DNA of 64,000 nt from Chitinophagales bacterium (GTDB lineage: Bacteria; Bacteroidota; Bacteroidia; Chitinophagales; JADIYW01), in the NCBI GenBank assembly GCA_023957245.1, contig JAMLHJ010000007.1, positions 124,001-188,000 on the forward strand. Reading direction: 5' to 3'. The notes below the pieces were generated by a model. The model saw nothing but the letters and a program-made list of their open reading frames with translations, did not search any database and was not told the DNA's origin. Positions 1 to 64,000 of the stretch are shown in pieces (within the stretch, counting starts at the first letter, position 1; every line of letters starts with the position of its first letter). A program made the position numbers and the translations under genes.

Positions 1-409
1 TACGTTGGATATATTTTTGAATGACAATTCTAGAATGGTATTCAATGTTTGCAGAAGATGCAACTTTATTGGTCAATTCAGAAAGATAATATGCGCCACC
101 TACAACTTCCAAGCTTCCATTCTTTCTCAGTTGTTGAGCTACGGTCAATAAATCGACTGGTTTTGATGCTTCAAATAATTCTTTGATAGCATTGAAAATT
201 GTACGATGTGCATCAACATAAAAAATTTCTGGTTTGATGATATCTATTACTTCATTGAGTGCCTCTTTATCTATCAGCAATGCTCCGATGACAGCTTCTT
301 CCAAATCACGAGCTTGAGGAGGGATTTTTCCAAACATTATTGAAGAAAAATCTTGCGCGATTGTCTTTGTCGCACTTAAACCTTTTTTAGCATATTGTGA
401 AGTATCCAT
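1..409 (-). CDS. dnaB: Replicative DNA helicase DnaB, N-terminal part (runs off the left edge)
   Basis: Reading leftward from an ATG at 407-409, an open frame of 136 codons continues to the window edge without a stop. Its translation contains PPQARDLEEAVIGALLIDKE followed by a helical region with PVDLLTVAQQL and ANIEYHSRIVIQKYIQR, which is the N-terminal primase-interaction domain of DnaB replicative helicases. The RecA-like ATPase domain would lie outside the window. DnaB is the hexameric helicase that unwinds DNA at the replication fork. The gene stands alone, with nearly 1 kb of non-coding DNA behind its start. Identification rests on the N-domain only but the pattern is very characteristic. 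Confidence 0.93.
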   Translation of the reverse strand, partial: MDTSQYAKKGLSATKTIAQDFSSIMFGKIPPQARDLEEAVIGALLIDKEALNEVIDIIKPEIFYVDAHRTIFNAIKELFEASKPVDLLTVAQQLRKNGSLEVVGGAYYLSELTNKVASSANIEYHSRIVIQKYIQR

Positions 410-823
410 TGTCGTGTTCTGTAAATATGAAGAGATGATAAAGATACGGGCTTTATTTCTTCTTTTTTCAATAAGAAGTTTACATTGAAGTGTTGATAAG
501 ACAGATAATGATTTGTGTCTTTTTGTATAATATTGATTGTTTGAATTTTATAATTCTTTTCTCTTGCAAAGTTTTTTTAAGGTATTTTTTTGTGTTGACA
601 AAGCCAAGTTTTTATGTTGGTAATATGAAAAATCTGTTTATAAGTTGGTAGTTTTTACTTTATAACTTGTTGGTAAATCCTTATAAAATAATTGAAACTA
701 TGTGGATAAAGTTGATATCAGTGAATGAATTACTTTGAATTTGTGTGAAAAATCAACTGATAATCACGTTGTTATAGGTTTGAGTTTTAAATTGAGCTAT
801 TTCTGAAATTCATATTCTCGATT
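410..823. other. Non-coding stretch upstream of dnaB
   Basis: A+T-rich sequence with no convincing open frame on either strand. It must hold the dnaB promoter on the minus strand; a loose match to the Bacteroidota -7 box (TATCTTTA read on the minus strand) lies about 35 bases before the start codon, but it lacks the final G. The right edge has the 10-base sequence ATTCTCGATT at 814-823, which recurs at 1278-1287 and brackets the repeat element described next. Confidence 0.4.
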
Positions 824-1008
824 CAATATCGTTTAGATGAGAGAATATATTGTATTAGATTCTTACAGAATGAAAGCGATATTGTCATGCAGGGCTTGCG
901 AAGCATCTATAGAACAATGTAGCTAAAGAGACGACCCAAGATGAATTCATGGAAGTCATATAGATAGAATTACACGTTGCGTATGCGTCCTGCACCATAG
1001 ATTTTGGT

Positions 1009-1106
1009 GCTGGGTACCCACTATACGAAGAAAGCGTAATTTCTTCAACTGTTTGAGACGAAGTCGAGTTTTGAAGAAATAGCTTTCAAGTATTTAGTGG
1101 GTCAGC
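1009..1106. repeat. Compound imperfect palindrome, possible structured RNA
   Basis: Nested complementary arms close on each other: GCTG (1009-1012) with CAGC (1103-1106), ACCCACTA (1016-1023) with TAGTGGGT (1095-1102), GAAAGC (1029-1034) with GCTTTC (1081-1086), and ATTTCTTCAA (1039-1048) with TTGAAGAAAT (1071-1080). Together they make a roughly 98-base hairpin with small internal loops. A short GCACCA/TGGTGC hairpin (992-997, 1005-1010) sits beside it. The structure lies in the middle of the repeat element. It could be a folded transcript, a transposition substrate or simply a palindromic repeat; sequence alone does not decide. Confidence 0.5.
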
Positions 1107-1130
1107 GAAAAATCCGGTGCGATTCTTTTG

Positions 1131-1158
1131 CATACTTTTTCTTCTAAAGAAAAGTATG
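1131..1158. other. Stem-loop next to the compound palindrome
   Basis: CATACTTTT (1131-1139) pairs with AAAAGTATG (1150-1158), and inside it CTT (1141-1143) pairs with AAG (1147-1149), giving a 12-pair stem with one bulged T and a three-base loop. It lies in the repeat's internal region and could act as a terminator or as part of a longer folded RNA. No adjacent gene reads toward it closely enough to assign a role. Confidence 0.4.
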
Positions 1159-1381
1159 AAGAAAAAAATATTGAAGTGATGTGTTGATATAGATTGCTTC
1201 GTTCCTCGCAAGGTGAAATTCCTTGCCTGCTGTTAAGCATCTCGAAATTCATTGAAATACTTAACAAAACGACATTGATTCTCGATTATATTCTTGCTTT
1301 AATTATGGACTATCTAAAATTTGCTTTGAGTTGATAATGTTTTAAATCTTATTTAGATTTTGTGTAGCAAAAATTTATCAG

Positions 1382-2572
1382 TTAAAAATAGTATCCTACA
1401 TTAATATTGAATCTAAAACCCCAAGGATCTTTTGTTGCTCCATTTGAAAATGCATTTGTCCATTCTGCGCCCAACCAAGGATGGTTTTTCCCAAATGCAA
1501 AATCTACAAACGTATATATAGGTCCAGTAGTAATCATAGCACCAGAAACGTTCATGATACTATTGTCAAATTTTTTATTGAACTTTTGCATATATCCAAA
1601 GTCGTTATAAACTTTAATGCTTTGAAGTATTTTTTTATCAAACGGGAAAGTATAAGATAGGCCAAGTGTGTATGTGTTGGCTTTAGAAGCTATAAAGTAG
1701 GGTGCATCGTAGGCTGTCAATGCGATGATATCTTTGTTCTCTTCATTGGGAGATTTTGGATTATATTGGTAAGTGATGATTTGGGATTTTAAGGCAAATC
1801 TTTTTACATTCATTTCATAATGAACTGCTGCTGCATAACTTCCTCCTGTTTTTCTTGTATCTAGATTGTATAATCCACCAACTTTTACAGATGCACCAAT
1901 CTGATGAAATATATTTGTTTTATGATGTTTATAGACAAATTTTATGTTGCCTTGATTGACTTCTTTATTGCGAATTTTTACACCATTACCTAAATCAATT
2001 GAACCTACATCATAAGAATATCTATTGTTAGCAGCATCTGAATTATCACCAAAGGATAACTCTTCGGCATTTTTAAAGAAGGCTACATTGATATCAAATT
2101 TATCACTATTATAATTGTATCTAAGTCCCATATCATGGTCTTCTTCTAAGCCCAAATAGTAGTTTATACTTAGAAACCAACAGTTTGAATTGTAATTGGT
2201 AATGCCAAATGGAACCTGAGTTAATCCTAATTGTAATCCATGCTTTGGGTTAATATGATATCCTATCCAACCATTTCTGAGCATTCCTCCTCCTAAATCT
2301 CTATCATATATTCTGTATTCAGCATTGAGTTCTAAGTTTTTATAACTTGCCTCAGCATTTAACCTAAATAGCTCATAGCCAAAATCTCCACCTCGCTTGA
2401 CTTGTTCTTTTTTCCAATCAGATAGGTTATAATTGAATCTTAATGCACCACCAATTTTTACTTTTGGCTTTTCTTTTACTTGCGTTTCTATGCTATCGAC
2501 CTTTTCTGCTTGTATTTCTTTGGACAATAGAAGAGTCATTGATAGTAGAAAAATATATTTTTTACTTATCAT
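1382..2572 (-). CDS. Outer-membrane beta-barrel porin of the sulfur-scavenging operon
   Basis: The 396-residue product starts with a signal peptide (MISKKYIFLLSMTLLLSKEIQA) and continues as alternating short aromatic-rich strands with many Gly, Tyr and Asn, ending in GFRFNINVGYYF. A C-terminal aromatic is typical of outer-membrane barrels. It resembles phosphate-selective or anion porins of the O/P type, but the substrate cannot be read from the sequence. It is the last gene of a minus-strand series behind an SfnG-like monooxygenase and two flavin reductases, about 60 bases after the preceding stop, so it may admit organosulfur anions through the outer membrane. That role is inferred from context alone. 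Confidence 0.72.
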   Translation of the reverse strand: MISKKYIFLLSMTLLLSKEIQAEKVDSIETQVKEKPKVKIGGALRFNYNLSDWKKEQVKRGGDFGYELFRLNAEASYKNLELNAEYRIYDRDLGGGMLRNGWIGYHINPKHGLQLGLTQVPFGITNYNSNCWFLSINYYLGLEEDHDMGLRYNYNSDKFDINVAFFKNAEELSFGDNSDAANNRYSYDVGSIDLGNGVKIRNKEVNQGNIKFVYKHHKTNIFHQIGASVKVGGLYNLDTRKTGGSYAAAVHYEMNVKRFALKSQIITYQYNPKSPNEENKDIIALTAYDAPYFIASKANTYTLGLSYTFPFDKKILQSIKVYNDFGYMQKFNKKFDNSIMNVSGAMITTGPIYTFVDFAFGKNHPWLGAEWTNAFSNGATKDPWGFRFNINVGYYF

Positions 2573-2631
2573 CCTTTTTGTTTTTTAAATTTAGGTTGCT
2601 AACTATGTTGCTGTTGATTTGATATTTTCTA

Positions 2632-3123
2632 TTATATCGTTACAAAATTCTTTTGGTGATACAATAGCCCTGGTCTTTCCTCTGTTCTTTTTGCTTCTAC
2701 TACTTGACCTACCAATATTATATGGTCGCCTACTTTAATAATTTCTTTCTTTGTACAGATGAGAACCGAAGTTATATCAGAAATAATAGGTGTGTTGTGT
2801 TCTGTTTCGTGATAAGAAATATTTGAAAATTGTTCTTCTGAGGTCAAGCCTTTTTGAGCAAGATGCTTGCAAATTGAAATGTGATTTTCATTGGGAAAAT
2901 GTACTGCAAAGTGAGTTGTATTTTGAATTACCTCACAAAATTGTGAGCCACAATTAATATTAAAAGTAATCAAAGGTGGCTCCATAGAATGACATGTAAA
3001 TGAGCTAATGGTAACAGCTCTTTTTAATCCATTATGTTCAGCAGTGATAATAGTGAGTGGTACAGGGATTTCACTCATAATGCTTTTTATTTGTTCACAG
3101 ATTTTAGGCTGAATACTTATCAT
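2632..3123 (-). CDS. Flavin reductase domain protein (FMN-binding split barrel)
   Basis: A 163-residue protein matching the flavin reductase/HpaC-type split-barrel family: an N-terminal region with VPLTIITAEHNGLKRAVTISSFT, the typical substrate-loop segment SMEPPLITFNINCGSQ, and a C-terminal GDHIILVGQVVEAKR strand. These enzymes reduce FMN or FAD with NAD(P)H and hand the reduced flavin to a partner monooxygenase. The partner here is almost certainly the SfnG-like protein encoded two genes upstream. It is separated by seven bases from the preceding gene, so the two are co-transcribed. Having two different flavin reductases in one operon is somewhat redundant; one may favour another monooxygenase elsewhere. 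Confidence 0.82.
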   Translation of the reverse strand: MISIQPKICEQIKSIMSEIPVPLTIITAEHNGLKRAVTISSFTCHSMEPPLITFNINCGSQFCEVIQNTTHFAVHFPNENHISICKHLAQKGLTSEEQFSNISYHETEHNTPIISDITSVLICTKKEIIKVGDHIILVGQVVEAKRTEERPGLLYHQKNFVTI

Positions 3124-3130
3124 GATTAGT

Positions 3131-3703
3131 TTAAAATTGAGGTCCTAGTTGATTTAGAAATTTACTTTTATCTAAGAATGAGCTCAGTTCAACTACTGAT
3201 TTTCCTAGTGTTTCGAGACGTGTAATAATCTTAGAATCATTAATTTGATTGCCTTCATATTGAGAACTATTGACATATACTCCACCTACTAGGTATGCTC
3301 CAAAAAATGAGGCTATAGGGCCTAGTTCTTGATTGATTAATAAATAATGGTGGTCAGTAGCTCCTGTGGCAATAAAACCTATTGGACGATTTTCAAGTGG
3401 TGCTTTATCTGATTGCCATTTTCCTCTAGGGATTAAATCGAAAAGGTTTTTCAATACTCCTGAATAACTTCCTCTATATGCCGGTGTGCCAATAATAAAA
3501 GCATCACTTTCAATGATTTTTTGAAGTAAAATTGATTCAACTAGTTTTCTGCTATCAGCAGTATCTATTTTATAATCAGCTAAAGAAACGATTTCTGTTT
3601 CTATTCCATACTCATTTTGTGCAGCTTGGATAGCAATCTCAATAGCTGTTTGTGTTTTGGAAGGACTGGATACACTTCCTACTATTCCTAATAATTTACT
3701 CAT
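3131..3703 (-). CDS. NADPH-dependent FMN reductase (SsuE/MsuE/SfnF-like)
   Basis: The 190-residue protein has a flavodoxin-like fold of the NADPH-dependent FMN reductase family. The N-terminus MSKLLGIVGSVSSPSKTQTA is the phosphate-binding loop, IIGTPAYRGSYSGVLKNLFD is the hallmark flavin-contact segment, and NRPIGFIATGATDHHYLL follows as in SsuE and MsuE. Such enzymes supply FMNH2 to two-component alkanesulfonate or sulfone monooxygenases. The gene follows the SfnG-like monooxygenase by 67 bases and precedes a second flavin reductase, so reductant supply to that oxygenase is the likely job. Length and motifs are normal. Which subfamily (SsuE, MsuE or SfnF) cannot be fixed by eye. Confidence 0.88.
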   Translation of the reverse strand: MSKLLGIVGSVSSPSKTQTAIEIAIQAAQNEYGIETEIVSLADYKIDTADSRKLVESILLQKIIESDAFIIGTPAYRGSYSGVLKNLFDLIPRGKWQSDKAPLENRPIGFIATGATDHHYLLINQELGPIASFFGAYLVGGVYVNSSQYEGNQINDSKIITRLETLGKSVVELSSFLDKSKFLNQLGPQF

Positions 3704-3770
3704 GATAATAAATTGATAAACTAAGACCTCATTACAGTTATCAAAATGAGGTCTCAGTGATGTTGATTGT

Positions 3771-4784
3771 TTATACGGTTAAAATTGAATTGCTTATTGG
3801 TTCTGCTTTTCTGACTTCAGTAATAATATCTTTTCCAAATCTTGCTAAGTCTTCTGAATAGTGTAAAAATCCAGCTAAGACAATATCTACTCCTACAGCG
3901 TCTAGTTGTCTAATTCTTTCTACCACCTGCTCTTGAGTTCCGATAAGTCCAGTTTTGAATCCGTCATTGTATTGTATCAAATCATTAAAATCTGAATCTG
4001 ACCACATGCCATATCCTTCAGGTGAAGATTTACCTGCTTGTCTTACAGATTCTTTAAAAGCTTCAACAGAATCTTTAGATGCATTTCTAATAATGTTTTC
4101 CAATTCTTGCTTAGCTTCTTGCTCTGTATCTCTAGCTATGACAAAACCATTGACACCGACTTTTGGTGCTTGTCTGCCATATTGATCAGCGTATTCACGC
4201 ACTTTATCAACGATACTTTTTATCTTTTCCAAGCTACCACCATTGACAAATATTACATCTGCTGATTTTGCTGCCATTCTCAATGCTCTGTCTGAGCCTC
4301 CACCAATAAAAAGTGTGGGTTGGGTTGTAGGTTTGGGTTCAGAAGGAGCCTTGTCGATTCTGTAAAAGCGACCATTGTAACTAAATTCTTTTTCTGTCCA
4401 TAATCCTCTTAATACGTCAATAAATTCTTCACTTCTTGCATATCTTTCATCATGCTCTAACCATGGCTCCCCAAATTTTGTGAACTCATCTTTCAACCAA
4501 CCACTTACAATATTTAAGTGAAATCTTCCATTGCTAATATGCTCGGCAGTAGCTACGAAATTTGCGATTGCAGCAGGATGCCAAAGTCCTGGGTGAATAG
4601 CACCTATAAGGTTTAATGTATCTGTATTGGCAGCAAGTGCATTGGCAACACTGAGTGCTTCTAATTGAATATTGGCATTGTAACTTCCAATAAATCTTGC
4701 TTGTGCCAATCCATATTTAAAGCCTACTTGCTCGGCAGATTGTGCTAATTTCTTGTTATACTGATAAGTCCAGTCTGTTTTCAT
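3771..4784 (-). CDS. sfnG: FMNH2-dependent dimethylsulfone monooxygenase SfnG-like, N-terminus cut off by an in-frame stop
   Basis: The readable frame from ATG 4782-4784 gives 337 residues of a bacterial luciferase-like TIM barrel. Segments such as FHLNIVSGWLKDEFTKFGEP, LEHDERYARSEEFIDVLRGL and LIQYNDGFKTGLIGTQEQV closely follow SfnG, the enzyme that oxidises dimethylsulfone to methanesulfinate using FMNH2. Family members begin with a strand of the type FAYWVPN before this point. That strand is encoded upstream here, in frame from ATG 4848-4850, but codon 7 (expected Tyr) is TAA. The internal ATG has no good upstream initiation context, so the gene is probably inactive or the base is a sequencing error. 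Leader peptide and promoter lie upstream, two flavin reductases downstream. Confidence 0.85.
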   Translation of the reverse strand: MKTDWTYQYNKKLAQSAEQVGFKYGLAQARFIGSYNANIQLEALSVANALAANTDTLNLIGAIHPGLWHPAAIANFVATAEHISNGRFHLNIVSGWLKDEFTKFGEPWLEHDERYARSEEFIDVLRGLWTEKEFSYNGRFYRIDKAPSEPKPTTQPTLFIGGGSDRALRMAAKSADVIFVNGGSLEKIKSIVDKVREYADQYGRQAPKVGVNGFVIARDTEQEAKQELENIIRNASKDSVEAFKESVRQAGKSSPEGYGMWSDSDFNDLIQYNDGFKTGLIGTQEQVVERIRQLDAVGVDIVLAGFLHYSEDLARFGKDIITEVRKAEPISNSILTV

Positions 4785-4850
4785 TGGCCAATTTGTAATT
4801 GCTAGCCCTCCGCTGATGTTTGGTACCCATTACGCGAATTGTGTTTTCAT
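4785..4850 (-). pseudogene. sfnG: Original N-terminal 22 codons of sfnG, with nonsense codon TAA at 4830-4832
   Basis: Translating from ATG 4848-4850 gives MKTQFA, stop, WVPNISGGLAITNWP, then runs in frame into the Met at 4784. The family consensus has FAYWVPN at this place, so a single T/C-to-A change in a Tyr codon explains the stop. No ATG, GTG or TTG lies in frame between the TAA and the Met at 4784. The bases before ATG 4850 are A/T-rich as before other Bacteroidota starts. TAA ends many normal genes in this window, so recoding of TAA to an amino acid is not supported. Confidence 0.85.
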
Positions 4851-4930
4851 AATTTTGAATTGTTTAAATGATTTTAGAGAAAAATTTATAGTGTATTAAT
4901 AATAAATAAATTATTAATATTATTTGTTTG

Positions 4931-4968
4931 AAATAAAAATAGATTGATAGCTTTTTTTCAAAGCTCAA
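4931..4968 (-). terminator. Putative attenuator hairpin between leader peptide and sfnG
   Basis: Read on the minus strand, TTGAGCTTT (4960-4968) can pair with AAAGCT (4948-4953) and CAA (4944-4946), leaving two bases bulged, and is followed by the U-rich tract CTATTTTTATTT (4931-4942). The stem is weak, with few G-C pairs, and starts about 42 bases after the leader peptide's stop codon. Its place between a cysteine-coding leader and the sulfur operon is where a transcription attenuator would be expected. This is an inference; no alternative anti-terminator pairing was found that is clearly convincing. Confidence 0.35.
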
Positions 4969-5009
4969 TTAAGAATATAAATTCTATTGAAGAGGTGCAG
5001 AACCTGCTA

Positions 5010-5129
5010 TTAGCACATAGCGCTACAACAGCAACACATATAACAAGCACAACAACAATCACCAGCAATCAAAAGATTGTTATGGGAATTGAAATTGATG
5101 TTTGTTTTTAAAACGAATGTGTTTTTCAT
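5010..5129 (-). CDS. Cysteine-tail leader peptide (39 residues) of the sulfur-scavenging operon
   Basis: From ATG 5127-5129 to TAA 5010-5012 an open frame encodes MKNTFVLKTNINFNSHNN, then LLIAGD, then CCCACYMCCCCSAMC. Nine of the last 15 residues are cysteine, and the frame ends right after the final Cys codon. It lies about 160 bases ahead of the SfnG-like gene and about 50 bases after a good Bacteroidota promoter. Runs of one amino acid's codons just before a stop are the hallmark of attenuation leader peptides, and cysteine-tail upstream ORFs are known in Actinobacteria. The likely job is to sense charged tRNA-Cys: ribosomes would stall when cysteine is scarce and allow expression of the organosulfur genes downstream. 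The peptide itself need not have a function. Confidence 0.75.
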   Translation of the reverse strand: MKNTFVLKTNINFNSHNNLLIAGDCCCACYMCCCCSAMC

Positions 5130-5161
5130 GCTATTGTTATTTAATTTCCTTTTTGAAAAGG

Positions 5162-5178
5162 GATAGGTTTTTCCTATC
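5162..5178 (-). promoter_or_regulatory. Hairpin or small palindrome at the predicted 5' end of the leader transcript
   Basis: GATAGG (5162-5167) and CCTATC (5173-5178) form a 6-pair stem with a 5-base loop. It falls just after the expected transcription start, so it is either a stabilising 5' stem in the leader RNA or a small operator for a repressor. Nothing in the sequence decides between these. Confidence 0.35.
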
Positions 5179-5186
5179 AGTTGAAA

Positions 5187-5216
5187 CAAATTTATGACTA
5201 TATTTTATTTTTCAAA
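5187..5216 (-). promoter_or_regulatory. Bacteroidota-type promoter of the cysteine-leader/sfnG operon
   Basis: On the minus strand TTTG (5213-5216) is followed after 18 bases by TAAATTTG (5187-5194), an exact match to the Bacteroidota consensus TTTG ... TANNTTTG. Transcription would start near 5180, about 50 bases before the leader peptide's ATG, so the leader peptide is inside the transcript. This is the best promoter in the window. Confidence 0.7.
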
Positions 5217-5435
5217 ATATTTTCCAATAAAAATTTTATTTTTTTTTTGATGACTTTAAATATTAGTTTGGAGTGATAGAAATGAGATTTGATATTATTA
5301 TCTTCTCTATGTTTCGTATTTCTATTCCAATTTTGCTTTTTTAGCTGCTATTTTTGAAGAAATAAAACTGTCTTTTCTTAATTATAATTTTACAGGAAAA
5401 TGTAAAGTTTTTTCTTTCTTAGAAAATGAAAAATG

Positions 5436-5443
5436 TACCTTTG
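5436..5443 (+). promoter_or_regulatory. -7 box of the purH promoter
   Basis: TACCTTTG matches the Bacteroidota -7 box TANNTTTG and lies 34 bases before the TTG start of purH, leaving a short leader. A clear TTTG -33 partner is not seen at normal spacing. The rest of 5217-5435 is A+T-rich with no open frame or notable fold. Confidence 0.45.
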
Positions 5444-5477
5444 TATGTTACAATTTTCAGTCAATTAAATACTCGTT

Positions 5478-7001
5478 TTGAAAACAATTCAATCTGCATT
5501 AATTTCTGTCTATTATAAAGATGGATTAGAACCTATTGTTAAGCTATTAAATAGCAAAGGTGTTACAATATACTCTACAGGAGGAACTCAAACCTTTATT
5601 GAAAATATGGGAATTCCAGTAGTTCCAGTTGAAAATTTGACAGGCTATCCTTCAATTTTTGGAGGTAGAGTAAAAACGCTTCATCCTGCTGTTTTTGGAG
5701 GGATTTTATATCGTCGAGATAATACAGATGATGTGGCTCAAGCTTCTGAATTTAATATACCTTCTTTGGATATGGTGATTGTAGATCTTTATCCTTTTGA
5801 AGAAACTGTGGCTTCTGGAGCTGGCGAACAAGATATTATCGAAAAAATTGACATAGGTGGTATTTCTTTAATCAGAGCAGGTGCTAAAAATTTTAAAGAT
5901 ACTTTGATTGTTTCTAGTAGAAGTCAATATGCAAAAACATTGGAGATATTAGAAGAAAAAGGATGTGCTACTGATTTGACAGATAGAAAATTATTTGCAA
6001 CAGAAGCATTTGGTATAACTGCTCATTATGATACAGCTATTAATAACTGGTTTGTGAATGGTAGCCAGTCGTCAGTTAGAAATTTTGAAAGCCTACCTCA
6101 AAAATCATTGAGATATGGTGAAAATCCACATCAATCTGCTACTTTTTATGGAGATTTGGATGCGATGTTCCATCAATTAAATGGGAAAGAACTTTCTTAT
6201 AATAATATAGTAGATGTTGATGCTTGTGTCGGGTTGATAGATGAATTTGATGCTTCCAATATTACTTATGCTATTATTAAGCATACCAATGCTTGTGGTG
6301 TAGCAAGTGCTTCTACTGCAAAAGAAGCTTATTTGAACGCTTTGTCATGTGACCCTGTATCTGCATTTGGTGGTGTAGTAATTACCAATGCTAATGTGGA
6401 TTTAGCAGTTGCAGAAGAATTGAATAAGTTATTTATGGAAATTTTGATAGCACCTTCTTATGATGAAGATGCATTAGAATTACTTAAAGGCAAAAAAAAT
6501 AGAATCCTTTTGGTAAGAAAGGCTATTGATTTGCCAAAAGAAATGTTCAAAACAGTATTAAATGGCGTACTGGCTCAAGATAAGGATGACTCTACTGAGA
6601 ATGCTTCTCAAATGAAAACTGTAAGTAATAGAGTACCTTCAGAAGAGCAATTGCGTGCATTAGAATTTGCTTTGAAAATTTGTAAACACACCAAATCCAA
6701 TACAATTGTCTTGGCGAGAGATGGTCAATTATTAGCTAGCGGTACTGGACAGACTTCTAGAGTAGATGCACTTAGACAAGCTATTGAAAAAGCCAATTCG
6801 TTTGGATTTGATTTGAAAGGTGCAGTGATGGCATCTGATGCATTCTTCCCATTCCCAGACTGTGTTGAGATTGCAGATGTTGCTGGTATTGAAGCTGTTG
6901 TCCAACCTGGAGGTTCTATTAAAGATCAATTGTCAATAGATTATTGTAATCAAAATAACTTGGCAATGGTATTTACAGGAATTAGACATTTTAAACACTA
7001 G
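5478..7001 (+). CDS. purH: Bifunctional AICAR transformylase/IMP cyclohydrolase PurH
   Basis: The 507-residue product carries out the last two steps of de novo IMP synthesis: formyl transfer to AICAR, then ring closure. The N-terminal cyclohydrolase domain contains STGGT, the segment GGRVKTLHPAVFGGIL and IDIGGISLIRAGAKN. The C-terminal transformylase domain contains SLRYGENPHQSATFYG, IKHTNACGVA, SAFGGVV and the end segment EAVVQPGGSIKDQLSIDYCN. The start is a TTG at 5478-5480: family proteins begin MKTI.SALISVYYKDGLEPI, which matches from exactly this codon, and no nearby ATG fits. Length is normal for the family. It stands as a single gene with its own -7 box, followed by the rod-shape operon. 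Confidence 0.97.
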   Translation: MKTIQSALISVYYKDGLEPIVKLLNSKGVTIYSTGGTQTFIENMGIPVVPVENLTGYPSIFGGRVKTLHPAVFGGILYRRDNTDDVAQASEFNIPSLDMVIVDLYPFEETVASGAGEQDIIEKIDIGGISLIRAGAKNFKDTLIVSSRSQYAKTLEILEEKGCATDLTDRKLFATEAFGITAHYDTAINNWFVNGSQSSVRNFESLPQKSLRYGENPHQSATFYGDLDAMFHQLNGKELSYNNIVDVDACVGLIDEFDASNITYAIIKHTNACGVASASTAKEAYLNALSCDPVSAFGGVVITNANVDLAVAEELNKLFMEILIAPSYDEDALELLKGKKNRILLVRKAIDLPKEMFKTVLNGVLAQDKDDSTENASQMKTVSNRVPSEEQLRALEFALKICKHTKSNTIVLARDGQLLASGTGQTSRVDALRQAIEKANSFGFDLKGAVMASDAFFPFPDCVEIADVAGIEAVVQPGGSIKDQLSIDYCNQNNLAMVFTGIRHFKH

Positions 7002-7075
7002 ATTTGAGGTAGAAATATGAATGATTACTTATCTTTAATCTTTATTCCAATAATTTGAATTTTAGAAAAATATAA

Positions 7076-8098
7076 ATGAATTTATTTAGTTTCCTTAATA
7101 AAGAAATAGCTATAGATTTGGGTACAGCAAATACCCTTATCATATATAAAGAACAAGTGGTCGTCGATGAACCATCAATTGTTGCTATAGATAAGAAGAG
7201 TGGTAATGTGATTGCTGTTGGTAAAAGAGCTATGATGATGCATGAGAAAACTCATGGTGACATTGAAACTATCCGCCCTTTGAAAGATGGTGTGATTGCA
7301 GATTTTAAAGCTGCTGAAGCCATGATTCGTGGATTTATTTCCATGATAAATGAGAATAATCGTTGGTTTAAACCATCTTTAACTATGGTGATTTGTGTTC
7401 CTTCAGGATGTACTCAGGTAGAGCAAAGAGCTGTTATAGAGTCTGCTGAGCGTGCTAATGCTAGAGAAAGATATTTGGTACATGAACCGATGGCTGCCGC
7501 TTTGGGAATTGGTTTGGATGTTGAACAGCCAGAAGGTCACATGATTATAGATATTGGTGGTGGTACAACAGAAATTGCTGTTATTGCATTGTCAGGTATT
7601 GTTACAGATCAATCTATCCGCGTGGCTGGTGATGATTTTACTAATGATATTATTGAGCATGTAAAAAGACAACATAATATTTTGATTGGTGAGCGTACTG
7701 CTGAACAGATTAAAATTCATGTTGGTGCTGCTATTCAAAACCTTGAAAATCCACCAGAAGACTTCCCAGTATATGGTAGAGATTTATTGACAGGAATTCC
7801 TAAACAAGTTATTGTAACTTATACAGAGATAGCTAGTTGCTTGGATAAATCTATTTCCAAAATTGAAGAAGGCATCATGAAAGCTTTGGAGAGTACTCCT
7901 CCAGAATTGGCTTCTGATATCTATCAAAGAGGTCTGCATCTTACTGGTGGTGGAGCTCTATTGAGAGGCTTGGATAAACGAATCAGTGCAAAAACAAAAT
8001 TGCCTGTTCAAGTTGCTGATGATCCACTTAGAGCGGTAGTAAGAGGTACAGGATTAGCATTGAAAAACAGACATAGATATACCTTCTTATTGAGTTAG
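7076..8098 (+). CDS. mreB: Rod-shape determining actin homologue MreB
   Basis: The 340-residue protein is an actin-fold ATPase that forms membrane-bound filaments and directs lateral wall synthesis. The phosphate-1 motif IAIDLGTANTLI is at residues 11-22, the connecting and phosphate-2 region is MIIDIGGGTTEIAVIALSGIV, and the adenosine motif is LHLTGGGALLRGLDKRI near residue 285. The N-terminus MNLFSFLNKEIAIDLG is standard. It is the first gene of the classical mreB-mreC-mreD-mrdA-rodA cluster, with 4 bases to mreC. The complete set indicates a rod-shaped or elongating cell. Confidence 0.97.
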   Translation: MNLFSFLNKEIAIDLGTANTLIIYKEQVVVDEPSIVAIDKKSGNVIAVGKRAMMMHEKTHGDIETIRPLKDGVIADFKAAEAMIRGFISMINENNRWFKPSLTMVICVPSGCTQVEQRAVIESAERANARERYLVHEPMAAALGIGLDVEQPEGHMIIDIGGGTTEIAVIALSGIVTDQSIRVAGDDFTNDIIEHVKRQHNILIGERTAEQIKIHVGAAIQNLENPPEDFPVYGRDLLTGIPKQVIVTYTEIASCLDKSISKIEEGIMKALESTPPELASDIYQRGLHLTGGGALLRGLDKRISAKTKLPVQVADDPLRAVVRGTGLALKNRHRYTFLLS

Positions 8099-8102
8099 TT
8101 AT

Positions 8103-8924
8103 ATGCGAAATCTATTCTATCTAATAGAGCGATTTCATTTATTGATAGCACTTCTAATTTTAGAAGGGATAGCATTGGCTTTGTTGAGAAAAGACAATGT
8201 TTACCAAGATTCTATAATTGGAAATGCATCAGCATCTGTATCTGGTCAGATTAATACTGCACGAAATAATGTTGTTCAATATTTTGACTTAAAAGATGAA
8301 AATAAAAGATTGGCAAATGAGAATATCTTTTTACTTTCTCAATTGAATTATGAAAAGAAGATTCCTATTGATTCAACTCTTCCATCTCAATCAGAAACAG
8401 CTTTATTTGATTATATAGTAGCTCAAGTAATTGATAACGATGTTACTCAATCTGTCAATTATTTAATGATCAATAAGGGAGCTAAAGATGGAGTTGAGAG
8501 AGGTTTGGGTGTAGTGACTGGCTCTGGTGTTGTGGGAATTGTTACTCATGTTTCTAATAATTATTCTCTTGTGATGTCAGCCATCAGTACCAAATCTAGG
8601 ATAAGCGTTAAGCATAAAGGTACTGATGCATTTGGTAATCTTACTTGGGATGGAACAGACCCATGGCGATTGAGTGTCGATAATGTCAGCAAAACAAATA
8701 CTGTTGCCAAAGGAGATACTTTTTATACAGCAGGCTATAGTAATTTTTTTCCTCCAGAAATACCGACAGCTATTGTAACAGATGTTGAACAAGATCCATC
8801 TACAAGTTTCTTATATATTGATGTCGTTTTAGCTTATGATATGGATAAGTTGAATTATGTCTATATTGTAAAAAGTAAGGACAAACCTCAAATTGATTCT
8901 TTAAAAAGTCTGATTTTAAATTAA
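8103..8924 (+). CDS. mreC: Rod-shape determining protein MreC
   Basis: A 273-residue bitopic membrane protein: a short cytoplasmic N-terminus, one membrane segment at about residues 10-27, a coiled-coil stretch around residues 55-80 (NVVQYFDLKDENKRLANENIF) and the beta-rich MreC core with MINKGAKDGVERGLGVVTGSGVVGIV. MreC links the MreB cytoskeleton to the periplasmic PBP2/RodA synthase and activates it. Spacing of 4 bases from mreB and 3 bases to mreD indicates one operon. Length is close to other Bacteroidota MreC proteins. Confidence 0.95.
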   Translation: MRNLFYLIERFHLLIALLILEGIALALLRKDNVYQDSIIGNASASVSGQINTARNNVVQYFDLKDENKRLANENIFLLSQLNYEKKIPIDSTLPSQSETALFDYIVAQVIDNDVTQSVNYLMINKGAKDGVERGLGVVTGSGVVGIVTHVSNNYSLVMSAISTKSRISVKHKGTDAFGNLTWDGTDPWRLSVDNVSKTNTVAKGDTFYTAGYSNFFPPEIPTAIVTDVEQDPSTSFLYIDVVLAYDMDKLNYVYIVKSKDKPQIDSLKSLILN

Positions 8925-8927
8925 TAC

Positions 8928-9458
8928 ATGTCTTTAGCATTCTATATACAAATATTTATTCTAGCAGCTGTTCTTTGTTTGGGACAGATATTTGTATTTG
9001 ATTTAATTCATATCACTGGGTTTGGCAAAGTAATGGTTTACCCATTGTTGCTGTTGCTTATTCCTACTTATGTGCCTAGTTTGATAGTCATGTTGATAGG
9101 TTTTGCAATTGGTTTTGTGATGGACTTTTTATTAGGAACTGGAGGCCTTCACACTGCTGCAATGACTTTTATGGGATTTTCTAGAAATTATATTATTCAG
9201 ATGATTATGCCTAATTTGAGTAATGAAAATAGAGATAAACTCATCATGGAAGAAATGGGAATCAATCGTTTTATATTATTGATTTTTCTGAGCATGTTAG
9301 TTCATCAATTCGTATATTACTTTATTGAACGTTTCTCATTTCATAGTTTTATTTATACTTTAAGAAGAATAGGCACAGGAACATTATTGTCCTCTTTTGT
9401 TATTTCATTAATTGCGTTATTAATAGTAAATATTGATAAAAGAAAGGGTAGGCTATGA
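8928..9458 (+). CDS. mreD: Rod-shape determining protein MreD
   Basis: A very hydrophobic 176-residue protein with about five membrane segments, containing PLLLLLIPTYVPSLIVMLIGFAIGFVMDFLLGT, as in MreD of Bacteroidota. MreD is the polytopic partner of MreC in the elongasome. Identification depends on the hydrophobic pattern plus its place between mreC and mrdA; its stop overlaps the mrdA start by 4 bases. Sequence divergence of this family makes motif evidence thin but the gene order is decisive. Confidence 0.92.
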   Translation: MSLAFYIQIFILAAVLCLGQIFVFDLIHITGFGKVMVYPLLLLLIPTYVPSLIVMLIGFAIGFVMDFLLGTGGLHTAAMTFMGFSRNYIIQMIMPNLSNENRDKLIMEEMGINRFILLIFLSMLVHQFVYYFIERFSFHSFIYTLRRIGTGTLLSSFVISLIALLIVNIDKRKGRL

Positions 9459-11320
9459 GCAATAATGCAGATAGTAGAGCTGGTTTATTAAGAATCGGAG
9501 TGTATGTTGTAGCCGTCGTCTTTCTATTGAAACTATTTTCATTACAGATTACAGATAAAACATATAAGCTTCAAGCTCGTAATAATGTTGTAAAAAAAAT
9601 GACTGTTTATCCTTCCAGAGGATTGATATTAGACAGGAAGGGTAGGGTGATTGTATCTAATGATGCAGTTTATGATATAGAGATTCAGTATAGTTTACTG
9701 AAAAAAATCCCTTTAGACACTGCATTATTTTGTGAATTATTGAATACTACACCAGAGTTTGTTAGTAAACGTTTAGATGAGATTAAAAGAACATCACCTA
9801 ATAAACCGACACCTATCATTAAGATGGTAGAGCAATCCGCTTTTGCAAGATTTCAGGAAAATTTATTTTTATTTCCAGCAGTGACCTATACAACTCGTAC
9901 AGTAAGGAGATATCCTTATGGAGGTGCTGCTCACGTTTTGGGTTACCTTGCTGAGGCTAATAAACAACAGATAGATAATTCTGCTGGTTATTATGAAATG
10001 GGTGATTATGTGGGTATTACAGGTTTGGAATCTTATTATGAAGAATATTTAAGAGGGAAAAAAGGATTTACCTATCAGATAATGGATGTTAGAGGTAGAA
10101 ATCAAGGAGTTTATAATGAAGGCTCTGAAGATACCAAACCTACATCAGGTTATGACATGGTTAGCTCTTTGGATATTTTATTACAGACTTATGGTGAATT
10201 GCTCATGCAGAATAAATCTGGTTCAGTAGTAGCGATAGAACCATCTACAGGTGAAGTGCTAGCTTATATCAGTAGTCCTGGTTATGACCCCAATTTGTTG
10301 GCAGGTCGTTATCGTGGACACAATTATGGAGAATTGAATAAAGATAAGACCAAACCATTAATTAATAGACCCATTTCAGCTACCTATCCTCCTGGATCTA
10401 CTTTTAAAATTCCCGCAGATTTAGTAGTGTTTAATAATGGAGTGCATAGTCCAGAATGGAGCTATGCTTGTTCAGGTGCATATTACGGAGGTAGTGTACG
10501 TGTCAAATGCCATGGTAGCCATTTTCTTCCTAATGTAGTGTCTGCATTAAAACAATCTTGTAATGCATATTCTTGTACGGTTTTTAGAGATATGGTGATG
10601 GACTCTACTTTAGGAACACCAGAACAAGCCTATACGAGATGGCGAAATGGTATTATGGCATTTGGATTTGGAAATGTATTGGGAATAGATTTATCTGGTG
10701 AAAAGAAGGGAAATGTCCCCTCGGCAGATTATTACAATCGTATTTATGGCAAAGGAAGATGGAAAGCCAATACAATCATTTCTGTAGCTATTGGACAAGG
10801 TGAGGTTTTGTCAACGCCTATACAGATGGCTAATATGATAGCTGCAGTAGCTGAAGATGGGACTTATTATTCTCCGAGGTTATTGAAGTATTTTGTAAAA
10901 GATAGAAAAATATATAAACCGACTACTGAAAAACATAGTGTAGGTATTCCTGATTATTTTTTTCCATCTATTAAAGAAGCACTTGCAGAAACGGTACGTA
11001 GTGGTACTGCAGCAAGATTAAAGTCAACAGATTTTGATTTTGCTGGAAAAACAGGTACAGCTCAAAATCCTCATGGTAAGGACCACTCTATGTTTGTGGC
11101 TTATGCTCCATTGGAAAATCCAGTTATTGCAATAGCTGTTGTAGTTGAAAATTCAGGTTTTGGTGCTACTTATGCTGGTCCTATTGCCTCTTTGATGATT
11201 GAAAAATATTTGAATGATACGATTTCTTCCAAAAGGTTATATTTAGAAGAGAGAATGTTAAAAGCTAATTTATTATGGGCAAAAGACAGTACAGTCAAAA
11301 CCAACTTGATTCTACAATAA
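9455..11320 (+). CDS. mrdA: Penicillin-binding protein 2, elongasome transpeptidase
   Basis: The 621-residue class B penicillin-binding protein has an N-terminal membrane anchor (about residues 12-30), a PBP dimer domain beginning YPSRGLILDRKGRVIVSNDA, and the transpeptidase domain. Active-site motifs are SxxK (S315-TFK in YPPGSTFKIP), SxN (QSCNAYS) and KTG at 532-534 (AGKTGTAQNP). It crosslinks peptidoglycan during cell elongation with RodA as glycosyltransferase partner. It overlaps mreD at the start by 4 bases and rodA at the end by 46 bases. All catalytic motifs are present, so it should be active and penicillin-sensitive. Confidence 0.97.
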   Translation: MSNNADSRAGLLRIGVYVVAVVFLLKLFSLQITDKTYKLQARNNVVKKMTVYPSRGLILDRKGRVIVSNDAVYDIEIQYSLLKKIPLDTALFCELLNTTPEFVSKRLDEIKRTSPNKPTPIIKMVEQSAFARFQENLFLFPAVTYTTRTVRRYPYGGAAHVLGYLAEANKQQIDNSAGYYEMGDYVGITGLESYYEEYLRGKKGFTYQIMDVRGRNQGVYNEGSEDTKPTSGYDMVSSLDILLQTYGELLMQNKSGSVVAIEPSTGEVLAYISSPGYDPNLLAGRYRGHNYGELNKDKTKPLINRPISATYPPGSTFKIPADLVVFNNGVHSPEWSYACSGAYYGGSVRVKCHGSHFLPNVVSALKQSCNAYSCTVFRDMVMDSTLGTPEQAYTRWRNGIMAFGFGNVLGIDLSGEKKGNVPSADYYNRIYGKGRWKANTIISVAIGQGEVLSTPIQMANMIAAVAEDGTYYSPRLLKYFVKDRKIYKPTTEKHSVGIPDYFFPSIKEALAETVRSGTAARLKSTDFDFAGKTGTAQNPHGKDHSMFVAYAPLENPVIAIAVVVENSGFGATYAGPIASLMIEKYLNDTISSKRLYLEERMLKANLLWAKDSTVKTNLILQ

Positions 11321-12543
11321 TTATTGTCTATTTATTATTAATAGCAATAGGTTGGTCGGCAATATTTGCTACCCAATATGATGGTACATTTTCTATTTTT
11401 GACCTTTCTTCCAACCATGGGAAACAATTGTTGTGGATGGGCGTTTCTGGGTTGATATTTTTTATCATTTTGGGAATTGACAGATTGTTTTTGATGAATA
11501 TTTCCTATTTGGTTTATGGTTTAGTCCTGTTGTTGCTTCTATCAGTGTTTGTAATCGGTGCGGCTACTAAAGGTAATCTCAACTGGATTGATTTAGGATT
11601 TTTCAAACTTCAACCTTCTGAATTTGCTAAGATGGCTACTGCTATGGCACTTGCAAGATATTTGGATACTCCTCAAGTGCGTTTTAATACATGGAAGCAG
11701 AGAGCAATTGCTTTTACTATTGTTGGTGTTCCTTTACTCATCGTATTGGCACAAGGAGATGCTGGTTCTGCATTAGTATTCTTTAGTTTTGTGATGGTTT
11801 TCAATCGTGAAGGATTGAGTAATTGGTTTATCTATTTAGGCATCTATGTAGTCTTTATTTCTCTTTTAGCATTGTCATTAGATAAGTTTTTATTGATAGG
11901 TGGAATAGTTGTTTTGTTTTCTATCATTCTAGCATATATCTATATTGTCTTGCCTAGAGAACGAACTATAGTTGCTTTGATTGTAGGGCTGATGTTAGTT
12001 TCTATTGGATATATTATTGCAGTAGATACAGCTTTTCACTCGATATTAAAACCTCATCAACAAGACCGTATTAATATTATCCTAGGTAAATTGGAAGATA
12101 ATAAGGGTGTTGGCTATAACTTGGCTCAATCAAAGATTGCAATTGGTTCAGGTGGCCCTTTTGGAAAAGGGTGGCTTCATGGTACGCAGACAAGATATGA
12201 TTTCGTTCCTGAAATGAGTACTGACTTTATCTTCTGTTCAATAGGTGAGGAGTGGGGATTTTTAGGATCTTTGGTATTGATAGGATTATTTGTTGTATTT
12301 ATTCAAAGGCTGATTACAGTTGCAATGCGACAGCGGACAGTTTATGCCAGAGTATATATTTATTCAATTGCATCGATAATATTTATGCATTTTATGATTA
12401 ATATAGGTATGACAATTGGCTTATTGCCAGTGATAGGTATTCCTTTACCTTTTATTAGTTATGGGGGTTCTTCTCTATTGTCGTTTTCTGTTATGGTGGC
12501 AATAGCTGTCAAATTGGATAGTGAAAGATTGGTGACAGCCTAA
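11275..12543 (+). CDS. rodA: Peptidoglycan glycosyltransferase RodA
   Basis: A 422-residue SEDS-family membrane protein with about ten membrane segments. Recognisable SEDS features are NWIDLGFFKLQPSEFAKMA, DRINIILG, SKIAIGSGGPFGKGWLHGTQT, FVPEMSTDFIFCSIGEEWGF and the C-terminal GLLPVIGIPLPFISYGGSSL. RodA polymerises lipid II into glycan strands together with PBP2. The start ATG at 11275 lies within the end of mrdA, a 46-base overlap, and gives an N-terminus like that of other Bacteroidota RodA proteins. It closes the rod-shape operon. The following 124 bases contain no gene or obvious terminator. Confidence 0.96.
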   Translation: MGKRQYSQNQLDSTIIIVYLLLIAIGWSAIFATQYDGTFSIFDLSSNHGKQLLWMGVSGLIFFIILGIDRLFLMNISYLVYGLVLLLLLSVFVIGAATKGNLNWIDLGFFKLQPSEFAKMATAMALARYLDTPQVRFNTWKQRAIAFTIVGVPLLIVLAQGDAGSALVFFSFVMVFNREGLSNWFIYLGIYVVFISLLALSLDKFLLIGGIVVLFSIILAYIYIVLPRERTIVALIVGLMLVSIGYIIAVDTAFHSILKPHQQDRINIILGKLEDNKGVGYNLAQSKIAIGSGGPFGKGWLHGTQTRYDFVPEMSTDFIFCSIGEEWGFLGSLVLIGLFVVFIQRLITVAMRQRTVYARVYIYSIASIIFMHFMINIGMTIGLLPVIGIPLPFISYGGSSLLSFSVMVAIAVKLDSERLVTA

Positions 12544-12667
12544 AATATCTTAAAAAATTGCACAGTTATTTTTCACTAAGTTGAATAAATAGCATTTAAT
12601 TTTTCTTAAGTATTTTTCTTTTATCGTTAAGCGTTGTAATTTTCAGAAAATCAGATTAATTTAAGGT

Positions 12668-14059
12668 ATGAGTGCATTTGATATTCTTGTTTTAGGTTCT
12701 GGACCTGGTGGTTATGTTGCGGCTATACGTGCTGCTCAATTAGGCAAAAAAGTAGCTCTCATAGAGAAAGATGCTTTGGGTGGTGTATGCCTGAATTGGG
12801 GATGTATTCCTACTAAAGCATTGTTGAAAAGTGCTCAGGTATATCAATATTTACTAGAGGCTGAGAAGTATGGATTGAATGCCAAAAAGATAGAAATAGA
12901 TTTTGTGAAAATAGTTGAGCGAAGTAGAAATGTCGCTGAAACAATGAGTAAGGGAATCAAATATTTGATGCAAAAAAATAAAATTACGGTCATTGAAGGT
13001 TATGGTAAAATAAAACCAGGAAGAAGGGTAGAAGTGACCGATGATAATGGCGAAATTTCTGAATACAAAGCTGAACATATTATTATAGCTACAGGTGGTC
13101 GTTCAAAACCATTGACATCTCTACCGCAAGATGGTCAATTGATATTTGATTATAAAAGAGCTTTATCTCTTGATTCTTTGCCTAAGAGTTTGGTGATAGT
13201 GGGAGCGGGTGCTATTGGGTGTGAATTTGCCTATTTTTATCAATCTCTTGGTGTTCAGGTTACTTTGATAGAATATTTTAATAAAATTGTTCCTAATGAA
13301 GATGTTGAAGTTTCCCAATTATTAGAAAAATTATATTCTAAAATGGGTATGAGAGTTTTGACTTCTAGTAGAGTGATTACTTCTAGAGTTGAAGATAAAA
13401 AACCAGTCTTATTGATATCAACTGCAAATGGAGAAGAAGAAATAGAAACAGATGTGGTTCTTTCAGCAGCTGGTGTTGTGGCAAATATTGATAATATTGG
13501 AATAGAATATACTGGTATTGAATTGATAAATGGAAAAATTAAAACAGATGCCTATTATCGCACCAATGTTGAAGGATTTTATGCGATTGGCGATGTGACG
13601 ACAGGGCAGTCATTAGCGCATGTGGCTTCTGCTGAAGCAATTGTCTGTGTTGAAAATATTGCAGGCCATCGTGTAGTTCCTATCAATTATAATAATATAC
13701 CAGCTTGTACTTATTCATTCCCTGAAATAGCTTCTGTAGGCTATACAGAACAAAAAGCTAAGGAATTGGGATATGAAATATTAGTGGGTAAATTTCCTTT
13801 TTCTGCCTCGGGTAAAGCTCAAGCTGCTGGACATTCAGACGGTTTTGTGAAGGTGATTATTGATAAAAAGTATGGTGAAATTTTGGGTGCTCACATGATA
13901 GGAGCTAATGTGACTGAAATGATTTCCGAAGTGGTGTTAGCTAGACATATAGAATCTACGGGACGAGATTTATTACATACCATTCATCCACATCCTACTA
14001 TGTCAGAAGCGATTATGGAGGCTACCGCGGCAGCTTATGGAGAGGTGATTCATTTGTAG
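12668..14059 (+). CDS. lpdA: Dihydrolipoyl dehydrogenase (E3)
   Basis: The 463-residue flavoprotein has an N-terminal FAD-binding GSGPGGYVAAIRAAQLG motif, the redox-active disulfide in GGVCLNWGCIPTKAL (Cys pair four residues apart), an NAD-binding VGAGAIGCEFAYFYQSLG region and the C-terminal interface with HPHPTMSEA supplying the catalytic His-Glu pair. It reoxidises dihydrolipoamide in 2-oxoacid dehydrogenase and glycine cleavage complexes. It is a single gene here with no E1 or E2 neighbours, so it probably serves several complexes; the lipoate-attaching lipB lies about 10 kb away. Confidence 0.96.
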   Translation: MSAFDILVLGSGPGGYVAAIRAAQLGKKVALIEKDALGGVCLNWGCIPTKALLKSAQVYQYLLEAEKYGLNAKKIEIDFVKIVERSRNVAETMSKGIKYLMQKNKITVIEGYGKIKPGRRVEVTDDNGEISEYKAEHIIIATGGRSKPLTSLPQDGQLIFDYKRALSLDSLPKSLVIVGAGAIGCEFAYFYQSLGVQVTLIEYFNKIVPNEDVEVSQLLEKLYSKMGMRVLTSSRVITSRVEDKKPVLLISTANGEEEIETDVVLSAAGVVANIDNIGIEYTGIELINGKIKTDAYYRTNVEGFYAIGDVTTGQSLAHVASAEAIVCVENIAGHRVVPINYNNIPACTYSFPEIASVGYTEQKAKELGYEILVGKFPFSASGKAQAAGHSDGFVKVIIDKKYGEILGAHMIGANVTEMISEVVLARHIESTGRDLLHTIHPHPTMSEAIMEATAAAYGEVIHL

Positions 14060-14263
14060 ATTTGTCAATTTTTATTTCATTTCTATATTTTGAATTGTTA
14101 TATATTAAAGTTCAGCTAACCATTTAATTAACTTAAAATATTTTACTATTGACGTTGGTTACTTTTGTATATTTACTTCATTTATTTAATCTTCTTTGTT
14201 TCTTAGTTTTGTTTTTTTTGAGTTTTTTTTGTAATTTTATAAATATTTTTTAAATAAAATGCA

Positions 14264-14473
14264 ATGAAAGTTTTAGTGGAAATTTCTGATAATGACGTTG
14301 CTTTTGGAATGAAAGTACTGAAGAGTCTTTCTTTTATAAAAAGGACAAAACTTATAACACCTGCTGATAATGAACTTCTGAGCAGTCTAAAAGATGCTGC
14401 AGAGCAAGTGAGATTACATAAGCAAGGAGTGTTGAAATTGAAAACAGCACAGGAGCTTTTGGATGAATTATAG
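14264..14473 (+). CDS. Small antitoxin-like protein of a toxin-antitoxin pair
   Basis: A 69-residue protein beginning MKVLVEISDNDVAFGMKVLKSLSFIK and ending KTAQELLDEL. Small proteins of this shape, with a short N-terminal strand and a helical acidic tail, precede RelE-family toxins in many Bacteroidota. It overlaps the downstream toxin gene by 11 bases, so translation is coupled. No DNA-binding motif is obvious by eye. The role is inferred mainly from the coupling with the RelE-like gene; the antitoxin would bind and block the toxin. Confidence 0.7.
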   Translation: MKVLVEISDNDVAFGMKVLKSLSFIKRTKLITPADNELLSSLKDAAEQVRLHKQGVLKLKTAQELLDEL

Positions 14474-14798
14474 CATAATTCCAACTCATCAATTTGAAAA
14501 GGAGCTTAAACGATTGGTAAAGAAATTCCCATCTCTTAAAAATGAATTTGCTTTACTAATAAACGAAATTTCTTCGAACCCAACATTAGGTGTATTCCTA
14601 GGTAACAATTGCTATAAGGTTCGTTTAGCAATAGCAAGTAAAGGAAAAGGTAAAAGTGGAGGAGCTAGAATTATTACATATCTATATATTGAAATGCAAG
14701 TAGTTTATCTTCTTACTATTTATGATAAGGGAGAAAAATCAGATGTAAAAAATCATGAACTAGAAGAATTGATAAATAGTTTAGAATTAGATATTTAG
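14463..14798 (+). CDS. RelE/ParE-family toxin
   Basis: A 111-residue protein with the RelE-superfamily pattern: an N-terminal strand-helix MNYSIIPTHQFEKELKRLVKKFPSLKNEF, then NCYKVRLAIASKGKGKSGGARIITYLY, and a C-terminal strand VVYLLTIYDKGEKSDV. The KGKSGGARI segment is typical of the RelE-like group that includes HigB-like mRNA interferases. These toxins cut mRNA on the ribosome when the antitoxin is degraded. It is preceded, with overlap, by the small antitoxin-like gene. The cassette sits alone between lpdA and a methionine sulfoxide reductase, a common position for a transferred stability module. Confidence 0.82.
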   Translation: MNYSIIPTHQFEKELKRLVKKFPSLKNEFALLINEISSNPTLGVFLGNNCYKVRLAIASKGKGKSGGARIITYLYIEMQVVYLLTIYDKGEKSDVKNHELEELINSLELDI

Positions 14799-14814
14799 TG
14801 ATAGAAAATTATGA

Positions 14815-14875
14815 AACTTTCAGTTTACACACTTTGTGAGAGACTACCACACTTTACGAGATAGTGTCAAAATTA
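14815..14875. repeat. Imperfect direct repeat, possible mobile-element remnant
   Basis: After the toxin gene, CACACTTTGTGAGAGACTAC is followed by CACACTTTACGAGATAGTG, an imperfect tandem of about 18 bases, preceded by AACTTTCAGTTTA. Sequence of this sort recalls ends of transposable elements in Bacteroidota, but no transposase remains and no second end was found. It may mark how the toxin-antitoxin cassette arrived. Low confidence. Confidence 0.25.
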
Positions 14876-14880
14876 TATTA

Positions 14881-15363
14881 CTAGACCAAGTTGTCTGCTA
14901 ACCAATTACATAATTCAGTTAAATATTTTTGATCTATTGTGTCAAAATCGTCCAATAAATCACTATCAACATCTAATACTCCAATTACTTTTTCATTTCT
15001 TATGAGTGGAATTACAATTTCACTCTGAGATGCTGAACTACAAGCTATATGACCTGGAAATTCATTTACATTTGGAACAATTAATGATTTTCTACTTTTC
15101 CAAACACTACCACAAACACCCTTGCCAAAAGCAATTCGAGTACAAGCAATTGGACCTTGAAATGGACCTAAAATCAATGATTCTTCATCTACCCAATAAA
15201 ATCCCACCCAGAAAAAATCAAAACCTTGTTTTAGAGCAGCGACTACATTTGCCAAATTTGCAATTCTATTTGTTTCGCCATTAACCAATGCATGTATCAT
15301 TGGTATGAGCTGTTGATACTTTTCTTCTTTAGTTCCTTCTAAATTTATACTTGTTTCAGCCAT
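14881..15363 (-). CDS. msrC: Free methionine-(R)-sulfoxide reductase (GAF-domain fRMsr)
   Basis: A 160-residue single GAF domain. It has the three family cysteines, in GPIACTRIAFGKGVCG and GHIACSSASQSEIVIPL, and the end segment IGVLDVDSDLLDDFD. Free methionine-(R)-sulfoxide reductases of this YebR/MsrC type reduce free oxidised methionine with thioredoxin as electron donor. The gene is transcribed alone from the minus strand, convergent with the toxin gene. Length and the Cys arrangement fit the family well. With several thioredoxins encoded 3 kb away, the electron supply is plausible. Confidence 0.88.
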   Translation of the reverse strand: MAETSINLEGTKEEKYQQLIPMIHALVNGETNRIANLANVVAALKQGFDFFWVGFYWVDEESLILGPFQGPIACTRIAFGKGVCGSVWKSRKSLIVPNVNEFPGHIACSSASQSEIVIPLIRNEKVIGVLDVDSDLLDDFDTIDQKYLTELCNWLADNLV

Positions 15364-15489
15364 GGTTTTTTCTAATTGTGTACAAAAATGGTATTTTTTT
15401 AAAATAAATCCTTATTCTCTAAAATACCAATCTAATTATTTTCATTTTCTTTCATCTGCCATCTTGAGTGTATAGCCCAATCAGTTTTA

Positions 15490-15513
15490 GATGCTGAACA
15501 TAGTTTCGGCATC
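15490..15513. other. Small inverted repeat
   Basis: GATGC at 15490-15494 and GCATC at 15509-15513 flank an inner GAA (15496-15498) and TTC (15504-15506), making a short hairpin with one mismatch between the two stems. Hairpins of this kind recur between genes in Bacteroidota. It may serve as a weak terminator or repeat; no further role is visible. Confidence 0.3.
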
Positions 15514-15519
15514 CTCAAC

Positions 15520-15670
15520 CGCTAGTCTTTTCACATTTTTACATTATTTCATTGTTGAATTTCTACGTTTCCACATTTCTTCATTTCCACATTTCTTCAT
15601 TATTTCATCATTTCATTACTTTATTATTTCATTATTCCATTGTCATTACAATTATCTTTGTGATTTTTAT
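15520..15670. repeat. Low-complexity pyrimidine-rich region
   Basis: The non-coding strand reads as degenerate repeats of units such as TTTCCACATTTCTTCATT and TTTCATTATT for about 150 bases, running up to the start of the Fsr-like transporter gene. The open frame of 63 codons within it encodes only Phe, His, Ser and Ile and is an artefact of composition. Such a region can change length by slippage and could affect expression of the transporter gene behind it. No -7 box of the TANNTTTG type is obvious within it. Confidence 0.5.
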
Positions 15671-15681
15671 ATTTTATTGTG

Positions 15682-16899
15682 ATGAGTGATACCACAGAGA
15701 GTAAAATCAATCTTTTAAAAACAAATTATTCTATACTTATCGCTATTTGTTTAGCCCATTTGTCCAATGATTTGATTCAGGCAATTATTCCTGTTTCTTT
15801 ACCAATGTTGAAAGATAATTATGATTTGAATTTTACTCAGATTGGTATGATTACTTTGTTTTTTCAACTTTCATCGTCTATTTTTCAACCGATTGTTGGA
15901 GCATATACAGATAAAAATCCAATGCCATATTCTCAGATTATTGGTATGGTTTTCAGCTTGATAGGTGTAGTGTTACTTGCTTATGTCAGATATTATCATG
16001 GGATATTGATTGCAGTTACTTTCATAGGGATAGGTTCGTCTATCTTCCATCCAGAATCTTCAAGAGTGGCATATTTATCATCTGGTGGAAAAAGAAGTTT
16101 AGCTCAATCTATATTTCAAATTGGAGGAAATACGGGAACTGCCATTGCTCCATTAATTATTGGATGGATAGTTCTTCCTTATGGTCAGAAAAATATTATT
16201 TATTTTATTGCGATTATATTTTTTGCCCAACTTGTTCTTGCATATATAGCTAAGTGGTATGCTTTAGTATTATCAGCGAAAAGCAATATGAAGAAAAAAA
16301 CAATCCTTTTACCAGATTTATCACACTCAAAAGTTCGAAATTCTATCATCATTTTATTGATATTGATATTTTCAAAGTATTTCTATATTGCTAGTATTTC
16401 AAGTTATTTACAATTCTATTTGATTGAAAAATTCCATATTAATGACCTGCAATCACATATTTATCTATTTTATTTTCTAATTGCAGTAGCTGTTGGAACT
16501 TTATTAGGTGGATTTTTAGGAGATAAAGTAGGAAGGAAATATATAATATGGTTTTCAGTATTAGGATGTGCTCCTTTTACTTTAATTCTACCTTATGTCA
16601 ATTTGTTTTGGTCAGGAGTATTGGTGAGTATTATTGGATTGATATTGTCATCAGCATTCCCATCGATTTTAGTATATGCACAAGAATTATTACCTAAAAA
16701 GATAGGTATGATATCAGGTTTGTTTTATGGCTTTGCTTTCGGAATGGGAGGTTTGGGCGCAGCGTTATTAGGCTGGTGGGCAGATGTAGCTTCCTTAGAA
16801 TTTATCTACAAAGTTTGTTCTTTTTTACCTTTGTTAGGTATGACTGCATATTTCTTACCTGATATGAAAAAAATACGCTTTAAAGAAGTATCTCTCTAA
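15682..16899 (+). CDS. MFS exporter, Fsr (fosmidomycin resistance)-like
   Basis: A 405-residue major facilitator protein with about twelve membrane segments. The N-terminal AHLSNDLIQAIIPVSLPMLKDNYDLNFTQIG and the following QLSSSIFQPIVGAYTDK match the Fsr family, as does GIGSSIFHPESSRVAYLSSGGKRSLAQSIFQIGGN. Fsr exports fosmidomycin and possibly other small anions. The ATG at 15682 is preferred; an in-frame GTG immediately precedes it. It is a single gene behind a low-complexity region and ends inside a strong hairpin. The true substrate is unknown. Confidence 0.85.
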   Translation: MSDTTESKINLLKTNYSILIAICLAHLSNDLIQAIIPVSLPMLKDNYDLNFTQIGMITLFFQLSSSIFQPIVGAYTDKNPMPYSQIIGMVFSLIGVVLLAYVRYYHGILIAVTFIGIGSSIFHPESSRVAYLSSGGKRSLAQSIFQIGGNTGTAIAPLIIGWIVLPYGQKNIIYFIAIIFFAQLVLAYIAKWYALVLSAKSNMKKKTILLPDLSHSKVRNSIIILLILIFSKYFYIASISSYLQFYLIEKFHINDLQSHIYLFYFLIAVAVGTLLGGFLGDKVGRKYIIWFSVLGCAPFTLILPYVNLFWSGVLVSIIGLILSSAFPSILVYAQELLPKKIGMISGLFYGFAFGMGGLGAALLGWWADVASLEFIYKVCSFLPLLGMTAYFLPDMKKIRFKEVSL

Positions 16900-16908
16900 A
16901 GCGTATTT
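16871..16908 (+). terminator. Hairpin overlapping the transporter stop codon
   Basis: AAATACGCTTTA (16871-16882) pairs perfectly with TAAAGCGTATTT (16897-16908), a 12-pair stem with a 14-base loop. The second arm includes the stop codon TAA at 16897-16899. It lies between two convergent genes and is likely a bidirectional terminator, though no long T tract follows on the plus strand. Confidence 0.6.
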
Positions 16909-16929
16909 ATGATTGAAGGATAAAAAATC

Positions 16930-17352
16930 TTAGTTCAAGATACTCCAAGAACTCCAAGGGATTCTGGATAAAATGAGTAATAATCCTAAGGAGTAATATA
17001 ATAATATTGTTTTTCCTCCACTATTATTATCACTTCTTTTTAATTTGGCATGACCAATAGTAACAAGAACTACAGCTATTAATCCAACGAAAGGATGCTC
17101 TAAAATAAACAATCTAGCCGCCGAATCTTTCATTGCTGCTCCTGAAAATGAAGCAAATCCCAATGGTGAAATAAAATATAATATCAATCCTACTAGAAAT
17201 TGAACATGTAGTGTTATCATTGAGATTTTAGCAATTTTTCTAACCTTTTCACTTATAGGTTTACTGATAAGTGCAGATATAATGCTGAATAATAATGCCA
17301 AAATAACAAGAATGGCCAATGTCGAATGTAGATGTGTAATACCTGTTAACAT
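16930..17352 (-). CDS. Small four-helix membrane protein (conserved in Bacteroidota)
   Basis: A 140-residue hydrophobic protein with four predicted membrane segments (about residues 8-28, 45-65, 85-105 and 118-136) and few charged residues outside loops. Conserved-looking His residues occur in THLHSTLAIL, ITLHVQFLVG, LEHPFVGL and IGHAKLKR, so a haem- or metal-binding role is possible; relatives are sometimes labelled cytochrome B. I do not recognise a defined function. It is transcribed alone and convergent with the Fsr-like gene. Confidence 0.6.
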   Translation of the reverse strand: MLTGITHLHSTLAILVILALLFSIISALISKPISEKVRKIAKISMITLHVQFLVGLILYFISPLGFASFSGAAMKDSAARLFILEHPFVGLIAVVLVTIGHAKLKRSDNNSGGKTILLYYSLGLLLILSRIPWSSWSILN

Positions 17353-17416
17353 ATTGAATTTGTTTTGTTGTTTTCAAAGATATTCCATTTTTTGAGGAAT
17401 ACAAAGGATAATAAAA

Positions 17417-17444
17417 AAGACACCCTAGTTGTCTAAAGTGTCTT
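17417..17444 (-). terminator. Terminator of the rhodanese/thioredoxin cluster
   Basis: Read on the minus strand, AAGACAC (17438-17444) pairs with GTGTCTT (17417-17423), followed immediately by a run of T residues (complement of 17411-17417). It lies 23 bases after the stop of the rhodanese-thioredoxin fusion, the last gene of the cluster, and has the standard form of an intrinsic terminator. Confidence 0.65.
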
Positions 17445-17466
17445 AAGTTTTATTAAGTAAAATAAC

Positions 17467-18168
17467 TTATTTGATTTGAGCTTTCATTTCTTCTTCGCTA
17501 GCGTATCCAACTTTTTCCCAAATAGCTTTATTGCCTTTGTATAATTTTACTACTGGAAGGCTGTTGATTTTTAATTCTTTAGTCAATTCTCTATTGGCAT
17601 CCACATCAACACGTACTACTTTTACTTTTTCATTCAGTTCATTTGAAATATTTTCAAAATACGGTCCCATCTTTTTACAAGGTGCACACCATTCTGCATA
17701 AAAATCAACTAGGACAAGACGATCATCTGTAATGAGCTGATTGAAATTTTCTAATGACATTCCTTGCCCAACCACTGCTTGAGCTTCTTCTGGCATATTA
17801 TTGCCTCTCCAATTGTTCATTCCGCCTTTTAATTCATAAATAGTAAAGCCCTCATTGACCATTTTCCTAGCAGCTGAGGCACTTCTGCCGCCACTTAGAC
17901 AGTATATATATACAGGTTCTGATTTGTCAAGGTTGGAAATTTGCAAGTCAAAATATTGACCGTTCCAATCAAAGTTTTGAGCATTTGCGATGTGTCCTTG
18001 TTCAAACTCTTTGGGTGTACGTACATCGACAAGCTGTACTTTGGCTCCATCTTTTACGGCTTCTGAAAAATCTTTTACATCCAATATTTGATAGTTGGAA
18101 GTATTGCTATTGGTCTGCGCTCCACATGATTGAAATGCTAGAAACAATAATAAAAATAGTCTTGTCAT
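17467..18168 (-). CDS. Rhodanese-thioredoxin fusion lipoprotein
   Basis: A 233-residue exported protein: signal peptide MTRLFLLLFLAFQSC with a lipobox Cys at residue 15, then a rhodanese domain (about 30-125) with the active Cys in IYCLSGGRSASAA, then a thioredoxin domain (about 130-233) with WCAPC. It would be anchored by lipid and face the periplasm. The rhodanese would carry a persulfide and the thioredoxin would reduce it or exchange disulfides. It is the last gene of a five-gene minus-strand cluster, 4 bases after a thioredoxin gene. The fusion of both domains in one protein supports a joint role in sulfane-sulfur transfer. Confidence 0.85.
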   Translation of the reverse strand: MTRLFLLLFLAFQSCGAQTNSNTSNYQILDVKDFSEAVKDGAKVQLVDVRTPKEFEQGHIANAQNFDWNGQYFDLQISNLDKSEPVYIYCLSGGRSASAARKMVNEGFTIYELKGGMNNWRGNNMPEEAQAVVGQGMSLENFNQLITDDRLVLVDFYAEWCAPCKKMGPYFENISNELNEKVKVVRVDVDANRELTKELKINSLPVVKLYKGNKAIWEKVGYASEEEMKAQIK

Positions 18169-18172
18169 ATAA

Positions 18173-18466
18173 TTATTGGTTGGCTTGAATAATTTTTTCT
18201 AATTGGTTAGCTGGAACAACACCTGACTGTCTCCATTTGGGTTGCCCGTTTTTGAATACCATCAGCGTAGGAACACTTTGTATTTTGTATTGAGCAGCTA
18301 CTTTTGGATTTCTGTCAATATCTATTTTAATAATAGTAACATTATCTCCTACACGTTTTTTTAAATCTGAAAGTATGGGAGGCATCATTTTGCAAGGCCC
18401 ACACCATGTCGCAAAAAAATCAACTAAAACTGGTTTGTCTGAATTGATGATTTCATAAAATTTCAT
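18173..18466 (-). CDS. Thioredoxin
   Basis: A 97-residue single-domain thioredoxin with the canonical active site in [13 protein letters not shown] and the cis-Pro segment [13 protein letters not shown]. It has no signal peptide, so it acts in the cytoplasm as a disulfide reductase. Its start overlaps the preceding DUF6132 gene by 4 bases and 4 bases separate it from the fusion lipoprotein, so it belongs to the same transcript. It is slightly shorter than Escherichia coli thioredoxin but complete. Confidence 0.92.
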
Positions 18467-18669
18467 ATTGATGAACTTTTTTCTTTTTGAAATAGTGAAA
18501 AAAATAAACTTCCCATCATGGCTCCATATAATGTGCTATTGATAGGCTTAGATGTAATCATACAAGTGCCAGATGAACATCCAATAAAATACCAATACAA
18601 ATATCCTGCCACTGCACCGATGATAGCACCGATAATATATAAGATGTTTCTAGTTATAAAATTCTTCAT
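18463..18669 (-). CDS. DUF6132-like small membrane protein
   Basis: A 68-residue protein with two membrane segments (about residues 8-28 and 46-62) separated by a loop with the motif [14 protein letters not shown], two Cys four residues apart. Small proteins of this kind (DUF6132) sit with rhodanese and thioredoxin genes in many Bacteroidota. The paired Cys between two helices resembles the core of sulfur-carrying or YeeE-like membrane proteins, so a thiol or sulfur-transfer role is possible but unproven. It is 1 base from the methyltransferase gene and overlaps the thioredoxin gene. Confidence 0.72.
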
Positions 18670-18670
18670 T

Positions 18671-19264
18671 CTACTTTTTACTTAATCGGATAAATAACTC
18701 ACTATTAGCTCTGGGTGGAATACTGTTATTACATTTTTCGAGTTTAATAATGTCAAAGTATTTTGAAAATATTGGAATGTATTCATCCTGATTTCCACCA
18801 AATGGAGGATGTGGATTTCCAAAATCTCTATTAAATAATACACCGATGATTTCTCCATTTTCTTTCAATAATGATGATGCTTTTTGAACATATTTCTCTC
18901 TGTCTTCTGGATAAAAAGTGCAAAAAAATGTCTGTTCAATAATTAAGTCATATTGATTATCATGTTGGAAATAATCTACGCAAATGACATTCACCTGAGG
19001 ATAATCTTTAAACTTATTTTTTAAGTTTTCAGCAGCGATAGGAGCGATGTCTATTAGTGTTATATCATTAAAACCTTGATTGACAAGAAATTCTGCTTCA
19101 TAAGCATTGCCACATCCAGGGATGAGTATTTTAGCATCTTTGTTGAGATAATTTTGCATAAATTCAGTAATAGGTGGAGAAGCTGACCCTATATCCCAGC
19201 CTGTTAAGGAGTTTTTCCAAAGCCCATTCCAAAAATCCTGATTCAATTCAATTTTATTTCCCAT
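18671..19264 (-). CDS. TPMT-like class I SAM-dependent methyltransferase
   Basis: A 197-residue methyltransferase: the SAM-binding motif is ILIPGCGNAYEAEFLVNQGF, the acidic motif II is ITLIDIAPIAAENLK, and IIEQTFFCTFYPEDREKYVQK corresponds to the substrate-side segment of the thiopurine S-methyltransferase family. The N-terminal region with FWNGLWKNSLTGWDIGSASPP also fits that family. Members methylate thiols, sulfide, selenium or tellurium compounds. Together with rhodanese and thioredoxin neighbours it may dispose of toxic sulfide or thiol species by methylation. That assignment is inferred from family and context. Confidence 0.8.
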   Translation of the reverse strand: MGNKIELNQDFWNGLWKNSLTGWDIGSASPPITEFMQNYLNKDAKILIPGCGNAYEAEFLVNQGFNDITLIDIAPIAAENLKNKFKDYPQVNVICVDYFQHDNQYDLIIEQTFFCTFYPEDREKYVQKASSLLKENGEIIGVLFNRDFGNPHPPFGGNQDEYIPIFSKYFDIIKLEKCNNSIPPRANSELFIRLSKK

Positions 19265-19279
19265 ACTTTTTGATACTAT

Positions 19280-19600
19280 TTACAAACTTTCTTTCACCAT
19301 TTTTACATTTGTCCAAGGACCTCCGTTAATGACATTTTGAACTCCATTTTTGACCAAATAGTCTTTTGCCATTCCACTTCTGCCACCACTTAAACAAAAT
19401 ACAACAATATTTTCTTTCTTTTTCAATGCCGCAATATGTTTTTGTATTTCATCTAAAGGAATATTTACTGCACCTTTTACACTGCCTGTTGCAAATTCTC
19501 CTCTTGAACGAACATCAACAAGGTAGGCATTGTTTTGAATTGCTTCTTTTAATTCTTGATTTCCTGAGTTTTTGGATAGATTTTTTAAGAACCCTAACAT
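19280..19600 (-). CDS. Single-domain rhodanese
   Basis: A 106-residue cytoplasmic rhodanese: NAYLVDVRSRGEFATGSVKGAVNIPLDEI is the typical CDC25/rhodanese front half, and VVFCLSGGRSGMAKDYL contains the catalytic Cys loop. It transfers sulfane sulfur between thiols. It is the first gene of the five-gene cluster leading to the methyltransferase, DUF6132, thioredoxin and the lipoprotein fusion. The loop CLSGGRS is identical to that of the fusion protein, suggesting a recent common origin or a shared partner. Confidence 0.88.
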   Translation of the reverse strand: MLGFLKNLSKNSGNQELKEAIQNNAYLVDVRSRGEFATGSVKGAVNIPLDEIQKHIAALKKKENIVVFCLSGGRSGMAKDYLVKNGVQNVINGGPWTNVKMVKESL

Positions 19601-19700
19601 AATTTTTGATTTTATAGTGCAAAGTTCTGCATTTAAGCTATCATGAAAAGTTACTTTTGTTACATTGAAATGTTAAAAATATTTTTTTAAAATCTTACCC

Positions 19701-22310
19701 TTATAACAACTTTCTCATTTCGTCTAATTTTAAAAGTGCTTCGACTGGTGTCATAGCGTTGATATCTACTTGTTCAAGGATTTCTTTGAGTTTGAACAAT
19801 CTTGGATCATCCATTGAAAATATATTCAATTGATAATCAGGTTGCTTGGCTTGTTGTAATTTTTCCTTAATATCTATTGAAATAGTTTTAGATTCCAATT
19901 CTTTTAAAATTTGATTAGCACGTTTGACAACATCAGTAGGCATTCCAGCCATTTTTGCGACATGAATACCAAAACTGTGTTCACTTCCTCCTTCCTCTAA
20001 TTTTCGTAAAAAGATTACTTTTTTGCCACTTTCTTTTACTGATACATTAAAGTTTTTGACTCGTTTCCACTGATTGGTCAATTCATTGAGCTCATGGTAG
20101 TGAGTTGCAAACATCGTTTTACTTTTTGCAATAGGGTGATTGTGTAGATATTCGACAATAGCCCAAGCAATAGAAATGCCATCATAAGTACTTGTTCCTC
20201 TTCCGATTTCATCTAGTAAAATGAGGCTACTTGGTGAAACATTATTCAAAATACTAGCTGTTTCTATCATTTCTACCATGAAAGTAGATTCACCTTGAGA
20301 GATATTGTCACTAGCTCCTACACGGGTAAATACTTTATCTACAATACCAATTTCAGCAGCTTCTGCAGGAACAAAACTTCCCATCTGTGCCATGAGTACT
20401 ATGAGTGCAGTCTGGCGAAGTAAGGCAGATTTACCAGCCATATTAGGACCAGTGATAATCATTATTTGCTGCTTTTCATCATCTAGATATACATCATTGG
20501 GAATGTATTGTTCACCCAATGGAAGTTGTTGCTCAATGACAGGATGTCTGCCTGCTTTGATATTGAGTTGGTTAGTATTGTTGATAGATGGTTTTCTATA
20601 ATTGTTTTTTAATGCGATAGCTGCAAAAGATTGGAGACAATCTATCTTAGCTATTATTCTTGAATTGATAATAATAGGTTGAAGATATCTATTGACCTCT
20701 TTGATAAGCTCTTCAAAAATTTGAATTTCTAGTTGTAAAATCTTTTCTTCAGCACCTAATATTTTATCCTCATACTCTTTTAATTCTTGGGTGATATATC
20801 TTTCGGCGTTGGTGGTTGTCTGCTTTCTTATCCACGTATCAGGTACTTTTTCTTTATGTGTATTTCTAACTTCTAAATAATATCCAAATACGTTATTGAA
20901 ACCAATTTTTAATGAAGAAATTCCTGTTTTTTGACTTTCAGCTTCTTGTAATTGTATCAAATAATCTTTTCCTTTTTTGGAGAGCATCTTTAGCTCATCT
21001 AATTCTGCATTGACACCTTCTGAAATTACAGAACCTTTTTGTACTACAACAGGAGCTTCTGAGTGTATTGTTTTTGCAATTTTTTCGTTGAGTGCTTCAT
21101 TAATATAAATTTGAGCAGCCATTTTTTTGAAAGTGTCTGTAGTAGAAGTTTCACATAGCGTTTTGATAAAAGGTAAAGTAGATAAAGCTCTACTGATTTG
21201 TAGCATTTCCCTAGGATTAATTTTGCCTAAAGGTACTTTAGCTATTAACCTTTCTAAATCGCCAATTTCTTTAATTTTTTGATTGGTTTGATGAAAAAAA
21301 TCTTGATTTTTAATGACATATTCTACTGCATCTAGCCTTTCTTGGATTTCTTGTATTTGCTTGAGCGGAGTCGCTACCCATCTTTTCAATAACCTAGCGC
21401 CCATTGGGCTAATGGTGTTATCTAAAATATCCAATAAGCTTGTTCCTTCAGGATGATTGGAGTATATCAGTTCTAGATTTCTTGCTGTAAATCTGTCCAG
21501 CCATACATATTCTTCTTGTTCAATTCTTGTCAATTGTAGAATGTGTTGAAGATTTTTTTGTTCGGCATCAGATAAATATTGAATGGTTGCTCCAGCAGCT
21601 AAAACACCTAATGGACATTCTTCTACACCAAAACCTTTTAACGTACTTGTATCAAAATGTAATAGTAATTTTTCTGTTAAATAATCTGTCTGGTATATCC
21701 AGTCTTCAAGGGCATAAGTATAATGTTTATGACCAAATAACTCTTTAAATCTTTTTTGATATTGCTTGGCAAAAACGATTTCAGAAGGGTTGTAACTTTG
21801 TAAGAGTTTGTCGATATATTGCTCATCACCCTGGGCAATGAGAAATTCACCAGTTGAAATATCTATAAAAGAGATTCCTATCCATTGGTTTTTGTCAAAA
21901 TAGATAGAAGCTAAAAAATTATTACTCTTATGATTTAATATTTTGTCACTGACAGCAACACCTGGAGTGATAAGTTCGGTAACTCCTCTTTTGACGATGG
22001 TTTTGGTTGTTTTGGGGTCTTCCAATTGTTCACAAATCGCCACTCTATAGCCAGCTTTGACAAGTTTAGGAAGATAAGTATCAAGCGAATGATATGGAAA
22101 TCCTGCTAATTCCATTTCTGAAGCAGAACCATTAGCTCGTTTTGTCAAGACTATACCCAAAGCCTGAGCTGTCTTAACTGCATCTGAATGAAACGTTTCG
22201 TAAAAATCTCCAACTCTAAACAATAAAATAGCATCTGGATGCTGTGTTTTAATTCTATTGTATTGACCCATTAAAGGAGTTTCTTTTGGGGTATTGCTCT
22301 TCTTTGCCAA
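19701..22310 (-). CDS. mutS: DNA mismatch repair protein MutS
   Basis: The 869-residue protein starts with the mismatch-binding domain (KTQHPDAILLFRVGDFYETFHSDA, containing the Phe-x-Glu wedge as FYE). It continues through the clamp and lever domains to the ATPase: Walker A GPNMAGKSALLRQ, Walker B SSLILLDEIGRGTSTYDG and the HYHELNEL segment. It binds mispaired bases and recruits MutL. It is transcribed divergently from a TrmH-like methyltransferase gene, 47 bases apart. Length and motifs are normal; a MutS1-type repair protein. Confidence 0.97.
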   Translation of the reverse strand: MAKKSNTPKETPLMGQYNRIKTQHPDAILLFRVGDFYETFHSDAVKTAQALGIVLTKRANGSASEMELAGFPYHSLDTYLPKLVKAGYRVAICEQLEDPKTTKTIVKRGVTELITPGVAVSDKILNHKSNNFLASIYFDKNQWIGISFIDISTGEFLIAQGDEQYIDKLLQSYNPSEIVFAKQYQKRFKELFGHKHYTYALEDWIYQTDYLTEKLLLHFDTSTLKGFGVEECPLGVLAAGATIQYLSDAEQKNLQHILQLTRIEQEEYVWLDRFTARNLELIYSNHPEGTSLLDILDNTISPMGARLLKRWVATPLKQIQEIQERLDAVEYVIKNQDFFHQTNQKIKEIGDLERLIAKVPLGKINPREMLQISRALSTLPFIKTLCETSTTDTFKKMAAQIYINEALNEKIAKTIHSEAPVVVQKGSVISEGVNAELDELKMLSKKGKDYLIQLQEAESQKTGISSLKIGFNNVFGYYLEVRNTHKEKVPDTWIRKQTTTNAERYITQELKEYEDKILGAEEKILQLEIQIFEELIKEVNRYLQPIIINSRIIAKIDCLQSFAAIALKNNYRKPSINNTNQLNIKAGRHPVIEQQLPLGEQYIPNDVYLDDEKQQIMIITGPNMAGKSALLRQTALIVLMAQMGSFVPAEAAEIGIVDKVFTRVGASDNISQGESTFMVEMIETASILNNVSPSSLILLDEIGRGTSTYDGISIAWAIVEYLHNHPIAKSKTMFATHYHELNELTNQWKRVKNFNVSVKESGKKVIFLRKLEEGGSEHSFGIHVAKMAGMPTDVVKRANQILKELESKTISIDIKEKLQQAKQPDYQLNIFSMDDPRLFKLKEILEQVDINAMTPVEALLKLDEMRKLL

Positions 22311-22327
22311 AACGTAAAACCTTTTTA

Positions 22328-22335
22328 TAATTTTG
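22328..22335 (+). promoter_or_regulatory. -7 box ahead of the TrmH-like gene
   Basis: TAATTTTG matches TANNTTTG and lies 22 bases before the ATG of the methyltransferase gene, in the short region shared with the divergent mutS. A -33 partner would fall inside the mutS start region. Confidence 0.4.
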
Positions 22336-22357
22336 TGAAACCTTAAAAATAGAACTT

Positions 22358-22888
22358 ATGCGCAAACTCTCCATGCAAGAATTGGGTAGATTATCCACAC
22401 AGTCTTTCAAAGATGCGAAAAAGATTCCTTTAGTTGTTATTTTGGATAATGTAAGGAGTGGATTGAATGTGGGTTCAGTATTCCGAACTTCAGATGCATT
22501 TTTGATTGAAGAGATACATATCTGTGGATATTCGGCAAGACCACCACATAGAGATGTTTTGAAGTCTGCTTTAGGCTCGACAGAAACTGTGGATTGGAAA
22601 GATTTTGAAACAATTGAAGAAAGTATTCAATCGCTAAAAAGTCAGGGATATCTAGTTTATGCTATTGAGCAGGTTGAAAATTCTATGATGTTAAATGAAT
22701 TTTCAATTAATAAGGGAGAGAAAATAGCTGTGATTTTTGGGAATGAAGTATCAGGTGTTTCAGAAGATGCATTAAAATTGGTGGATGGAGCTATTGAAGT
22801 TCCTCAATGGGGAACCAAACATTCTTTAAATATCAGTGTTTGTGCTGGAATTGTTATTTGGCAACTTTCTTTAAAAATGAGAAGCTAA
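22358..22888 (+). CDS. TrmH/SpoU-family RNA 2'-O-methyltransferase
   Basis: A 176-residue SPOUT-class methyltransferase. Motif 1 is VVILDNVRSGLNVGSVFRTSDAFLIEEIHICG, motif 2 IAVIFGNEVSGVSEDAL and motif 3 EVPQWGTKHSLNISVCAGIVIWQL. Such enzymes 2'-O-methylate tRNA or rRNA and dimerise through a knotted C-terminal half. The short length with no extra N-terminal domain suggests a tRNA-type enzyme, but the target base cannot be predicted. Its last 4 bases overlap the end of the convergent yraN gene. Confidence 0.88.
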   Translation: MRKLSMQELGRLSTQSFKDAKKIPLVVILDNVRSGLNVGSVFRTSDAFLIEEIHICGYSARPPHRDVLKSALGSTETVDWKDFETIEESIQSLKSQGYLVYAIEQVENSMMLNEFSINKGEKIAVIFGNEVSGVSEDALKLVDGAIEVPQWGTKHSLNISVCAGIVIWQLSLKMRS

Positions 22889-23238
22889 TTTGGATAAAAT
22901 GCATCTTTAAAATGCTCTGTAATCCATTGGTTTTCTTCTTTAAATACTGCTACAATATCGAATCTCACTTCTCCATGATGATCTATTTTTTGAATTAACT
23001 CCTCAGTAGCTTTAAAAAGGTTATTGTGTTTTTTTGAATTGACAAACTGACTTGGATGCCCAAAAGAATCACTTCCTCTAGTTTTGACTTCTACAATTAC
23101 TAAGGTGTCTTTATCTTTTGCAACGATATCTATTTCATAATGAGCATATCGCCAATTGGTATAGATAATTCGATAGCCTAGCTTTTTAAGATAATCAACA
23201 GCTAAATTTTCACCTTTTTGTCCAGTTTCTTTGTTCAT
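22885..23238 (-). CDS. yraN: YraN family protein (UPF0102)
   Basis: A 117-residue predicted nuclease-fold protein with the pattern NKETGQKGENLAVDYLKKLGYRIIYTNWRYAHYEIDIVAKDKDTLVIVEVKTRGSDSFG of UPF0102. The E-x-D...E-V-K residues resemble the active site of Holliday-junction resolvase-like nucleases, but no activity is firmly known. It is convergent with, and overlaps by 4 bases, the TrmH-like gene. Confidence 0.9.
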   Translation of the reverse strand: MNKETGQKGENLAVDYLKKLGYRIIYTNWRYAHYEIDIVAKDKDTLVIVEVKTRGSDSFGHPSQFVNSKKHNNLFKATEELIQKIDHHGEVRFDIVAVFKEENQWITEHFKDAFYPN

Positions 23239-23321
23239 AAATTATAAAATATAAAAATACCTCTACTTATTTCAATGTTTTGATTTATTTTTTCGTTTTT
23301 TTGCATAAAATTACACACAAG

Positions 23322-24320
23322 ATGTATAAGATGGATGAGTTAATTGCAGGTTTTACAGGACAGATGAAGAGGGCAGTAGCAATAGGAGAATCCGCAAAGC
23401 TAAAAAAACCAAAGGCTCCAATACGTAATATTTTATTGACAGGTTTAGGTGGTTCAGGGATAGGTGGAACTATTATATCTAATATTTTGAGAGATGATTT
23501 GAAAGTGCCTGTTGTTATTAATAAATGTTACCATATTCCCAATTTTGTTAATGAAAACACTTTAGTTATTGCTACTTCTTATTCTGGAAACACAGAAGAG
23601 ACAATGTCTGCTTTGATGCAAGCTTTTCAAAAAGACGCACATTTAGTATGTATTACTTCTGGAGGTTTAGTGAAAGAATTTGCTAAAATTCATGATATAG
23701 ATTTTATAGAGATAGATGGGGGAATGCCACCTAGAGCTTGCTTTGCATTGTCATTTATTCAATTACTTTATGTTTTTCATCAGCTGAGTTTAATTGAAGA
23801 TGGTTTCAAATTGAGTTTGTCAAATACTATTCAAAGGTTGGATGGCGAACAAGAAGATATTAAAACGAATGCGAAGAAACTTGCAGAAAAATTGTTTGGA
23901 ACTATTCCAGTTATATATGCAGATTCAAATTTTGAAGGTGTAGCGATTCGTTTTAGACAGCAGATTAATGAAAATGCAAAAATGCTATGTTGGCATCATG
24001 TGATTCCAGAGATGAACCATAATGAATTAGTTGGTTGGAGGCAGCATAATGATGATATCTCTGTTATATTCTTGAGAAATAATAATGATTTTGATAGAAA
24101 TCAGGAACGTATTGAGTTTTCAAAAGGAGTGATAAGAAATTACACTTCAAGAATTAATGAGATTTATTCAAAAGGAGATACAGATATAGAAAGAAGTCTT
24201 TATTTGATTCATTTATGTGACTGGGTTTCTTATTTTTTATCTGAATTAAATGAAGTAGATGCGATTGAAATTGAAGTTATTAATTCATTGAAAGGTAAAT
24301 TGGCTGAAAACCCTTTATAA
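23322..24320 (+). CDS. Bifunctional phosphoglucose/phosphomannose isomerase
   Basis: A SIS-domain isomerase of about 332 residues. It has NILLTGLGGSGIGGTIISNIL, TLVIATSYSGNTEETMSAL and WHHVIPEMNHNELVGW, the last with the catalytic Glu and His of the PGI/PMI family. It interconverts glucose-6-phosphate or mannose-6-phosphate with fructose-6-phosphate. The ATG at 23322 (MYKMDELIAGF) fits the family start better than the TTG farther upstream; an ATG at 23331 is a second possibility. Its stop overlaps the lipB start by one base, so the two genes are translationally linked. Confidence 0.87.
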   Translation: MYKMDELIAGFTGQMKRAVAIGESAKLKKPKAPIRNILLTGLGGSGIGGTIISNILRDDLKVPVVINKCYHIPNFVNENTLVIATSYSGNTEETMSALMQAFQKDAHLVCITSGGLVKEFAKIHDIDFIEIDGGMPPRACFALSFIQLLYVFHQLSLIEDGFKLSLSNTIQRLDGEQEDIKTNAKKLAEKLFGTIPVIYADSNFEGVAIRFRQQINENAKMLCWHHVIPEMNHNELVGWRQHNDDISVIFLRNNNDFDRNQERIEFSKGVIRNYTSRINEIYSKGDTDIERSLYLIHLCDWVSYFLSELNEVDAIEIEVINSLKGKLAENPL

Positions 24321-25000
24321 TGAGGGATGTTATTATCAAAAGATTAGGAGTCTTAGATTATCAAGAAACTTGGCGTTACCAAGAAGAATTATTTCAATCT
24401 ATCATACAAAGTAAAATTAATTTAGGCTCTTATTCAGGGCCTAATTTTCTTTTATGTGTTGAGCATCCTTCTGTAATTACTATTGGAAAAAGTGGTGATA
24501 TTGGGCATTTAATAGTGACTCAGGAGTTTTTAAAAGAAAGAAAAATTGATTTTATTCGCAATAATCGAGGAGGTGATATTACCTATCATGGATTGGGGCA
24601 ACTTGTGATTTATCCTATTTTGGATTTAGAGCAATTTTTTACTGATTTGAAAAAATATATGAGGTTTTTGGAAGAAGTTGTGATACGAACCTTGAACGAT
24701 TTTGATATTATTGGGACTAGGAGTGAAGGAGAAACTGGAGTATGGGTGAATGATGCACAATGTATTTCTAGAAAAATATGTGCAATGGGAGTACGTACAA
24801 GTCGATGGGTTGCCATGCATGGATTGGCATTGAATGTCAATACTGATTTAGAAAATTTTAATTTTATTATTCCTTGTGGCATTGAAAATAAAGGAGTGAC
24901 TTCTATGCAACTGGAAATGAGAAGAGAGATTTCATTAGATGATGTTTTAGATAAATTTTTAATTCATTTTGCTGATATTTTTAATGCAAATTATATTTAG
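24320..25000 (+). CDS. lipB: Octanoyltransferase LipB
   Basis: A 226-residue LipB: an N-terminal region with LGVLDYQETWRYQEELF, the substrate-loop NNRGGDITYHGLGQLVIYPIL, the catalytic Lys in SRKICAMGVRTSRWVAMHGLALNVN, and the nucleophilic Cys in IIPCGIENKGVTSM. It moves octanoyl groups from acyl carrier protein to lipoyl domains, the first step in making the cofactor used with lpdA products. It begins on the last base of the preceding isomerase gene. All catalytic residues are present. Confidence 0.95.
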   Translation: MRDVIIKRLGVLDYQETWRYQEELFQSIIQSKINLGSYSGPNFLLCVEHPSVITIGKSGDIGHLIVTQEFLKERKIDFIRNNRGGDITYHGLGQLVIYPILDLEQFFTDLKKYMRFLEEVVIRTLNDFDIIGTRSEGETGVWVNDAQCISRKICAMGVRTSRWVAMHGLALNVNTDLENFNFIIPCGIENKGVTSMQLEMRREISLDDVLDKFLIHFADIFNANYI

Positions 25001-25012
25001 AATCAAATTGTT

Positions 25013-25411
25013 ATGTTAAAAGATATAGAAATTGAAAAGCACAGTAATTTTTCACTTGCGGTATGCAGAAATGAAGAAGAACATGAACTAGTTTATGATA
25101 TTTTTTTATTAAATACAACTGATGAAATCATTGAAAATGTGATGGTCAGTTGTTCGGGACATGGAGAGATTGATGGTCAACAAAAATCGACAACTCTTAT
25201 GAGAATTATGGTTGGAGATTTGCCCTCTTTTTCTTTTGTGAAAATTGAAAGCATAATTGGTGATACGATTCAATTGCAAAATGATTTTTTTGTGAGTGGA
25301 TTTAGTTCCAATCGTTTGAAAGATATGGTGTTTAAGGTTGTTATCCCTGAATTGAAAGATGGTGATATAGAAATTGTACAAATGATAGATAAAGAAGGCT
25401 GGATATTTTAA
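25013..25411 (+). CDS. Conserved Bacteroidota protein of unknown function
   Basis: A 132-residue soluble protein with no signal peptide and no recognised domain. It is acidic, rich in beta-type segments (ELVYDIFLLNTTDEIIENVMVSCSGHGEIDGQ; FSFVKIESIIGDTIQLQNDFFVSGF), and ends ...IVQMIDKEGWIF. Similar short proteins are widespread in Bacteroidota, some misnamed as phenylalanyl-tRNA synthetase subunits. It lies 12 bases after lipB, so is probably in the same transcript. No function can be assigned. Confidence 0.65.
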   Translation: MLKDIEIEKHSNFSLAVCRNEEEHELVYDIFLLNTTDEIIENVMVSCSGHGEIDGQQKSTTLMRIMVGDLPSFSFVKIESIIGDTIQLQNDFFVSGFSSNRLKDMVFKVVIPELKDGDIEIVQMIDKEGWIF

Positions 25412-25463
25412 AAATAATATTGAGAATAATTTTTATCCCTATTTATGAGTACATACAATTTGT

Positions 25464-25471
25464 TATCTTTG
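25464..25471 (+). promoter_or_regulatory. -7 box of the HMG-CoA lyase gene
   Basis: TATCTTTG matches the -7 box TANNTTTG and ends 19 bases before the TTG start codon of the lyase gene. Its position argues that translation starts at that TTG rather than farther upstream. No clear TTTG -33 partner is seen. Confidence 0.45.
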
Positions 25472-25490
25472 AACAATAAAAAATAATACA

Positions 25491-26345
25491 TTGCCACAAG
25501 TATCTATTATTGAATGTCCTAGAGACGCTATGCAAGGGCTTAAAGCGTTTATTCCAACTGAGAAGAAAATTGAATATTTGAATAGCTTATTGAAAGTCGG
25601 TTTCCATGTTTTAGATTGTGGGAGTTTTGTGTCTTCGAAAGCAATTCCTCAAATGGCAGATACCTATAAAGTAATTCCAAAGTTAGACTTGGAGGGGACT
25701 GATACTAAACTTTCTGTAATAGTTGCCAATGGGAAAGGAGCAGATTTAGCTTGTGAATATGATGAGATTTCCTATTTAGGTTATCCATTTTCTGTTTCTG
25801 AAACTTTTCAATTGAGAAATACCAATTGCAATTTAGAGGAATCTGTAAATAGGGTAGAAGAGATCATGAATACATGTGAAGTCTATGGGAAAAAGTTTGT
25901 CTTATATCTTTCTATGGCATTTGGAAATCCTTATGGAGACATGTATCATCCTGAGATAGTAGCGCATTGGGTAGATCGCTTGTCTTCAGTAGGTGTAGAA
26001 CGCTTTTCTGTATCAGATACAGTGGGAATTGCTCAACCTCAATTGATTAAAGATCTGCTTTCTATTTTATATAGTGACTTTACTGATTTAAAATTTGGTG
26101 CACATTTTCATACTACTCCTGATAAGTGGCAAGAAAAAGTTGAAGCAGCCTATGAAGTAGGTTGTGTGAGATTTGATGGGGCAATAAAAGGTTATGGTGG
26201 TTGTCCAATGGCAAAAGATGATTTGACTGGAAATATGCCTACCGAAAAAATGATAGAGTATTTTGAGAGTAAAGGCATTTCAACTGGACTAGATTTGGAA
26301 GAGTTCGCCAATGCTATGCGTATCAGTCAGACAATATTTCAATAG
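25491..26345 (+). CDS. Hydroxymethylglutaryl-CoA lyase-like enzyme
   Basis: A 284-residue TIM-barrel protein of the HMGL/DRE-TIM family: VSIIECPRDAMQGLKAFIPTEKKI carries the modified DRE-type start (usual Arg-Asp retained as PRDAMQG), GFHVLDCGSFVSSKAIPQMAD matches HMG-CoA lyase, and GAHFHTTPDKW and GYGGCPMAKDDLTGNMPTE follow with the catalytic Cys loop GGCP. It would cleave HMG-CoA to acetoacetate and acetyl-CoA in leucine breakdown. The start is TTG at 25491, placed by the -7 box just upstream. Acyl-CoA dehydrogenase is encoded 5 kb away and may act in the same route. Confidence 0.85.
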   Translation: MPQVSIIECPRDAMQGLKAFIPTEKKIEYLNSLLKVGFHVLDCGSFVSSKAIPQMADTYKVIPKLDLEGTDTKLSVIVANGKGADLACEYDEISYLGYPFSVSETFQLRNTNCNLEESVNRVEEIMNTCEVYGKKFVLYLSMAFGNPYGDMYHPEIVAHWVDRLSSVGVERFSVSDTVGIAQPQLIKDLLSILYSDFTDLKFGAHFHTTPDKWQEKVEAAYEVGCVRFDGAIKGYGGCPMAKDDLTGNMPTEKMIEYFESKGISTGLDLEEFANAMRISQTIFQ

Positions 26346-26360
26346 ATATTTTCTTATAAA

Positions 26361-27053
26361 ATGAGAATTACCGTAGTTGCTGCTTCTAAGATGGAGATTT
26401 TGCCTCTATTGCAATGTTTCGGTTTGAATAAGATTGAGAATCAATTCAAGCAAAATTTATTTTGCTCCGAGAACCATCAGTTACACATATTGATTACTGG
26501 TATAGGTATGATGCAGACTGCTTCTCATTTGGGTATTTATGCTGTGAATCATGATAGAGATATTTATATAAATGCAGGAGTTGCAGGTGCTTTTCATTCT
26601 TCTTTGAAGATTGCTGAAGTGGTTCAAGTGATTTCTGAAAGATATGGAGATTTTGGTGTAGAAGATGGTGATGGATTTCAAGTGTTTACAGATTTAGGCT
26701 TTATAGAAGATGGTGAACAATCTGAGGAATATGGAGTAGTAGTGCCTTCATTGTCAGAGGATTTGTCAATATTGAATGATATGAAAAAAGTTCATTCATT
26801 GACGGTTAATAAAGTCCATACTAATGAAAATACAATATCTTCTCTAGTTGAAAAATACAATGCAGATATTGAAAGTATGGAAGGAATTGCATTTTTTAAT
26901 GTGCTCAATATTTTGCATAAAAGATGTTTGCAGATACGTTCTGTTTCCAATTATGTTGGCAAACCGAGCGAAGAAGAATGGAATCTATCGGATTCTATTT
27001 CAAGTCTAAATGTAAAGTTGAAGAAAGTTATTTTGAACTATTGGGAAAATTAG
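26361..27053 (+). CDS. mqnB: Futalosine hydrolase
   Basis: A 230-residue nucleoside phosphorylase/hydrolase-fold protein. ILITGIGMMQTASHLGIYAV and YINAGVAGAFHSSLKIAEVVQV are the purine-nucleosidase landmarks, IESMEGIAFFNVL carries the ribose-binding Met-Glu, and the segment QIRSVSNYVGKPSEEEWNL is typical of futalosine hydrolases. It removes hypoxanthine from futalosine, part of the alternative menaquinone pathway. It begins 15 bases after the lyase gene and its 3' end overlaps the convergent glycosyltransferase by 26 bases. It supports a menaquinone-based respiratory chain. Confidence 0.87.
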   Translation: MRITVVAASKMEILPLLQCFGLNKIENQFKQNLFCSENHQLHILITGIGMMQTASHLGIYAVNHDRDIYINAGVAGAFHSSLKIAEVVQVISERYGDFGVEDGDGFQVFTDLGFIEDGEQSEEYGVVVPSLSEDLSILNDMKKVHSLTVNKVHTNENTISSLVEKYNADIESMEGIAFFNVLNILHKRCLQIRSVSNYVGKPSEEEWNLSDSISSLNVKLKKVILNYWEN

Positions 27054-27969
27054 AATCTTTGACCACATACGGAGGACGACCTCTTACATTATCCAAAACT
27101 CTTCCTAGATATTCACCTAATATTCCAATACATATTAATTGAACTCCCCCAATGAATAACAATGTTACCATTAAGGAAGACCAACCTCTGATATAATTAT
27201 TCGTAAACAATCTGATATAAAGTGTGTAAACAAACATTCCGACAGCTACAAGTGCTGTAAGAAATCCCATCCATGTAGCTAATTTTAAAGGGAAATTGGA
27301 AAATGCACTTATCCCATCCATGGCAAATTTGAACATTTTGGGATAAGAATATTTTGTTTGCCCACTATGACGAGCTTGTCTTTCGTATTCAATATATGTC
27401 TGATTAAATCCTGTCCATGCAATCTGCCCTCTTAAAAATTTATTGCGCTCAGGCATCTCACAGACAGTTTGATTGACTTTTCTCGTCATGATTCTAAAGT
27501 CACCTGTGTCTAATGGAATCGGAGTATCGGATAATTTTTCTAAAAACAAATAGAAATATTTAGCAGTCAATAATTTGTGCCATGATTCTCCATTTCGAGT
27601 GATACGTTGCGCATATACGACATCAAATCCTTCCATTAGCTTGTCATAAAGAGATATAATAACCTCTGGAGGATCTTGAAGATCAGCATCAATAATGACA
27701 ACTGCATCTTTGGTAGCGTATTGCATTCCAGCAAAAACTGCATTTTGATGTCCAAAATTTCTACTTAAATCAATATATTTTATTGACTGATTTTGTGTAG
27801 CCAATGATTTGATAATAGAAATACTAGCGTCTTTGCTGCCATCATTAATGAAGATGAATTCAAAATCCGTTAATTTTAATGAAGCAATAGTTTGAATGAG
27901 CCTTTCATATAAAGCTCTGATATTCTCTTCTTCATTGAAAATAGGAATGATGATACTTAAAGATAGCAT
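27028..27969 (-). CDS. GT2 glycosyltransferase, GtrB/DPM1-like
   Basis: A 313-residue family-2 glycosyltransferase: N-terminal LSIIIPIFNEEENIRALYERL, nucleotide-binding INDGSKDASISI, and the DXD-type motif in VVIIDADLQDPPEVI. The C-terminus has two membrane segments (about residues 230-252 and 265-290). Such proteins put a sugar on undecaprenyl or polyisoprenyl phosphate for later transfer to cell-surface molecules. It is on its own, antisense-overlapping the end of mqnB. The sugar and acceptor cannot be told from the sequence. Confidence 0.88.
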   Translation of the reverse strand: MLSLSIIIPIFNEEENIRALYERLIQTIASLKLTDFEFIFINDGSKDASISIIKSLATQNQSIKYIDLSRNFGHQNAVFAGMQYATKDAVVIIDADLQDPPEVIISLYDKLMEGFDVVYAQRITRNGESWHKLLTAKYFYLFLEKLSDTPIPLDTGDFRIMTRKVNQTVCEMPERNKFLRGQIAWTGFNQTYIEYERQARHSGQTKYSYPKMFKFAMDGISAFSNFPLKLATWMGFLTALVAVGMFVYTLYIRLFTNNYIRGWSSLMVTLLFIGGVQLICIGILGEYLGRVLDNVRGRPPYVVKDSNFPNSSK

Positions 27970-28072
27970 ATTCCAAAATTAGCAATTTGAAATGAAATTT
28001 AATCTACCTAAAGTATTTCTTTATTTGTGCAAGTCAATGTACAAGTAAAGATGTTCTTTTTCTAGTTCAATA

Positions 28073-30175
28073 TTATTGTACAATAAAAGAATAATTTCCA
28101 GTTCCTTTTTCATCTTGAAGATGCAGTATATAACTTCCTTTTGCATATTGACTGACATCGACGAGTACACTTTGAACTCCTTTTGTAGAAGAAATATTTT
28201 TTCTTTCAATAGTACTACCTTTCATATCAGTAATGAGTAGGGAAATATTATTAGCCTTTTGGGAGTTAAAATTGATGAGGAGCGTATGGCTTGTAGGATT
28301 GGGGTATATGCTTACTTCAGATAGAGAACTATTGTTGACAATACTTGTTGTTGGAATAGGGATGAATACCGCAATGTAACGTATTCGTTTGTCTATTGTA
28401 ATATTATAGATTGAATCTGTTGAAATAATTGCACCATAATTGTTATAATCTTCCCAGTGTGAAAACATAAAACCTGAATGAGGTCTTGCTACGACAGTTT
28501 TTATAACTGGAGGAGTTAAGCAAGGTGTAGATGAGGCAGAAGGAAGAATAGTGCCATCATTAAAATCATAAACATCTCCATATCGTATGCCATTTACCAT
28601 TTCAGGTCTTATTTCGGTATAAAAAATAATATTTTCAAATCTTGCCTCAATAGTTTTATTTCCTAAAGCCTGAATAGTGTAGTTTGTTGAATCACTTACA
28701 CGAATATTGTTTACAAACCATCCTAAAAATTTAGCACATGCATCAATATTGGTTAAAGAGTATGTTTCAATATGGTATTGACATACTAATGTGTCTCCTA
28801 CTATTTGAGCGGATCCCTCAGGAGTAACATTAGGAGTGATTTTATATTCTATATCTCTCTGCGCATAAACGTCTTTGCATACGACATTGTTAAAAATATT
28901 TTGCTCAGTTAACTGAGTGCTCCCATTGAATATCTTTTTCACCTCAAACTTAATAGATCTAGTTCCTGTACTATTTCTTTTGAGTACAAAAGTATATGGT
29001 AATGTTATCCATTGTTTTTCTCCTTTATTTAGTCCATTTATAGGTATTACCATAGTAGTATCCTTACTGTCTATGTTCATTTGTAATTCTATGGAAGTAA
29101 TTGGGTTTCCGTAATTTATTATATGAACTTTTGGTGTAATAATTCCACCACATGTTGTAAAATCATAATCTACACTATCTAAAGCTACTTCTCCAGATAT
29201 ATTTGGGATAATTAGCCCTAGAGATTTGAGTAGAGACCATTGATAGTTTGAGTATAAGGAAGCCTTTACTCTTGCTCTTTGTCCAGGAGTAAAAAATGAA
29301 TTGGGCTTAGAACAATAACCCATAACATTCATTATAGAATTATTTACATTGGGATAGTCTCCGCAAGAACTTGTCGTTCCACAGTCATTCATTCTGATAG
29401 GAGGAGTGTCTGCTACTCCATCTCCGCCTGTGCCATCATTTGGGGCACATTGAGTATCAGATGAGCCTTCAAATGTATGTGCTAAGTTAAAGAAGTGCCC
29501 TAGTTCATGAGCTAAGTTATTGGAATTATATGCGGAAGTTCGACAGACAACTCCTTGAATTCTAGGGCTCAAAAATGGAAAAGATGAATATCCAGATGCC
29601 CCTGGATAATCAATCTTGGCAACAATGTATATATTGACATAATCTTGAACAGACCATCTACTTAAATCTTTTATTAAAGTATCACTAACACCTCCGTTTA
29701 CTGGACTGAAACCGTAGGGTACCACTCCATGGTTTACATAATTAGTAAGATGGCTACAATCGACTCTTCTGATTCCATTTGTTGCTTGTCCATTTGGGTC
29801 TCTTTTCGCAAGAATTAATTTAATTCCTAAATCACGTGTAATTAGTGCATTGGCATCATCTAGTCCTAATTGAATATCAGCGTCGGATGTGTTGCTTCCT
29901 ACTCCTATAGGTTCTCCTAAGTGCATGACATGAACTACTACAGGAATTTCAAAGTAATTGGCATCTTTTTGACAAGTAATAGCAGCCTTACGCGCATTGT
30001 TACTATTGTTTTCAGTGAAGTTTTTGATTAATAATTCTAGGTTTTCTCGATTTTGTTCATAGCTTGGATCAATAGCCATTTGATGTTTTTGGATATCATC
30101 ATGAATACATGTGAAGTGTTGAGCAGATACATGAATGTAAAACAAACAAAATAGGAGAGTGGAAAATATTTTCAT
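28073..30175 (-). CDS. Secreted M43-type zinc metalloprotease with T9SS sorting tail
   Basis: A 700-residue exported protein: signal peptide MKIFSTLLFCLFYIHVSA, then a pappalysin/cytophagalysin-like domain with the zinc motif HELGHFFNLAHTFEG (about residues 222-236) and the downstream Met-turn region NVMGYCSKPNSFFTPGQ. Beta-sandwich repeats follow, including an InlB-type repeat near KFLGWFVNN, and the last 75 residues form a type A sorting domain (SEVSIYPNPTSHTLLINFN). It should be secreted by the type IX system and kept at the surface. It is a single gene next to the IS30 element. Confidence 0.9.
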   Translation of the reverse strand: MKIFSTLLFCLFYIHVSAQHFTCIHDDIQKHQMAIDPSYEQNRENLELLIKNFTENNSNNARKAAITCQKDANYFEIPVVVHVMHLGEPIGVGSNTSDADIQLGLDDANALITRDLGIKLILAKRDPNGQATNGIRRVDCSHLTNYVNHGVVPYGFSPVNGGVSDTLIKDLSRWSVQDYVNIYIVAKIDYPGASGYSSFPFLSPRIQGVVCRTSAYNSNNLAHELGHFFNLAHTFEGSSDTQCAPNDGTGGDGVADTPPIRMNDCGTTSSCGDYPNVNNSIMNVMGYCSKPNSFFTPGQRARVKASLYSNYQWSLLKSLGLIIPNISGEVALDSVDYDFTTCGGIITPKVHIINYGNPITSIELQMNIDSKDTTMVIPINGLNKGEKQWITLPYTFVLKRNSTGTRSIKFEVKKIFNGSTQLTEQNIFNNVVCKDVYAQRDIEYKITPNVTPEGSAQIVGDTLVCQYHIETYSLTNIDACAKFLGWFVNNIRVSDSTNYTIQALGNKTIEARFENIIFYTEIRPEMVNGIRYGDVYDFNDGTILPSASSTPCLTPPVIKTVVARPHSGFMFSHWEDYNNYGAIISTDSIYNITIDKRIRYIAVFIPIPTTSIVNNSSLSEVSIYPNPTSHTLLINFNSQKANNISLLITDMKGSTIERKNISSTKGVQSVLVDVSQYAKGSYILHLQDEKGTGNYSFIVQ

Positions 30176-30223
30176 ATTAATACGATCACTTAATTATTGT
30201 GAAAATTAATGAAAAAAAGCAAC

Positions 30224-31335
30224 ATTCAAGTTGTAAATGCAACTTTTGTTAGTAATAAAGATTGAAGATATTTAATAGGAGAAACAAAACCTAATCTTTT
30301 TCTTTCTCTGTTGTTGAGTTTGTTTTGAACATTAAGCAGTTGCTCTTCTGTAATATCTTCAAATGATGTTTTTTTAGGGAAGTATTGCCGAACCAATCGG
30401 TTGTAGTTTTCATTTACACCTCTTTCCCAACTATGATAAGGGGTGGCAAAGTAAAAAGATGTTTCTAAGTTTTTTGCGACCAACTCATGTTTGGCAAATT
30501 CTTTTCCGTTATCAGAGGTAATAGTGTGGACATAGTCTTTGATAGGCATTAAGGCATCCACCAGTTGTTCTGCTGTTATTTCGGCTTCTTTGGAAGGCAG
30601 TTTTCTCAACAAAGCAAATCCGCTTTTGCGCTCAACAATGGTGAGGATAGCGTTTTTATGATTCTTACCTATGACTAAGTCTATCTCAAAATCACCGACT
30701 CGACCTCGTTGATCTACTACTTCAGGACGTTGTTCTATCCCTATCCTGTTAGGGATAACGCCTCTGCTATTTTTACTATTACCCCTTTTCTGATACCTAC
30801 GTCCTTGATTACGCAAGTGCTTGTATAATTCTCCCCCTGTACTCTTATCTTTCCATATATATTGGTAGATGGTTTCATGTGAAAGGGGCGAGCTGTGCTC
30901 TTCTTTACGCATAATGCCGATTATTTGCTCTGGACTTTTATCCTCTCGGAGCTGATCTTCAACATATTGTTTCAGTTCTGGATCTTGCAACTTATTGAGT
31001 TTACGACATCGCTTTCTTCGATGCCGATAATATTGTTGAGCAACTTCTGGTTTGTATTTACCATTATTCAAGCGATTTCGACTAAGTTCTCGACTAATGA
31101 CTGATTTGTCTCTGCCTAGGATTTTAGCGATTTCTTTTTGTTTCATTCCGGCTGCTAACAATGCCTGAATTTTGTACCTTTGTTCTACGGTGATATGAGC
31201 CATTTTTGACAACTTTTGGACGAGGGGCAAATTCGGTAATATTTTCCATTCAGAGGAGAGGGGATTAGTCCTCTCTCTTTTGAAAAAATATATCTCCTTT
31301 TACGCACTCGATAAAGTTGCATTTGAAACTTGAAT
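30224..31335 (-). mobile_element. Complete IS30-family insertion sequence
   Basis: The element carries one transposase gene and is bounded by near-perfect inverted repeats: ATTCAAGTTNNAAATGCAAC continuing with TTT, at 30224-30246 and inverted at 31313-31335, 21 of 23 bases matching. The transposase stop codon lies inside the left repeat. Flanking bases give no clear duplication; an AT dinucleotide is present at both ends, but because AT is self-complementary it may be part of the inverted repeat. A short copy of the MITE-like repeat begins about 90 bases beyond the right end. It appears intact and may be active. Confidence 0.88.
30226..31203 (-). CDS. IS30-family transposase
   Basis: About 325 residues from ATG 31201-31203 (MAHITVEQRYKIQALLAAG). 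The N-terminal helix-turn-helix contains KEIAKILGRDKSVISRELSRN. The catalytic DDE core shows DFEIDLVIG (Asp), TITSDNGKEFAKHE (Asp) and ERGVNENYNRLVRQYFPK (Glu), as in IS30. The TTG at 31230 gives an N-terminus without family support, so the ATG is preferred. All three catalytic residues are present and there is no frameshift. Confidence 0.93.
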   Translation of the reverse strand: MAHITVEQRYKIQALLAAGMKQKEIAKILGRDKSVISRELSRNRLNNGKYKPEVAQQYYRHRRKRCRKLNKLQDPELKQYVEDQLREDKSPEQIIGIMRKEEHSSPLSHETIYQYIWKDKSTGGELYKHLRNQGRRYQKRGNSKNSRGVIPNRIGIEQRPEVVDQRGRVGDFEIDLVIGKNHKNAILTIVERKSGFALLRKLPSKEAEITAEQLVDALMPIKDYVHTITSDNGKEFAKHELVAKNLETSFYFATPYHSWERGVNENYNRLVRQYFPKKTSFEDITEEQLLNVQNKLNNRERKRLGFVSPIKYLQSLLLTKVAFTT

Positions 31336-31368
31336 CTTAGAAATAATTAAATGCTGTTCTGAATAAAG

Positions 31369-31407
31369 AATATTTCTACATACAAAATATTCGTATGTAG
31401 AAATATT
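31369..31407 (-). terminator. Strong 15-pair stem-loop
   Basis: AATATTTCTACATAC (31369-31383) pairs perfectly with GTATGTAGAAATATT (31393-31407) around a 9-base loop. It lies between the IS30 right end and the repeat element, downstream of the acyl-CoA dehydrogenase gene on the minus strand. It may be that gene's terminator, though the following tract (CTTTATT) is a weak T-run, or it may be a separate repeat. Confidence 0.45.
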
Positions 31408-31422
31408 TTACAAATTAAATAT

Positions 31423-31556
31423 TAATGTCGTTTAGTTAAGTATTTTAATGAATTTCGAGATGCTTAACAGCAAGGACATTCTACTATAAAAATAGATTCT
31501 TTCTAGTTTTTCTGTAAGAATCTAATACAATATATTCTCTTATCTAATCGACATTG
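31423..31556 (-). repeat. Repeat element, short copy (MITE-like)
   Basis: A 134-base element with inverted ends: TAATGTCGTTTAGTTAAG at the left and, read on the minus strand, CAATGTCGATTAGATAAG at the right. In inverted orientation it matches both ends of the 454-base element at 824-1277, for example AATTTCGAGATGCTTAACAG and ATCTAATACAATATATTCTC. It lacks the inner 300 or so bases that hold the compound palindrome. No flanking duplication is clear. It is either a deletion derivative or the basic unit into which the longer version gained extra sequence. Confidence 0.6.
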
Positions 31557-31568
31557 AATTTTGAATTC

Positions 31569-32720
31569 TTAAACCGTAATTCCTTTTAATAAATTTCTGC
31601 TGACGACTATTTTTTGTACTTCAGTAGTACCTTCATATATCTGAGTGATTTTGGCATCTCTCATTAATCTTTCTACGTGGTATTCTTTGACATAACCGTA
31701 TCCGCCATGGATTTGTACAGCTTCAATAGTTGTTTTCATAGCTACATCTGATGCAAATGATTTTGCCATTGCTGCAAGTGTACTGAAATCTTCTCCTTGA
31801 TCTTTTAAATAAGCTGCTTTTAAAATCATTAATCTTGCTGCTTCAATTTCTGTCGCCATATCGGCAAGTTTAAATTGAATAGCTTGATGATTACAAATTT
31901 CTGTTCCAAATGCTTTACGAACTTTAGAGTAGGCAAGAGCTAATTCATAAGCACCTGAAGCAATTCCCAATGCTTGTGCAGCAATTCCTATTCTTCCTCC
32001 ATTTAAAGTATTCATTGCGAAAGTAAATCCAAATCCATCATCACCAATTCTATTTTCTTTAGGAACTTTAACATCTGTAAAGATTAATGAATGTGTGTCT
32101 GATGCTCGAATACCCAATTTATCCTCTTTAACACCCACTTCAAATCCCGGAGAATCACGTTCTACTATAAGCACGTTGATTCCTTTGTGGCGTTTTTCTG
32201 GATGAGTCTGTGCGATAACTAAATAAATTTCAGCTTTTCCACCATTGGTAATCCAGTTTTTGATACCATTCAATAAATAGTAATCTCCTTTGTCTTCAGC
32301 AGTAGTTCTCTGAGAAGTAGCATCCGAACCCGCTTCTGGCTCAGATAAAGCAAAAGCTCCAAGACATTCTCCTGATGCTAATCGTTTCAAATATTTCTCT
32401 TTTTGAGCTTCTGTACCATATTTCTCCAATCCCCAGCATACAAGAGAGTTGTTGACAGATACGATTACAGAGCAAGATGCATCAACCTTAGAAAGCTCTT
32501 CCATTGCCAATACATAAGAAATAGTGTCCATGCCACCTCCATTGTATTGAGGATCTACCATCATACCCAAAAATCCCAATTCCGCCATTTGTTTGACTTC
32601 GTCAGTTGGGTATATCATATCTCTATCGCGTTCGATAACACCTTGTTTTAAAACATTTTGAGCAAAATTTCTCGCCATGTCTCTAATCATTAGCTGCTCT
32701 TCTGTGAATTGAAAGTCCAT
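31569..32720 (-). CDS. Acyl-CoA dehydrogenase (short-chain/butyryl type)
   Basis: A 383-residue acyl-CoA dehydrogenase: ALSEPEAGSDATSQRTTAE and WITNGGKAEIYLVIAQT form the FAD-binding middle domain, and HGGYGYVKEYHVERLMRDAKITQIYEGTTEVQK is the C-terminal signature containing the catalytic Glu (YEGT). It oxidises short-chain acyl-CoA with transfer to electron-transfer flavoprotein. It is the downstream-most of a minus-strand series from panC, with 34 bases to the preceding rfaE2 gene. The exact chain length is not predictable. Confidence 0.93.
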   Translation of the reverse strand: MDFQFTEEQLMIRDMARNFAQNVLKQGVIERDRDMIYPTDEVKQMAELGFLGMMVDPQYNGGGMDTISYVLAMEELSKVDASCSVIVSVNNSLVCWGLEKYGTEAQKEKYLKRLASGECLGAFALSEPEAGSDATSQRTTAEDKGDYYLLNGIKNWITNGGKAEIYLVIAQTHPEKRHKGINVLIVERDSPGFEVGVKEDKLGIRASDTHSLIFTDVKVPKENRIGDDGFGFTFAMNTLNGGRIGIAAQALGIASGAYELALAYSKVRKAFGTEICNHQAIQFKLADMATEIEAARLMILKAAYLKDQGEDFSTLAAMAKSFASDVAMKTTIEAVQIHGGYGYVKEYHVERLMRDAKITQIYEGTTEVQKIVVSRNLLKGITV

Positions 32721-32754
32721 TTTGTTTGCTATTTCTATTTAATGTTGGGCTAAA

Positions 32755-33249
32755 TTACGGTTTTTTTATCTGTTTCTGAATCTTATTGATAATATCTGTA
32801 GTAGAATATCCTTGAATATTATCAATTACTTTAACAAATCCTCCAAGTTTAAGAACAAGTTCCCTTCCTACAATATCATCTTCTCTATAATCTCCACCTT
32901 TGACTAATACACTTGGGCGTACTTGTTTAATGATTTCTAATGGAGTATCTTCTGAAAAAGGAATGACATAATCCACATATTCAAGTGAAGCTAATACTGC
33001 AATCCTTGATTCTAGTGGTAGTATAGGTCGGTCAAATCCCTTTAATCTTCGGATAGATGCGTCATCATTAACTCCTACAACTAATAAATCTCCGATTCTT
33101 CTTGCTTCAAATAATGTCTTGATATGTCCTTTATGAAGGATGTCAAAACAACCATTTGTAAATACAATCTTTTTTCCTTGCAGTTTTAAAGGCTTAAATA
33201 CTTCAGAGATATCGCCTTTTAATATTTTATTGTGATAATTGATTTGCAT
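32755..33249 (-). CDS. rfaE2: D-glycero-beta-D-manno-heptose 1-phosphate adenylyltransferase
   Basis: A 164-residue nucleotidyltransferase. IVFTNGCFDILHKGHIKTLFEA contains the HxGH motif, followed by LLVVGVNDDASIRRLKG and VLVKGGDYREDDIVGRELV. It activates heptose-1-phosphate with ATP during ADP-heptose synthesis, used in lipopolysaccharide core or surface glycans. It is the stand-alone adenylyltransferase half of what is fused as HldE in other bacteria. It lies 14 bases after the flippase-like gene. Confidence 0.92.
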   Translation of the reverse strand: MQINYHNKILKGDISEVFKPLKLQGKKIVFTNGCFDILHKGHIKTLFEARRIGDLLVVGVNDDASIRRLKGFDRPILPLESRIAVLASLEYVDYVIPFSEDTPLEIIKQVRPSVLVKGGDYREDDIVGRELVLKLGGFVKVIDNIQGYSTTDIINKIQKQIKKP

Positions 33250-33263
33250 GATAATAAATCATC

Positions 33264-34265
33264 TTATTTTTTAGATGGATTCATTAAAGCTAATAAAATC
33301 AAACTGATTATTCCTGAAAGAAATACACCTAATGTTTGTGTTCCCCATAACATTGTGCCTAGTGCACCTCCTGTTATTTCATTAATTCCATAGAGTGCCA
33401 ACATTGCTCTTACTGCCAAAGGATATGCTCCAATACCTCCAGGTGTTGCTACCATTGCAAATCCTCCAAATATCATACATCCCATTCCAGCAACAATTCC
33501 AAGATGTGAGGTTTCTGCTAGTGAGAAGAAAGCTAAATAAGGCATAATAATATAACAAGCCCACATTACAATTGTCAAAAATACAAACTGACCAAAATCA
33601 TTCATGTGTCTAACTGAAACAAACCCTTCAATCAATCCTTTAAGTCTTGTTCTAATAGTAATTTTTAATTGTGTTAAGCCATGTTTTTTGTAAATATAGA
33701 ATGCCCCTACAATAACCGCTATTGCGATAGTAGCCATCAGTCCATATTTAAGTATTGAGTTGGAACTTTCTTCTACTACTTCTTTTTTTGCAAATGTTTC
33801 TTGTAGTAAACCTATTATTTTATCGTACTCCAAAAGTAGTAATAAACCTAATAGACTCAGTAAACAGATAAGGTCTATAACTCTTTCTACTACCATTGTT
33901 CCAATAGATTTTTCTACAGGTACTTTTTCATATTTGGCTAAAATTCCACATCTAGAAACTTCTCCTAATCTAGGAATAAATAGATTGGCAAAAAACATGA
34001 CATTGATTGAAAAAAAGGTATTCCAAAAGCCAGGGTAATATCCAACAGGTCTTAACATTAATCTCCATCTTTGTCCTCTGACAATATTGGATAAAAATCC
34101 GACTAATAGGCTCATTATCAACCAGAAATAATTGGCTTGGCTAAATGAAGTTAATGTTGCATCAATTTCCTCTTGAGTCATTTGATTGATAAACCAATAT
34201 ACCAATCCTACTCCTAAACTTAAGGATAATACAAGCTGTATTAAATTTCCTAATTTGATTTTCAA
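33264..34265 (-). CDS. Flippase-like/lysylphosphatidylglycerol-synthase TM-domain protein (UPF0104)
   Basis: A 333-residue integral membrane protein with about eight membrane segments and the family segments MFFANLFIPRLGEVSRCGILAKYEKVP and GGFAMVATPGGIGAYPLAVRAMLALYG. It matches the UPF0104/AglD-like domain found in MprF and in uncharacterised flippases. No catalytic domain is attached, so lipid or lipid-linked-sugar translocation is possible but not proven. It lies 14 bases after panD and just ahead of rfaE2, within one transcript. Confidence 0.82.
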   Translation of the reverse strand: MKIKLGNLIQLVLSLSLGVGLVYWFINQMTQEEIDATLTSFSQANYFWLIMSLLVGFLSNIVRGQRWRLMLRPVGYYPGFWNTFFSINVMFFANLFIPRLGEVSRCGILAKYEKVPVEKSIGTMVVERVIDLICLLSLLGLLLLLEYDKIIGLLQETFAKKEVVEESSNSILKYGLMATIAIAVIVGAFYIYKKHGLTQLKITIRTRLKGLIEGFVSVRHMNDFGQFVFLTIVMWACYIIMPYLAFFSLAETSHLGIVAGMGCMIFGGFAMVATPGGIGAYPLAVRAMLALYGINEITGGALGTMLWGTQTLGVFLSGIISLILLALMNPSKK

Positions 34266-34279
34266 AGCTAGCTAATAGA

Positions 34280-34630
34280 TTAATGTGTCAATTGATTGGC
34301 ATCGTCTGGGAATACCATTTTAGGTTGGTGAGTCTTGGCTTCATCATTATCCATCATTGCATAAGCAATAATAATGATTTTATCTCCCACAGCCACTCTT
34401 CTAGCAGCAGGTCCATTTAGGCAGATTTGCCCTGAGCCTCTTTCTCCTTCAATGACATAAGTCTCAAACCTTTCTCCATTATTGACATTCACTATTTGTA
34501 CCTTTTCATTAGGTAAGATACCAGAAGCATCTAATAAGCTAGCATCAATAGTAATACTACCTACATAATTCAGATTGGCTTCTGTAACTGTAGCTCTGTG
34601 TATTTTTGACTTGAATACGTGTATAAACAT
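34280..34630 (-). CDS. panD: Aspartate 1-decarboxylase proenzyme
   Basis: A 116-residue PanD with the self-cleavage site Gly-Ser in NYVGSITID at residues 24-25, giving the pyruvoyl cofactor, and the segment [30 protein letters not shown]. It makes beta-alanine for pantothenate. It follows panC by 21 bases, so the two steps for joining beta-alanine and pantoate are made together. Length and cleavage residues are normal. Confidence 0.95.
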
Positions 34631-34651
34631 CGTAGTACAAAAATAGTAATT

Positions 34652-35497
34652 TTAAAATAAGAGATTATCTATTAATCGTACTTTTCCTACAAATGCCGCA
34701 ATTAAAATCAAGTTTTTGCCAGGAGGATTCCATGAATTTATTGATTTAAGTGTCTGACTATCAACAATATCAATGTATTCTACTTCAATATTATCGATAG
34801 AGTTTAATTGATTAAAATAACTTTTCTTTAATATCGAAATATCTGAAAATGGATATTTTTCCTTTATTTCTGACATTGATTTGAATAAATTTAGCGCAGT
34901 TTCTCGTTCTTCTGGACTCAATCTTTTATTACGCGAACTGATTGCCAATCCATCTTTTTCTCTTATTGTTGCACATTTAATTAGTTGTATAGGAACGTCA
35001 TTGTTTTGAAGTAATTTTTCTACTACCATTACTTGCTGATAATCTTTAAGTCCCATATATACTTGATTGGGTTGTAATAATTCAAATAAAATATGGAGAA
35101 TTTCAATGACACCATCAAAATGGCCAGGTCTTTTTTCTCCTTCGAAAATATTGCCCAAATCACCCAAATCAACTGTAAATGGTTGATAATCATACTGTCC
35201 ATATATTTCATCAACTGTAGGAATGAATACCGCATTACAACCATATTGAATGAGTAATTCAATGTCTTGATCTATTGTTGAAGGATAATTCTTGAAATCA
35301 TCTTTATTATTAAATTGTGTGGGATTGATAAAAATACTTGCTATCACATTATCTACATTTTTTTGTGCTTGTTGCACCAAGCTGATATGACCCATGTGTA
35401 AAGCTCCCATTGTTGGGACAAATCCAATCGTTTTATTGGAGATTCTACAATTATCTCTATATTGGATAAGTTCTTTCTTAGTATATATGATTTCCAA
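34652..35497 (-). CDS. panC: Pantothenate synthetase
   Basis: The 281-residue protein contains GFVPTMGALHMGHISLVQQAQ (HxGH-type ATP site), SIFINPTQFNNKDDF and MGLKDYQQVMVVEKLLQ, all PanC motifs. It condenses pantoate and beta-alanine with ATP. The TTG at 35495-35497 (LEIIYTKKELIQYRDN) is chosen as start because a -7 box (TATTTTTG, complement of 35520-35527) lies over the farther upstream TTG, and because the resulting length is normal for the family. Confidence 0.92.
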   Translation of the reverse strand: MEIIYTKKELIQYRDNCRISNKTIGFVPTMGALHMGHISLVQQAQKNVDNVIASIFINPTQFNNKDDFKNYPSTIDQDIELLIQYGCNAVFIPTVDEIYGQYDYQPFTVDLGDLGNIFEGEKRPGHFDGVIEILHILFELLQPNQVYMGLKDYQQVMVVEKLLQNNDVPIQLIKCATIREKDGLAISSRNKRLSPEERETALNLFKSMSEIKEKYPFSDISILKKSYFNQLNSIDNIEVEYIDIVDSQTLKSINSWNPPGKNLILIAAFVGKVRLIDNLLF

Positions 35498-35519
35498 AGC
35501 CTTATTCTCTTTTATGTTG

Positions 35520-35527
35520 CAAAAATA
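35520..35527 (-). promoter_or_regulatory. -7 box of the panC-panD transcript
   Basis: TATTTTTG on the minus strand matches TANNTTTG and lies 22 bases before the TTG start of panC. Transcription would start just inside the longer frame, which rules out the upstream TTG as the start. Confidence 0.5.
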
Positions 35528-35566
35528 CAAATAGATGCTAATCTATGATATAAGATATAAATTTCG

Positions 35567-35574
35567 TACTTTTG
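35567..35574 (+). promoter_or_regulatory. -7 box of the starch-synthase-domain/DUF4270/glmS transcript
   Basis: TACTTTTG matches TANNTTTG and ends 45 bases before the ATG of the glycogen-synthase-domain gene. It is divergent from the panC box 40 bases away, so one short region controls both directions. No TTTG at the -33 position is evident. Confidence 0.45.
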
Positions 35575-35619
35575 TGCCTTAAATCGTCTTGAAAAAGAAA
35601 AATTTGGATTTCTTAGATT

Positions 35620-36432
35620 ATGGAGAGAAAAAGATTGTTGTTGGTGTCACAAGAAATGGACCCATATTTAGCGTTGACAGAGATTGGTAACATAGTTAAA
35701 AAGATAGCTCCTTATATGCATGATAATGGACTGGAGGTCAGAGTATTAATGCCAAGGTTTGGAATAATAAATGAACGTAGAAATAGATTGCATGAAGTTG
35801 TAAGGTTATCTGGAATAAACATTATTATAGATGATGGAGATCATCCTCTTATCATAAAAGTAGCTTCATTTCCAGGTGCACGTATTCAAGTATATTTTTT
35901 AGACAATGAAGATTTCTTTAAAAGAAGACAAGTTTTTAGAGATGATGACGACAATTTCTTTGAAGATAACATTGAAAGAATGGTTTTCTTTTCTAAAGGA
36001 GTGTTAGAAACTGTTAAGAAATTCGGTTGGGCACCAGACATTATGCATTGTCATGGTTGGATGACTAGTCTTATTCCGATGTATATGAGAACTGCGTATT
36101 CTAAAGATCCTATGTTTACCCAAACAAAGATTGTTTTTAGCGTTTATGGTGAAGAATTTTCAGAAGTATTGAATGAGTCATTCTTGACAAAAGCAAAGAT
36201 TTCAGACGATATTCCTGATAATGCAATGAAACAATTGGAAGATTTGAATCATTTGAGTTTGAATAAATCAGCAGTAACCTATTCTGATGGTGTAGTATGG
36301 GCTCTTGGTGACGATAAACAAAGGACCCAATTGGAAGAGATTGCTAATGGAAAGAATGTTCTTGAAGTTGCAAATGATATTGATATTGCACCAATCTATT
36401 TAGAGTATTACAACGAACTATTAGCTGATTAA
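35620..36432 (+). CDS. Glycogen/starch synthase, N-terminal (GT5) domain only
   Basis: A 270-residue protein resembling the N-terminal domain of glycogen/starch synthases: RLLLVSQEMDPYLALTEIGNIVKKIAPYM, VLMPRFGIINERRN, and WAPDIMHCHGWMTSLIPMYM. The C-terminal nucleotide-sugar domain is missing, as in a group of Bacteroidota proteins with this gene order. Catalysis as a complete glycosyltransferase is therefore unlikely by itself. It is 6 bases ahead of a DUF4270 lipoprotein gene and then glmS, an arrangement that suggests a joint role in sugar or surface metabolism. Confidence 0.88.
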   Translation: MERKRLLLVSQEMDPYLALTEIGNIVKKIAPYMHDNGLEVRVLMPRFGIINERRNRLHEVVRLSGINIIIDDGDHPLIIKVASFPGARIQVYFLDNEDFFKRRQVFRDDDDNFFEDNIERMVFFSKGVLETVKKFGWAPDIMHCHGWMTSLIPMYMRTAYSKDPMFTQTKIVFSVYGEEFSEVLNESFLTKAKISDDIPDNAMKQLEDLNHLSLNKSAVTYSDGVVWALGDDKQRTQLEEIANGKNVLEVANDIDIAPIYLEYYNELLAD

Positions 36433-36438
36433 TATTAT

Positions 36439-37806
36439 ATGAGAGATATCAAGTTTATTTTGATGATTGCTATTGTAGCAGTTTTAGTTTCGTGTAAAAA
36501 AGATGATGGTTTTGGTAGCAATTTATTGCCTCAAGAAAATCATTTGAATTTGACTTATGATGAAAGTTATGAGCTGAAAGTTTCTTCTAAGTATGAGAGT
36601 CCATTAAGAACGGATAGGTTAATGTTTAATTATTTGGGTTATACTGAAAATCCTATTTTTGGTTCTACTACTGCAAGTACTGCCATTCAGTTTGGATTGC
36701 CTTCTAAATTGAGCGAAGATTTAGGACCATTTACGGTAAAGGATGCAAATTTGTACTTATTTTACGATGCGTTTGTAGGTGATACATTGGAGCCAGTTTC
36801 TTATACAGTTCATGCTTTATCATCAGAGATAAATACATCTATTATATATAAGTCTAATGAAATTATTCCTTTTAAGAGTGAAGAATTAGGAGCTTTAAAT
36901 AACTTTTTAATTCAGCCTAACATTCCTCAGAAGCTAAGGGAAAATGATACAATTACAGCAAAGAGCTTTCTAAAGTTTTCTCTTGATAAATCTTATGCAG
37001 AAGGAATTGTTCAATTGTTAAACGAAGGAGTAATAACTAATGACACTTTATTAAATAGAAGATTTCCTGGTGTTTATGTTCAAACTCGCCCATCTCAAAA
37101 AGGAAAAACAATTTTACAATTAGATTTGACACATCTTACTGGCGGTATTTATATTAATCTTATTGACAAGAAAGGTGAAGACCAGATTTTTGTTTTGCCA
37201 TTTTCAACTTCTAATTTCATGCATACATCATTGATTAATGATTATCAAGGAAGTATAGTTGATAATGCTATTCAAAGTGGAACATCTCCTTTAGAAGATA
37301 AATTTTATTTGCAATCTCAAGCTGGAGTAAAAACAGAAGTAGAATTTTTAGATATCGAAAAATTCAAAGGCAAACTGATTAATAAAGCTATACTTGAAGT
37401 ATCAGAAGTTGAAGCTCCCTTGACCAACTTTAAAAGGGTAAATGGGATATATCCATTGTTAAAAGGTAGCAATGGTGATAATGAGGCACTGAAAGATTAT
37501 ACAACTGCATTTTATGGTCCAGCAAGAATGGATACAACAGTTGTTGGAAGTGATGGAGTGAAGATTAAAAAGTACGAAGTCAATATTACTAATTTACTGA
37601 AAGATTATGCTTTAGGTAAAAAAGATTTAAAGAGTATTTATTTGACAAATTATCCAATATTTGATTTAACTCCTAAATTTATAATAGGTAGTAATTCGGT
37701 ATTGAGTCAGTATATCGAACCTGCTAGTTTAATAATTGGTGGCCCACAATATGCAAATCCTGAAAAAAGAATGAAATTTAAAGTGTGGTACACAACAATT
37801 AAATAA
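36439..37806 (+). CDS. DUF4270 family lipoprotein
   Basis: A 455-residue exported lipoprotein with signal MRDIKFILMIAIVAVLVSC and the lipid-attached Cys at residue 19, followed by KKDDGFGSNLLPQENHL. The body is beta-rich with LTDRLMFNYLGYTENPIFGSTTAS-like segments, matching the DUF4270 family in Bacteroidota. The function of this family is unknown. It lies 6 bases after the starch-synthase domain gene and 30 bases before glmS. I see no enzymatic motif. Confidence 0.85.
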   Translation: MRDIKFILMIAIVAVLVSCKKDDGFGSNLLPQENHLNLTYDESYELKVSSKYESPLRTDRLMFNYLGYTENPIFGSTTASTAIQFGLPSKLSEDLGPFTVKDANLYLFYDAFVGDTLEPVSYTVHALSSEINTSIIYKSNEIIPFKSEELGALNNFLIQPNIPQKLRENDTITAKSFLKFSLDKSYAEGIVQLLNEGVITNDTLLNRRFPGVYVQTRPSQKGKTILQLDLTHLTGGIYINLIDKKGEDQIFVLPFSTSNFMHTSLINDYQGSIVDNAIQSGTSPLEDKFYLQSQAGVKTEVEFLDIEKFKGKLINKAILEVSEVEAPLTNFKRVNGIYPLLKGSNGDNEALKDYTTAFYGPARMDTTVVGSDGVKIKKYEVNITNLLKDYALGKKDLKSIYLTNYPIFDLTPKFIIGSNSVLSQYIEPASLIIGGPQYANPEKRMKFKVWYTTIK

Positions 37807-37836
37807 TAAATCAATATTAATATCGTTTAGTAAATT

Positions 37837-39690
37837 ATGTGCGGAATAGTAGCGTATATAGGAAATAAAGAAGCGTATCCTATAATTATTAATGGTCTGA
37901 AAAGATTGGAGTATCGTGGTTATGATAGTGCAGGTATTGCATTATTAAATGATAGTGGTGATCTTAATATTTACAAAAGACAAGGGAAAGTCAGTAATCT
38001 TGAAGAATTTGCTTTGAATAGTGATAAATCTGGTCATGTCGGAATTGGACATACACGTTGGGCGACTCATGGAGAAGCTAACCATGTGAATGCTCACCCT
38101 CATTTTTGTACAGCGAAAGATATTGCAGTTATTCATAATGGAATTATTGAAAATTACAATTCTTTAAAAAAGGAACTTCAGAATAGAGGCTATCATTTTA
38201 ATTCTCAGACTGATACTGAGGTTTTGGTTCATCTTTTTGATGATGTAAGAAGTAAGACAGGCTTGCCTTTGGAAGAGTGTGTAAGAATTGCACTCAATGA
38301 AGTTGTTGGAGCTTATGCAATAGTAGTATTATCTAAAAATGACCCTAATAAATTGATAGTTGCCAAGTTGAGTAGCCCAATGGTGATAGGTTATGGAGAA
38401 GATAATAATGAATATTATGTTGCTTCTGATGGGTCTCCACTTGTTGAACATACTAGAAAAGTGACCTATATTGAAGATGGTCAAATGGCTGTTTTAGAAA
38501 GAGGAAAACCTTTGCAGCTAAAATCTATTGTAGATAATTTGGACCAACCAACTTATATAGATGAATTAAAATATAAATTGGAGGAACTTGAGAAAGGTGG
38601 TTTTGATCACTTTATGTTGAAAGAAATCTTTGAACAACCAAGAGCTATTTTCGATAGTGTAAGAGGACGAACTAATCTTCAAAAGCATTCGGTTACTTTA
38701 GGTGGTATAGAAGAGTATAAAAATGCATTTAAACAAGCCAAAAGATTGGTTTTCGTTGCATGTGGTACTTCTTGGCACTCTGCATTAATAGCTGAATATC
38801 TGATAGAAGAATTGGTGAGAATTCCTGTTGAAGTGGAGTATGCAAGTGAGTTTAGATATAGAAATCCTATTATTTCTGAAGGTGATATTGTTATAGCTAT
38901 TTCTCAATCTGGTGAAACTGCAGATACTAAAGCCGCTTTGGAATTGGCCAAATCAAAAGGTGCTTTGACTTATGGAATATGTAACGTCGTTGGCTCTGCA
39001 ATTGCTCGAATGACAGATGCTGGTTCATATACACATGCAGGTCCTGAAATAGGCGTAGCTTCTACAAAAGCATTCACTACTCAGGTGGCGATTTTGACTT
39101 TAATGGCTATGCAATTGGCAGATATTAGAGGGACAATCTCAAAATCAAAATTGAATGAATTGATTTCAGAGTTTGATGTTATTCCTTCAAAAATTGAAAA
39201 AATCTTAGAACAGAATAATCAAATTAAAGAAATAGCAACGCATTATGTTGATGCAAGCAATTTCTTGTATTTAGGTAGAGGGTTTAATTTTCCAGTGGCT
39301 TTAGAAGGGGCATTGAAATTGAAAGAGATTTCATACATACACGCAGAAGGATACCCTGCAGCTGAGATGAAGCATGGTCCAATCGCTTTGATTGACGAGA
39401 ATATGCCAGTATTGGTAATTGCTCCTAATGTTGCACATTATGATAAGATTGTTTCCAATGTGGAAGAGGTGAAAACTCGCAAAGGCAATTTGATTGCTGT
39501 TGTTACAGAAGGAGATGAGAATATTTCTAGCATTTCTAATTATACAATTACTATTCCTGAAACAATAGAGGTTTTAACACCACTTTTAACTGTCATTCCA
39601 TTGCAATTATTATCTTATCATATTGCAGTAATGAGAGGATGTAATGTTGACCAACCAAGAAATTTGGCAAAGAGTGTTACTGTAGAGTAA
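37837..39690 (+). CDS. glmS: Glutamine-fructose-6-phosphate aminotransferase (isomerising)
   Basis: The 617-residue enzyme begins MCGIVAYIG with the catalytic N-terminal Cys of the glutaminase domain, followed by GIGHTRWATHGEANHVNAHP. Two SIS domains follow with FVACGTSWHSALIAEYLIEEL, AISQSGETADTKAAL and the end DQPRNLAKSVTVE. It makes glucosamine-6-phosphate for peptidoglycan and lipopolysaccharide. It is the third gene of a conserved three-gene set and ends in a good terminator. All key residues are intact. Confidence 0.97.
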   Translation: MCGIVAYIGNKEAYPIIINGLKRLEYRGYDSAGIALLNDSGDLNIYKRQGKVSNLEEFALNSDKSGHVGIGHTRWATHGEANHVNAHPHFCTAKDIAVIHNGIIENYNSLKKELQNRGYHFNSQTDTEVLVHLFDDVRSKTGLPLEECVRIALNEVVGAYAIVVLSKNDPNKLIVAKLSSPMVIGYGEDNNEYYVASDGSPLVEHTRKVTYIEDGQMAVLERGKPLQLKSIVDNLDQPTYIDELKYKLEELEKGGFDHFMLKEIFEQPRAIFDSVRGRTNLQKHSVTLGGIEEYKNAFKQAKRLVFVACGTSWHSALIAEYLIEELVRIPVEVEYASEFRYRNPIISEGDIVIAISQSGETADTKAALELAKSKGALTYGICNVVGSAIARMTDAGSYTHAGPEIGVASTKAFTTQVAILTLMAMQLADIRGTISKSKLNELISEFDVIPSKIEKILEQNNQIKEIATHYVDASNFLYLGRGFNFPVALEGALKLKEISYIHAEGYPAAEMKHGPIALIDENMPVLVIAPNVAHYDKIVSNVEEVKTRKGNLIAVVTEGDENISSISNYTITIPETIEVLTPLLTVIPLQLLSYHIAVMRGCNVDQPRNLAKSVTVE

Positions 39691-39712
39691 TTTTTAAAGA
39701 AATTATATGTTT

Positions 39713-39743
39713 AAGCTGCAAAAGAACTTTTCTCTTGCAGCTT
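39713..39743 (+). terminator. Intrinsic terminator of glmS
   Basis: AAGCTGCAA (39713-39721) pairs with TTGCAGCTT (39735-39743), followed directly by five or more T residues. It lies 23 bases after the glmS stop and fits a standard intrinsic terminator on the plus strand. Confidence 0.75.
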
Positions 39744-39788
39744 TTTTTATACATTCGTTATTCAGTTTAAATTTGAAATATTTTAATC

Positions 39789-41939
39789 ATGGATTTATTT
39801 TCTTCTTCAGATAATGATAATGAATTGCTTGCAAAATCAAATGCACTTTTGAGTCAATTTGATAGCTTATCCAATTCAGAAGAAGTTAAAAAGTATATTC
39901 TTGAATTACGAAATGTTATAAAAGAACACGATTATTTGTATTATAATCTGTCTAAAAGTGTAATTCCTGATATTATTTATGATGAACTTTTTTCAAAGTT
40001 AAAATTATTGGAAATTGAGTATCCCGATTTCTTTTCTGAAGACTCTCCAACGCAGAGGGTAAGTGGTGAGTTGAATAAAAATTTTGCTACTGTTCAGCAT
40101 TTAGCACCCATGATGTCTTTGGATAATTCTTATAATCTAGATGACTTAAAAAGATTTGATAAAAGAATTAATGATGCTTTTGTATCAACTTCATCAGAAG
40201 GCAAATATGCCGTAGAGTTAAAGTATGATGGGTCTAGTATTGCTATTGTTTATGAAAACGATAAATTAATAAGAGCTGCAACAAGAGGCAATGGGCTTGA
40301 AGGTGATGATATTACAGAAAATGCCAAACAAGTGAAGGGGATTCCTCATTTTGCTAATTTTAGTCAATATGGTATTGGAAAGGTGGAGATTAGAGGAGAA
40401 GTTGTGATTACTTTACCAGATTTTGAATGGCTTAATCAAGAGAGAGAAAATCGTAATATTCTACTCCGAGAACAAGGGAAAAGAGAATTAGAATTATTTA
40501 AAAATCCTCGAAATACAGCTGCTGGTTCTTTAAGATTAAAAGATGTAGAAGAAGTGAAAGAACGTAGGCTTTCTGCTATTTTATATCAGATTGGTTATGC
40601 TGAAAATATGGATGGTAAGGAAGTGACTGATTCGCTAAGGTCTTTTCATGTTGAAAATATACAATTGTTGCAAGAATTAGGATTTCAGACAGGTTTAGAT
40701 ACTATTCAAGTTTTTGATGATATTGAGCTAGTTGCTGCACATTGTTTGGAATGGCAGGAAAAGAGAGATAGTTATCCAATTGATATTGATGGTATGGTGA
40801 TTAAATTAAATTCATTGGCCAATCAGAATCAACTTGGGCAGACAGCACACCATCCCAAATGGGCAGTTGCATATAAATTTAAAGCACGACAAGCTTTGTC
40901 TATTCTTCGTAAGGTAGATTTTCAAGTGGGTAGGACAGGAGCTATTACGCCTGTCGCTAAGATAGATCCAATACAACTAATGGGAGTGGAAATCAGCTCT
41001 ATTTCTTTGCATAATGAAGATTTTATTAGAGAAAAGAATATCCTATTAGGTGATACAGTGATTGTCGAAAGAGCAGGTGATGTAATTCCATATATTGTAG
41101 GCGTGAAACTTGATAAACGGAATGGCTCTGAACAAGAATTGAACTTTCCTGACGAATGTCCGTCTTGCCAGCATCATTTGGTTAGAATTGATGAGGAAAG
41201 TGCTTGGAGATGTATTAATCCTGACTGTCCTGCGCAGATTGAAGAGCGTTTAATTCATTTTGCTTCTGTAAATGCTATGGATATTCAAGGATTGGGGCAA
41301 GAGATTATTCGGACATTTATAAGAGAAGGAATTATCCGTTCCATTGCAGATATTTATCAGTTGAATAGTGATGATATTATGAAATTGGAAGGCTTTAGAG
41401 AGAAATCTATTCAAAATTTATCCAATGCTATTGCAGCATCAAAAAACAATGAATCTTGGCGTTTGTTGACAGGATTAGGAATTCGTCATATTGGTATTAC
41501 GACAGCAAAAATGCTAGTTCGAGAAGTATCTTTATTGACAGATTTTGAAACTTGGACATTAGAGAAGTATCAAGAATTAAAAGATATTGGTCCTAAAGTG
41601 GCATCTAGTTTATATGATTTTTTTCAAGACAAGGATAATGTCAATTTGATTCAGCACCTAGCAGATTTGGGAGTAAATATAAAAAGTGAAGAATTGGTTT
41701 TAAATTCTGAAAAGTTGAAAGGTCTGACTTTTTTATTTACAGGCACCATGCCTACTTTGTCAAGAGACGAAGGCAAAGATTTAGTGGAGAAGAATGGGGG
41801 AAAGGTGCTTTCTGGGGTCAGTGCAAATTTAAATTATCTTGTAGCAGGTGAAAAGGCTGGTTCTAAATTGACTAAAGCTGAAAAAATTTCAACAATTCAA
41901 ATAATTGATGAAACAACATTTCTAGAAATGATATCTTAG
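39789..41939 (+). CDS. ligA: NAD-dependent DNA ligase LigA
   Basis: The 716-residue ligase has an N-terminal Ia domain (VKKYILELRNVIKEHDYLYY), the adenylation domain with the Lys nucleophile in AVELKYDGSSIAIVYEN and TRGNGLEGDDITENAKQ, an OB fold, a four-Cys zinc site (CPSC...CINPDC), helix-hairpin-helix repeats and a C-terminal BRCT domain from about residue 640. It seals nicks at replication and repair. It is slightly longer than the usual 670 residues because of an N-terminal extension of about 25 residues (MDLFSSSDNDNELLAKSN). Confidence 0.96.
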   Translation: MDLFSSSDNDNELLAKSNALLSQFDSLSNSEEVKKYILELRNVIKEHDYLYYNLSKSVIPDIIYDELFSKLKLLEIEYPDFFSEDSPTQRVSGELNKNFATVQHLAPMMSLDNSYNLDDLKRFDKRINDAFVSTSSEGKYAVELKYDGSSIAIVYENDKLIRAATRGNGLEGDDITENAKQVKGIPHFANFSQYGIGKVEIRGEVVITLPDFEWLNQERENRNILLREQGKRELELFKNPRNTAAGSLRLKDVEEVKERRLSAILYQIGYAENMDGKEVTDSLRSFHVENIQLLQELGFQTGLDTIQVFDDIELVAAHCLEWQEKRDSYPIDIDGMVIKLNSLANQNQLGQTAHHPKWAVAYKFKARQALSILRKVDFQVGRTGAITPVAKIDPIQLMGVEISSISLHNEDFIREKNILLGDTVIVERAGDVIPYIVGVKLDKRNGSEQELNFPDECPSCQHHLVRIDEESAWRCINPDCPAQIEERLIHFASVNAMDIQGLGQEIIRTFIREGIIRSIADIYQLNSDDIMKLEGFREKSIQNLSNAIAASKNNESWRLLTGLGIRHIGITTAKMLVREVSLLTDFETWTLEKYQELKDIGPKVASSLYDFFQDKDNVNLIQHLADLGVNIKSEELVLNSEKLKGLTFLFTGTMPTLSRDEGKDLVEKNGGKVLSGVSANLNYLVAGEKAGSKLTKAEKISTIQIIDETTFLEMIS

Positions 41940-41943
41940 CATT

Positions 41944-42396
41944 ATGAATAAAATTTTAGCTGTAATTGTATTTCTAAGTGGGATAGCTAGTTCATGTAAT
42001 CATGGAGATTTTGATTATAGTCAGTATTATAGTACAGATAATCAGGAGCTTAGTTATGGTGATACATTAAGTTTTTCATACCTACCTAAAGATAGTGGAG
42101 TGTATAATATTTATCTTTCTGTAAGATATACAGATCAGTATGAGTTTAGTAATTTATGGTTGAAAGTATTGACAAAAGATGATACTTCAAGAGTGGATAT
42201 TAGTTTGTTTGATAATGCTGGGGTTCCTTATGGTAAATGTACTGGAGGTGTTTGTACGCAGACAGTTTTATTGGAAAAAGTGAAGTTGAATAATCAAGAC
42301 TCTATTCAATACAATATTATACAAAATATGAGAAAAAGTCCTTTAGGACATATTTCTGAAGTAGGACTTATTATTCAATCCGATACGGCTCAATAA
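41944..42396 (+). CDS. gldH: Gliding motility lipoprotein GldH-like
   Basis: A 150-residue lipoprotein with signal MNKILAVIVFLSGIASSC (lipid Cys at 18) and the GldH-type pattern YNIYLSVRYTDQYEFSNLWLKV, DTSRVDISLFDNAGVPYGK and NMRKSPLGHISEVGLII. GldH is needed for gliding in flavobacteria and is associated with T9SS function. It is 4 bases after ligA, an arrangement seen in other Bacteroidota only loosely. Together with the T9SS-tailed proteins in this window it suggests a working type IX system, and perhaps gliding. Confidence 0.8.
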   Translation: MNKILAVIVFLSGIASSCNHGDFDYSQYYSTDNQELSYGDTLSFSYLPKDSGVYNIYLSVRYTDQYEFSNLWLKVLTKDDTSRVDISLFDNAGVPYGKCTGGVCTQTVLLEKVKLNNQDSIQYNIIQNMRKSPLGHISEVGLIIQSDTAQ

Positions 42397-42824
42397 TATA
42401 CTAAATCTAATATTTTTACTCTGTTTTCATATCCTTGATCTATATTCTTAATGATACAAGTGCCATCATTTTGTATTTTTTGAGGCTTAAAAAGTTCAGA
42501 TGCCAACCATACACCACTTGGCCATTTGATGACTTTTAGATATCCATCTTCAACATGTACTTTGGTTACATAAAGCGTATTAACACCTGTTGATGTATTG
42601 AAATATTCAATATCAGCAGTATATACTCCATCTTTTATTTTTCGTGTTTCATCTTCAGTAGTATCCACCTTGGGAATATATGATTTAGCACTATTGTCTT
42701 CAATATAGTTGGTGCTATCTTCTCTAACTACAACAAGTTCATTATTGGTATTGTCAGAAGATCTACATTGCCATAATGATGTGATAATCAATAAGAAAGT
42801 GATTTTTTTGAGGGCTTTTTTCAT
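42390..42824 (-). CDS. Lipoprotein of unknown function
   Basis: A 144-residue exported protein with signal MKKALKKITFLLIITSLWQC and a lipid Cys at about residue 20, followed by a low-complexity Ser/Asn/Asp linker and a beta-rich C-terminal half (KDGVYTADIEYFNTSTGVNTLYVTKVHVEDGYLKVIKWPSGVWL). I do not recognise a family. Its 3' end overlaps the convergent gldH-like gene by 7 bases. Confidence 0.6.
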   Translation of the reverse strand: MKKALKKITFLLIITSLWQCRSSDNTNNELVVVREDSTNYIEDNSAKSYIPKVDTTEDETRKIKDGVYTADIEYFNTSTGVNTLYVTKVHVEDGYLKVIKWPSGVWLASELFKPQKIQNDGTCIIKNIDQGYENRVKILDLVYY

Positions 42825-42879
42825 TGACTTAGTGCTTTATGAATATATATTGACAAAGGTATTTAATGCAATATATTAC

Positions 42880-43812
42880 TTATTTTTGTAAATTCTTGTT
42901 TTTCTGTAAAATTTTTGCTCTTTGATCTTCTCCATATGGATTCCATCCTGGAGAATGAAATAAAAACCCTAGTTTATCTCTCCATGTTTTTGCATTTTTT
43001 ACGTCTTTCATTAATGCGATAAATTCATGAAAAGTAATTGTGTATAGGTTATAGGTATTGATATCAGTTGTGATACCGTATTTTGGAGTAAATTGTTCTT
43101 TCTGGTAGGTGCCAAATATTTTGTCCCAAATAATTAATATTCCACCATAATTTTTATCTAAGTATTCAATATTGCTACCGTGATGTACTCTATGATGTGA
43201 AGGTGTATTGAAGAATTTTTCAAAAATACCAAGTTGCTTTACCACCTCAGTATGCAAAAAGAATTGATATATTAAACTGATTTGTGAGCATGTAAAAATC
43301 ATGAATGGATGAAATCCTAGCAACGGCATCCATATCCACCAGATTTTTGCATACATGTATTCTGTAGGGCTTTGTCTGAGTGCAGTTGAAAAGTTGTATT
43401 CTACTGATGAGTGATGATTAATATGCGCAGACCATAAGAGTCTAATTTCATGGCTGAGTCTATGATGCCAATAAAATGTAAGGTCATCTCCAAAAAAGCA
43501 TAATACCCATACCCACCAATGTTGTACGTGCCATTGTAAATTGAAGAAATCCTCGATGGAAGAAGTCCCTAAATTTTCAAAAATTCTAAATTGATATAAC
43601 CAAAGAAAAAATCCTATTGCGACTGCTTTCACTCCAATGTCAACTATAACTGCAAGTAACCCCATACCAATACTAGATGCAGATTCTTGTAAATCTATGG
43701 GTTTCATCTTTTTATATCTCCTGATAAACCACTCTGCAATAATCAGAATGACAAACCCAGGAATTGCATATACAACTGGATCATTGAAATCAAAAGGATT
43801 AAATAATTTCAA
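42880..43812 (-). CDS. Sterol desaturase/fatty acid hydroxylase superfamily protein
   Basis: A 310-residue integral membrane di-iron enzyme with three His clusters: DDLTFYWHHRLSHEIRLLWSAHINHHSS and TPSHHRVHHGSNIEYLDKNYGG. Membrane segments lie at about residues 12-30, 50-75 and 150-175. The superfamily includes C-4 sterol oxidases, sphinganine hydroxylases and alkylglycerol monooxygenases; the VNHHSS-like and HRVHHG pattern here is general. The lipid substrate is unknown. A sphingosine-1-phosphate-lyase-like gene is 1 kb away, so a long-chain-base hydroxylase is one option. Confidence 0.88.
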   Translation of the reverse strand: MKLFNPFDFNDPVVYAIPGFVILIIAEWFIRRYKKMKPIDLQESASSIGMGLLAVIVDIGVKAVAIGFFLWLYQFRIFENLGTSSIEDFFNLQWHVQHWWVWVLCFFGDDLTFYWHHRLSHEIRLLWSAHINHHSSVEYNFSTALRQSPTEYMYAKIWWIWMPLLGFHPFMIFTCSQISLIYQFFLHTEVVKQLGIFEKFFNTPSHHRVHHGSNIEYLDKNYGGILIIWDKIFGTYQKEQFTPKYGITTDINTYNLYTITFHEFIALMKDVKNAKTWRDKLGFLFHSPGWNPYGEDQRAKILQKNKNLQK

Positions 43813-43843
43813 TGTGCTAAAATTTTGTTTAAATATAATAAAA

Positions 43844-43871
43844 AACGCTCTAAGAGCAAACTTAGAGCGTT
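43844..43871 (-). terminator. Intrinsic terminator of the FKBP gene
   Basis: On the minus strand AACGCTCTAAG (43861-43871) pairs perfectly with CTTAGAGCGTT (43844-43854), then a run of T residues follows. It lies 23 bases after the stop of the FKBP-type isomerase gene. Confidence 0.75.
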
Positions 43872-43893
43872 GTATTAATTCTTAATTTTTGGA

Positions 43894-44619
43894 TTATTTG
43901 AAAGATAGTAATTCTACGTCAAAAACTAAAGTTTCATTTGGTCCTATTCCACCTCCAGGAGCACCATTGGCACCATAAGCTAAGTTAGATGGAATGTAAA
44001 ATTTGTATTTAGAACCTACATTCATTAATTGGATACCTTCAACCCATCCAGGAATCACTTGACCCAATTGGAATTTAGCACTTTCACCTCTTTTGATAGA
44101 AGAGTCAAATTCTTGACCATTCAATAAAGTTCCAACATAATGAACTTCTACTTCATTTTCAGCAGTAGGCTTAGGGCCAGTTCCTTCTTTAATTACTTCG
44201 TACTGAAGTCCACTTGGTGTTGTTATCACACCAGGTTTTTTTCCGTTTTCTTCTAAAAATGCTTTTTCTTCTTCAGAAGGACCTTTTGCAGCAGTCTCTC
44301 CTTGCATTTTTTCAAATTCTTTTCTTTGAAACTCTTCAAAGAAAGCTTGCATCTGTTCATCAGTAAATTCAAATTTGTTTAAAAACTCATTTTGAATCCC
44401 TGCTACTAGTGCTTCAATATTAATGTTTGTATCTATTCCATTCATTTTATACCCTTTCACCATAGAGCCTCCAATAAAATAACTAAGTGAGTCTTTTGCA
44501 TTAGTTAATTTTACTTTAGCAGGTTTTTTATAATTTGTTCCACATGAAGTGATAATGAAGACAGATGCAATAAGCGTACTTAATACAAATGTGCTTTTAA
44601 AAATGATATTCTTTTTCAT
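43894..44619 (-). CDS. FKBP-type peptidyl-prolyl isomerase, lipoprotein
   Basis: A 241-residue exported protein: signal MKKNIIFKSTFVLSTLIASVFIITSC with a lipid Cys at 26, an FkpA-like N-terminal dimerisation helix region (DSLSYFIGGSMVKGYKMNGI), and a C-terminal FKBP domain with VHYVGTLLNGQEFDSSIKRG, VIPGWVEGIQLMNVGSKYKFYIPSNLAYG and LVFDVELLSF. It would help fold envelope proteins from the periplasmic face. It has its own terminator and stands alone between the desaturase and lyase genes. Confidence 0.92.
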   Translation of the reverse strand: MKKNIIFKSTFVLSTLIASVFIITSCGTNYKKPAKVKLTNAKDSLSYFIGGSMVKGYKMNGIDTNINIEALVAGIQNEFLNKFEFTDEQMQAFFEEFQRKEFEKMQGETAAKGPSEEEKAFLEENGKKPGVITTPSGLQYEVIKEGTGPKPTAENEVEVHYVGTLLNGQEFDSSIKRGESAKFQLGQVIPGWVEGIQLMNVGSKYKFYIPSNLAYGANGAPGGGIGPNETLVFDVELLSFK

Positions 44620-44777
44620 ATAATGATTTGTGTGGCAAAGATAAGGTTTTGGATAGACTATTTATCTCATATTTGTTTAATTGTCAATTTTTTAGTATAT
44701 TTTAATGAAAATGTGTTTCTAAAGTGAAGTTTGTTTTTGATTTCTATATTTCTAATTTGATTTTAAGAGATATTTTT

Positions 44778-44818
44778 ATCACCATTTTTGGTGATGTTTA
44801 ATAGCTTTATTACATTTG
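44778..44818 (+). promoter_or_regulatory. Promoter with a dyad over the -33 box, ahead of the S1P-lyase-like gene
   Basis: TTTG (44787-44790) and TACATTTG (44811-44818) match the Bacteroidota -33 and -7 boxes with 20 bases between. A perfect dyad, ATCACCA (44778-44784) and TGGTGAT (44789-44795), covers the -33 box. This is where a repressor or activator would bind. The start codon is 22 bases after the -7 box. Confidence 0.5.
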
Positions 44819-44839
44819 ATAAAATAATAGTTTTAAAAG

Positions 44840-46306
44840 ATGCCTAGTTTTAAAATACCTGAGAAAGGAGCTGATGCTAAAGAATTGCTTCAAAGAATGG
44901 AATCATTTAAAAGCAAGGATATTAATTGGCCTGAAGGAAAGTTTTTTGGTTATGTATTTTATGCTGGTGAGGATATCTATAACGTTGCTAAAAGTGCTTA
45001 TACCTCTTTTATGTCCACCAATGGGTTGAATCCTTCTGCTTTCCCTAGTTTAAGAAAAATGGAGTCTGAAGTAGTAGGTATGACTGCTAATCTTTTACAT
45101 GGAGATGAAAATGTGACTGGAACAATGACTTCTGGTGGAACTGAGAGTATTATGATGTCTGTCCTTTCTGCGAGAGAATGGGCTGTGAAGAACAAAAATA
45201 TGTATGGAGTGCCAGAAGTATTAGCACCTGCCTCTGCTCATCCAGCATTTGCCAAAGCTTGTCATTTTTTTGGTTTGAAATATGTTGAAGCACAAATCGG
45301 TGAAGATTTTAGAGTAGATGTCGCTGAAATGGCAAAATTAATTAATCCCAACACTATTTTGATTGTAGCGTCTGCACCTCAATATCCTCAGGGTGTTATA
45401 GATCCAGTAGAGGCAGTTGCCGCTTTGGCTAAGAAGAATGATATTTTGTGCCATGTAGATTGTTGTGTTGGAGGATATCTTTTACCTTTTTTGGAAATGG
45501 GAGGTGTTCTTCTTTCTCCGTTTGATTTCCGGGTAGAAGGTGTTACTTCTATTTCTGCTGACACTCATAAATATGGTTATGCTGCTAAAGGTGCGTCTGT
45601 CATTTTATACAAAAATAAAGAGCTGAGAAAAGGTCAATTTTATATTAAAACCGATTGGACTGGTGGAATATATGGTTCGCCTTCATTTGCAGGAACTCGC
45701 CCTGGTGGAGCTATTGCTGCAGCATGGGCGGTATTGAATTATATTGGCTCTGATAGATATACTCGTATGCAGACCAATGCTTTTCATACCACACGGAAAT
45801 TAATTGAAGGAGTAAAGGCGATTGAAGGGCTAAATGTTTTAGGAAATCCTGATGCTACTTTATTTGCTATTGCATCTGAAAAATATGATGTCCATTCCAT
45901 AGCCGATGAAATGTCAGAATTGGGTTGGTACATCAATCGCCAGCAATTGCCTCCAAGTTTGCATATTTTCGTGACAGATATTCATGTAGGAAAAGAACAA
46001 ATGTTTTTAGATGATTTGCAGGTGGCAGTGAAAAAGGCATCCAAGTTTAGTTGGGAAAATTTCAAGAAGAATGTCCAAGTTGGAGCTGTAAAAGGATTGA
46101 AAAAAATGCTTCCGCCATCTTATTTTAATCAGTTATTGGATAGGGCTGGAAAATCTGGAGGAGGAGCTGATGGTGGACATAGAAAAGCAGCTATGTACGG
46201 AATGATGGGTGCCTTGAATGGAACTGAGAAATTAGAAGAACTAGTAGAAGATTTTATCGATCAACTCAATTCTCCTGAACAGTCAGAAGATAAAGGGGTT
46301 GAATAG
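44840..46306 (+). CDS. Sphingosine-1-phosphate lyase-like PLP-dependent decarboxylase
   Basis: A 488-residue group II PLP enzyme. The N-terminal NWPEGKFFGYVFYAGEDIYNVAKSAYTSF, TGTMTSGGTESIMMSVLSAREWA and HVDCCVGGYLLPFLEMGG match sphingosine-1-phosphate lyase, and Lys244 in SADTHKYGYAAKG is the PLP Lys. S1P lyase cleaves phosphorylated long-chain bases to an aldehyde and phosphoethanolamine. Bacteroidota often make sphingolipids, so a role in their turnover fits. The protein has no obvious membrane anchor. A dyad-covered promoter precedes it and a strong terminator follows. Confidence 0.85.
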   Translation: MPSFKIPEKGADAKELLQRMESFKSKDINWPEGKFFGYVFYAGEDIYNVAKSAYTSFMSTNGLNPSAFPSLRKMESEVVGMTANLLHGDENVTGTMTSGGTESIMMSVLSAREWAVKNKNMYGVPEVLAPASAHPAFAKACHFFGLKYVEAQIGEDFRVDVAEMAKLINPNTILIVASAPQYPQGVIDPVEAVAALAKKNDILCHVDCCVGGYLLPFLEMGGVLLSPFDFRVEGVTSISADTHKYGYAAKGASVILYKNKELRKGQFYIKTDWTGGIYGSPSFAGTRPGGAIAAAWAVLNYIGSDRYTRMQTNAFHTTRKLIEGVKAIEGLNVLGNPDATLFAIASEKYDVHSIADEMSELGWYINRQQLPPSLHIFVTDIHVGKEQMFLDDLQVAVKKASKFSWENFKKNVQVGAVKGLKKMLPPSYFNQLLDRAGKSGGGADGGHRKAAMYGMMGALNGTEKLEELVEDFIDQLNSPEQSEDKGVE

Positions 46307-46334
46307 ATTTTTTGATTATTTCTCTATCTATAAT

Positions 46335-46370
46335 AAAAAGAGGTTTTCTAATTACAGAAAACCTCTTTTT
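46335..46370. terminator. Bidirectional terminator between the lyase-like gene and sppA
   Basis: AAAAAGAGGTTTTCT (46335-46349) pairs perfectly with AGAAAACCTCTTTTT (46356-46370), with T-runs on both strands. It stops two convergent transcripts. Confidence 0.85.
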
Positions 46371-46386
46371 GAAATAAATCTAAATA

Positions 46387-48156
46387 TTATTTGAATCGAA
46401 TTTCGTAAGGAAGTCTTGTTTGAACACCATTAAGTTCTTTGAGTGTATTGATTTGTTTGATATAGTTATATTCATTGCCCAATACTTTGGAAAGTGTTTT
46501 GTCAATAGATTCTTCTTGTTTTCCACTGATTAATTCCATGATGGTTTCAAAGGTAGTTTTGGCTACTGGGTAATTTTTAACTTGGTAAGTATCTATCTCT
46601 GCCAATTCTTTAGCGATTTGTATAGCTGTTTCAAGATTTCCCAAAGTATCTACCAATCCCAATTTTAAAGCATCTTCACCTGTCCACACTCGACCTCTAG
46701 CGATTTTATCTGCTTCTTCGATAGTCATTTTCCTACCTGCAGAAACATGTTTTAAAAATAAATGATAAGTGCTTTGAATACTTTTGGTCATAGTCGCTTT
46801 TTCTTTTTCATCCCAAGGTCTTGTCATAGAGCCAAAGTCTGCATAGTTATTCGTTTTAACTTCATCGAATGTAATTCCAAGATGAGAAGTTAATGCATTT
46901 TGAATATTGAACATCATGCCAAATACACCGATAGATCCAGTAATTGTTGTTGCATCTGCTACAATCTTATTGGCTGAAGTCGAAATATAATATCCGCCAG
47001 ATGCAGCAAGATTTCCCATAGATACAACAATGGGCAATTTGGTTTGTGCCAATTGAATTTCTCTCAAGATTTGTTCTGATGCAAATGCACTTCCTCCTGG
47101 TGAATTGACTCTCAGTACAATCGCTTTCACATCTTTGTCCAATCTGGCATCTCTAATCATCTTGACATAGTCTTTACCATAGATTTTGCCAGTTCCAGTT
47201 CCTGTCCCATCTACTATTTCACCTTCAGCATAGATAACAGCAATCTTATTTTTGCTTTTATCACTACTTTTATCGCTTATAGATGCTTGATAATCTTTTA
47301 AAGATACTGTTTTGAGTTTGTCGTCTTTATTGTAACCAAATTTTTCTTTGAGTTCAGATTCTACTTCATCTTCATATTTCAAACCATCTACAAATTTGTA
47401 TTTCAAAGCATCTTCTGCCATAAATGCATCAAGATTATTGGCGATAGCTTCAAGGCTGTCGATACTGATTTTTCGGATAGAAGATAATTGGCTTAAATAA
47501 TTTTTGTGGATAGAATTGAGATAGGTTTCTACTTGTAATCTGTTTTCAGGACTCATTGATTTCAATCGGAATGGTTCTGTTGCACTTTTAAATTCTCCAG
47601 CATAAAAAATCATTGGCTGAATTTTGAGTTTTTCCAAAAGTCCAGTATAATACATAATTTCACTTGACATACCATTGAACTCAATTACTCCCATCGGATT
47701 GAGATAAGATTTGTCAGCAACAGCGTTAATTAATACACTCTGTTCAGAAATACTATTGCTATATGCATAAACTAATTTGCCAGATTTCTTAAATGCTTCT
47801 AAACTTCTGACCAATTCCATCATATTGGCAGGCATAGCAGAAAGTTGATCGGTATTTAACCATATTGCCTTGATTTTGTCATCTTTGCTTGCTGCTGTAA
47901 GAATGTCTTTTAAATCTTTCAACCCAATGATAGGGTCTGTGCTGAAACTGCCTGAAAGTACGTCAAAACTATTGAATGGGTCTTCAACTGAGAGGTCAGG
48001 TAAATCACCTACTAAAGTGAGTTTTAAGATGCTGTTGGAAGATATTTTTGTGGTGTCAGAACTAGCACCAAGGCTAGAAATGACAATGAAAAATAAAAAT
48101 ATAGATATGAAAATCCCAACAATTGTAGCAAGTACGATTTTTATAAATCCTTTCAT
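46387..48156 (-). CDS. sppA: Signal peptide peptidase SppA, 67K type
   Basis: The 589-residue protein has an N-terminal membrane anchor (about residues 8-28) and two ClpP-like halves. The first half contains the Lys of the Ser-Lys dyad in FYAGEFKSATEPFRLKSMS. The second contains VNSPGGSAFASEQILRE and SMGNLAASGGYYISTSANKI with the catalytic Ser, then ATTITGSIGVFGMMFN. It digests cleaved signal peptides in the membrane. It ends at a bidirectional terminator. The 67K type has the two-domain arrangement seen here. Confidence 0.95.
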   Translation of the reverse strand: MKGFIKIVLATIVGIFISIFLFFIVISSLGASSDTTKISSNSILKLTLVGDLPDLSVEDPFNSFDVLSGSFSTDPIIGLKDLKDILTAASKDDKIKAIWLNTDQLSAMPANMMELVRSLEAFKKSGKLVYAYSNSISEQSVLINAVADKSYLNPMGVIEFNGMSSEIMYYTGLLEKLKIQPMIFYAGEFKSATEPFRLKSMSPENRLQVETYLNSIHKNYLSQLSSIRKISIDSLEAIANNLDAFMAEDALKYKFVDGLKYEDEVESELKEKFGYNKDDKLKTVSLKDYQASISDKSSDKSKNKIAVIYAEGEIVDGTGTGTGKIYGKDYVKMIRDARLDKDVKAIVLRVNSPGGSAFASEQILREIQLAQTKLPIVVSMGNLAASGGYYISTSANKIVADATTITGSIGVFGMMFNIQNALTSHLGITFDEVKTNNYADFGSMTRPWDEKEKATMTKSIQSTYHLFLKHVSAGRKMTIEEADKIARGRVWTGEDALKLGLVDTLGNLETAIQIAKELAEIDTYQVKNYPVAKTTFETIMELISGKQEESIDKTLSKVLGNEYNYIKQINTLKELNGVQTRLPYEIRFK

Positions 48157-48308
48157 AAGTGTTTTTTGTAACTCGAAAGTATTTAATTGAATCTATTATT
48201 TGGTGATTTTGATATGAAAAAAATGAAAATTTGATAAGAACTTAATTTTCTTTAAGTATTTTATTCACTTATTACCTGCTAAATAGTTTTTTTTACATTC
48301 TAATATAA

Positions 48309-48803
48309 ATGAAAATTTTGAATACGGCATATTTATCATTAGGTAGTAATTTGGGAGATAGAAAAAATAATTTATTAGAAATTGCTCAACAACTATCGCT
48401 TCATGCTATTGAAATTGTTCAAGCGTCTTCCATTTTTGAAACAAAGCCTTGGGGCGTGGATAATCAACAACCTAATTATTTCAATCAAGTATTGAAAATT
48501 TATACATCTTTGTATCCTTTCGGACTGATGAATGTGCTCCAATCTATTGAAAAAAATATGGGAAGAAAAGAAAAAGGTAATTATCAACCTCGAACTGCAG
48601 ATATTGATATTATACTATTCAATGATTGGATGATCCACTCAGATGTGTTACAGATTCCTCACCCTAGATTTAGAGAAAGACAATTTGTTTTGACTCCTTT
48701 ATGTCAAATAGCTGACGACACAAAAGATCCTCTAACGAAGATGACGATAAGAGAACTGAAGGATAACTGTAATGATTTATTGGATATCCAAAAGGTAAAA
48801 TAA
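48309..48803 (+). CDS. folK: 2-amino-4-hydroxy-6-hydroxymethyldihydropteridine pyrophosphokinase
   Basis: A 164-residue HPPK. AYLSLGSNLGDRKNNLLEIAQ, ASSIFETKPWGVDNQQPNYFNQV and RTADIDIILFNDWMIHSDVLQIPHPRFRERQFVL contain the ATP- and pterin-binding residues, including the Asp pair in DIDI. It makes the diphosphorylated pterin for folate. Its last base overlaps the start of the deoxynucleoside kinase gene, so translation is coupled. Confidence 0.96.
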   Translation: MKILNTAYLSLGSNLGDRKNNLLEIAQQLSLHAIEIVQASSIFETKPWGVDNQQPNYFNQVLKIYTSLYPFGLMNVLQSIEKNMGRKEKGNYQPRTADIDIILFNDWMIHSDVLQIPHPRFRERQFVLTPLCQIADDTKDPLTKMTIRELKDNCNDLLDIQKVK

Positions 48804-49450
48804 TGTATTACAAGTATATAGCAATAGAGGGAAATATTGGAGCTGGTAAAACAACATTGGCTCAGTTGCTTTCAGAAGTATATAATGGAAGATTGATATT
48901 GGAAGAATTTCATGAGAATCCTTATTTATCATTGTTTTATGAGAATCCAGAAAAGTATGCCTTACAATTAGAAACATCTTTTTTATTGGATAGGTATAAA
49001 CAATTGAATACAATACTCAGTGAACCTAATATTTTTCAAGATTTTGTGATTGCAGATTATATGCTTTCCAAATCTTTGCTTTTTTCTAAAATCAATCTTT
49101 CTACAAGTGATTTTAAATTGTATTCCAATTTTTTCGACATAATAAAGAAGCGATTGCCTATGCCTGAAATTGTTTTTTATCTACATGCAGATACTGAACA
49201 ATTAAAGAAAAATATACAAAAAAGAGGTCGTTCCTACGAGCAAAATATCAATAGACATTATTTGGCAAAAATTGAGAGAATCTATTTTGAATATTTTAAA
49301 CAAAATCCACAGATAAAAGTAGTCGTTATTGATGTCAATGGCAAAGACTGGATCTCTGATATGTATGCTTATGAATCTTTATTAGGAGTTTTTGAACAGC
49401 ATTACAAAGTAGGGATGAATTATGTGAGTCTTAATAATGAATTTCAATAA
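48803..49450 (+). CDS. Deoxynucleoside kinase
   Basis: A 215-residue kinase of the deoxyadenosine/deoxyguanosine kinase family: P-loop AIEGNIGAGKTTLAQLLSE (residues 7-25), the substrate Glu in LILEEFHENPYL, FQDFVIADYMLSKSLLF, and the lid segment KRGRSYEQNINRHYLAKIERIY. It phosphorylates deoxynucleosides for salvage. It starts on the last base of folK, a pairing common in Bacteroidota. The preferred nucleoside cannot be told from the sequence. Confidence 0.9.
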   Translation: MYYKYIAIEGNIGAGKTTLAQLLSEVYNGRLILEEFHENPYLSLFYENPEKYALQLETSFLLDRYKQLNTILSEPNIFQDFVIADYMLSKSLLFSKINLSTSDFKLYSNFFDIIKKRLPMPEIVFYLHADTEQLKKNIQKRGRSYEQNINRHYLAKIERIYFEYFKQNPQIKVVVIDVNGKDWISDMYAYESLLGVFEQHYKVGMNYVSLNNEFQ

Positions 49451-49457
49451 TTGTTAA

Positions 49458-49490
49458 TTTTTACTTAAAATACAATTTAGTAAGTAAAAA
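49458..49490 (+). terminator. A/T-only inverted repeat after the kinase gene
   Basis: TTTTTACTTA (49458-49467) and TAAGTAAAAA (49481-49490) are perfectly inverted with a 13-base loop. It lies 8 bases after the kinase stop and may end the folK transcript, though the stem has only two G-C pairs. Confidence 0.35.
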
Positions 49491-49545
49491 TGAAGGCAGT
49501 TGTTACAGATGTATGTATATTGTATTAAATAACTAAACTAAACTT

Positions 49546-50025
49546 ATGAAAAAATCACTTTTCGCATTTTTGATGATTGCTTTATTTGCAACTACTTTCA
49601 CTTCTTGTAAGAAAGATGAAGGCGAAACAAAAGTAGAAATTACAGACAACTCTTTTGCAATCAATGGAGTAAAAATTGATGGTAATACTACACTTGGTGC
49701 TGTTTCATCAGCTAATTTATTGCTTCTTACTAGTCAAGATTCAAAATCGACAGTTACTTTAATGTTTAAAGCGAAACCTACTGCATCTGGTTCGTTTAAT
49801 TTTAAAGGTCTTTTACAAGCAAAAGATTTAGGCGATAATGATTTAATTCTTGCTGTTGCTAACGATGGTAAAACTTATGCTAGTACAAGTGCTTTGACTC
49901 AAAAAGCAACTGTAACGGTCAATTCAGCTGGTAAATTAACAGTATCTATACCAGAAGTTGAGATTGCTGATGCTGCTGGTGGTACTGCTACTATTAAATT
50001 CCAAGGCAAATTGGTAGAGTTTTAA
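49546..50025 (+). CDS. Lipoprotein of unknown function
   Basis: A 159-residue exported lipoprotein with signal MKKSLFAFLMIALFATTFTSC (lipid Cys at 21) and a Lys/Asp/Glu-rich start to the mature protein (KKDEGETKVEI). The body is beta-rich with many Thr, Ser and Ala (ITDNSFAINGVKIDGNTTLGAV; KPTASGSFNFKGLLQAKDLG). I recognise no domain. A terminator follows. The next gene encodes another small lipoprotein of similar pattern, so the two may be distant paralogues. Confidence 0.65.
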   Translation: MKKSLFAFLMIALFATTFTSCKKDEGETKVEITDNSFAINGVKIDGNTTLGAVSSANLLLLTSQDSKSTVTLMFKAKPTASGSFNFKGLLQAKDLGDNDLILAVANDGKTYASTSALTQKATVTVNSAGKLTVSIPEVEIADAAGGTATIKFQGKLVEF

Positions 50026-50048
50026 TAATTAACTCTTCATTATTATAG

Positions 50049-50074
50049 AATCCCCTTCAGCAATGTTGGGGATT
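50049..50074 (+). terminator. Intrinsic terminator after the first small lipoprotein
   Basis: AATCCCC (50049-50055) pairs with GGGGATT (50068-50074), followed by a run of T residues. It is a standard intrinsic terminator 24 bases after the stop codon. Confidence 0.8.
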
Positions 50075-50126
50075 TTTTTATGATATCATTTGATGTTCTT
50101 AGTATTATAGTATAAATTGAGCTGAA

Positions 50127-50633
50127 ATGAAAAATATACTTTTTGCTTTATCGACGATATGTCTTTGTATAGGATTTGTGTCCTGTAATAAGGATATAAA
50201 ACCTATTCAAGATGAAAAAGAAATTTTTCAACCCAATTCTATTCGATTGGATGACAGTTTATATTTTGGTTCTACCGAATATGCAGCCAATTTTATAAAG
50301 TTCAGCTATGGTGATAATTATTTGCTTTTAGCATCTAATGCCAAAAAGTTAAAAACAGGTATTTATAGAACGACAAAAGCTCTTTTAAATTCTTCGGGGA
50401 CTTTCAGTACAGATGATATCGCTGCTGATGAATTGATAGTGCAATTGAAACACAATAATATTATTTATGTCTATCTCTTAGATACTCATGAGGAAGTAAA
50501 TGCCACATTAAAGTCTCAAGTGCTTATGCTTACATTGCCCAAGATGATGCTTACACCAGCAGTTTATCCTTCTGATTTAAAGCCTGAAAGTATAGAGTTG
50601 TCTGGCTTATTGAATGTGACGCAGTATAAGTAG
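50127..50633 (+). CDS. Lipoprotein of unknown function
   Basis: A 168-residue exported lipoprotein: signal MKNILFALSTICLCIGFVSC with lipid Cys at 20, then NKDIKPIQDEKEIF. The body contains SIRLDDSLYFGSTEYAANFIKFSYGDNYLLLASNAKKLKTGIYRTTKALLNSSG, a beta-rich pattern like its upstream neighbour (both have a ...NLLLLTS/NYLLLASN strand near the middle). No family recognised. It has its own space after the neighbour's terminator. Confidence 0.6.
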   Translation: MKNILFALSTICLCIGFVSCNKDIKPIQDEKEIFQPNSIRLDDSLYFGSTEYAANFIKFSYGDNYLLLASNAKKLKTGIYRTTKALLNSSGTFSTDDIAADELIVQLKHNNIIYVYLLDTHEEVNATLKSQVLMLTLPKMMLTPAVYPSDLKPESIELSGLLNVTQYK

Positions 50634-50667
50634 AGAATGTAAAATTGTTATTCTCTTCAGATAGGCT

Positions 50668-50675
50668 TATCTTTG
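50668..50675 (+). promoter_or_regulatory. -7 box of the phnA/yjdM gene
   Basis: TATCTTTG matches TANNTTTG. It covers the TTG at 50673 that gives the longest frame, so translation must start later, at the ATG 50691. Confidence 0.45.
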
Positions 50676-50690
50676 GCAAAAAGTAGTATT

Positions 50691-51026
50691 ATGTCAGAAT
50701 TTGCTCCATGTCCCAAATGTCATTCAGAATATACCTATCCCATGGACTCTCTTCTTGTTTGTCCTGATTGTGCTTATGAATGGAATCCAGATGAAGTTGT
50801 AGAAGAAGGTGGTTTGGTAGTGAAAGATGCGAATGGAAATATTTTAGCGGATGGAGATAGTGTGGTAGTGATAAAAAATCTCCCCGTGAAAGGTTCTCCT
50901 CATCCAATTAAAGCTGGTACAAAGGTCAAAAATATTCGTCTTGTAGAGGGTGATCATAATATAGATTGCCGTATAGAAGGCTTTGGTTCTATGGCTCTCA
51001 AGTCAGAGTTTGTCAAAAAAGCATAG
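50691..51026 (+). CDS. PhnA/YjdM-family zinc-ribbon protein
   Basis: A protein of about 111 residues starting [31 protein letters not shown], a four-Cys zinc ribbon, followed by the PhnA C-terminal domain with [27 protein letters not shown] and [24 protein letters not shown]. Older annotations tie this family to alkylphosphonate use, but the function is not established. The ATG at 50691 is chosen because the -7 box overlies the earlier TTG. It is a single gene. Confidence 0.9.
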
Positions 51027-51117
51027 TTAAGTTGTCTGAATTTTGTAAAAAATGATCAAATGTATTTTTTTACAAAACATCTTTCAAATAGATGTGTTCT
51101 AACTGCTAATTAAATAA

Positions 51118-51726
51118 ATGATTTTGGAGAAAAATTTTAAATACTGGTGGGAGAGAGGTATGCAATGGGATGCATACAAGGAATTGTTAGATAATTTAAT
51201 GTTGGAAGGTAAAACTACTGGAGAGCAACAATCAGAAGAACTTTTGACTTATGCCAAAATGAATCTTCAGCGAATGAAACGTATTGATAAATCTTTTAAA
51301 GAAGACGAGCAATTTAGGATATTTTTAGGTGGATTTCAAGGCAAGATTAAAGTACTGGCTATCACGGAAGGATGGTGTGGTGATGCTTCGCAGTCTGTTC
51401 CTGTGGTGGCTAATATCGCTAAAAATCATGCAGATAAATTGGAATTGAAAGTGATACTTCGAGATGAGGATACTGAATTGATAGATCAATTTCTAACAAA
51501 CGGTGGACGTTCTATACCGAAGTTTATATTTTTAGGTGAGAACAATCAGTTACTAGGCAATTGGGGACCTCGTCCTAAAGTGCTTCAAGAAATATTTATT
51601 GAAATGAAAAAGAATAATCTTCCTTTCGATGAATTATCTGAGAAATTGCACAGTTGGTATGGAAAAGATAAAGCGAGGACTATTCAGTCTGAGTTGATGG
51701 AATTAATTAAAAGTTTTAATTTGTAG
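51118..51726 (+). CDS. Thioredoxin-fold protein with altered active site
   Basis: A 202-residue cytoplasmic protein. A thioredoxin fold is indicated by IKVLAITEGWCGDASQSVPVVANIAKN and RSIPKFIFLGENNQLLGNWGPRP. The active-site motif is WCGDA: the first Cys is kept and the second replaced by Ala, so it cannot form the usual disulfide. It may act as a monothiol enzyme or bind another protein. It precedes an ArsC-like gene by 17 bases, so the two are probably co-transcribed. Confidence 0.82.
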   Translation: MILEKNFKYWWERGMQWDAYKELLDNLMLEGKTTGEQQSEELLTYAKMNLQRMKRIDKSFKEDEQFRIFLGGFQGKIKVLAITEGWCGDASQSVPVVANIAKNHADKLELKVILRDEDTELIDQFLTNGGRSIPKFIFLGENNQLLGNWGPRPKVLQEIFIEMKKNNLPFDELSEKLHSWYGKDKARTIQSELMELIKSFNL

Positions 51727-51743
51727 TGTTATAACAAATTGAT

Positions 51744-52118
51744 ATGGCAAAAGAAGAGTTGAAAGTATATGAATACGCTAGATGTGGCACTTGCGTAAAA
51801 GCAAAGAAATTTTTAAAGGCGAATGCTGTCGAATTCAAAGATATTCCTATTGTAGATAATCCACCTAGCTTGGAAGAATTGGAAAGAATGTTAGGATATT
51901 TGAAAGCTAAAGGAATGAAAATTAATCATCTTTTCAATACTTCTGGAGTGATGTATAAAGAATTGGGATTGTCTAAAAAGTTGCCTTTAATGACAGAGTC
52001 TGAAGCTTTACATCTTTTGGCAGAAAATGGTAAATTGATTAAACGACCATTTGTTTTATTGGAAAATGATGGAATGGTTGGATTTAAAGAAGAGGAGTGG
52101 AGAAAAAATGTTTTATAA
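51744..52118 (+). CDS. ArsC/Spx-family protein (arsenate reductase-like)
   Basis: A 124-residue thioredoxin-fold protein of the ArsC/Spx family: VYEYARCGTCVKAKKFLKANAVEF has a Cys-x-x-Cys (CGTC), and GMKINHLFNTSGVMYKELGLSKKLPLMTESEAL and LIKRPFVLL follow the YffB/Spx pattern. The Cys pair resembles Spx more than classical arsenate reductase. A redox-sensing or glutathione-independent reductase role is possible; true arsenate reduction is doubtful. It shares a transcript with the altered thioredoxin and ends in a terminator. Confidence 0.82.
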   Translation: MAKEELKVYEYARCGTCVKAKKFLKANAVEFKDIPIVDNPPSLEELERMLGYLKAKGMKINHLFNTSGVMYKELGLSKKLPLMTESEALHLLAENGKLIKRPFVLLENDGMVGFKEEEWRKNVL

Positions 52119-52136
52119 CCCAATCTCTTTAAAACA

Positions 52137-52170
52137 AAAAAGACCGACAATCATCACTGTCGGTCTTTTT
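52137..52170. terminator. Terminator between the ArsC-like and phosphatase genes
   Basis: AAAAAGACCGACA (52137-52149) pairs perfectly with TGTCGGTCTTTTT (52158-52170). T-runs on both strands make it a bidirectional terminator for convergent genes. Confidence 0.85.
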
Positions 52171-52188
52171 CGTTTCTGTATAAAAATC

Positions 52189-54027
52189 TTATTGCGCTTT
52201 TACTACATTTCTTCCTACTTGATGAATACCATCAGTAACATTCACTCTGTATTGCCCTACTGGTAGGAAACCAGCATCTACTGCATCATAGTATAATCCA
52301 GTGCCTCTATTACCTAAGTTTTTCTCAAATACTATTCTTCCACTCATATCGAAGATTTGTAAAGAAAGATTAGAAGGTTTGTCAATATAGTATTGAAGAC
52401 CTATTGTGGCAATAAATGGATTGGGGTATGCACCCATTGCTACACCCATATCTCTATCGTGAATTGCTGTTGCCGATTTATCTCTTACATCTCTAGGTAC
52501 GAAGTAGATATTTGTAAAATCAGCAGGTGCTTCTTCTTTATTTTTAAACAATGTACCGACTTGGTCAGGTGCATAATAGCTAACCCATCTATTAATTACA
52601 TCACTGACTTGATTGACTGTTCTGATATGATAGAAGTCACCTTGAGCTTTGTCACTTTTTAAGTCTAAAATTACAAATCCTCTTCTGTCCAATTTACTAT
52701 CTCTGATATGTGGATTTAAAGCATTTAACAATGCTTGAGATACAGAGAATGGCAATCCTGGAGACGATACAGCAGAACATACGAATTCAACTCCAGCAGA
52801 GTTTTCTCTATGGTCAGCAGAGTATGGTTTTGAGCCAAAAGGAAGGTCATTTGCCCAGAAGGTATGAATATCACCAGTCAGTACAACAATATTTTTGATA
52901 TTGTTATTATTGATAAAGTCGAATAATCTTTTTCTTTCAAAAGTATAGCCATCCCATTGGTCTGTGTTTAATGTCAATCCAAAAGCCAACATAGGAGCAA
53001 CCATTACTTGTTGAGCAATTACTTTCCATTGTGCTGTGGAGTTTTTAAGTCCTTGTTGTAGCCATTCCATTTGTACATCTCCAATCATTTTCTTGGTAGG
53101 GCCATCAGGGCTAGTTTCATTATCTCTCTCAATGATTCGAGTATCTAGAAAAAAGATTTCGGCAAGATTTCCAATTTTTAAAGATCTATAGATTTTAAAC
53201 TTATTATCTGGGTCAATTTCTCTAATTGGAACCCATTCCAAATAAGCTTGTAATGCCGCACTTTTTCTTGATGACCAATCTCCTTGTTTAGCTGGATTAT
53301 GATTTTCTGCACCATCTCTCCATGAATTGTTAGCAAACTCGTGGTCATCCCAAATGTTATAGAATGGGTATTGTTGATGCAATTTTTGCAACATTGTATC
53401 AAGATGCGCTTGAGAATATCGTGTTCTGTAATCACTCAAAGTGACGATGTCATTTTCTGGTTCTGGTTTTCTTTGTGGGTGTTTACCATATTCATTCAGT
53501 CCATATTCATAAATATAATCTCCTAAATGAATAACTGCATTGATATCATTTCTTTCACTTATTCTATCGTAAACATTGAAAAAACCATGAGGATAACTAG
53601 CACAAGCTACTACTGCTGCTCTGAAATTGCTGATATCTGAAATTGGTGTTGTTTTAGTTCTTCCTCTTTGAGATAACCTTCCTTGCTCATCTTCAAATTC
53701 ATAGAAATACCAAGTGTTTTCTTCCAAATCTTGCACATCTACTTTCACAGTAAAGTCACGTGAAGCATCAGTCACAAAAACGCCTTCATCGACAATGTTT
53801 TTCATTAATGTATCTGTTGCAATTCTCCATTTGACATTTGCACTATTGGCATCTGTGGTAATTCTTGTCCAAATAATCACTTTGTCTGCTGTCGCATCTC
53901 CAGATGCAATTCCGTGATAAAATGGTGCAATTGCTTCATTTACATAAGATCTTTCTGGCAAATCATATTGTGCATGCGCAAAAGAATAAAATGACAGAAA
54001 GCAAAAAAGGAGTAAAATATTTTTCAT
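52189..54027 (-). CDS. Secreted PhoD-like phosphatase with T9SS sorting tail
   Basis: A 612-residue exported protein: signal MKNILLLFCFLSFYSFAHA, then an N-terminal beta-sandwich and a PhoD-type metallophosphatase with the metal-binding segments AVIHLGDYIYEYG, NIWDDHEFANNSWRDGAE and NIVVLTGDIHTFWAND. The last 80 residues (MGAYPNPFIATIGLQYYID...) are a type A sorting domain for the type IX system. It should be secreted and hydrolyse phosphodiesters or phosphomonoesters outside the cell to obtain phosphate. It is transcribed alone. Confidence 0.93.
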   Translation of the reverse strand: MKNILLLFCFLSFYSFAHAQYDLPERSYVNEAIAPFYHGIASGDATADKVIIWTRITTDANSANVKWRIATDTLMKNIVDEGVFVTDASRDFTVKVDVQDLEENTWYFYEFEDEQGRLSQRGRTKTTPISDISNFRAAVVACASYPHGFFNVYDRISERNDINAVIHLGDYIYEYGLNEYGKHPQRKPEPENDIVTLSDYRTRYSQAHLDTMLQKLHQQYPFYNIWDDHEFANNSWRDGAENHNPAKQGDWSSRKSAALQAYLEWVPIREIDPDNKFKIYRSLKIGNLAEIFFLDTRIIERDNETSPDGPTKKMIGDVQMEWLQQGLKNSTAQWKVIAQQVMVAPMLAFGLTLNTDQWDGYTFERKRLFDFINNNNIKNIVVLTGDIHTFWANDLPFGSKPYSADHRENSAGVEFVCSAVSSPGLPFSVSQALLNALNPHIRDSKLDRRGFVILDLKSDKAQGDFYHIRTVNQVSDVINRWVSYYAPDQVGTLFKNKEEAPADFTNIYFVPRDVRDKSATAIHDRDMGVAMGAYPNPFIATIGLQYYIDKPSNLSLQIFDMSGRIVFEKNLGNRGTGLYYDAVDAGFLPVGQYRVNVTDGIHQVGRNVVKAQ

Positions 54028-54277
54028 AAAAACTAGGTAATTGTAAGTTGTTATAAAATTACGAGATGCTTTTGGGAAAGAACAATTTTTTTCATAAAAA
54101 ATTAGAAAAAACTATATTTTCTCATTGTTTTTTATATATTATGATAAAGCATCTCCAACTTCCAATCAATAAGCATGTGAAAAGTATTTCCTAATAAAAT
54201 TTATTTAGGACGGTATTTGTTTTTAATCAATAAGTAATTTTAAAAAGCTATTTTAGCACCACTTTATAAAAAATGTA

Positions 54278-54928
54278 ATGGAACTAATAGAATTTATCTT
54301 GCATATTGACAAATATTTGGAAATGTTTATCTTGAATTATGGTGTTTGGGTTTATGCAATTTTATTTTTAATCATTTTTGTTGAAACAGGAGTTGTGGTG
54401 ATGCCATTTTTGCCTGGAGATTCTTTGTTGTTTGCAGCGGGTATGTTTGCAGCACTTTACCCAGATGGTTTGAATATATTTATTTTAGTGTTTTTGTTAT
54501 TGATTGCTGCCATTCTTGGAGATACAGCCAATTATACTATTGGTCGCGAGTTTGGAGATAGGATATTGAAGGTGAAGATATTTGGGAAGAATTTTGTCAA
54601 AGAAGAACATATCAATAAAACTCACGATTTTTATCATAAGCATGGGAGTAAAACAATTGTTATTGCCCGTTTTGTGCCGATTGTCAGAACATTAGCACCA
54701 TTTGTAGCTGGAATTGGCAAGATGACGTATGGTACATTTATTACTTACAATGTAATAGGAGCGATGATGTGGGTGATAGGAATCACTCTTGCTGGATATT
54801 TTCTAGGTAATATTCCATTGGTAAAAGATAATTTTGAAAAGGTAGTTTTCGGTATTATTTTCATTTCTGTTCTTCCGATGATTATTGCCTTTGTCAAAGA
54901 AAAATATGCTAAGAAAGAAGAGAAGTAG
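54278..54928 (+). CDS. DedA-family membrane protein
   Basis: A 216-residue protein with about five membrane segments and the DedA signatures FVETGVVVMPFLPGDSLLFAAGMF, GDTANYTIGREFG and ARFVPIVRTLAPFVAGIGKMTYGTFITYN. The family is involved in envelope integrity and undecaprenyl- or phospholipid translocation. It is a single gene, convergent with the superoxide dismutase gene. Confidence 0.93.
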   Translation: MELIEFILHIDKYLEMFILNYGVWVYAILFLIIFVETGVVVMPFLPGDSLLFAAGMFAALYPDGLNIFILVFLLLIAAILGDTANYTIGREFGDRILKVKIFGKNFVKEEHINKTHDFYHKHGSKTIVIARFVPIVRTLAPFVAGIGKMTYGTFITYNVIGAMMWVIGITLAGYFLGNIPLVKDNFEKVVFGIIFISVLPMIIAFVKEKYAKKEEK

Positions 54929-54942
54929 GAGGTGTATTCCCC

Positions 54943-55644
54943 CTACAGCTGTTTCGCTACAAATTCCCAATCAACTACATTCCAAAATGCTTTGATATAA
55001 TCTGGTCGTCTGTTTTGGTAGTGTAGATAATAAGCATGTTCCCATACGTCTAATGCCAATAAGGGTTTGCCTTTGAAATCTGATACATTCATCAATGGAT
55101 TATCTTGGTTGGGAGTAGAACCGATTTTAAGCGAATTTCCATCTTTAACTAACCAAGCCCAACCAGAACCGAATCTTGTAGCTGCTGCTTTGGCAAATTC
55201 TTCTTTAAACGCATCTATCGAACCAAAATTGGCCAAAATAGCGTCAGAAACTTTCGTAGGCATTGCTTTTCCTCCAGGAGTCATACACTCCCAGAAAAAA
55301 TTGTGATTCCACGCTCCACCTGCGTTGTTTCTCGCTTTTGAAGAATATTTATCTATATTTTTAAATAGTGCGTTTTCGTTTTTTTCCTTAATATTTTCAC
55401 TGACTATCGCTTCATTAATATTTTTTACATAAGCAGCATGATGCTTAGTATAATGAATATTCATCGTTTCTTTATCGATATAAGGCTCCAGCGAATCAAA
55501 AGAATAAGGTAATGCGATTTGGCTAAATTGAGTTAATTCCTTGCATTCTACTGCTGCAAAAACTTCATCATTAATCATCGGTACAGTTACAAACGTAACA
55601 GCAGTCGCCTTAGCTGAATCTGCAATAAATTTTCTTCTGTTCAT
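54943..55644 (-). CDS. Exported Fe/Mn superoxide dismutase
   Basis: A 233-residue superoxide dismutase. The mature part begins about residue 40 with IALPYSFDSLEPYIDKETMNIHYTKHHAAYVKNINEAI, and metal ligands appear in IHYTKHH, NHNFFWE and the C-terminal LALDVWEHAYYLHYQNRR. Before it is an N-terminal segment MNRRKFIADSAKATAVTFVTVP, a twin-arginine (Tat) type signal, so it is probably exported folded with its metal. Export of this normally cytoplasmic enzyme is notable. Single gene. Confidence 0.9.
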   Translation of the reverse strand: MNRRKFIADSAKATAVTFVTVPMINDEVFAAVECKELTQFSQIALPYSFDSLEPYIDKETMNIHYTKHHAAYVKNINEAIVSENIKEKNENALFKNIDKYSSKARNNAGGAWNHNFFWECMTPGGKAMPTKVSDAILANFGSIDAFKEEFAKAAATRFGSGWAWLVKDGNSLKIGSTPNQDNPLMNVSDFKGKPLLALDVWEHAYYLHYQNRRPDYIKAFWNVVDWEFVAKQL

Positions 55645-55694
55645 CTTTTTTGTATTTAAAACTAAAGTATAAAAATAAAAACCATTAAAAAGTC

Positions 55695-57188
55695 TTATTG
55701 TTCATTTTTAAGCATTTCTAACATATACAAGGCGTGCAAGCGATTGAGGTTGCCATCTTTTTTAGGGAGAGGCATATTGTTTTCTTTCATTTCTTCATAG
55801 AGCATTTCGTAAAATGTCTGCAAATTACATGGGTCTGCAATCGGATTTTTGGCATTATATCTCTGGTACCTTTCTACTAATTGTTGAGGGAGAATTTTTT
55901 TGAGGTAATCTTTATAAGTTTTAGAAGCAGAAATTGTATCACCTTTCGGTTTGTAGAAATCTATATTTAAAGGCTCAAAAAAATGTTTGAATGCCATTTC
56001 AATATATGCTTTTTCACCATATCGCTCTTCAAAATTTAAGCTATAAAATAATTCCATAAAATCTTTGTGCCACATTGGAAGCATCCATTTTCCCCCAAAA
56101 AATTCAAATAATCTAAGGCTATTAGTAATGAATTTACTGAGGCGATTTTCACTCAGCCATTGGTGAAAACTATCCCATGGGTCAATATTGTCTTCTAGGA
56201 GATATTGAGCATGATATCCGTATTTTTGAAAGATATATTCTTTGGTTTGAATAGGGAAAGATTTGAGTACGCTACCCGCAGGAATCTCTCCACAATGTCC
56301 AGTAATTGCTACAAAATCTTTACCTAAAATTCCCTTTTGAGCTAATAGTAATAAAGCAAAAAAATCTTGCTCGTGAGGCAATGCATGAAAATGATGGTTT
56401 TTTAGTGCATAGCTTTTCCAAATATCAGTAAAAAAATATTGAAATGCTTGTTCATTATAAGGGATAAAATGCCAATCTATTTTGAGAGTTTGTGCTACTT
56501 GTCGTGCCATCAATATTTCTGGGCTTAGTTCTTTTCCATAAGTGTAGGAGTGTAGATTGGGCGCTTCTGCCATTATCAAAGCACTTAATAACAACCTGCA
56601 ATCATAGCCCCCAGAGAGTGGTACCCAAATTGGATTCCCATCGGCAAATTCAATGATTTGTTGAGCCCATTGGTGAACAATCGCTACAAAATTATTTTCA
56701 AATTCATCATCTTTCTCTACTTTTTGACTGACATAATGATTGAAATATCTGTGTTCAGAAATAGAAAGTAAGTTGTTATTAATAATGATTTTATGACCTG
56801 CAGGAATTGAGAACCAATCTTTTAATAATGTTGTATGATGCTCAGTGCAATAGATTTGGGTGTAAGTTTCGGTATTGACAAGCTCCAAAGGTGAATTGGA
56901 CTGCGGTGCTACAGAAATAAATATTTTGTCATCTTCCTTTTTGTAGAATATTGGAAATGAAGCTGCTGTATCTACCCATATTGTTGTATTTTCTTCTGTA
57001 AGATAGATAGCAGAAAAAGCGCCATTGAAAGTTTCAATCTTGTTGTTAGCAAAATCTAATTCACTGAAATCTGCTGCTTTTCGATAGATTTTTTGGTTTT
57101 CATCAAAGGCATAACCAATAAAATATAGGTTTTTATATTGAGTCCATTGAAACGAACCGGGGTATTTTAAATCAAATTTTATCTTCAT
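55695..57188 (-). CDS. Asparagine synthase-like protein without a functional glutaminase Cys
   Basis: A 497-residue protein with an N-terminal half resembling the asparagine-synthetase glutaminase fold (FNGAFSAIYLTEENTTIWVDTAASFPIFYKK) and a C-terminal synthetase-like domain with the PP-loop variant WVPLSGGYDCRLLLSAL. It begins MKIKFD, so the N-terminal Cys needed for glutamine hydrolysis is absent. It overlaps a Wzx-like flippase gene by 17 bases. Such enzymes in polysaccharide clusters are thought to amidate sugar acids or modify glycans, using ammonia or another donor. The substrate is unknown. Confidence 0.78.
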   Translation of the reverse strand: MKIKFDLKYPGSFQWTQYKNLYFIGYAFDENQKIYRKAADFSELDFANNKIETFNGAFSAIYLTEENTTIWVDTAASFPIFYKKEDDKIFISVAPQSNSPLELVNTETYTQIYCTEHHTTLLKDWFSIPAGHKIIINNNLLSISEHRYFNHYVSQKVEKDDEFENNFVAIVHQWAQQIIEFADGNPIWVPLSGGYDCRLLLSALIMAEAPNLHSYTYGKELSPEILMARQVAQTLKIDWHFIPYNEQAFQYFFTDIWKSYALKNHHFHALPHEQDFFALLLLAQKGILGKDFVAITGHCGEIPAGSVLKSFPIQTKEYIFQKYGYHAQYLLEDNIDPWDSFHQWLSENRLSKFITNSLRLFEFFGGKWMLPMWHKDFMELFYSLNFEERYGEKAYIEMAFKHFFEPLNIDFYKPKGDTISASKTYKDYLKKILPQQLVERYQRYNAKNPIADPCNLQTFYEMLYEEMKENNMPLPKKDGNLNRLHALYMLEMLKNEQ

Positions 57189-58401
57189 GATGATAAAGTC
57201 GTCTTACAAAGATGAGTAGATATAAATTGAAAAAAACACTGACAGCTCCAAAAATAATAATAGACCATTTGAAATCACCAAAATAAGCAACTAGGCATAA
57301 TGAACCTACTCTGAAAAGGAAAAAAACAATATTATAGCCTAATTCCCATTTGAGTTTAGCTTTTATATCCACCAACATACTTAGGGGAGTGACGATAAGT
57401 GTAGTGCCATACCAAAGTGCCAAATATTTAGCTATTTCGCCTGCTGCTCTCCATTCCTTTCCGAATAAAAATTCGAAAATTTCTGGTCCCCAAATCCATG
57501 ATATACACACAGGAATAATTGCAATTGAAGATAGTATTTTTAGCGTATAATTACTGAGTGCTTTTAATTCGTCTGCTGTCGATGCATGGCTGGCATCTCT
57601 GAAGAATACTTGACCTATTGAACTAGAAACTAATGCGAGTGGAGCTTGAATAAGTTTGTTGGTAAAAGTGTATAGCCCTACGAAATAAGGAGTAAAGAAT
57701 AAATTGAGAATATATACGACTGAATTTCTTGATATTGTATTGAGTAAGGATGACCAAGTGCCATATTTTGGAAATGCCGAATATTCTCTTATCAAATATC
57801 TATTTTTCACAATCGAAAGACTAAAATTTCTAAGAATAACTGGATATAAAATAATGATACTAGCTATCTGACCCACAACAAACCCTTCAATCAACCATAC
57901 TTTTGAATAGTGAATAATGATTGGAAGACAACTGACGACTCCAATACTTATAGCTTGTACAACTCTTGAAATATTCATCAGCGTATAAGCTTGAATTCTA
58001 TTGCAAAAAGCTAATGTAGGTTGGTTAATGCCTTGAAGAAGAACACTCAATGCAATCCAAAATATAATATTTTTAGCTTGTGGTAGCCATGAAAACAAAT
58101 GAACTATTGTACCAATTATTCCTATGGCTAAAGCAAGTAATGAAGCATATTGAATAGATTTTTTATAAATAAATACACTTTCTTCTTCAAGCTGGGGAAG
58201 CATTAATGCTTGATCTAATCTAAAATTTACAATTTCAAATAATATCAATACACTAGACAAAAACAATCCATAAAGTGCAAAATCTTCTGGTTGATATATT
58301 CGTGGTAAGATGAGTGCAAAAGCAAAATTAATCAGTTGTGCTATCAACAAGCCTGAAAATATCCATGCAGCTTTTTTTATTAAAGGGTGATTTATCAGCA
58401 C
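57172..58401 (-). CDS. Wzx-like polysaccharide flippase
   Basis: A 409-residue integral membrane protein with about twelve membrane segments and the MATE-type oligosaccharide flippase pattern (YQPEDFALYGLFLSSVLILFEIVNFRLDQALMLPQ; FPKYGTWSSLLNTISRNSVVYILNLFFTPYFVGLY). It would move a lipid-linked glycan across the inner membrane. It overlaps the asparagine-synthase-like gene, so the two work on the same glycan. No glycosyltransferase or polymerase gene is next to it, so this is only part of a glycan pathway. Confidence 0.83.
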   Translation of the reverse strand: MLINHPLIKKAAWIFSGLLIAQLINFAFALILPRIYQPEDFALYGLFLSSVLILFEIVNFRLDQALMLPQLEEESVFIYKKSIQYASLLALAIGIIGTIVHLFSWLPQAKNIIFWIALSVLLQGINQPTLAFCNRIQAYTLMNISRVVQAISIGVVSCLPIIIHYSKVWLIEGFVVGQIASIIILYPVILRNFSLSIVKNRYLIREYSAFPKYGTWSSLLNTISRNSVVYILNLFFTPYFVGLYTFTNKLIQAPLALVSSSIGQVFFRDASHASTADELKALSNYTLKILSSIAIIPVCISWIWGPEIFEFLFGKEWRAAGEIAKYLALWYGTTLIVTPLSMLVDIKAKLKWELGYNIVFFLFRVGSLCLVAYFGDFKWSIIIFGAVSVFFNLYLLIFVRRLYHHEDKI

Positions 58402-58433
58402 AATATTGAATTATTGCCTTGAAAATAATGAAA

Positions 58434-58471
58434 AATGGATAGAAATTGAAGTGTATCCATCTCTATCCATT
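58434..58471 (-). terminator. Terminator of the YeeE/YedE pair
   Basis: AATGGATAGA (58434-58443) pairs perfectly with TCTATCCATT (58462-58471), followed on the minus strand by a T-run. It lies 42 bases after the stop of the second YeeE/YedE-like gene. Confidence 0.6.
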
Positions 58472-58512
58472 GTCCAAAATGCGAAATTAATTCGCTATTC
58501 AATTATTTTCTG

Positions 58513-58950
58513 CTAGTGAGGCAATTTGTCTTTTAATATACCGTAAGCCATAGTTCCTATTACAGCACTGATTAATGTAACGATGATGACACTTGCTCCT
58601 GTTCCTATTAATGCATATAAAGGTCCTGGACATGCACCAGTCAAAGCCCATCCAAATCCAAAACAAAGTCCACCATAAACTTGACCTTTGCTGAATGGTT
58701 TGGTTTTGAAAGTGATTTCTTCTCCCTCAATAGTTTTGATATTGAACTTTTTAATAAGCCATACAGATATCATTCCAACCACGACAGCACTGCCAATCAC
58801 TCCATACATGTGGAATGCTTGAAAACGAAACATTTCTTGGATTCTATACCAACTGATAATTTCTGCTTTGACGAAAACAATACCGAATAAAATACCAACA
58901 ATTACGTATTTAATATTGTCTGTCCATGAGATTGATTTATTACTAGACAT
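58513..58950 (-). CDS. YeeE/YedE-type transporter subunit (DUF6691, PmpB-like)
   Basis: About 145 residues from ATG 58948-58950 (MSSNKSISWTDNIKYVIVGILFGIVF), four membrane segments and the motif GLCFGFGWALTGACPGPLYALIGTG with the conserved Cys of this family. The longer frame upstream would overlap the preceding gene by 53 bases and is not supported. With its partner it forms a YeeE/YedE-like channel for thiosulfate or other sulfur species. It follows the partner by 10 bases and ends at a terminator. Confidence 0.85.
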   Translation of the reverse strand: MSSNKSISWTDNIKYVIVGILFGIVFVKAEIISWYRIQEMFRFQAFHMYGVIGSAVVVGMISVWLIKKFNIKTIEGEEITFKTKPFSKGQVYGGLCFGFGWALTGACPGPLYALIGTGASVIIVTLISAVIGTMAYGILKDKLPH

Positions 58951-58960
58951 GATTGATGAA

Positions 58961-59524
58961 TTAGAGTGAAAGAATAAGTGGTAGAATAAAATTAGCCATA
59001 ATGATACCTCCAACCATGAAACATATTGATGCTACTAATGATGGCCATTGCAAAGTAGATAGACCCATTATAGTGTGTCCACTAGTACAACCTTCTGCAT
59101 ATCGAGTTCCGAAGCCCACTAGAAAACCTCCAACTACCAATAAAATAAATCCCTTCAATGAGAATAATGTCTCCCAATTGAATATTTGCATCGGAACCAT
59201 GTTGTTGATATTGGTAATATTATAGCTTTCTAGTTCTGATACTAATTTTGGATTCAAATCTATAGGAGCTGGATTGCTCAAAAAAGTAACCGAGATGATA
59301 CCACCTAAAAATATTCCAAACACAAAAAAGATATTCCATATTTCCTCTTTCCAATTATATTGAAAATACGAAGACTTGACAGGAAGACATGATGCACAAA
59401 TATGTTTTAAAGATGAACTAATTCCAAATGCTTTGTTCCCAATAATCAAGAGAATAGGAACTGTTAAGCCTATCAAAGGTCCTGCGACGTACCATGGCCA
59501 TGGTTGTTTAATCAACTCTAACAT
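58961..59524 (-). CDS. YeeE/YedE-type transporter subunit (PmpA-like)
   Basis: A 187-residue membrane protein with about five segments. GFLVGFGTRYAEGCTSGHTIMGLSTLQWPSLVASI holds the conserved GC..GH motif of YeeE/YedE transporters, in which Cys residues pass thiosulfate or sulfide through the pore. It precedes the smaller partner by 10 bases. Split two-subunit systems of this type often sit with rhodanese or sulfide-oxidation genes; here they are alone, but the window has another sulfur cluster 40 kb away. Confidence 0.87.
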   Translation of the reverse strand: MLELIKQPWPWYVAGPLIGLTVPILLIIGNKAFGISSSLKHICASCLPVKSSYFQYNWKEEIWNIFFVFGIFLGGIISVTFLSNPAPIDLNPKLVSELESYNITNINNMVPMQIFNWETLFSLKGFILLVVGGFLVGFGTRYAEGCTSGHTIMGLSTLQWPSLVASICFMVGGIIMANFILPLILSL

Positions 59525-59656
59525 AATTAAGTATTTATAATATACAAAAATGAGTTATTGCAAATTCAATAGTGCTTATCTATTGTTAATTTATCAATAA
59601 TAATAATTGTCAATTGCTATTACTGTTAAATATTGAAGCATAACACTTCCTCTCTG

Positions 59657-61042
59657 TTATTTAGAAGGAGCCTTAACCTTGTATTTTAGTTTGATAAAAT
59701 ACATTTCAAAATACTCAAAACAATATTTGGATAGATACCACAATGCAGGTAAATATATGGCAATCATGACCAATTCAGAAGCAATCTGACTACCAATTAA
59801 TCCAATATAGTCTCCAAAGAAAGAACTGATAATTTTAGTACTGATTTTTGATATTTTAGCCATTATAGGCATTGAAAATATAATAATTATCATCAGTAAA
59901 GGATAATGGAATAGATATGCTCCGTATGTGATTTTGCCAGTATAAACCATTTTATCATTACCCATAAAACTTAAAAAAGGTTTATTGCGAATACAACTCA
60001 TTACTATCAGAAAAGATAAGAAATTGACGATAGTATAGATATAGACAAAATGGTAATTTTCAATCAATACGAGGTGTTCTGAAACAGCAGAATAAAATTT
60101 GACAAACCACATCGGGAATATTTCCATTGTCTTTCTTAAAATAGGATTCAATTGTGCCAAATCCATGATGTGCTGTGTATCTATTTTTGTAGCTGTATAA
60201 ATACCATTGAGTGTAACTATGATGAAAAACGCTAAGAATGACCACCAAAACCATTTTTTTGCACTCTTTATCCAAGTGAAATCCCATAATGCCAATGCCA
60301 TTCCAAAAGCCAAACAATCTAGCTGGCACCAAGTTGAACGAAGCATAATTACAGCTACCCAACTATTTTTCATAAATTCACTTCCATTGAAATACCCACT
60401 GTATTCTGGTGTCTGAGCTAAAGAATTGAAATAAAAATAAGTAGCCAATCGTGCCAATGGTGATAAGATAATTATTCCCAAGACTAATCTTTTTAAGTTT
60501 TTTAGGCTTAAAAAATATACCATAAATGGCAACATCAGATAGAATTGTTCCTCTACAGATAATGACCACAGATGGGATAAAAAAGGATTGAAATCAGGTT
60601 GTATATTTTGTAAAAAATTGGCTAAATCTTTGTAATTATATGTATATGTCCAAAATAGCCACCAATTGACCTTGTATTCATTCAGAAATCCAGATATTAA
60701 AGGGATTTGAGTTGTGCCAAATAGGAAGACTATAATGGCCAATAGTGCAAGAAATGCCCAATAAAGTGGAAAAATTCTATAAAATCTTTTTAGATAAAAC
60801 TCTTTTAAATATCCTTTAAATGCGTAGCCTTTAGCTTTGTCTTTTAATAATATTAAAGTGAGGAGAAAGCCTGAGATGACAAAAAAAGATTGCAATACCC
60901 ACCACCCATAAGCAAATGGTGTGCGGATAAATATAAAAGGCACGTGATGCATGACGACAACAAATGTTCCAAATGCTCGATAGCCATCCAAAGAGCCAAA
61001 ATATTTACCTGTTGAAGGTTTTGCTTGTGCGACTTCTGCCAT
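59657..61042 (-). CDS. Acyltransferase family 3 membrane protein (OafA-like)
   Basis: A 461-residue integral membrane protein with about ten membrane segments. The start GSLDGYRAFGTFVVVMHHVPFIF has the catalytic-type His of the acyltransferase-3 family, and LSHLWSLSVEEQFYLMLPF and ITYGAYLFHYPLLM are typical. Members put acetyl or acyl groups on surface polysaccharides or other envelope molecules. It stands alone on the minus strand and is divergent from the transporter gene next to it. The target is unknown. Confidence 0.9.
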   Translation of the reverse strand: MAEVAQAKPSTGKYFGSLDGYRAFGTFVVVMHHVPFIFIRTPFAYGWWVLQSFFVISGFLLTLILLKDKAKGYAFKGYLKEFYLKRFYRIFPLYWAFLALLAIIVFLFGTTQIPLISGFLNEYKVNWWLFWTYTYNYKDLANFLQNIQPDFNPFLSHLWSLSVEEQFYLMLPFMVYFLSLKNLKRLVLGIIILSPLARLATYFYFNSLAQTPEYSGYFNGSEFMKNSWVAVIMLRSTWCQLDCLAFGMALALWDFTWIKSAKKWFWWSFLAFFIIVTLNGIYTATKIDTQHIMDLAQLNPILRKTMEIFPMWFVKFYSAVSEHLVLIENYHFVYIYTIVNFLSFLIVMSCIRNKPFLSFMGNDKMVYTGKITYGAYLFHYPLLMIIIIFSMPIMAKISKISTKIISSFFGDYIGLIGSQIASELVMIAIYLPALWYLSKYCFEYFEMYFIKLKYKVKAPSK

Positions 61043-61161
61043 TTATTCTTTTAAAGCCCCTAATATCTATTAATTCTTTGAAAAATCTTCTTCTTCACTT
61101 AAATAAATATTTATTCAATAGGTTAGGTTGTATTCTGATTTTTAAAATTTACTGAAAGTAC

Positions 61162-61169
61162 TATATTTG
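61162..61169 (+). promoter_or_regulatory. -7 box of the GPH-transporter gene
   Basis: TATATTTG matches the -7 box TANNTTTG and ends 14 bases before the ATG at 61184. This places the start codon at 61184 rather than at the TTG of the longer frame. No clear -33 TTTG is present. Confidence 0.45.
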
Positions 61170-61183
61170 TTTTTTTGTTTTTT

Positions 61184-62569
61184 ATGAGCACTTCCAAACC
61201 TCCAGTTCCTTTATTTGTTAAAATCATGTATTCATTAGGGCAATCGGGTTGGAATTTGGCCAATTCTTGCTTCATGCTTTTGTTGATATATTTTTATCAT
61301 CCACCTGTTATTGGTGAAGAAAGTGTATTTCCTGAATTTGTAGAACGTAAAGTTGTTTTCTTATCATTTACGATTGTAGGTTTGTTGATGTTTGTCGGGA
61401 CTGTAGTAAGTGCTGTCTTTGATATTTTGATGGGGCCTATTTCTGATAAATCAAAATTCAAATTTGGTCGCAGACGTACTTTTTTAGCGATTGCTTTTCT
61501 TCCGATTGCTTTGTGTGTGTTCATGTCTTTTTTTCCATTAATGGAAGGTAAATCTGCAATCAATATTATTTGGTTAGCAATAGGTACTTTGGGTTTTAAT
61601 ATATTTTTATCAGTGTATGTTACTCCGTATAATGGATTGATTGCAGAGCTGGGACATACGCAGAAAGATAGAGTGTTAATCAGCACTTTGTTAGCAGCTA
61701 CTTGGGGAGTTGGATTGATAGGAGCATATTCAGTTTTTGCATTGAAAGTATGGGTTGCCGAGATTTTCCATATTAGTGGCACACAAGCATTTCAATCTTT
61801 AATTTTTGTATTCTGTGTTTTAGCTATGATTTTGATGTTGCTACCTGTGATATTTGTTGATGAAAATAAATATTGTGTCAAGACCACAGCAGTAGAAGGA
61901 AGCCCATTTCAGCAGATGATGTCTGTACTTAAGATTACACATTTCCGTAGATATATGTGGGTGGAATTGTTTTATTGGTTTTCTAGTCAGTTTATCCAAT
62001 TGGGATTGGCATATTATGTTACAACATTGATGGGCTTGGAAGAGCATTATGTAACATTAGTAATAGTAGGGACAGCTGTAAGTACTTTTCTTTCTTATCC
62101 TTTGATAATTCCTTTAACGGAAAAAGTTAATAAGAAGACCTTATTGCTCATAGCGTTTTTGATGTTGGCATTATTATTTGTTTTTATTTTGATTCTTGGA
62201 GCGATAAAACTTCCTATGATATTTATTGCATTGGGCATTGTTTTGCTGAATACTTTTCCTATGGCAATATTTGGTATTCTACCTATGGCATTGGTTTCAG
62301 ATATGGCGACAGAAGATGCTCAAATTACTGGTCAATTTCGTTCTGCTACGTTTTTTGGGGTGAAATTTTTTATCATGAAGATTGGTATTTCTTTGACTAG
62401 TTTGTTGTTCCCGACTTTGTTGTTATTGGGTAATAGCAAAGAAAATAATTTTGGTGTAAAAATGACAGCTGCAATTGGTTTGGTAGGCACTTTGATTTCA
62501 TTGTTATTAATGACTAGAGTACATTTACCTAAGTTAGATGAGGCAGCTAAAGATATTATTAATCAATAG
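61184..62569 (+). CDS. GPH-family (glycoside-pentoside-hexuronide) transporter
   Basis: About 461 residues with twelve membrane segments. KIMYSLGQSGWNLANSCFMLLLIYFYHPP, DILMGPISDKSKFKFGRRRTFLAIAF and VTPYNGLIAELGHTQKDRVLIST match the GPH family of sugar:cation symporters. The ATG at 61184 (MSTSKPPVPLF) fits the -7 box. Sugar specificity is unknown. It is a single gene with no sugar-degrading enzyme beside it. Confidence 0.86.
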   Translation: MSTSKPPVPLFVKIMYSLGQSGWNLANSCFMLLLIYFYHPPVIGEESVFPEFVERKVVFLSFTIVGLLMFVGTVVSAVFDILMGPISDKSKFKFGRRRTFLAIAFLPIALCVFMSFFPLMEGKSAINIIWLAIGTLGFNIFLSVYVTPYNGLIAELGHTQKDRVLISTLLAATWGVGLIGAYSVFALKVWVAEIFHISGTQAFQSLIFVFCVLAMILMLLPVIFVDENKYCVKTTAVEGSPFQQMMSVLKITHFRRYMWVELFYWFSSQFIQLGLAYYVTTLMGLEEHYVTLVIVGTAVSTFLSYPLIIPLTEKVNKKTLLLIAFLMLALLFVFILILGAIKLPMIFIALGIVLLNTFPMAIFGILPMALVSDMATEDAQITGQFRSATFFGVKFFIMKIGISLTSLLFPTLLLLGNSKENNFGVKMTAAIGLVGTLISLLLMTRVHLPKLDEAAKDIINQ

Positions 62570-62596
62570 ATTATATCTAAATAATTAATTTTTACT

Positions 62597-63499
62597 TTAC
62601 TCTTCTATTATTTTCCAATAGATGATTTTTCTATCGTCTCCAGCACTGATTAACTCATGTTCACTCATCCATAGCAACCTATTCACACTGTGAGAATGTG
62701 AAGCAGTATATTTATCTCTATCCAATACTTTAAGCAATTTCATAGTTTGAGTATCCCATATTTTGATGGTTTTATCTCTTCCAGCACTAGCTATATATTT
62801 TCCTTCAGGAGATTTTATAATATGGTTGACTGTATATAAATGAGCAGGAATCATTTCTTGGTGTTCCCATTGTTTGTCTTTCTTTTCCCAAATATGAAAT
62901 ATAGCATCTCTTCCAGCACTGATAATTCTATTTTCGTCTAATGTTTCGATTGTAAAAACGGAGTTATTATGTAAGTGTAAAGATTGGATTTGATTCAATG
63001 AAAACAAATCGATGATTCTTATACTATGGTCTGATAGTCCGAGATGAAGTTCATTGTGTTTTTCAGAATAATGAATACATCTGATATTGGTTGCGCAAAG
63101 TTTCCAATCATGGAGAAATTGCATATCTTTTTCCCAAACTTTAAAAAAGCCATCTCCACCAACGGTATAGATTTTTCCTTTTACTTCTTGAATAGCGAAT
63201 ATATCTCCATCATGAGCTTGAATAGCTTTAGGCTCTTTTTTCTTGGTCAAATCCACGATAATAACTACTCCAAATCTCTGACCGACGTATAATATTTGAT
63301 TTTGCTTATCATGGTATAGAGAATAGATGCTGCCATTGGCTTTTACTAAAGGTCCTATAAAAGATTTTGTTTCAATATCCCAATTTCCTACAAACTGGTC
63401 TCCACTGCCGCTAAAAAAATGATGATTATCATTACCTGAACTCAAACTGTAAATAGGTTCAGAATGTCCCGTAAAAACGTGTTCTAACTCCACTCTCAT
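62597..63499 (-). CDS. WD40-repeat protein
   Basis: A 300-residue protein built of about seven WD40 blades and nothing else, starting VELEHVFTGHSEPIYSLSSGNDNHHFFSGSGDQFVGNWDI; the clearest unit is YIASAGRDKTIKIWDTQTMKLL and several others carry SAGRD. No signal peptide, so it is cytoplasmic. A free WD40 propeller like this is a protein-binding platform; its partner cannot be told. Similar stand-alone proteins occur in other Bacteroidota. It is convergent with the GPH gene. Confidence 0.87.
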   Translation of the reverse strand: MRVELEHVFTGHSEPIYSLSSGNDNHHFFSGSGDQFVGNWDIETKSFIGPLVKANGSIYSLYHDKQNQILYVGQRFGVVIIVDLTKKKEPKAIQAHDGDIFAIQEVKGKIYTVGGDGFFKVWEKDMQFLHDWKLCATNIRCIHYSEKHNELHLGLSDHSIRIIDLFSLNQIQSLHLHNNSVFTIETLDENRIISAGRDAIFHIWEKKDKQWEHQEMIPAHLYTVNHIIKSPEGKYIASAGRDKTIKIWDTQTMKLLKVLDRDKYTASHSHSVNRLLWMSEHELISAGDDRKIIYWKIIEE

Positions 63500-63617
63500 A
63501 AGATGTGAAGATAGGGCTATTTCATATTAGATATTGTCATTGTTGTGTTATAAAAGACAGTGTTTTTAACGAAACAACTTTTTGATAAGCATCTGAAAAT
63601 GTATAACGAATGAAAAT

Positions 63618-64000
63618 CTATTTTAAGAAAATTCCCCACAAATACAATGTAAGGGCAGAAGCAGGCAATCCATAGTTGACTAGTGAAGCGGATAGTTTAG
63701 GACTTAAATTGTATTCTGTAGCAATAATAAATGCAGTAATCATTGGCGGCATAGCCAGTTCTAATACGCTTACATCATAAATCATTCCTTCCAATCCTAG
63801 TAAGAAAAAGACTAACCAAAATACTAAAGGTCCTAACAATAATTTATAAGCAAGTCCCCAGCCGAATTGTCTTGTATTAATTTCACTGAAACTAAAAGAA
63901 AATTGCATACCTATAGATAAAAATGCCAATGGATTAGTCCAGCTACCTATATATCGCAATACTTTCAGAATTAGAATATCACCAAAAATGTTTTGTCTAA
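63618..64000 (-). CDS. AEC-family transporter, C-terminal part (runs off the right edge)
   Basis: The frame from the stop at 63618 stays open to base 64000: about 127 codons, with QNIFGDILILKVLRYIGSWTNPLAFLSIGMQF and VLELAMPPMITAFIIATEYNLSPKLSASLVNYG. These match the second half of auxin-efflux-carrier (AEC) family transporters, with about four membrane segments. The N-terminal half lies outside the window, so this is the end of a gene reading leftward. Substrate unknown. Confidence 0.8.
   Translation of the reverse strand, partial: RQNIFGDILILKVLRYIGSWTNPLAFLSIGMQFSFSFSEINTRQFGWGLAYKLLLGPLVFWLVFFLLGLEGMIYDVSVLELAMPPMITAFIIATEYNLSPKLSASLVNYGLPASALTLYLWGIFLK

Follow-up and report, generated by a model that had tools for sequence, protein, structure and literature searches.

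Does a short reading frame that ends in a run of cysteine codons, lying ahead of an operon for the use of organosulfur compounds, serve as a cysteine sensor for that operon, and by which route would it act? The question is raised by a locus in a 64-kb stretch of DNA (the window) from a 3.09-Mb Bacteroidota genome, for which an earlier note had proposed a leader peptide, a promoter and an attenuation switch devoted to sulfone use.

A cysteine-tail frame ahead of the sfnG operon

The frame and its tail are as follows:

5010..5129, minus strand: leader ORF, 39 codons plus stop (TAA 5012..5010), conserved in frame in the congeners G001 and G002
5013..5057, minus strand: Cys tail of 15 codons at the end of the ORF, with 9 Cys and 2 Met; no other tail in the window and none in 60 shuffles is as rich in Cys

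Translation of 5129..5010 on the minus strand gives MKNTFVLKTNINFNSHNNLLIAGDCCCACYMCCCCSAMC-stop, with the C-terminal end CCCACYMCCCCSAMC, and confirms the proposed 39-codon frame with Cys at nine of its last fifteen codons. When the 15-codon tails before every in-frame stop were compared on both strands of the 64-kb window, only that of the leader ORF contained at least 6 Cys, while the maximum in 60 order-2 Markov versions of the window was five. The ORF looks translated, judging from its sequence, and a short ORF with clustered cognate codons before a related operon is the arrangement of an amino-acid leader-peptide attenuator. We consider it likely that the 39-codon ORF acts in cis as a leader peptide sensing charged tRNA-Cys.

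The genes behind the leader are:

3771..4850, minus strand: sfnG, dimethylsulfone monooxygenase (TIGR04021), with an in-frame TAA at 4832..4830
3131..3703, minus strand: MsuE/SsuE-like NADPH-FMN reductase (Pfam FMN_red; best NCBIfam match TIGR03566 MsuE, below cut-off)
2632..3123, minus strand: flavin reductase (PF01613)
1382..2572, minus strand: 396-aa protein with no Pfam or NCBIfam match, in the same order in G001

That this is an SfnG-type monooxygenase operon, as first proposed, is borne out by the match of SfnG to TIGR04021 (533.8 bits with the TAA read as Tyr; curated cut-off 382.95) and by the MsuE-like FMN reductase and flavin reductase that follow; the gene of the 396-aa protein is the probable last operon gene. 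The sfnG product is 92-94% identical to those of G002 and G001, with dN/dS of 0.03-0.04. Codon 7 of the window copy is the in-frame TAA, where both relatives have a Tyr codon, and the longest uninterrupted frame begins at 4784 and lacks the first 22 residues. Since the remainder of the gene is intact and strongly constrained, the TAA is either recent or an assembly error. As a consequence of this premature stop, sfnG output, and with it operon output, from the window copy may be impaired even with a working switch. In the MsuE-like reductase of the window five residues (YTGDT region) are absent that are present in both congeners. The G002 operon carries an extra 463-aa luciferase-like monooxygenase, NtaA/DmoA-type by sequence, between sfnG and the FMN reductase (L060:7384-8775).

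The leader is conserved in the genus

A leader precedes sfnG in both other species available from the genus, namely MKNTFFLKTNTDTIARHHHLLDACICCCICCMCCFMPMC and MKDTFVLKTGSDTITRPHYLLDDCMCCMCCMCCLMSMC (G001, G002). Both are in frame, lie 159-178 nt before sfnG and contain 8-9 Cys at shifted positions, so that leader and operon occur together in all three species (3/3). The dS of sfnG is 0.8-1.8 across the three and 1.3-1.8 between the window species and its relatives, which makes the window species the outgroup by dS. Over this distance the spacer between leader and sfnG has become poorly alignable, while the leader keeps its frame, its length and 8-9 Cys with in-frame indels, together with a conserved N-terminus, MKxTFxLKT. 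Frame, length and Cys number that are kept while positions change and the spacer diverges fit selection for codons rather than for a peptide fold. Absence of the Cys tail from relatives with the same operon had been named in advance as an observation that would speak against a leader; the tail is present in both congeners, and with the recurrence across Bacteroidota described below there is a strong case that the sfnG operon is preceded by a Cys-codon leader.

Outside the genus, no credible Cys leader was found near sfnG in 79 loci. On these 79 loci we rejected the view that sfnG is generally accompanied by a Cys leader; one Burkholderiales frame (L123) among them passed the crude Cys filter only. 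The leader is therefore tied to the lineage and not to sfnG.

Cysteine leaders recur before sulfur genes across Bacteroidota

We searched for related leaders in three ways. First, 150 genomes of the order were scanned for SAM-I riboswitches, with about 110 matches, and the downstream regions of about 90 were read. Cys-run leaders lie behind these riboswitches before an OsmC gene (G000, G001), cysH (G067, G057), an O-acetylhomoserine sulfhydrylase (OAHS) gene (G110, G114) and sfnG (G001, G002). The second search, with the pattern ATG(TGY)5 (M-C5) in 395 Bacteroidota genomes, returned 43 matches, and the reversed pattern returned 1. Thirty of the loci were read, and those that look like leaders stand ahead of genes for sulfite reductase, a DUF4395 protein, a PhyH dioxygenase and OAHS, the last with a SAM aptamer. 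The DUF4395 leader loci belong to a genus outside the window's class, and where reading was continued the DUF4395 gene is followed by OAHS, a regulator, cysK and cysE, the last three named from sequence rather than by family search. With (TGY)5TAR, 63 matches compared to about 30 for the reverse were obtained in 345 genomes of Bacteroidia. Among 50 of these that were read, 12 are intergenic and ATG-started, and nine of the 12 precede cysS (2), cysH (5), OAHS (1) or metX (1); the other three precede an OsmC gene, a PhyH gene and a gene with a CarboxypepD_reg domain. Most of the first-gene identities were checked against NCBIfam and Pfam. Several matches of the second and third patterns lay inside genes or had no suitable gene behind them and were discarded.

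The N-termini of the related leaders are unrelated; what these leaders have in common is no more than a Cys run and a sulfur gene that follows. A poly-Cys leader directly before the gene of the cysteine-tRNA ligase, cysS, is hard to explain except by sensing of tRNA-Cys charging. The proposed search for short Cys-run ORFs before sulfur genes across the phylum was successful for several cysteine, methionine and sulfur genes, and it removes the idea of a device dedicated to sulfone use or a one-off of this operon, as the same kind of leader stands before cysS, cysH, OAHS, metX and sulfite reductase. This suggests a Bacteroidota-wide class of predicted Cys leaders of which the sfnG leader is one instance. 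A Cys leader is not a general companion of cysH: among the 30 best cysH genes, two have one within 1.5 kb upstream, both in the window's order. Met codons look frequent near the Cys tract, from which we draw no conclusion because the M-C5 pattern itself selects for Met.

Three further observations were made at these loci. In the window's own genome (G000) and in the congener G001, an OsmC-family gene is preceded by a SAM-I riboswitch and an MMCCCCCC leader (L291/L307). The DUF4395 operon with its poly-Cys leader also contains a tRNA-Cys(GCA) gene, located between the DUF4395 gene and OAHS (L294:3881-3957 (minus), L276:776-852, L284:778-851). In one genus (f25 g84), a PhyH-family dioxygenase gene is preceded at about 53 nt by leaders of the form MSxKRNxFNF...MRMC6-9 (L267-L271; G343, G308, G449, G168, G172); by association with the leader, this dioxygenase may act in organosulfur or cysteine metabolism.

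Two layouts and the route at sfnG

The leaders fall into an internal layout, with the Cys tract followed by 10-15 further codons, and a tail layout, with the tract at or no more than 5 codons from the stop. At internal-tract loci the leader and the gene are separated by an intrinsic terminator (-16 to -22 kcal/mol at DUF4395, 4/4; -19.6 kcal/mol at sulfite reductase). The 14-bp DUF4395 terminator is 96% paired over 13 loci, with two pairs changed on both sides. In addition, the 3' arm of this terminator is complementary to TTCTGACA, which comes right after the Cys codons, and the competing TTCTGACA/TGTCAGAA helix is 96% paired compared to 24-38% when slid, with no double changes. With an intrinsic terminator and a competing helix, the DUF4395 leader is a textbook attenuator by its predicted structures, its antiterminator being deduced purely from complementarity; at sulfite reductase the terminator is likewise present. 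Loci with internal Cys tracts would thus use intrinsic-terminator attenuation.

The region between leader and sfnG contains the following elements:

4851..5009, minus strand: 159-nt spacer from leader stop to sfnG, rich in C and poor in G (C/G 2.33); candidate region for transmitting the signal
4972..4985, minus strand: small hairpin AGAAT-TTAT-ATTCT, with equivalents ACACT/AGTGT (G001) and ACAC/GTGT (G002); weak, three sequences only
4943..4969, minus strand: hairpin ATTGAGCTTT/AAAGC(TA)TCAAT, then CTATTTTTATTT; weakly terminator-like, with counterparts in G001 and G002, rejected by both terminator scans

No intrinsic terminator was found at the sfnG locus in two independent scans, and none comparably strong to those of the internal-tract loci at the tail-type loci. 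Folding with ribosome occlusion gave no switch at sfnG, which is weak as a negative because the same method reproduced none at the DUF4395 loci. Classical terminator attenuation is accordingly not visible at sfnG. It would require that the hairpin at 4969..4943 and its T-rich tail form the terminator and that a stalled ribosome favours an antiterminator. All three species do have a hairpin followed by T-rich sequence at corresponding positions, with differences that look compensatory, and true attenuators of this kind exist at the DUF4395 and sulfite reductase leaders; however, the sfnG stems are A-T-rich and 5-10 pairs long, with a displaced T tract, which together with the scans and the occlusion folding leaves this route unlikely.

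The composition of the spacer points elsewhere. Only 5% of the other 5' flanks in the window reach a C/G ratio of 2, compared to 2.33 for the sfnG spacer, and tail-type spacers in general have more C than G (17 representatives versus 77 SAM-controlled 5' regions without Cys leader, Mann-Whitney p ~1e-5). The C-rich, G-poor spacer fits loading of Rho, which a ribosome that stalls at the end of the leader would prevent, by analogy with tnaC; as evidence for Rho, composition is indirect. Pairing between Cys tract and spacer, as in translational attenuation, was rejected as a general feature, since no consistent signal was obtained over 27 loci (mean z -0.44) and the only outliers are two OAHS loci of one family and sulfite reductase. 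For the tail type the route would most likely be either Rho-dependent termination in the C-rich spacer, prevented by the stalled ribosome, or a translational effect like that of mycobacteria; that one of these two operates at sfnG appears probable.

Promoter block and tandem SAM-I riboswitch

Upstream of the leader two further elements were mapped:

5187..5216, minus strand: Bacteroidota-type promoter-like TTTG-N18-TAAATTTG, inside the block homologous to the relatives' promoter
5172..5226, minus strand: promoter block common to the window, G001 and G002, by local alignment

The consensus promoter claimed for 5187-5216 is present at this place, and its pattern counts for little, as eight occurrences in the window compared to 4.8 expected are near chance; a promoter by pattern alone was therefore rejected. 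We accept it because the block 5226..5172 is homologous in both relatives (alignment score 69 with G001, null maximum 46; 45 with G002, null maximum 34). The predicted -7 box (5194..5187) lies about 57 nt before the leader ATG, and the predicted mRNA is not leaderless.

In G001 and G002 a SAM-I riboswitch (RF00162) scores above the gathering score upstream of the leader (68.9 and 70.9 bits) and ends 9-12 nt before its ATG. The window contains no RF00162 match and no other Rfam element at gathering score; here promoter block and leader follow each other with the aptamer absent between them. At 5172..5130, where the relatives have the aptamer, the window shows GATAGG/CCTATC and CCTTTT/AAAAGG, a pair of small hairpins ahead of the leader. 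Three species do not distinguish loss in the window from gain in the relatives, and loss is favoured because the aptamer-leader pair is frequent elsewhere. A SAM aptamer precedes 15 of the 27 tabulated leaders, and in 12 of these 15 it ends 7-19 nt before the leader ATG. In contrast to a SAM-I riboswitch (S box) next to the enzyme gene, the element of G001, G002 and many related loci, which the window copy lacks, thus usually abuts the leader start codon. From this position, SAM would most likely control translation of the leader where the aptamer abuts the ATG. For the two relatives, such gating is put forward tentatively.

Absence of the aptamer also bears on whether the window leader is a decaying, functionless leftover of a lineage in which the SAM riboswitch was lost and sfnG stopped. 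The missing aptamer, the TAA at codon 7 and the 5-residue msuE deletion agree with decay, but the leader frame is intact with 9 Cys and the constraint on the rest of sfnG (dN/dS 0.03-0.04) makes the stop recent or an assembly error, so that we regard a leftover as rather improbable.

The peptide might instead be a functional small Cys-rich protein (metal-binding, redox or RiPP precursor). Such peptides exist, and the MKxTFxLKT N-terminus is conserved in the genus; yet the species all have 8-9 Cys but differ in where these lie and how they are spaced, related leaders have only the Cys run and the sulfur gene in common, and no maturation enzyme occurs among the operon genes examined. This makes a small protein very unlikely compared to a leader. 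Chance formation of the tail in an A+T-rich intergenic region, where TGT-rich repeats can arise, is negligible, being contradicted by conservation in three species at saturated synonymous divergence, by the 60 shuffles and by the phylum-wide recurrence before sulfur genes.

Discussion

Based on these data we propose the following mechanism for the tRNA-Cys-sensing leader at sfnG. The leader would be translated, and the ribosome would meet the Cys tail next to the stop codon. When Cys-tRNA is short, the ribosome would stall in the tail and the genes for SfnG, MsuE and the flavin reductase would be expressed, allowing sulfur to be drawn from dimethylsulfone-type compounds. With Cys-tRNA in ample supply, translation of the leader would be completed, the ribosome would leave and expression would fall. 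In the relatives, the SAM aptamer ending 9-12 nt before the leader AUG would gate leader translation as a second input. A nested two-input switch is conceivable, in which the SAM-I aptamer sets leader translation and Cys-tRNA charging sets stalling, so that one RNA integrates SAM and cysteine status. The window species might then be a natural variant with the SAM input absent and the cysteine input kept, which we suggest with similar reserve.

The statement that cysteine-tail leaders are known in Actinobacteria holds (PMC1262725, PMC4633059). Candidate actinobacterial leaders carry Cys-codon runs near the stop before cys and cbs genes without a conserved terminator, and Rho-dependent termination was proposed (Seliverstov 2005, PMC1262725). 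The sfnG leader resembles them in its Cys run near the stop before sulfur genes and in the lack of a terminator, while the Bacteroidota leaders extend the targets to cysS, metX, OAHS, sulfite reductase and sfnG and bring in two layouts and the SAM aptamer. Mycobacterial polycysteine uORFs have a C-terminal Cys cluster before sulfur or cysteine genes (Shell 2015, PMC4633059), a feature shared by the sfnG leader together with the lack of an obvious intrinsic terminator; cysteine-responsive attenuation in mycobacteria (Canestrari 2020) is termed translational in a passage of PMC13236596. They differ in their leaderless mRNAs, phylum, downstream genes and peptide sequence. To our knowledge, no SAM riboswitch is in tandem with them. 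By analogy, the sfnG leader may work like these uORFs; membership in their family is not claimed because the predicted mRNA is not leaderless.

Within Bacteroidota, attenuator leaders were noted in Flavobacterium psychrophilum (PMC9723704) and sORFs in 5' UTRs of Bacteroides thetaiotaomicron (PMC7366714). These reports likewise suggest leader-peptide attenuation in the phylum but contain no Cys leader in their main texts. In the open-access literature searched we found neither a Cys leader in Bacteroidota nor a SAM-plus-Cys tandem. Thus, while cysteine-directed attenuation is known from Actinobacteria, its predicted occurrence in Bacteroidota, often in tandem with a SAM riboswitch, is apparently undescribed.

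Taken together, the data suggest a widespread cysteine-starvation switch in Bacteroidota, placed before genes of the cysteine-tRNA ligase, sulfate reduction, methionine and organosulfur metabolism. If true, a phylum that is central in soil, aquatic and gut habitats would possess a cysteine sensor acting in cis, and there would be a sequence signature for finding cysteine-starvation genes, including those of OsmC, PhyH and DUF4395 proteins. The tandem with the SAM-I riboswitch would represent a stacked RNA logic gate that is directly testable.
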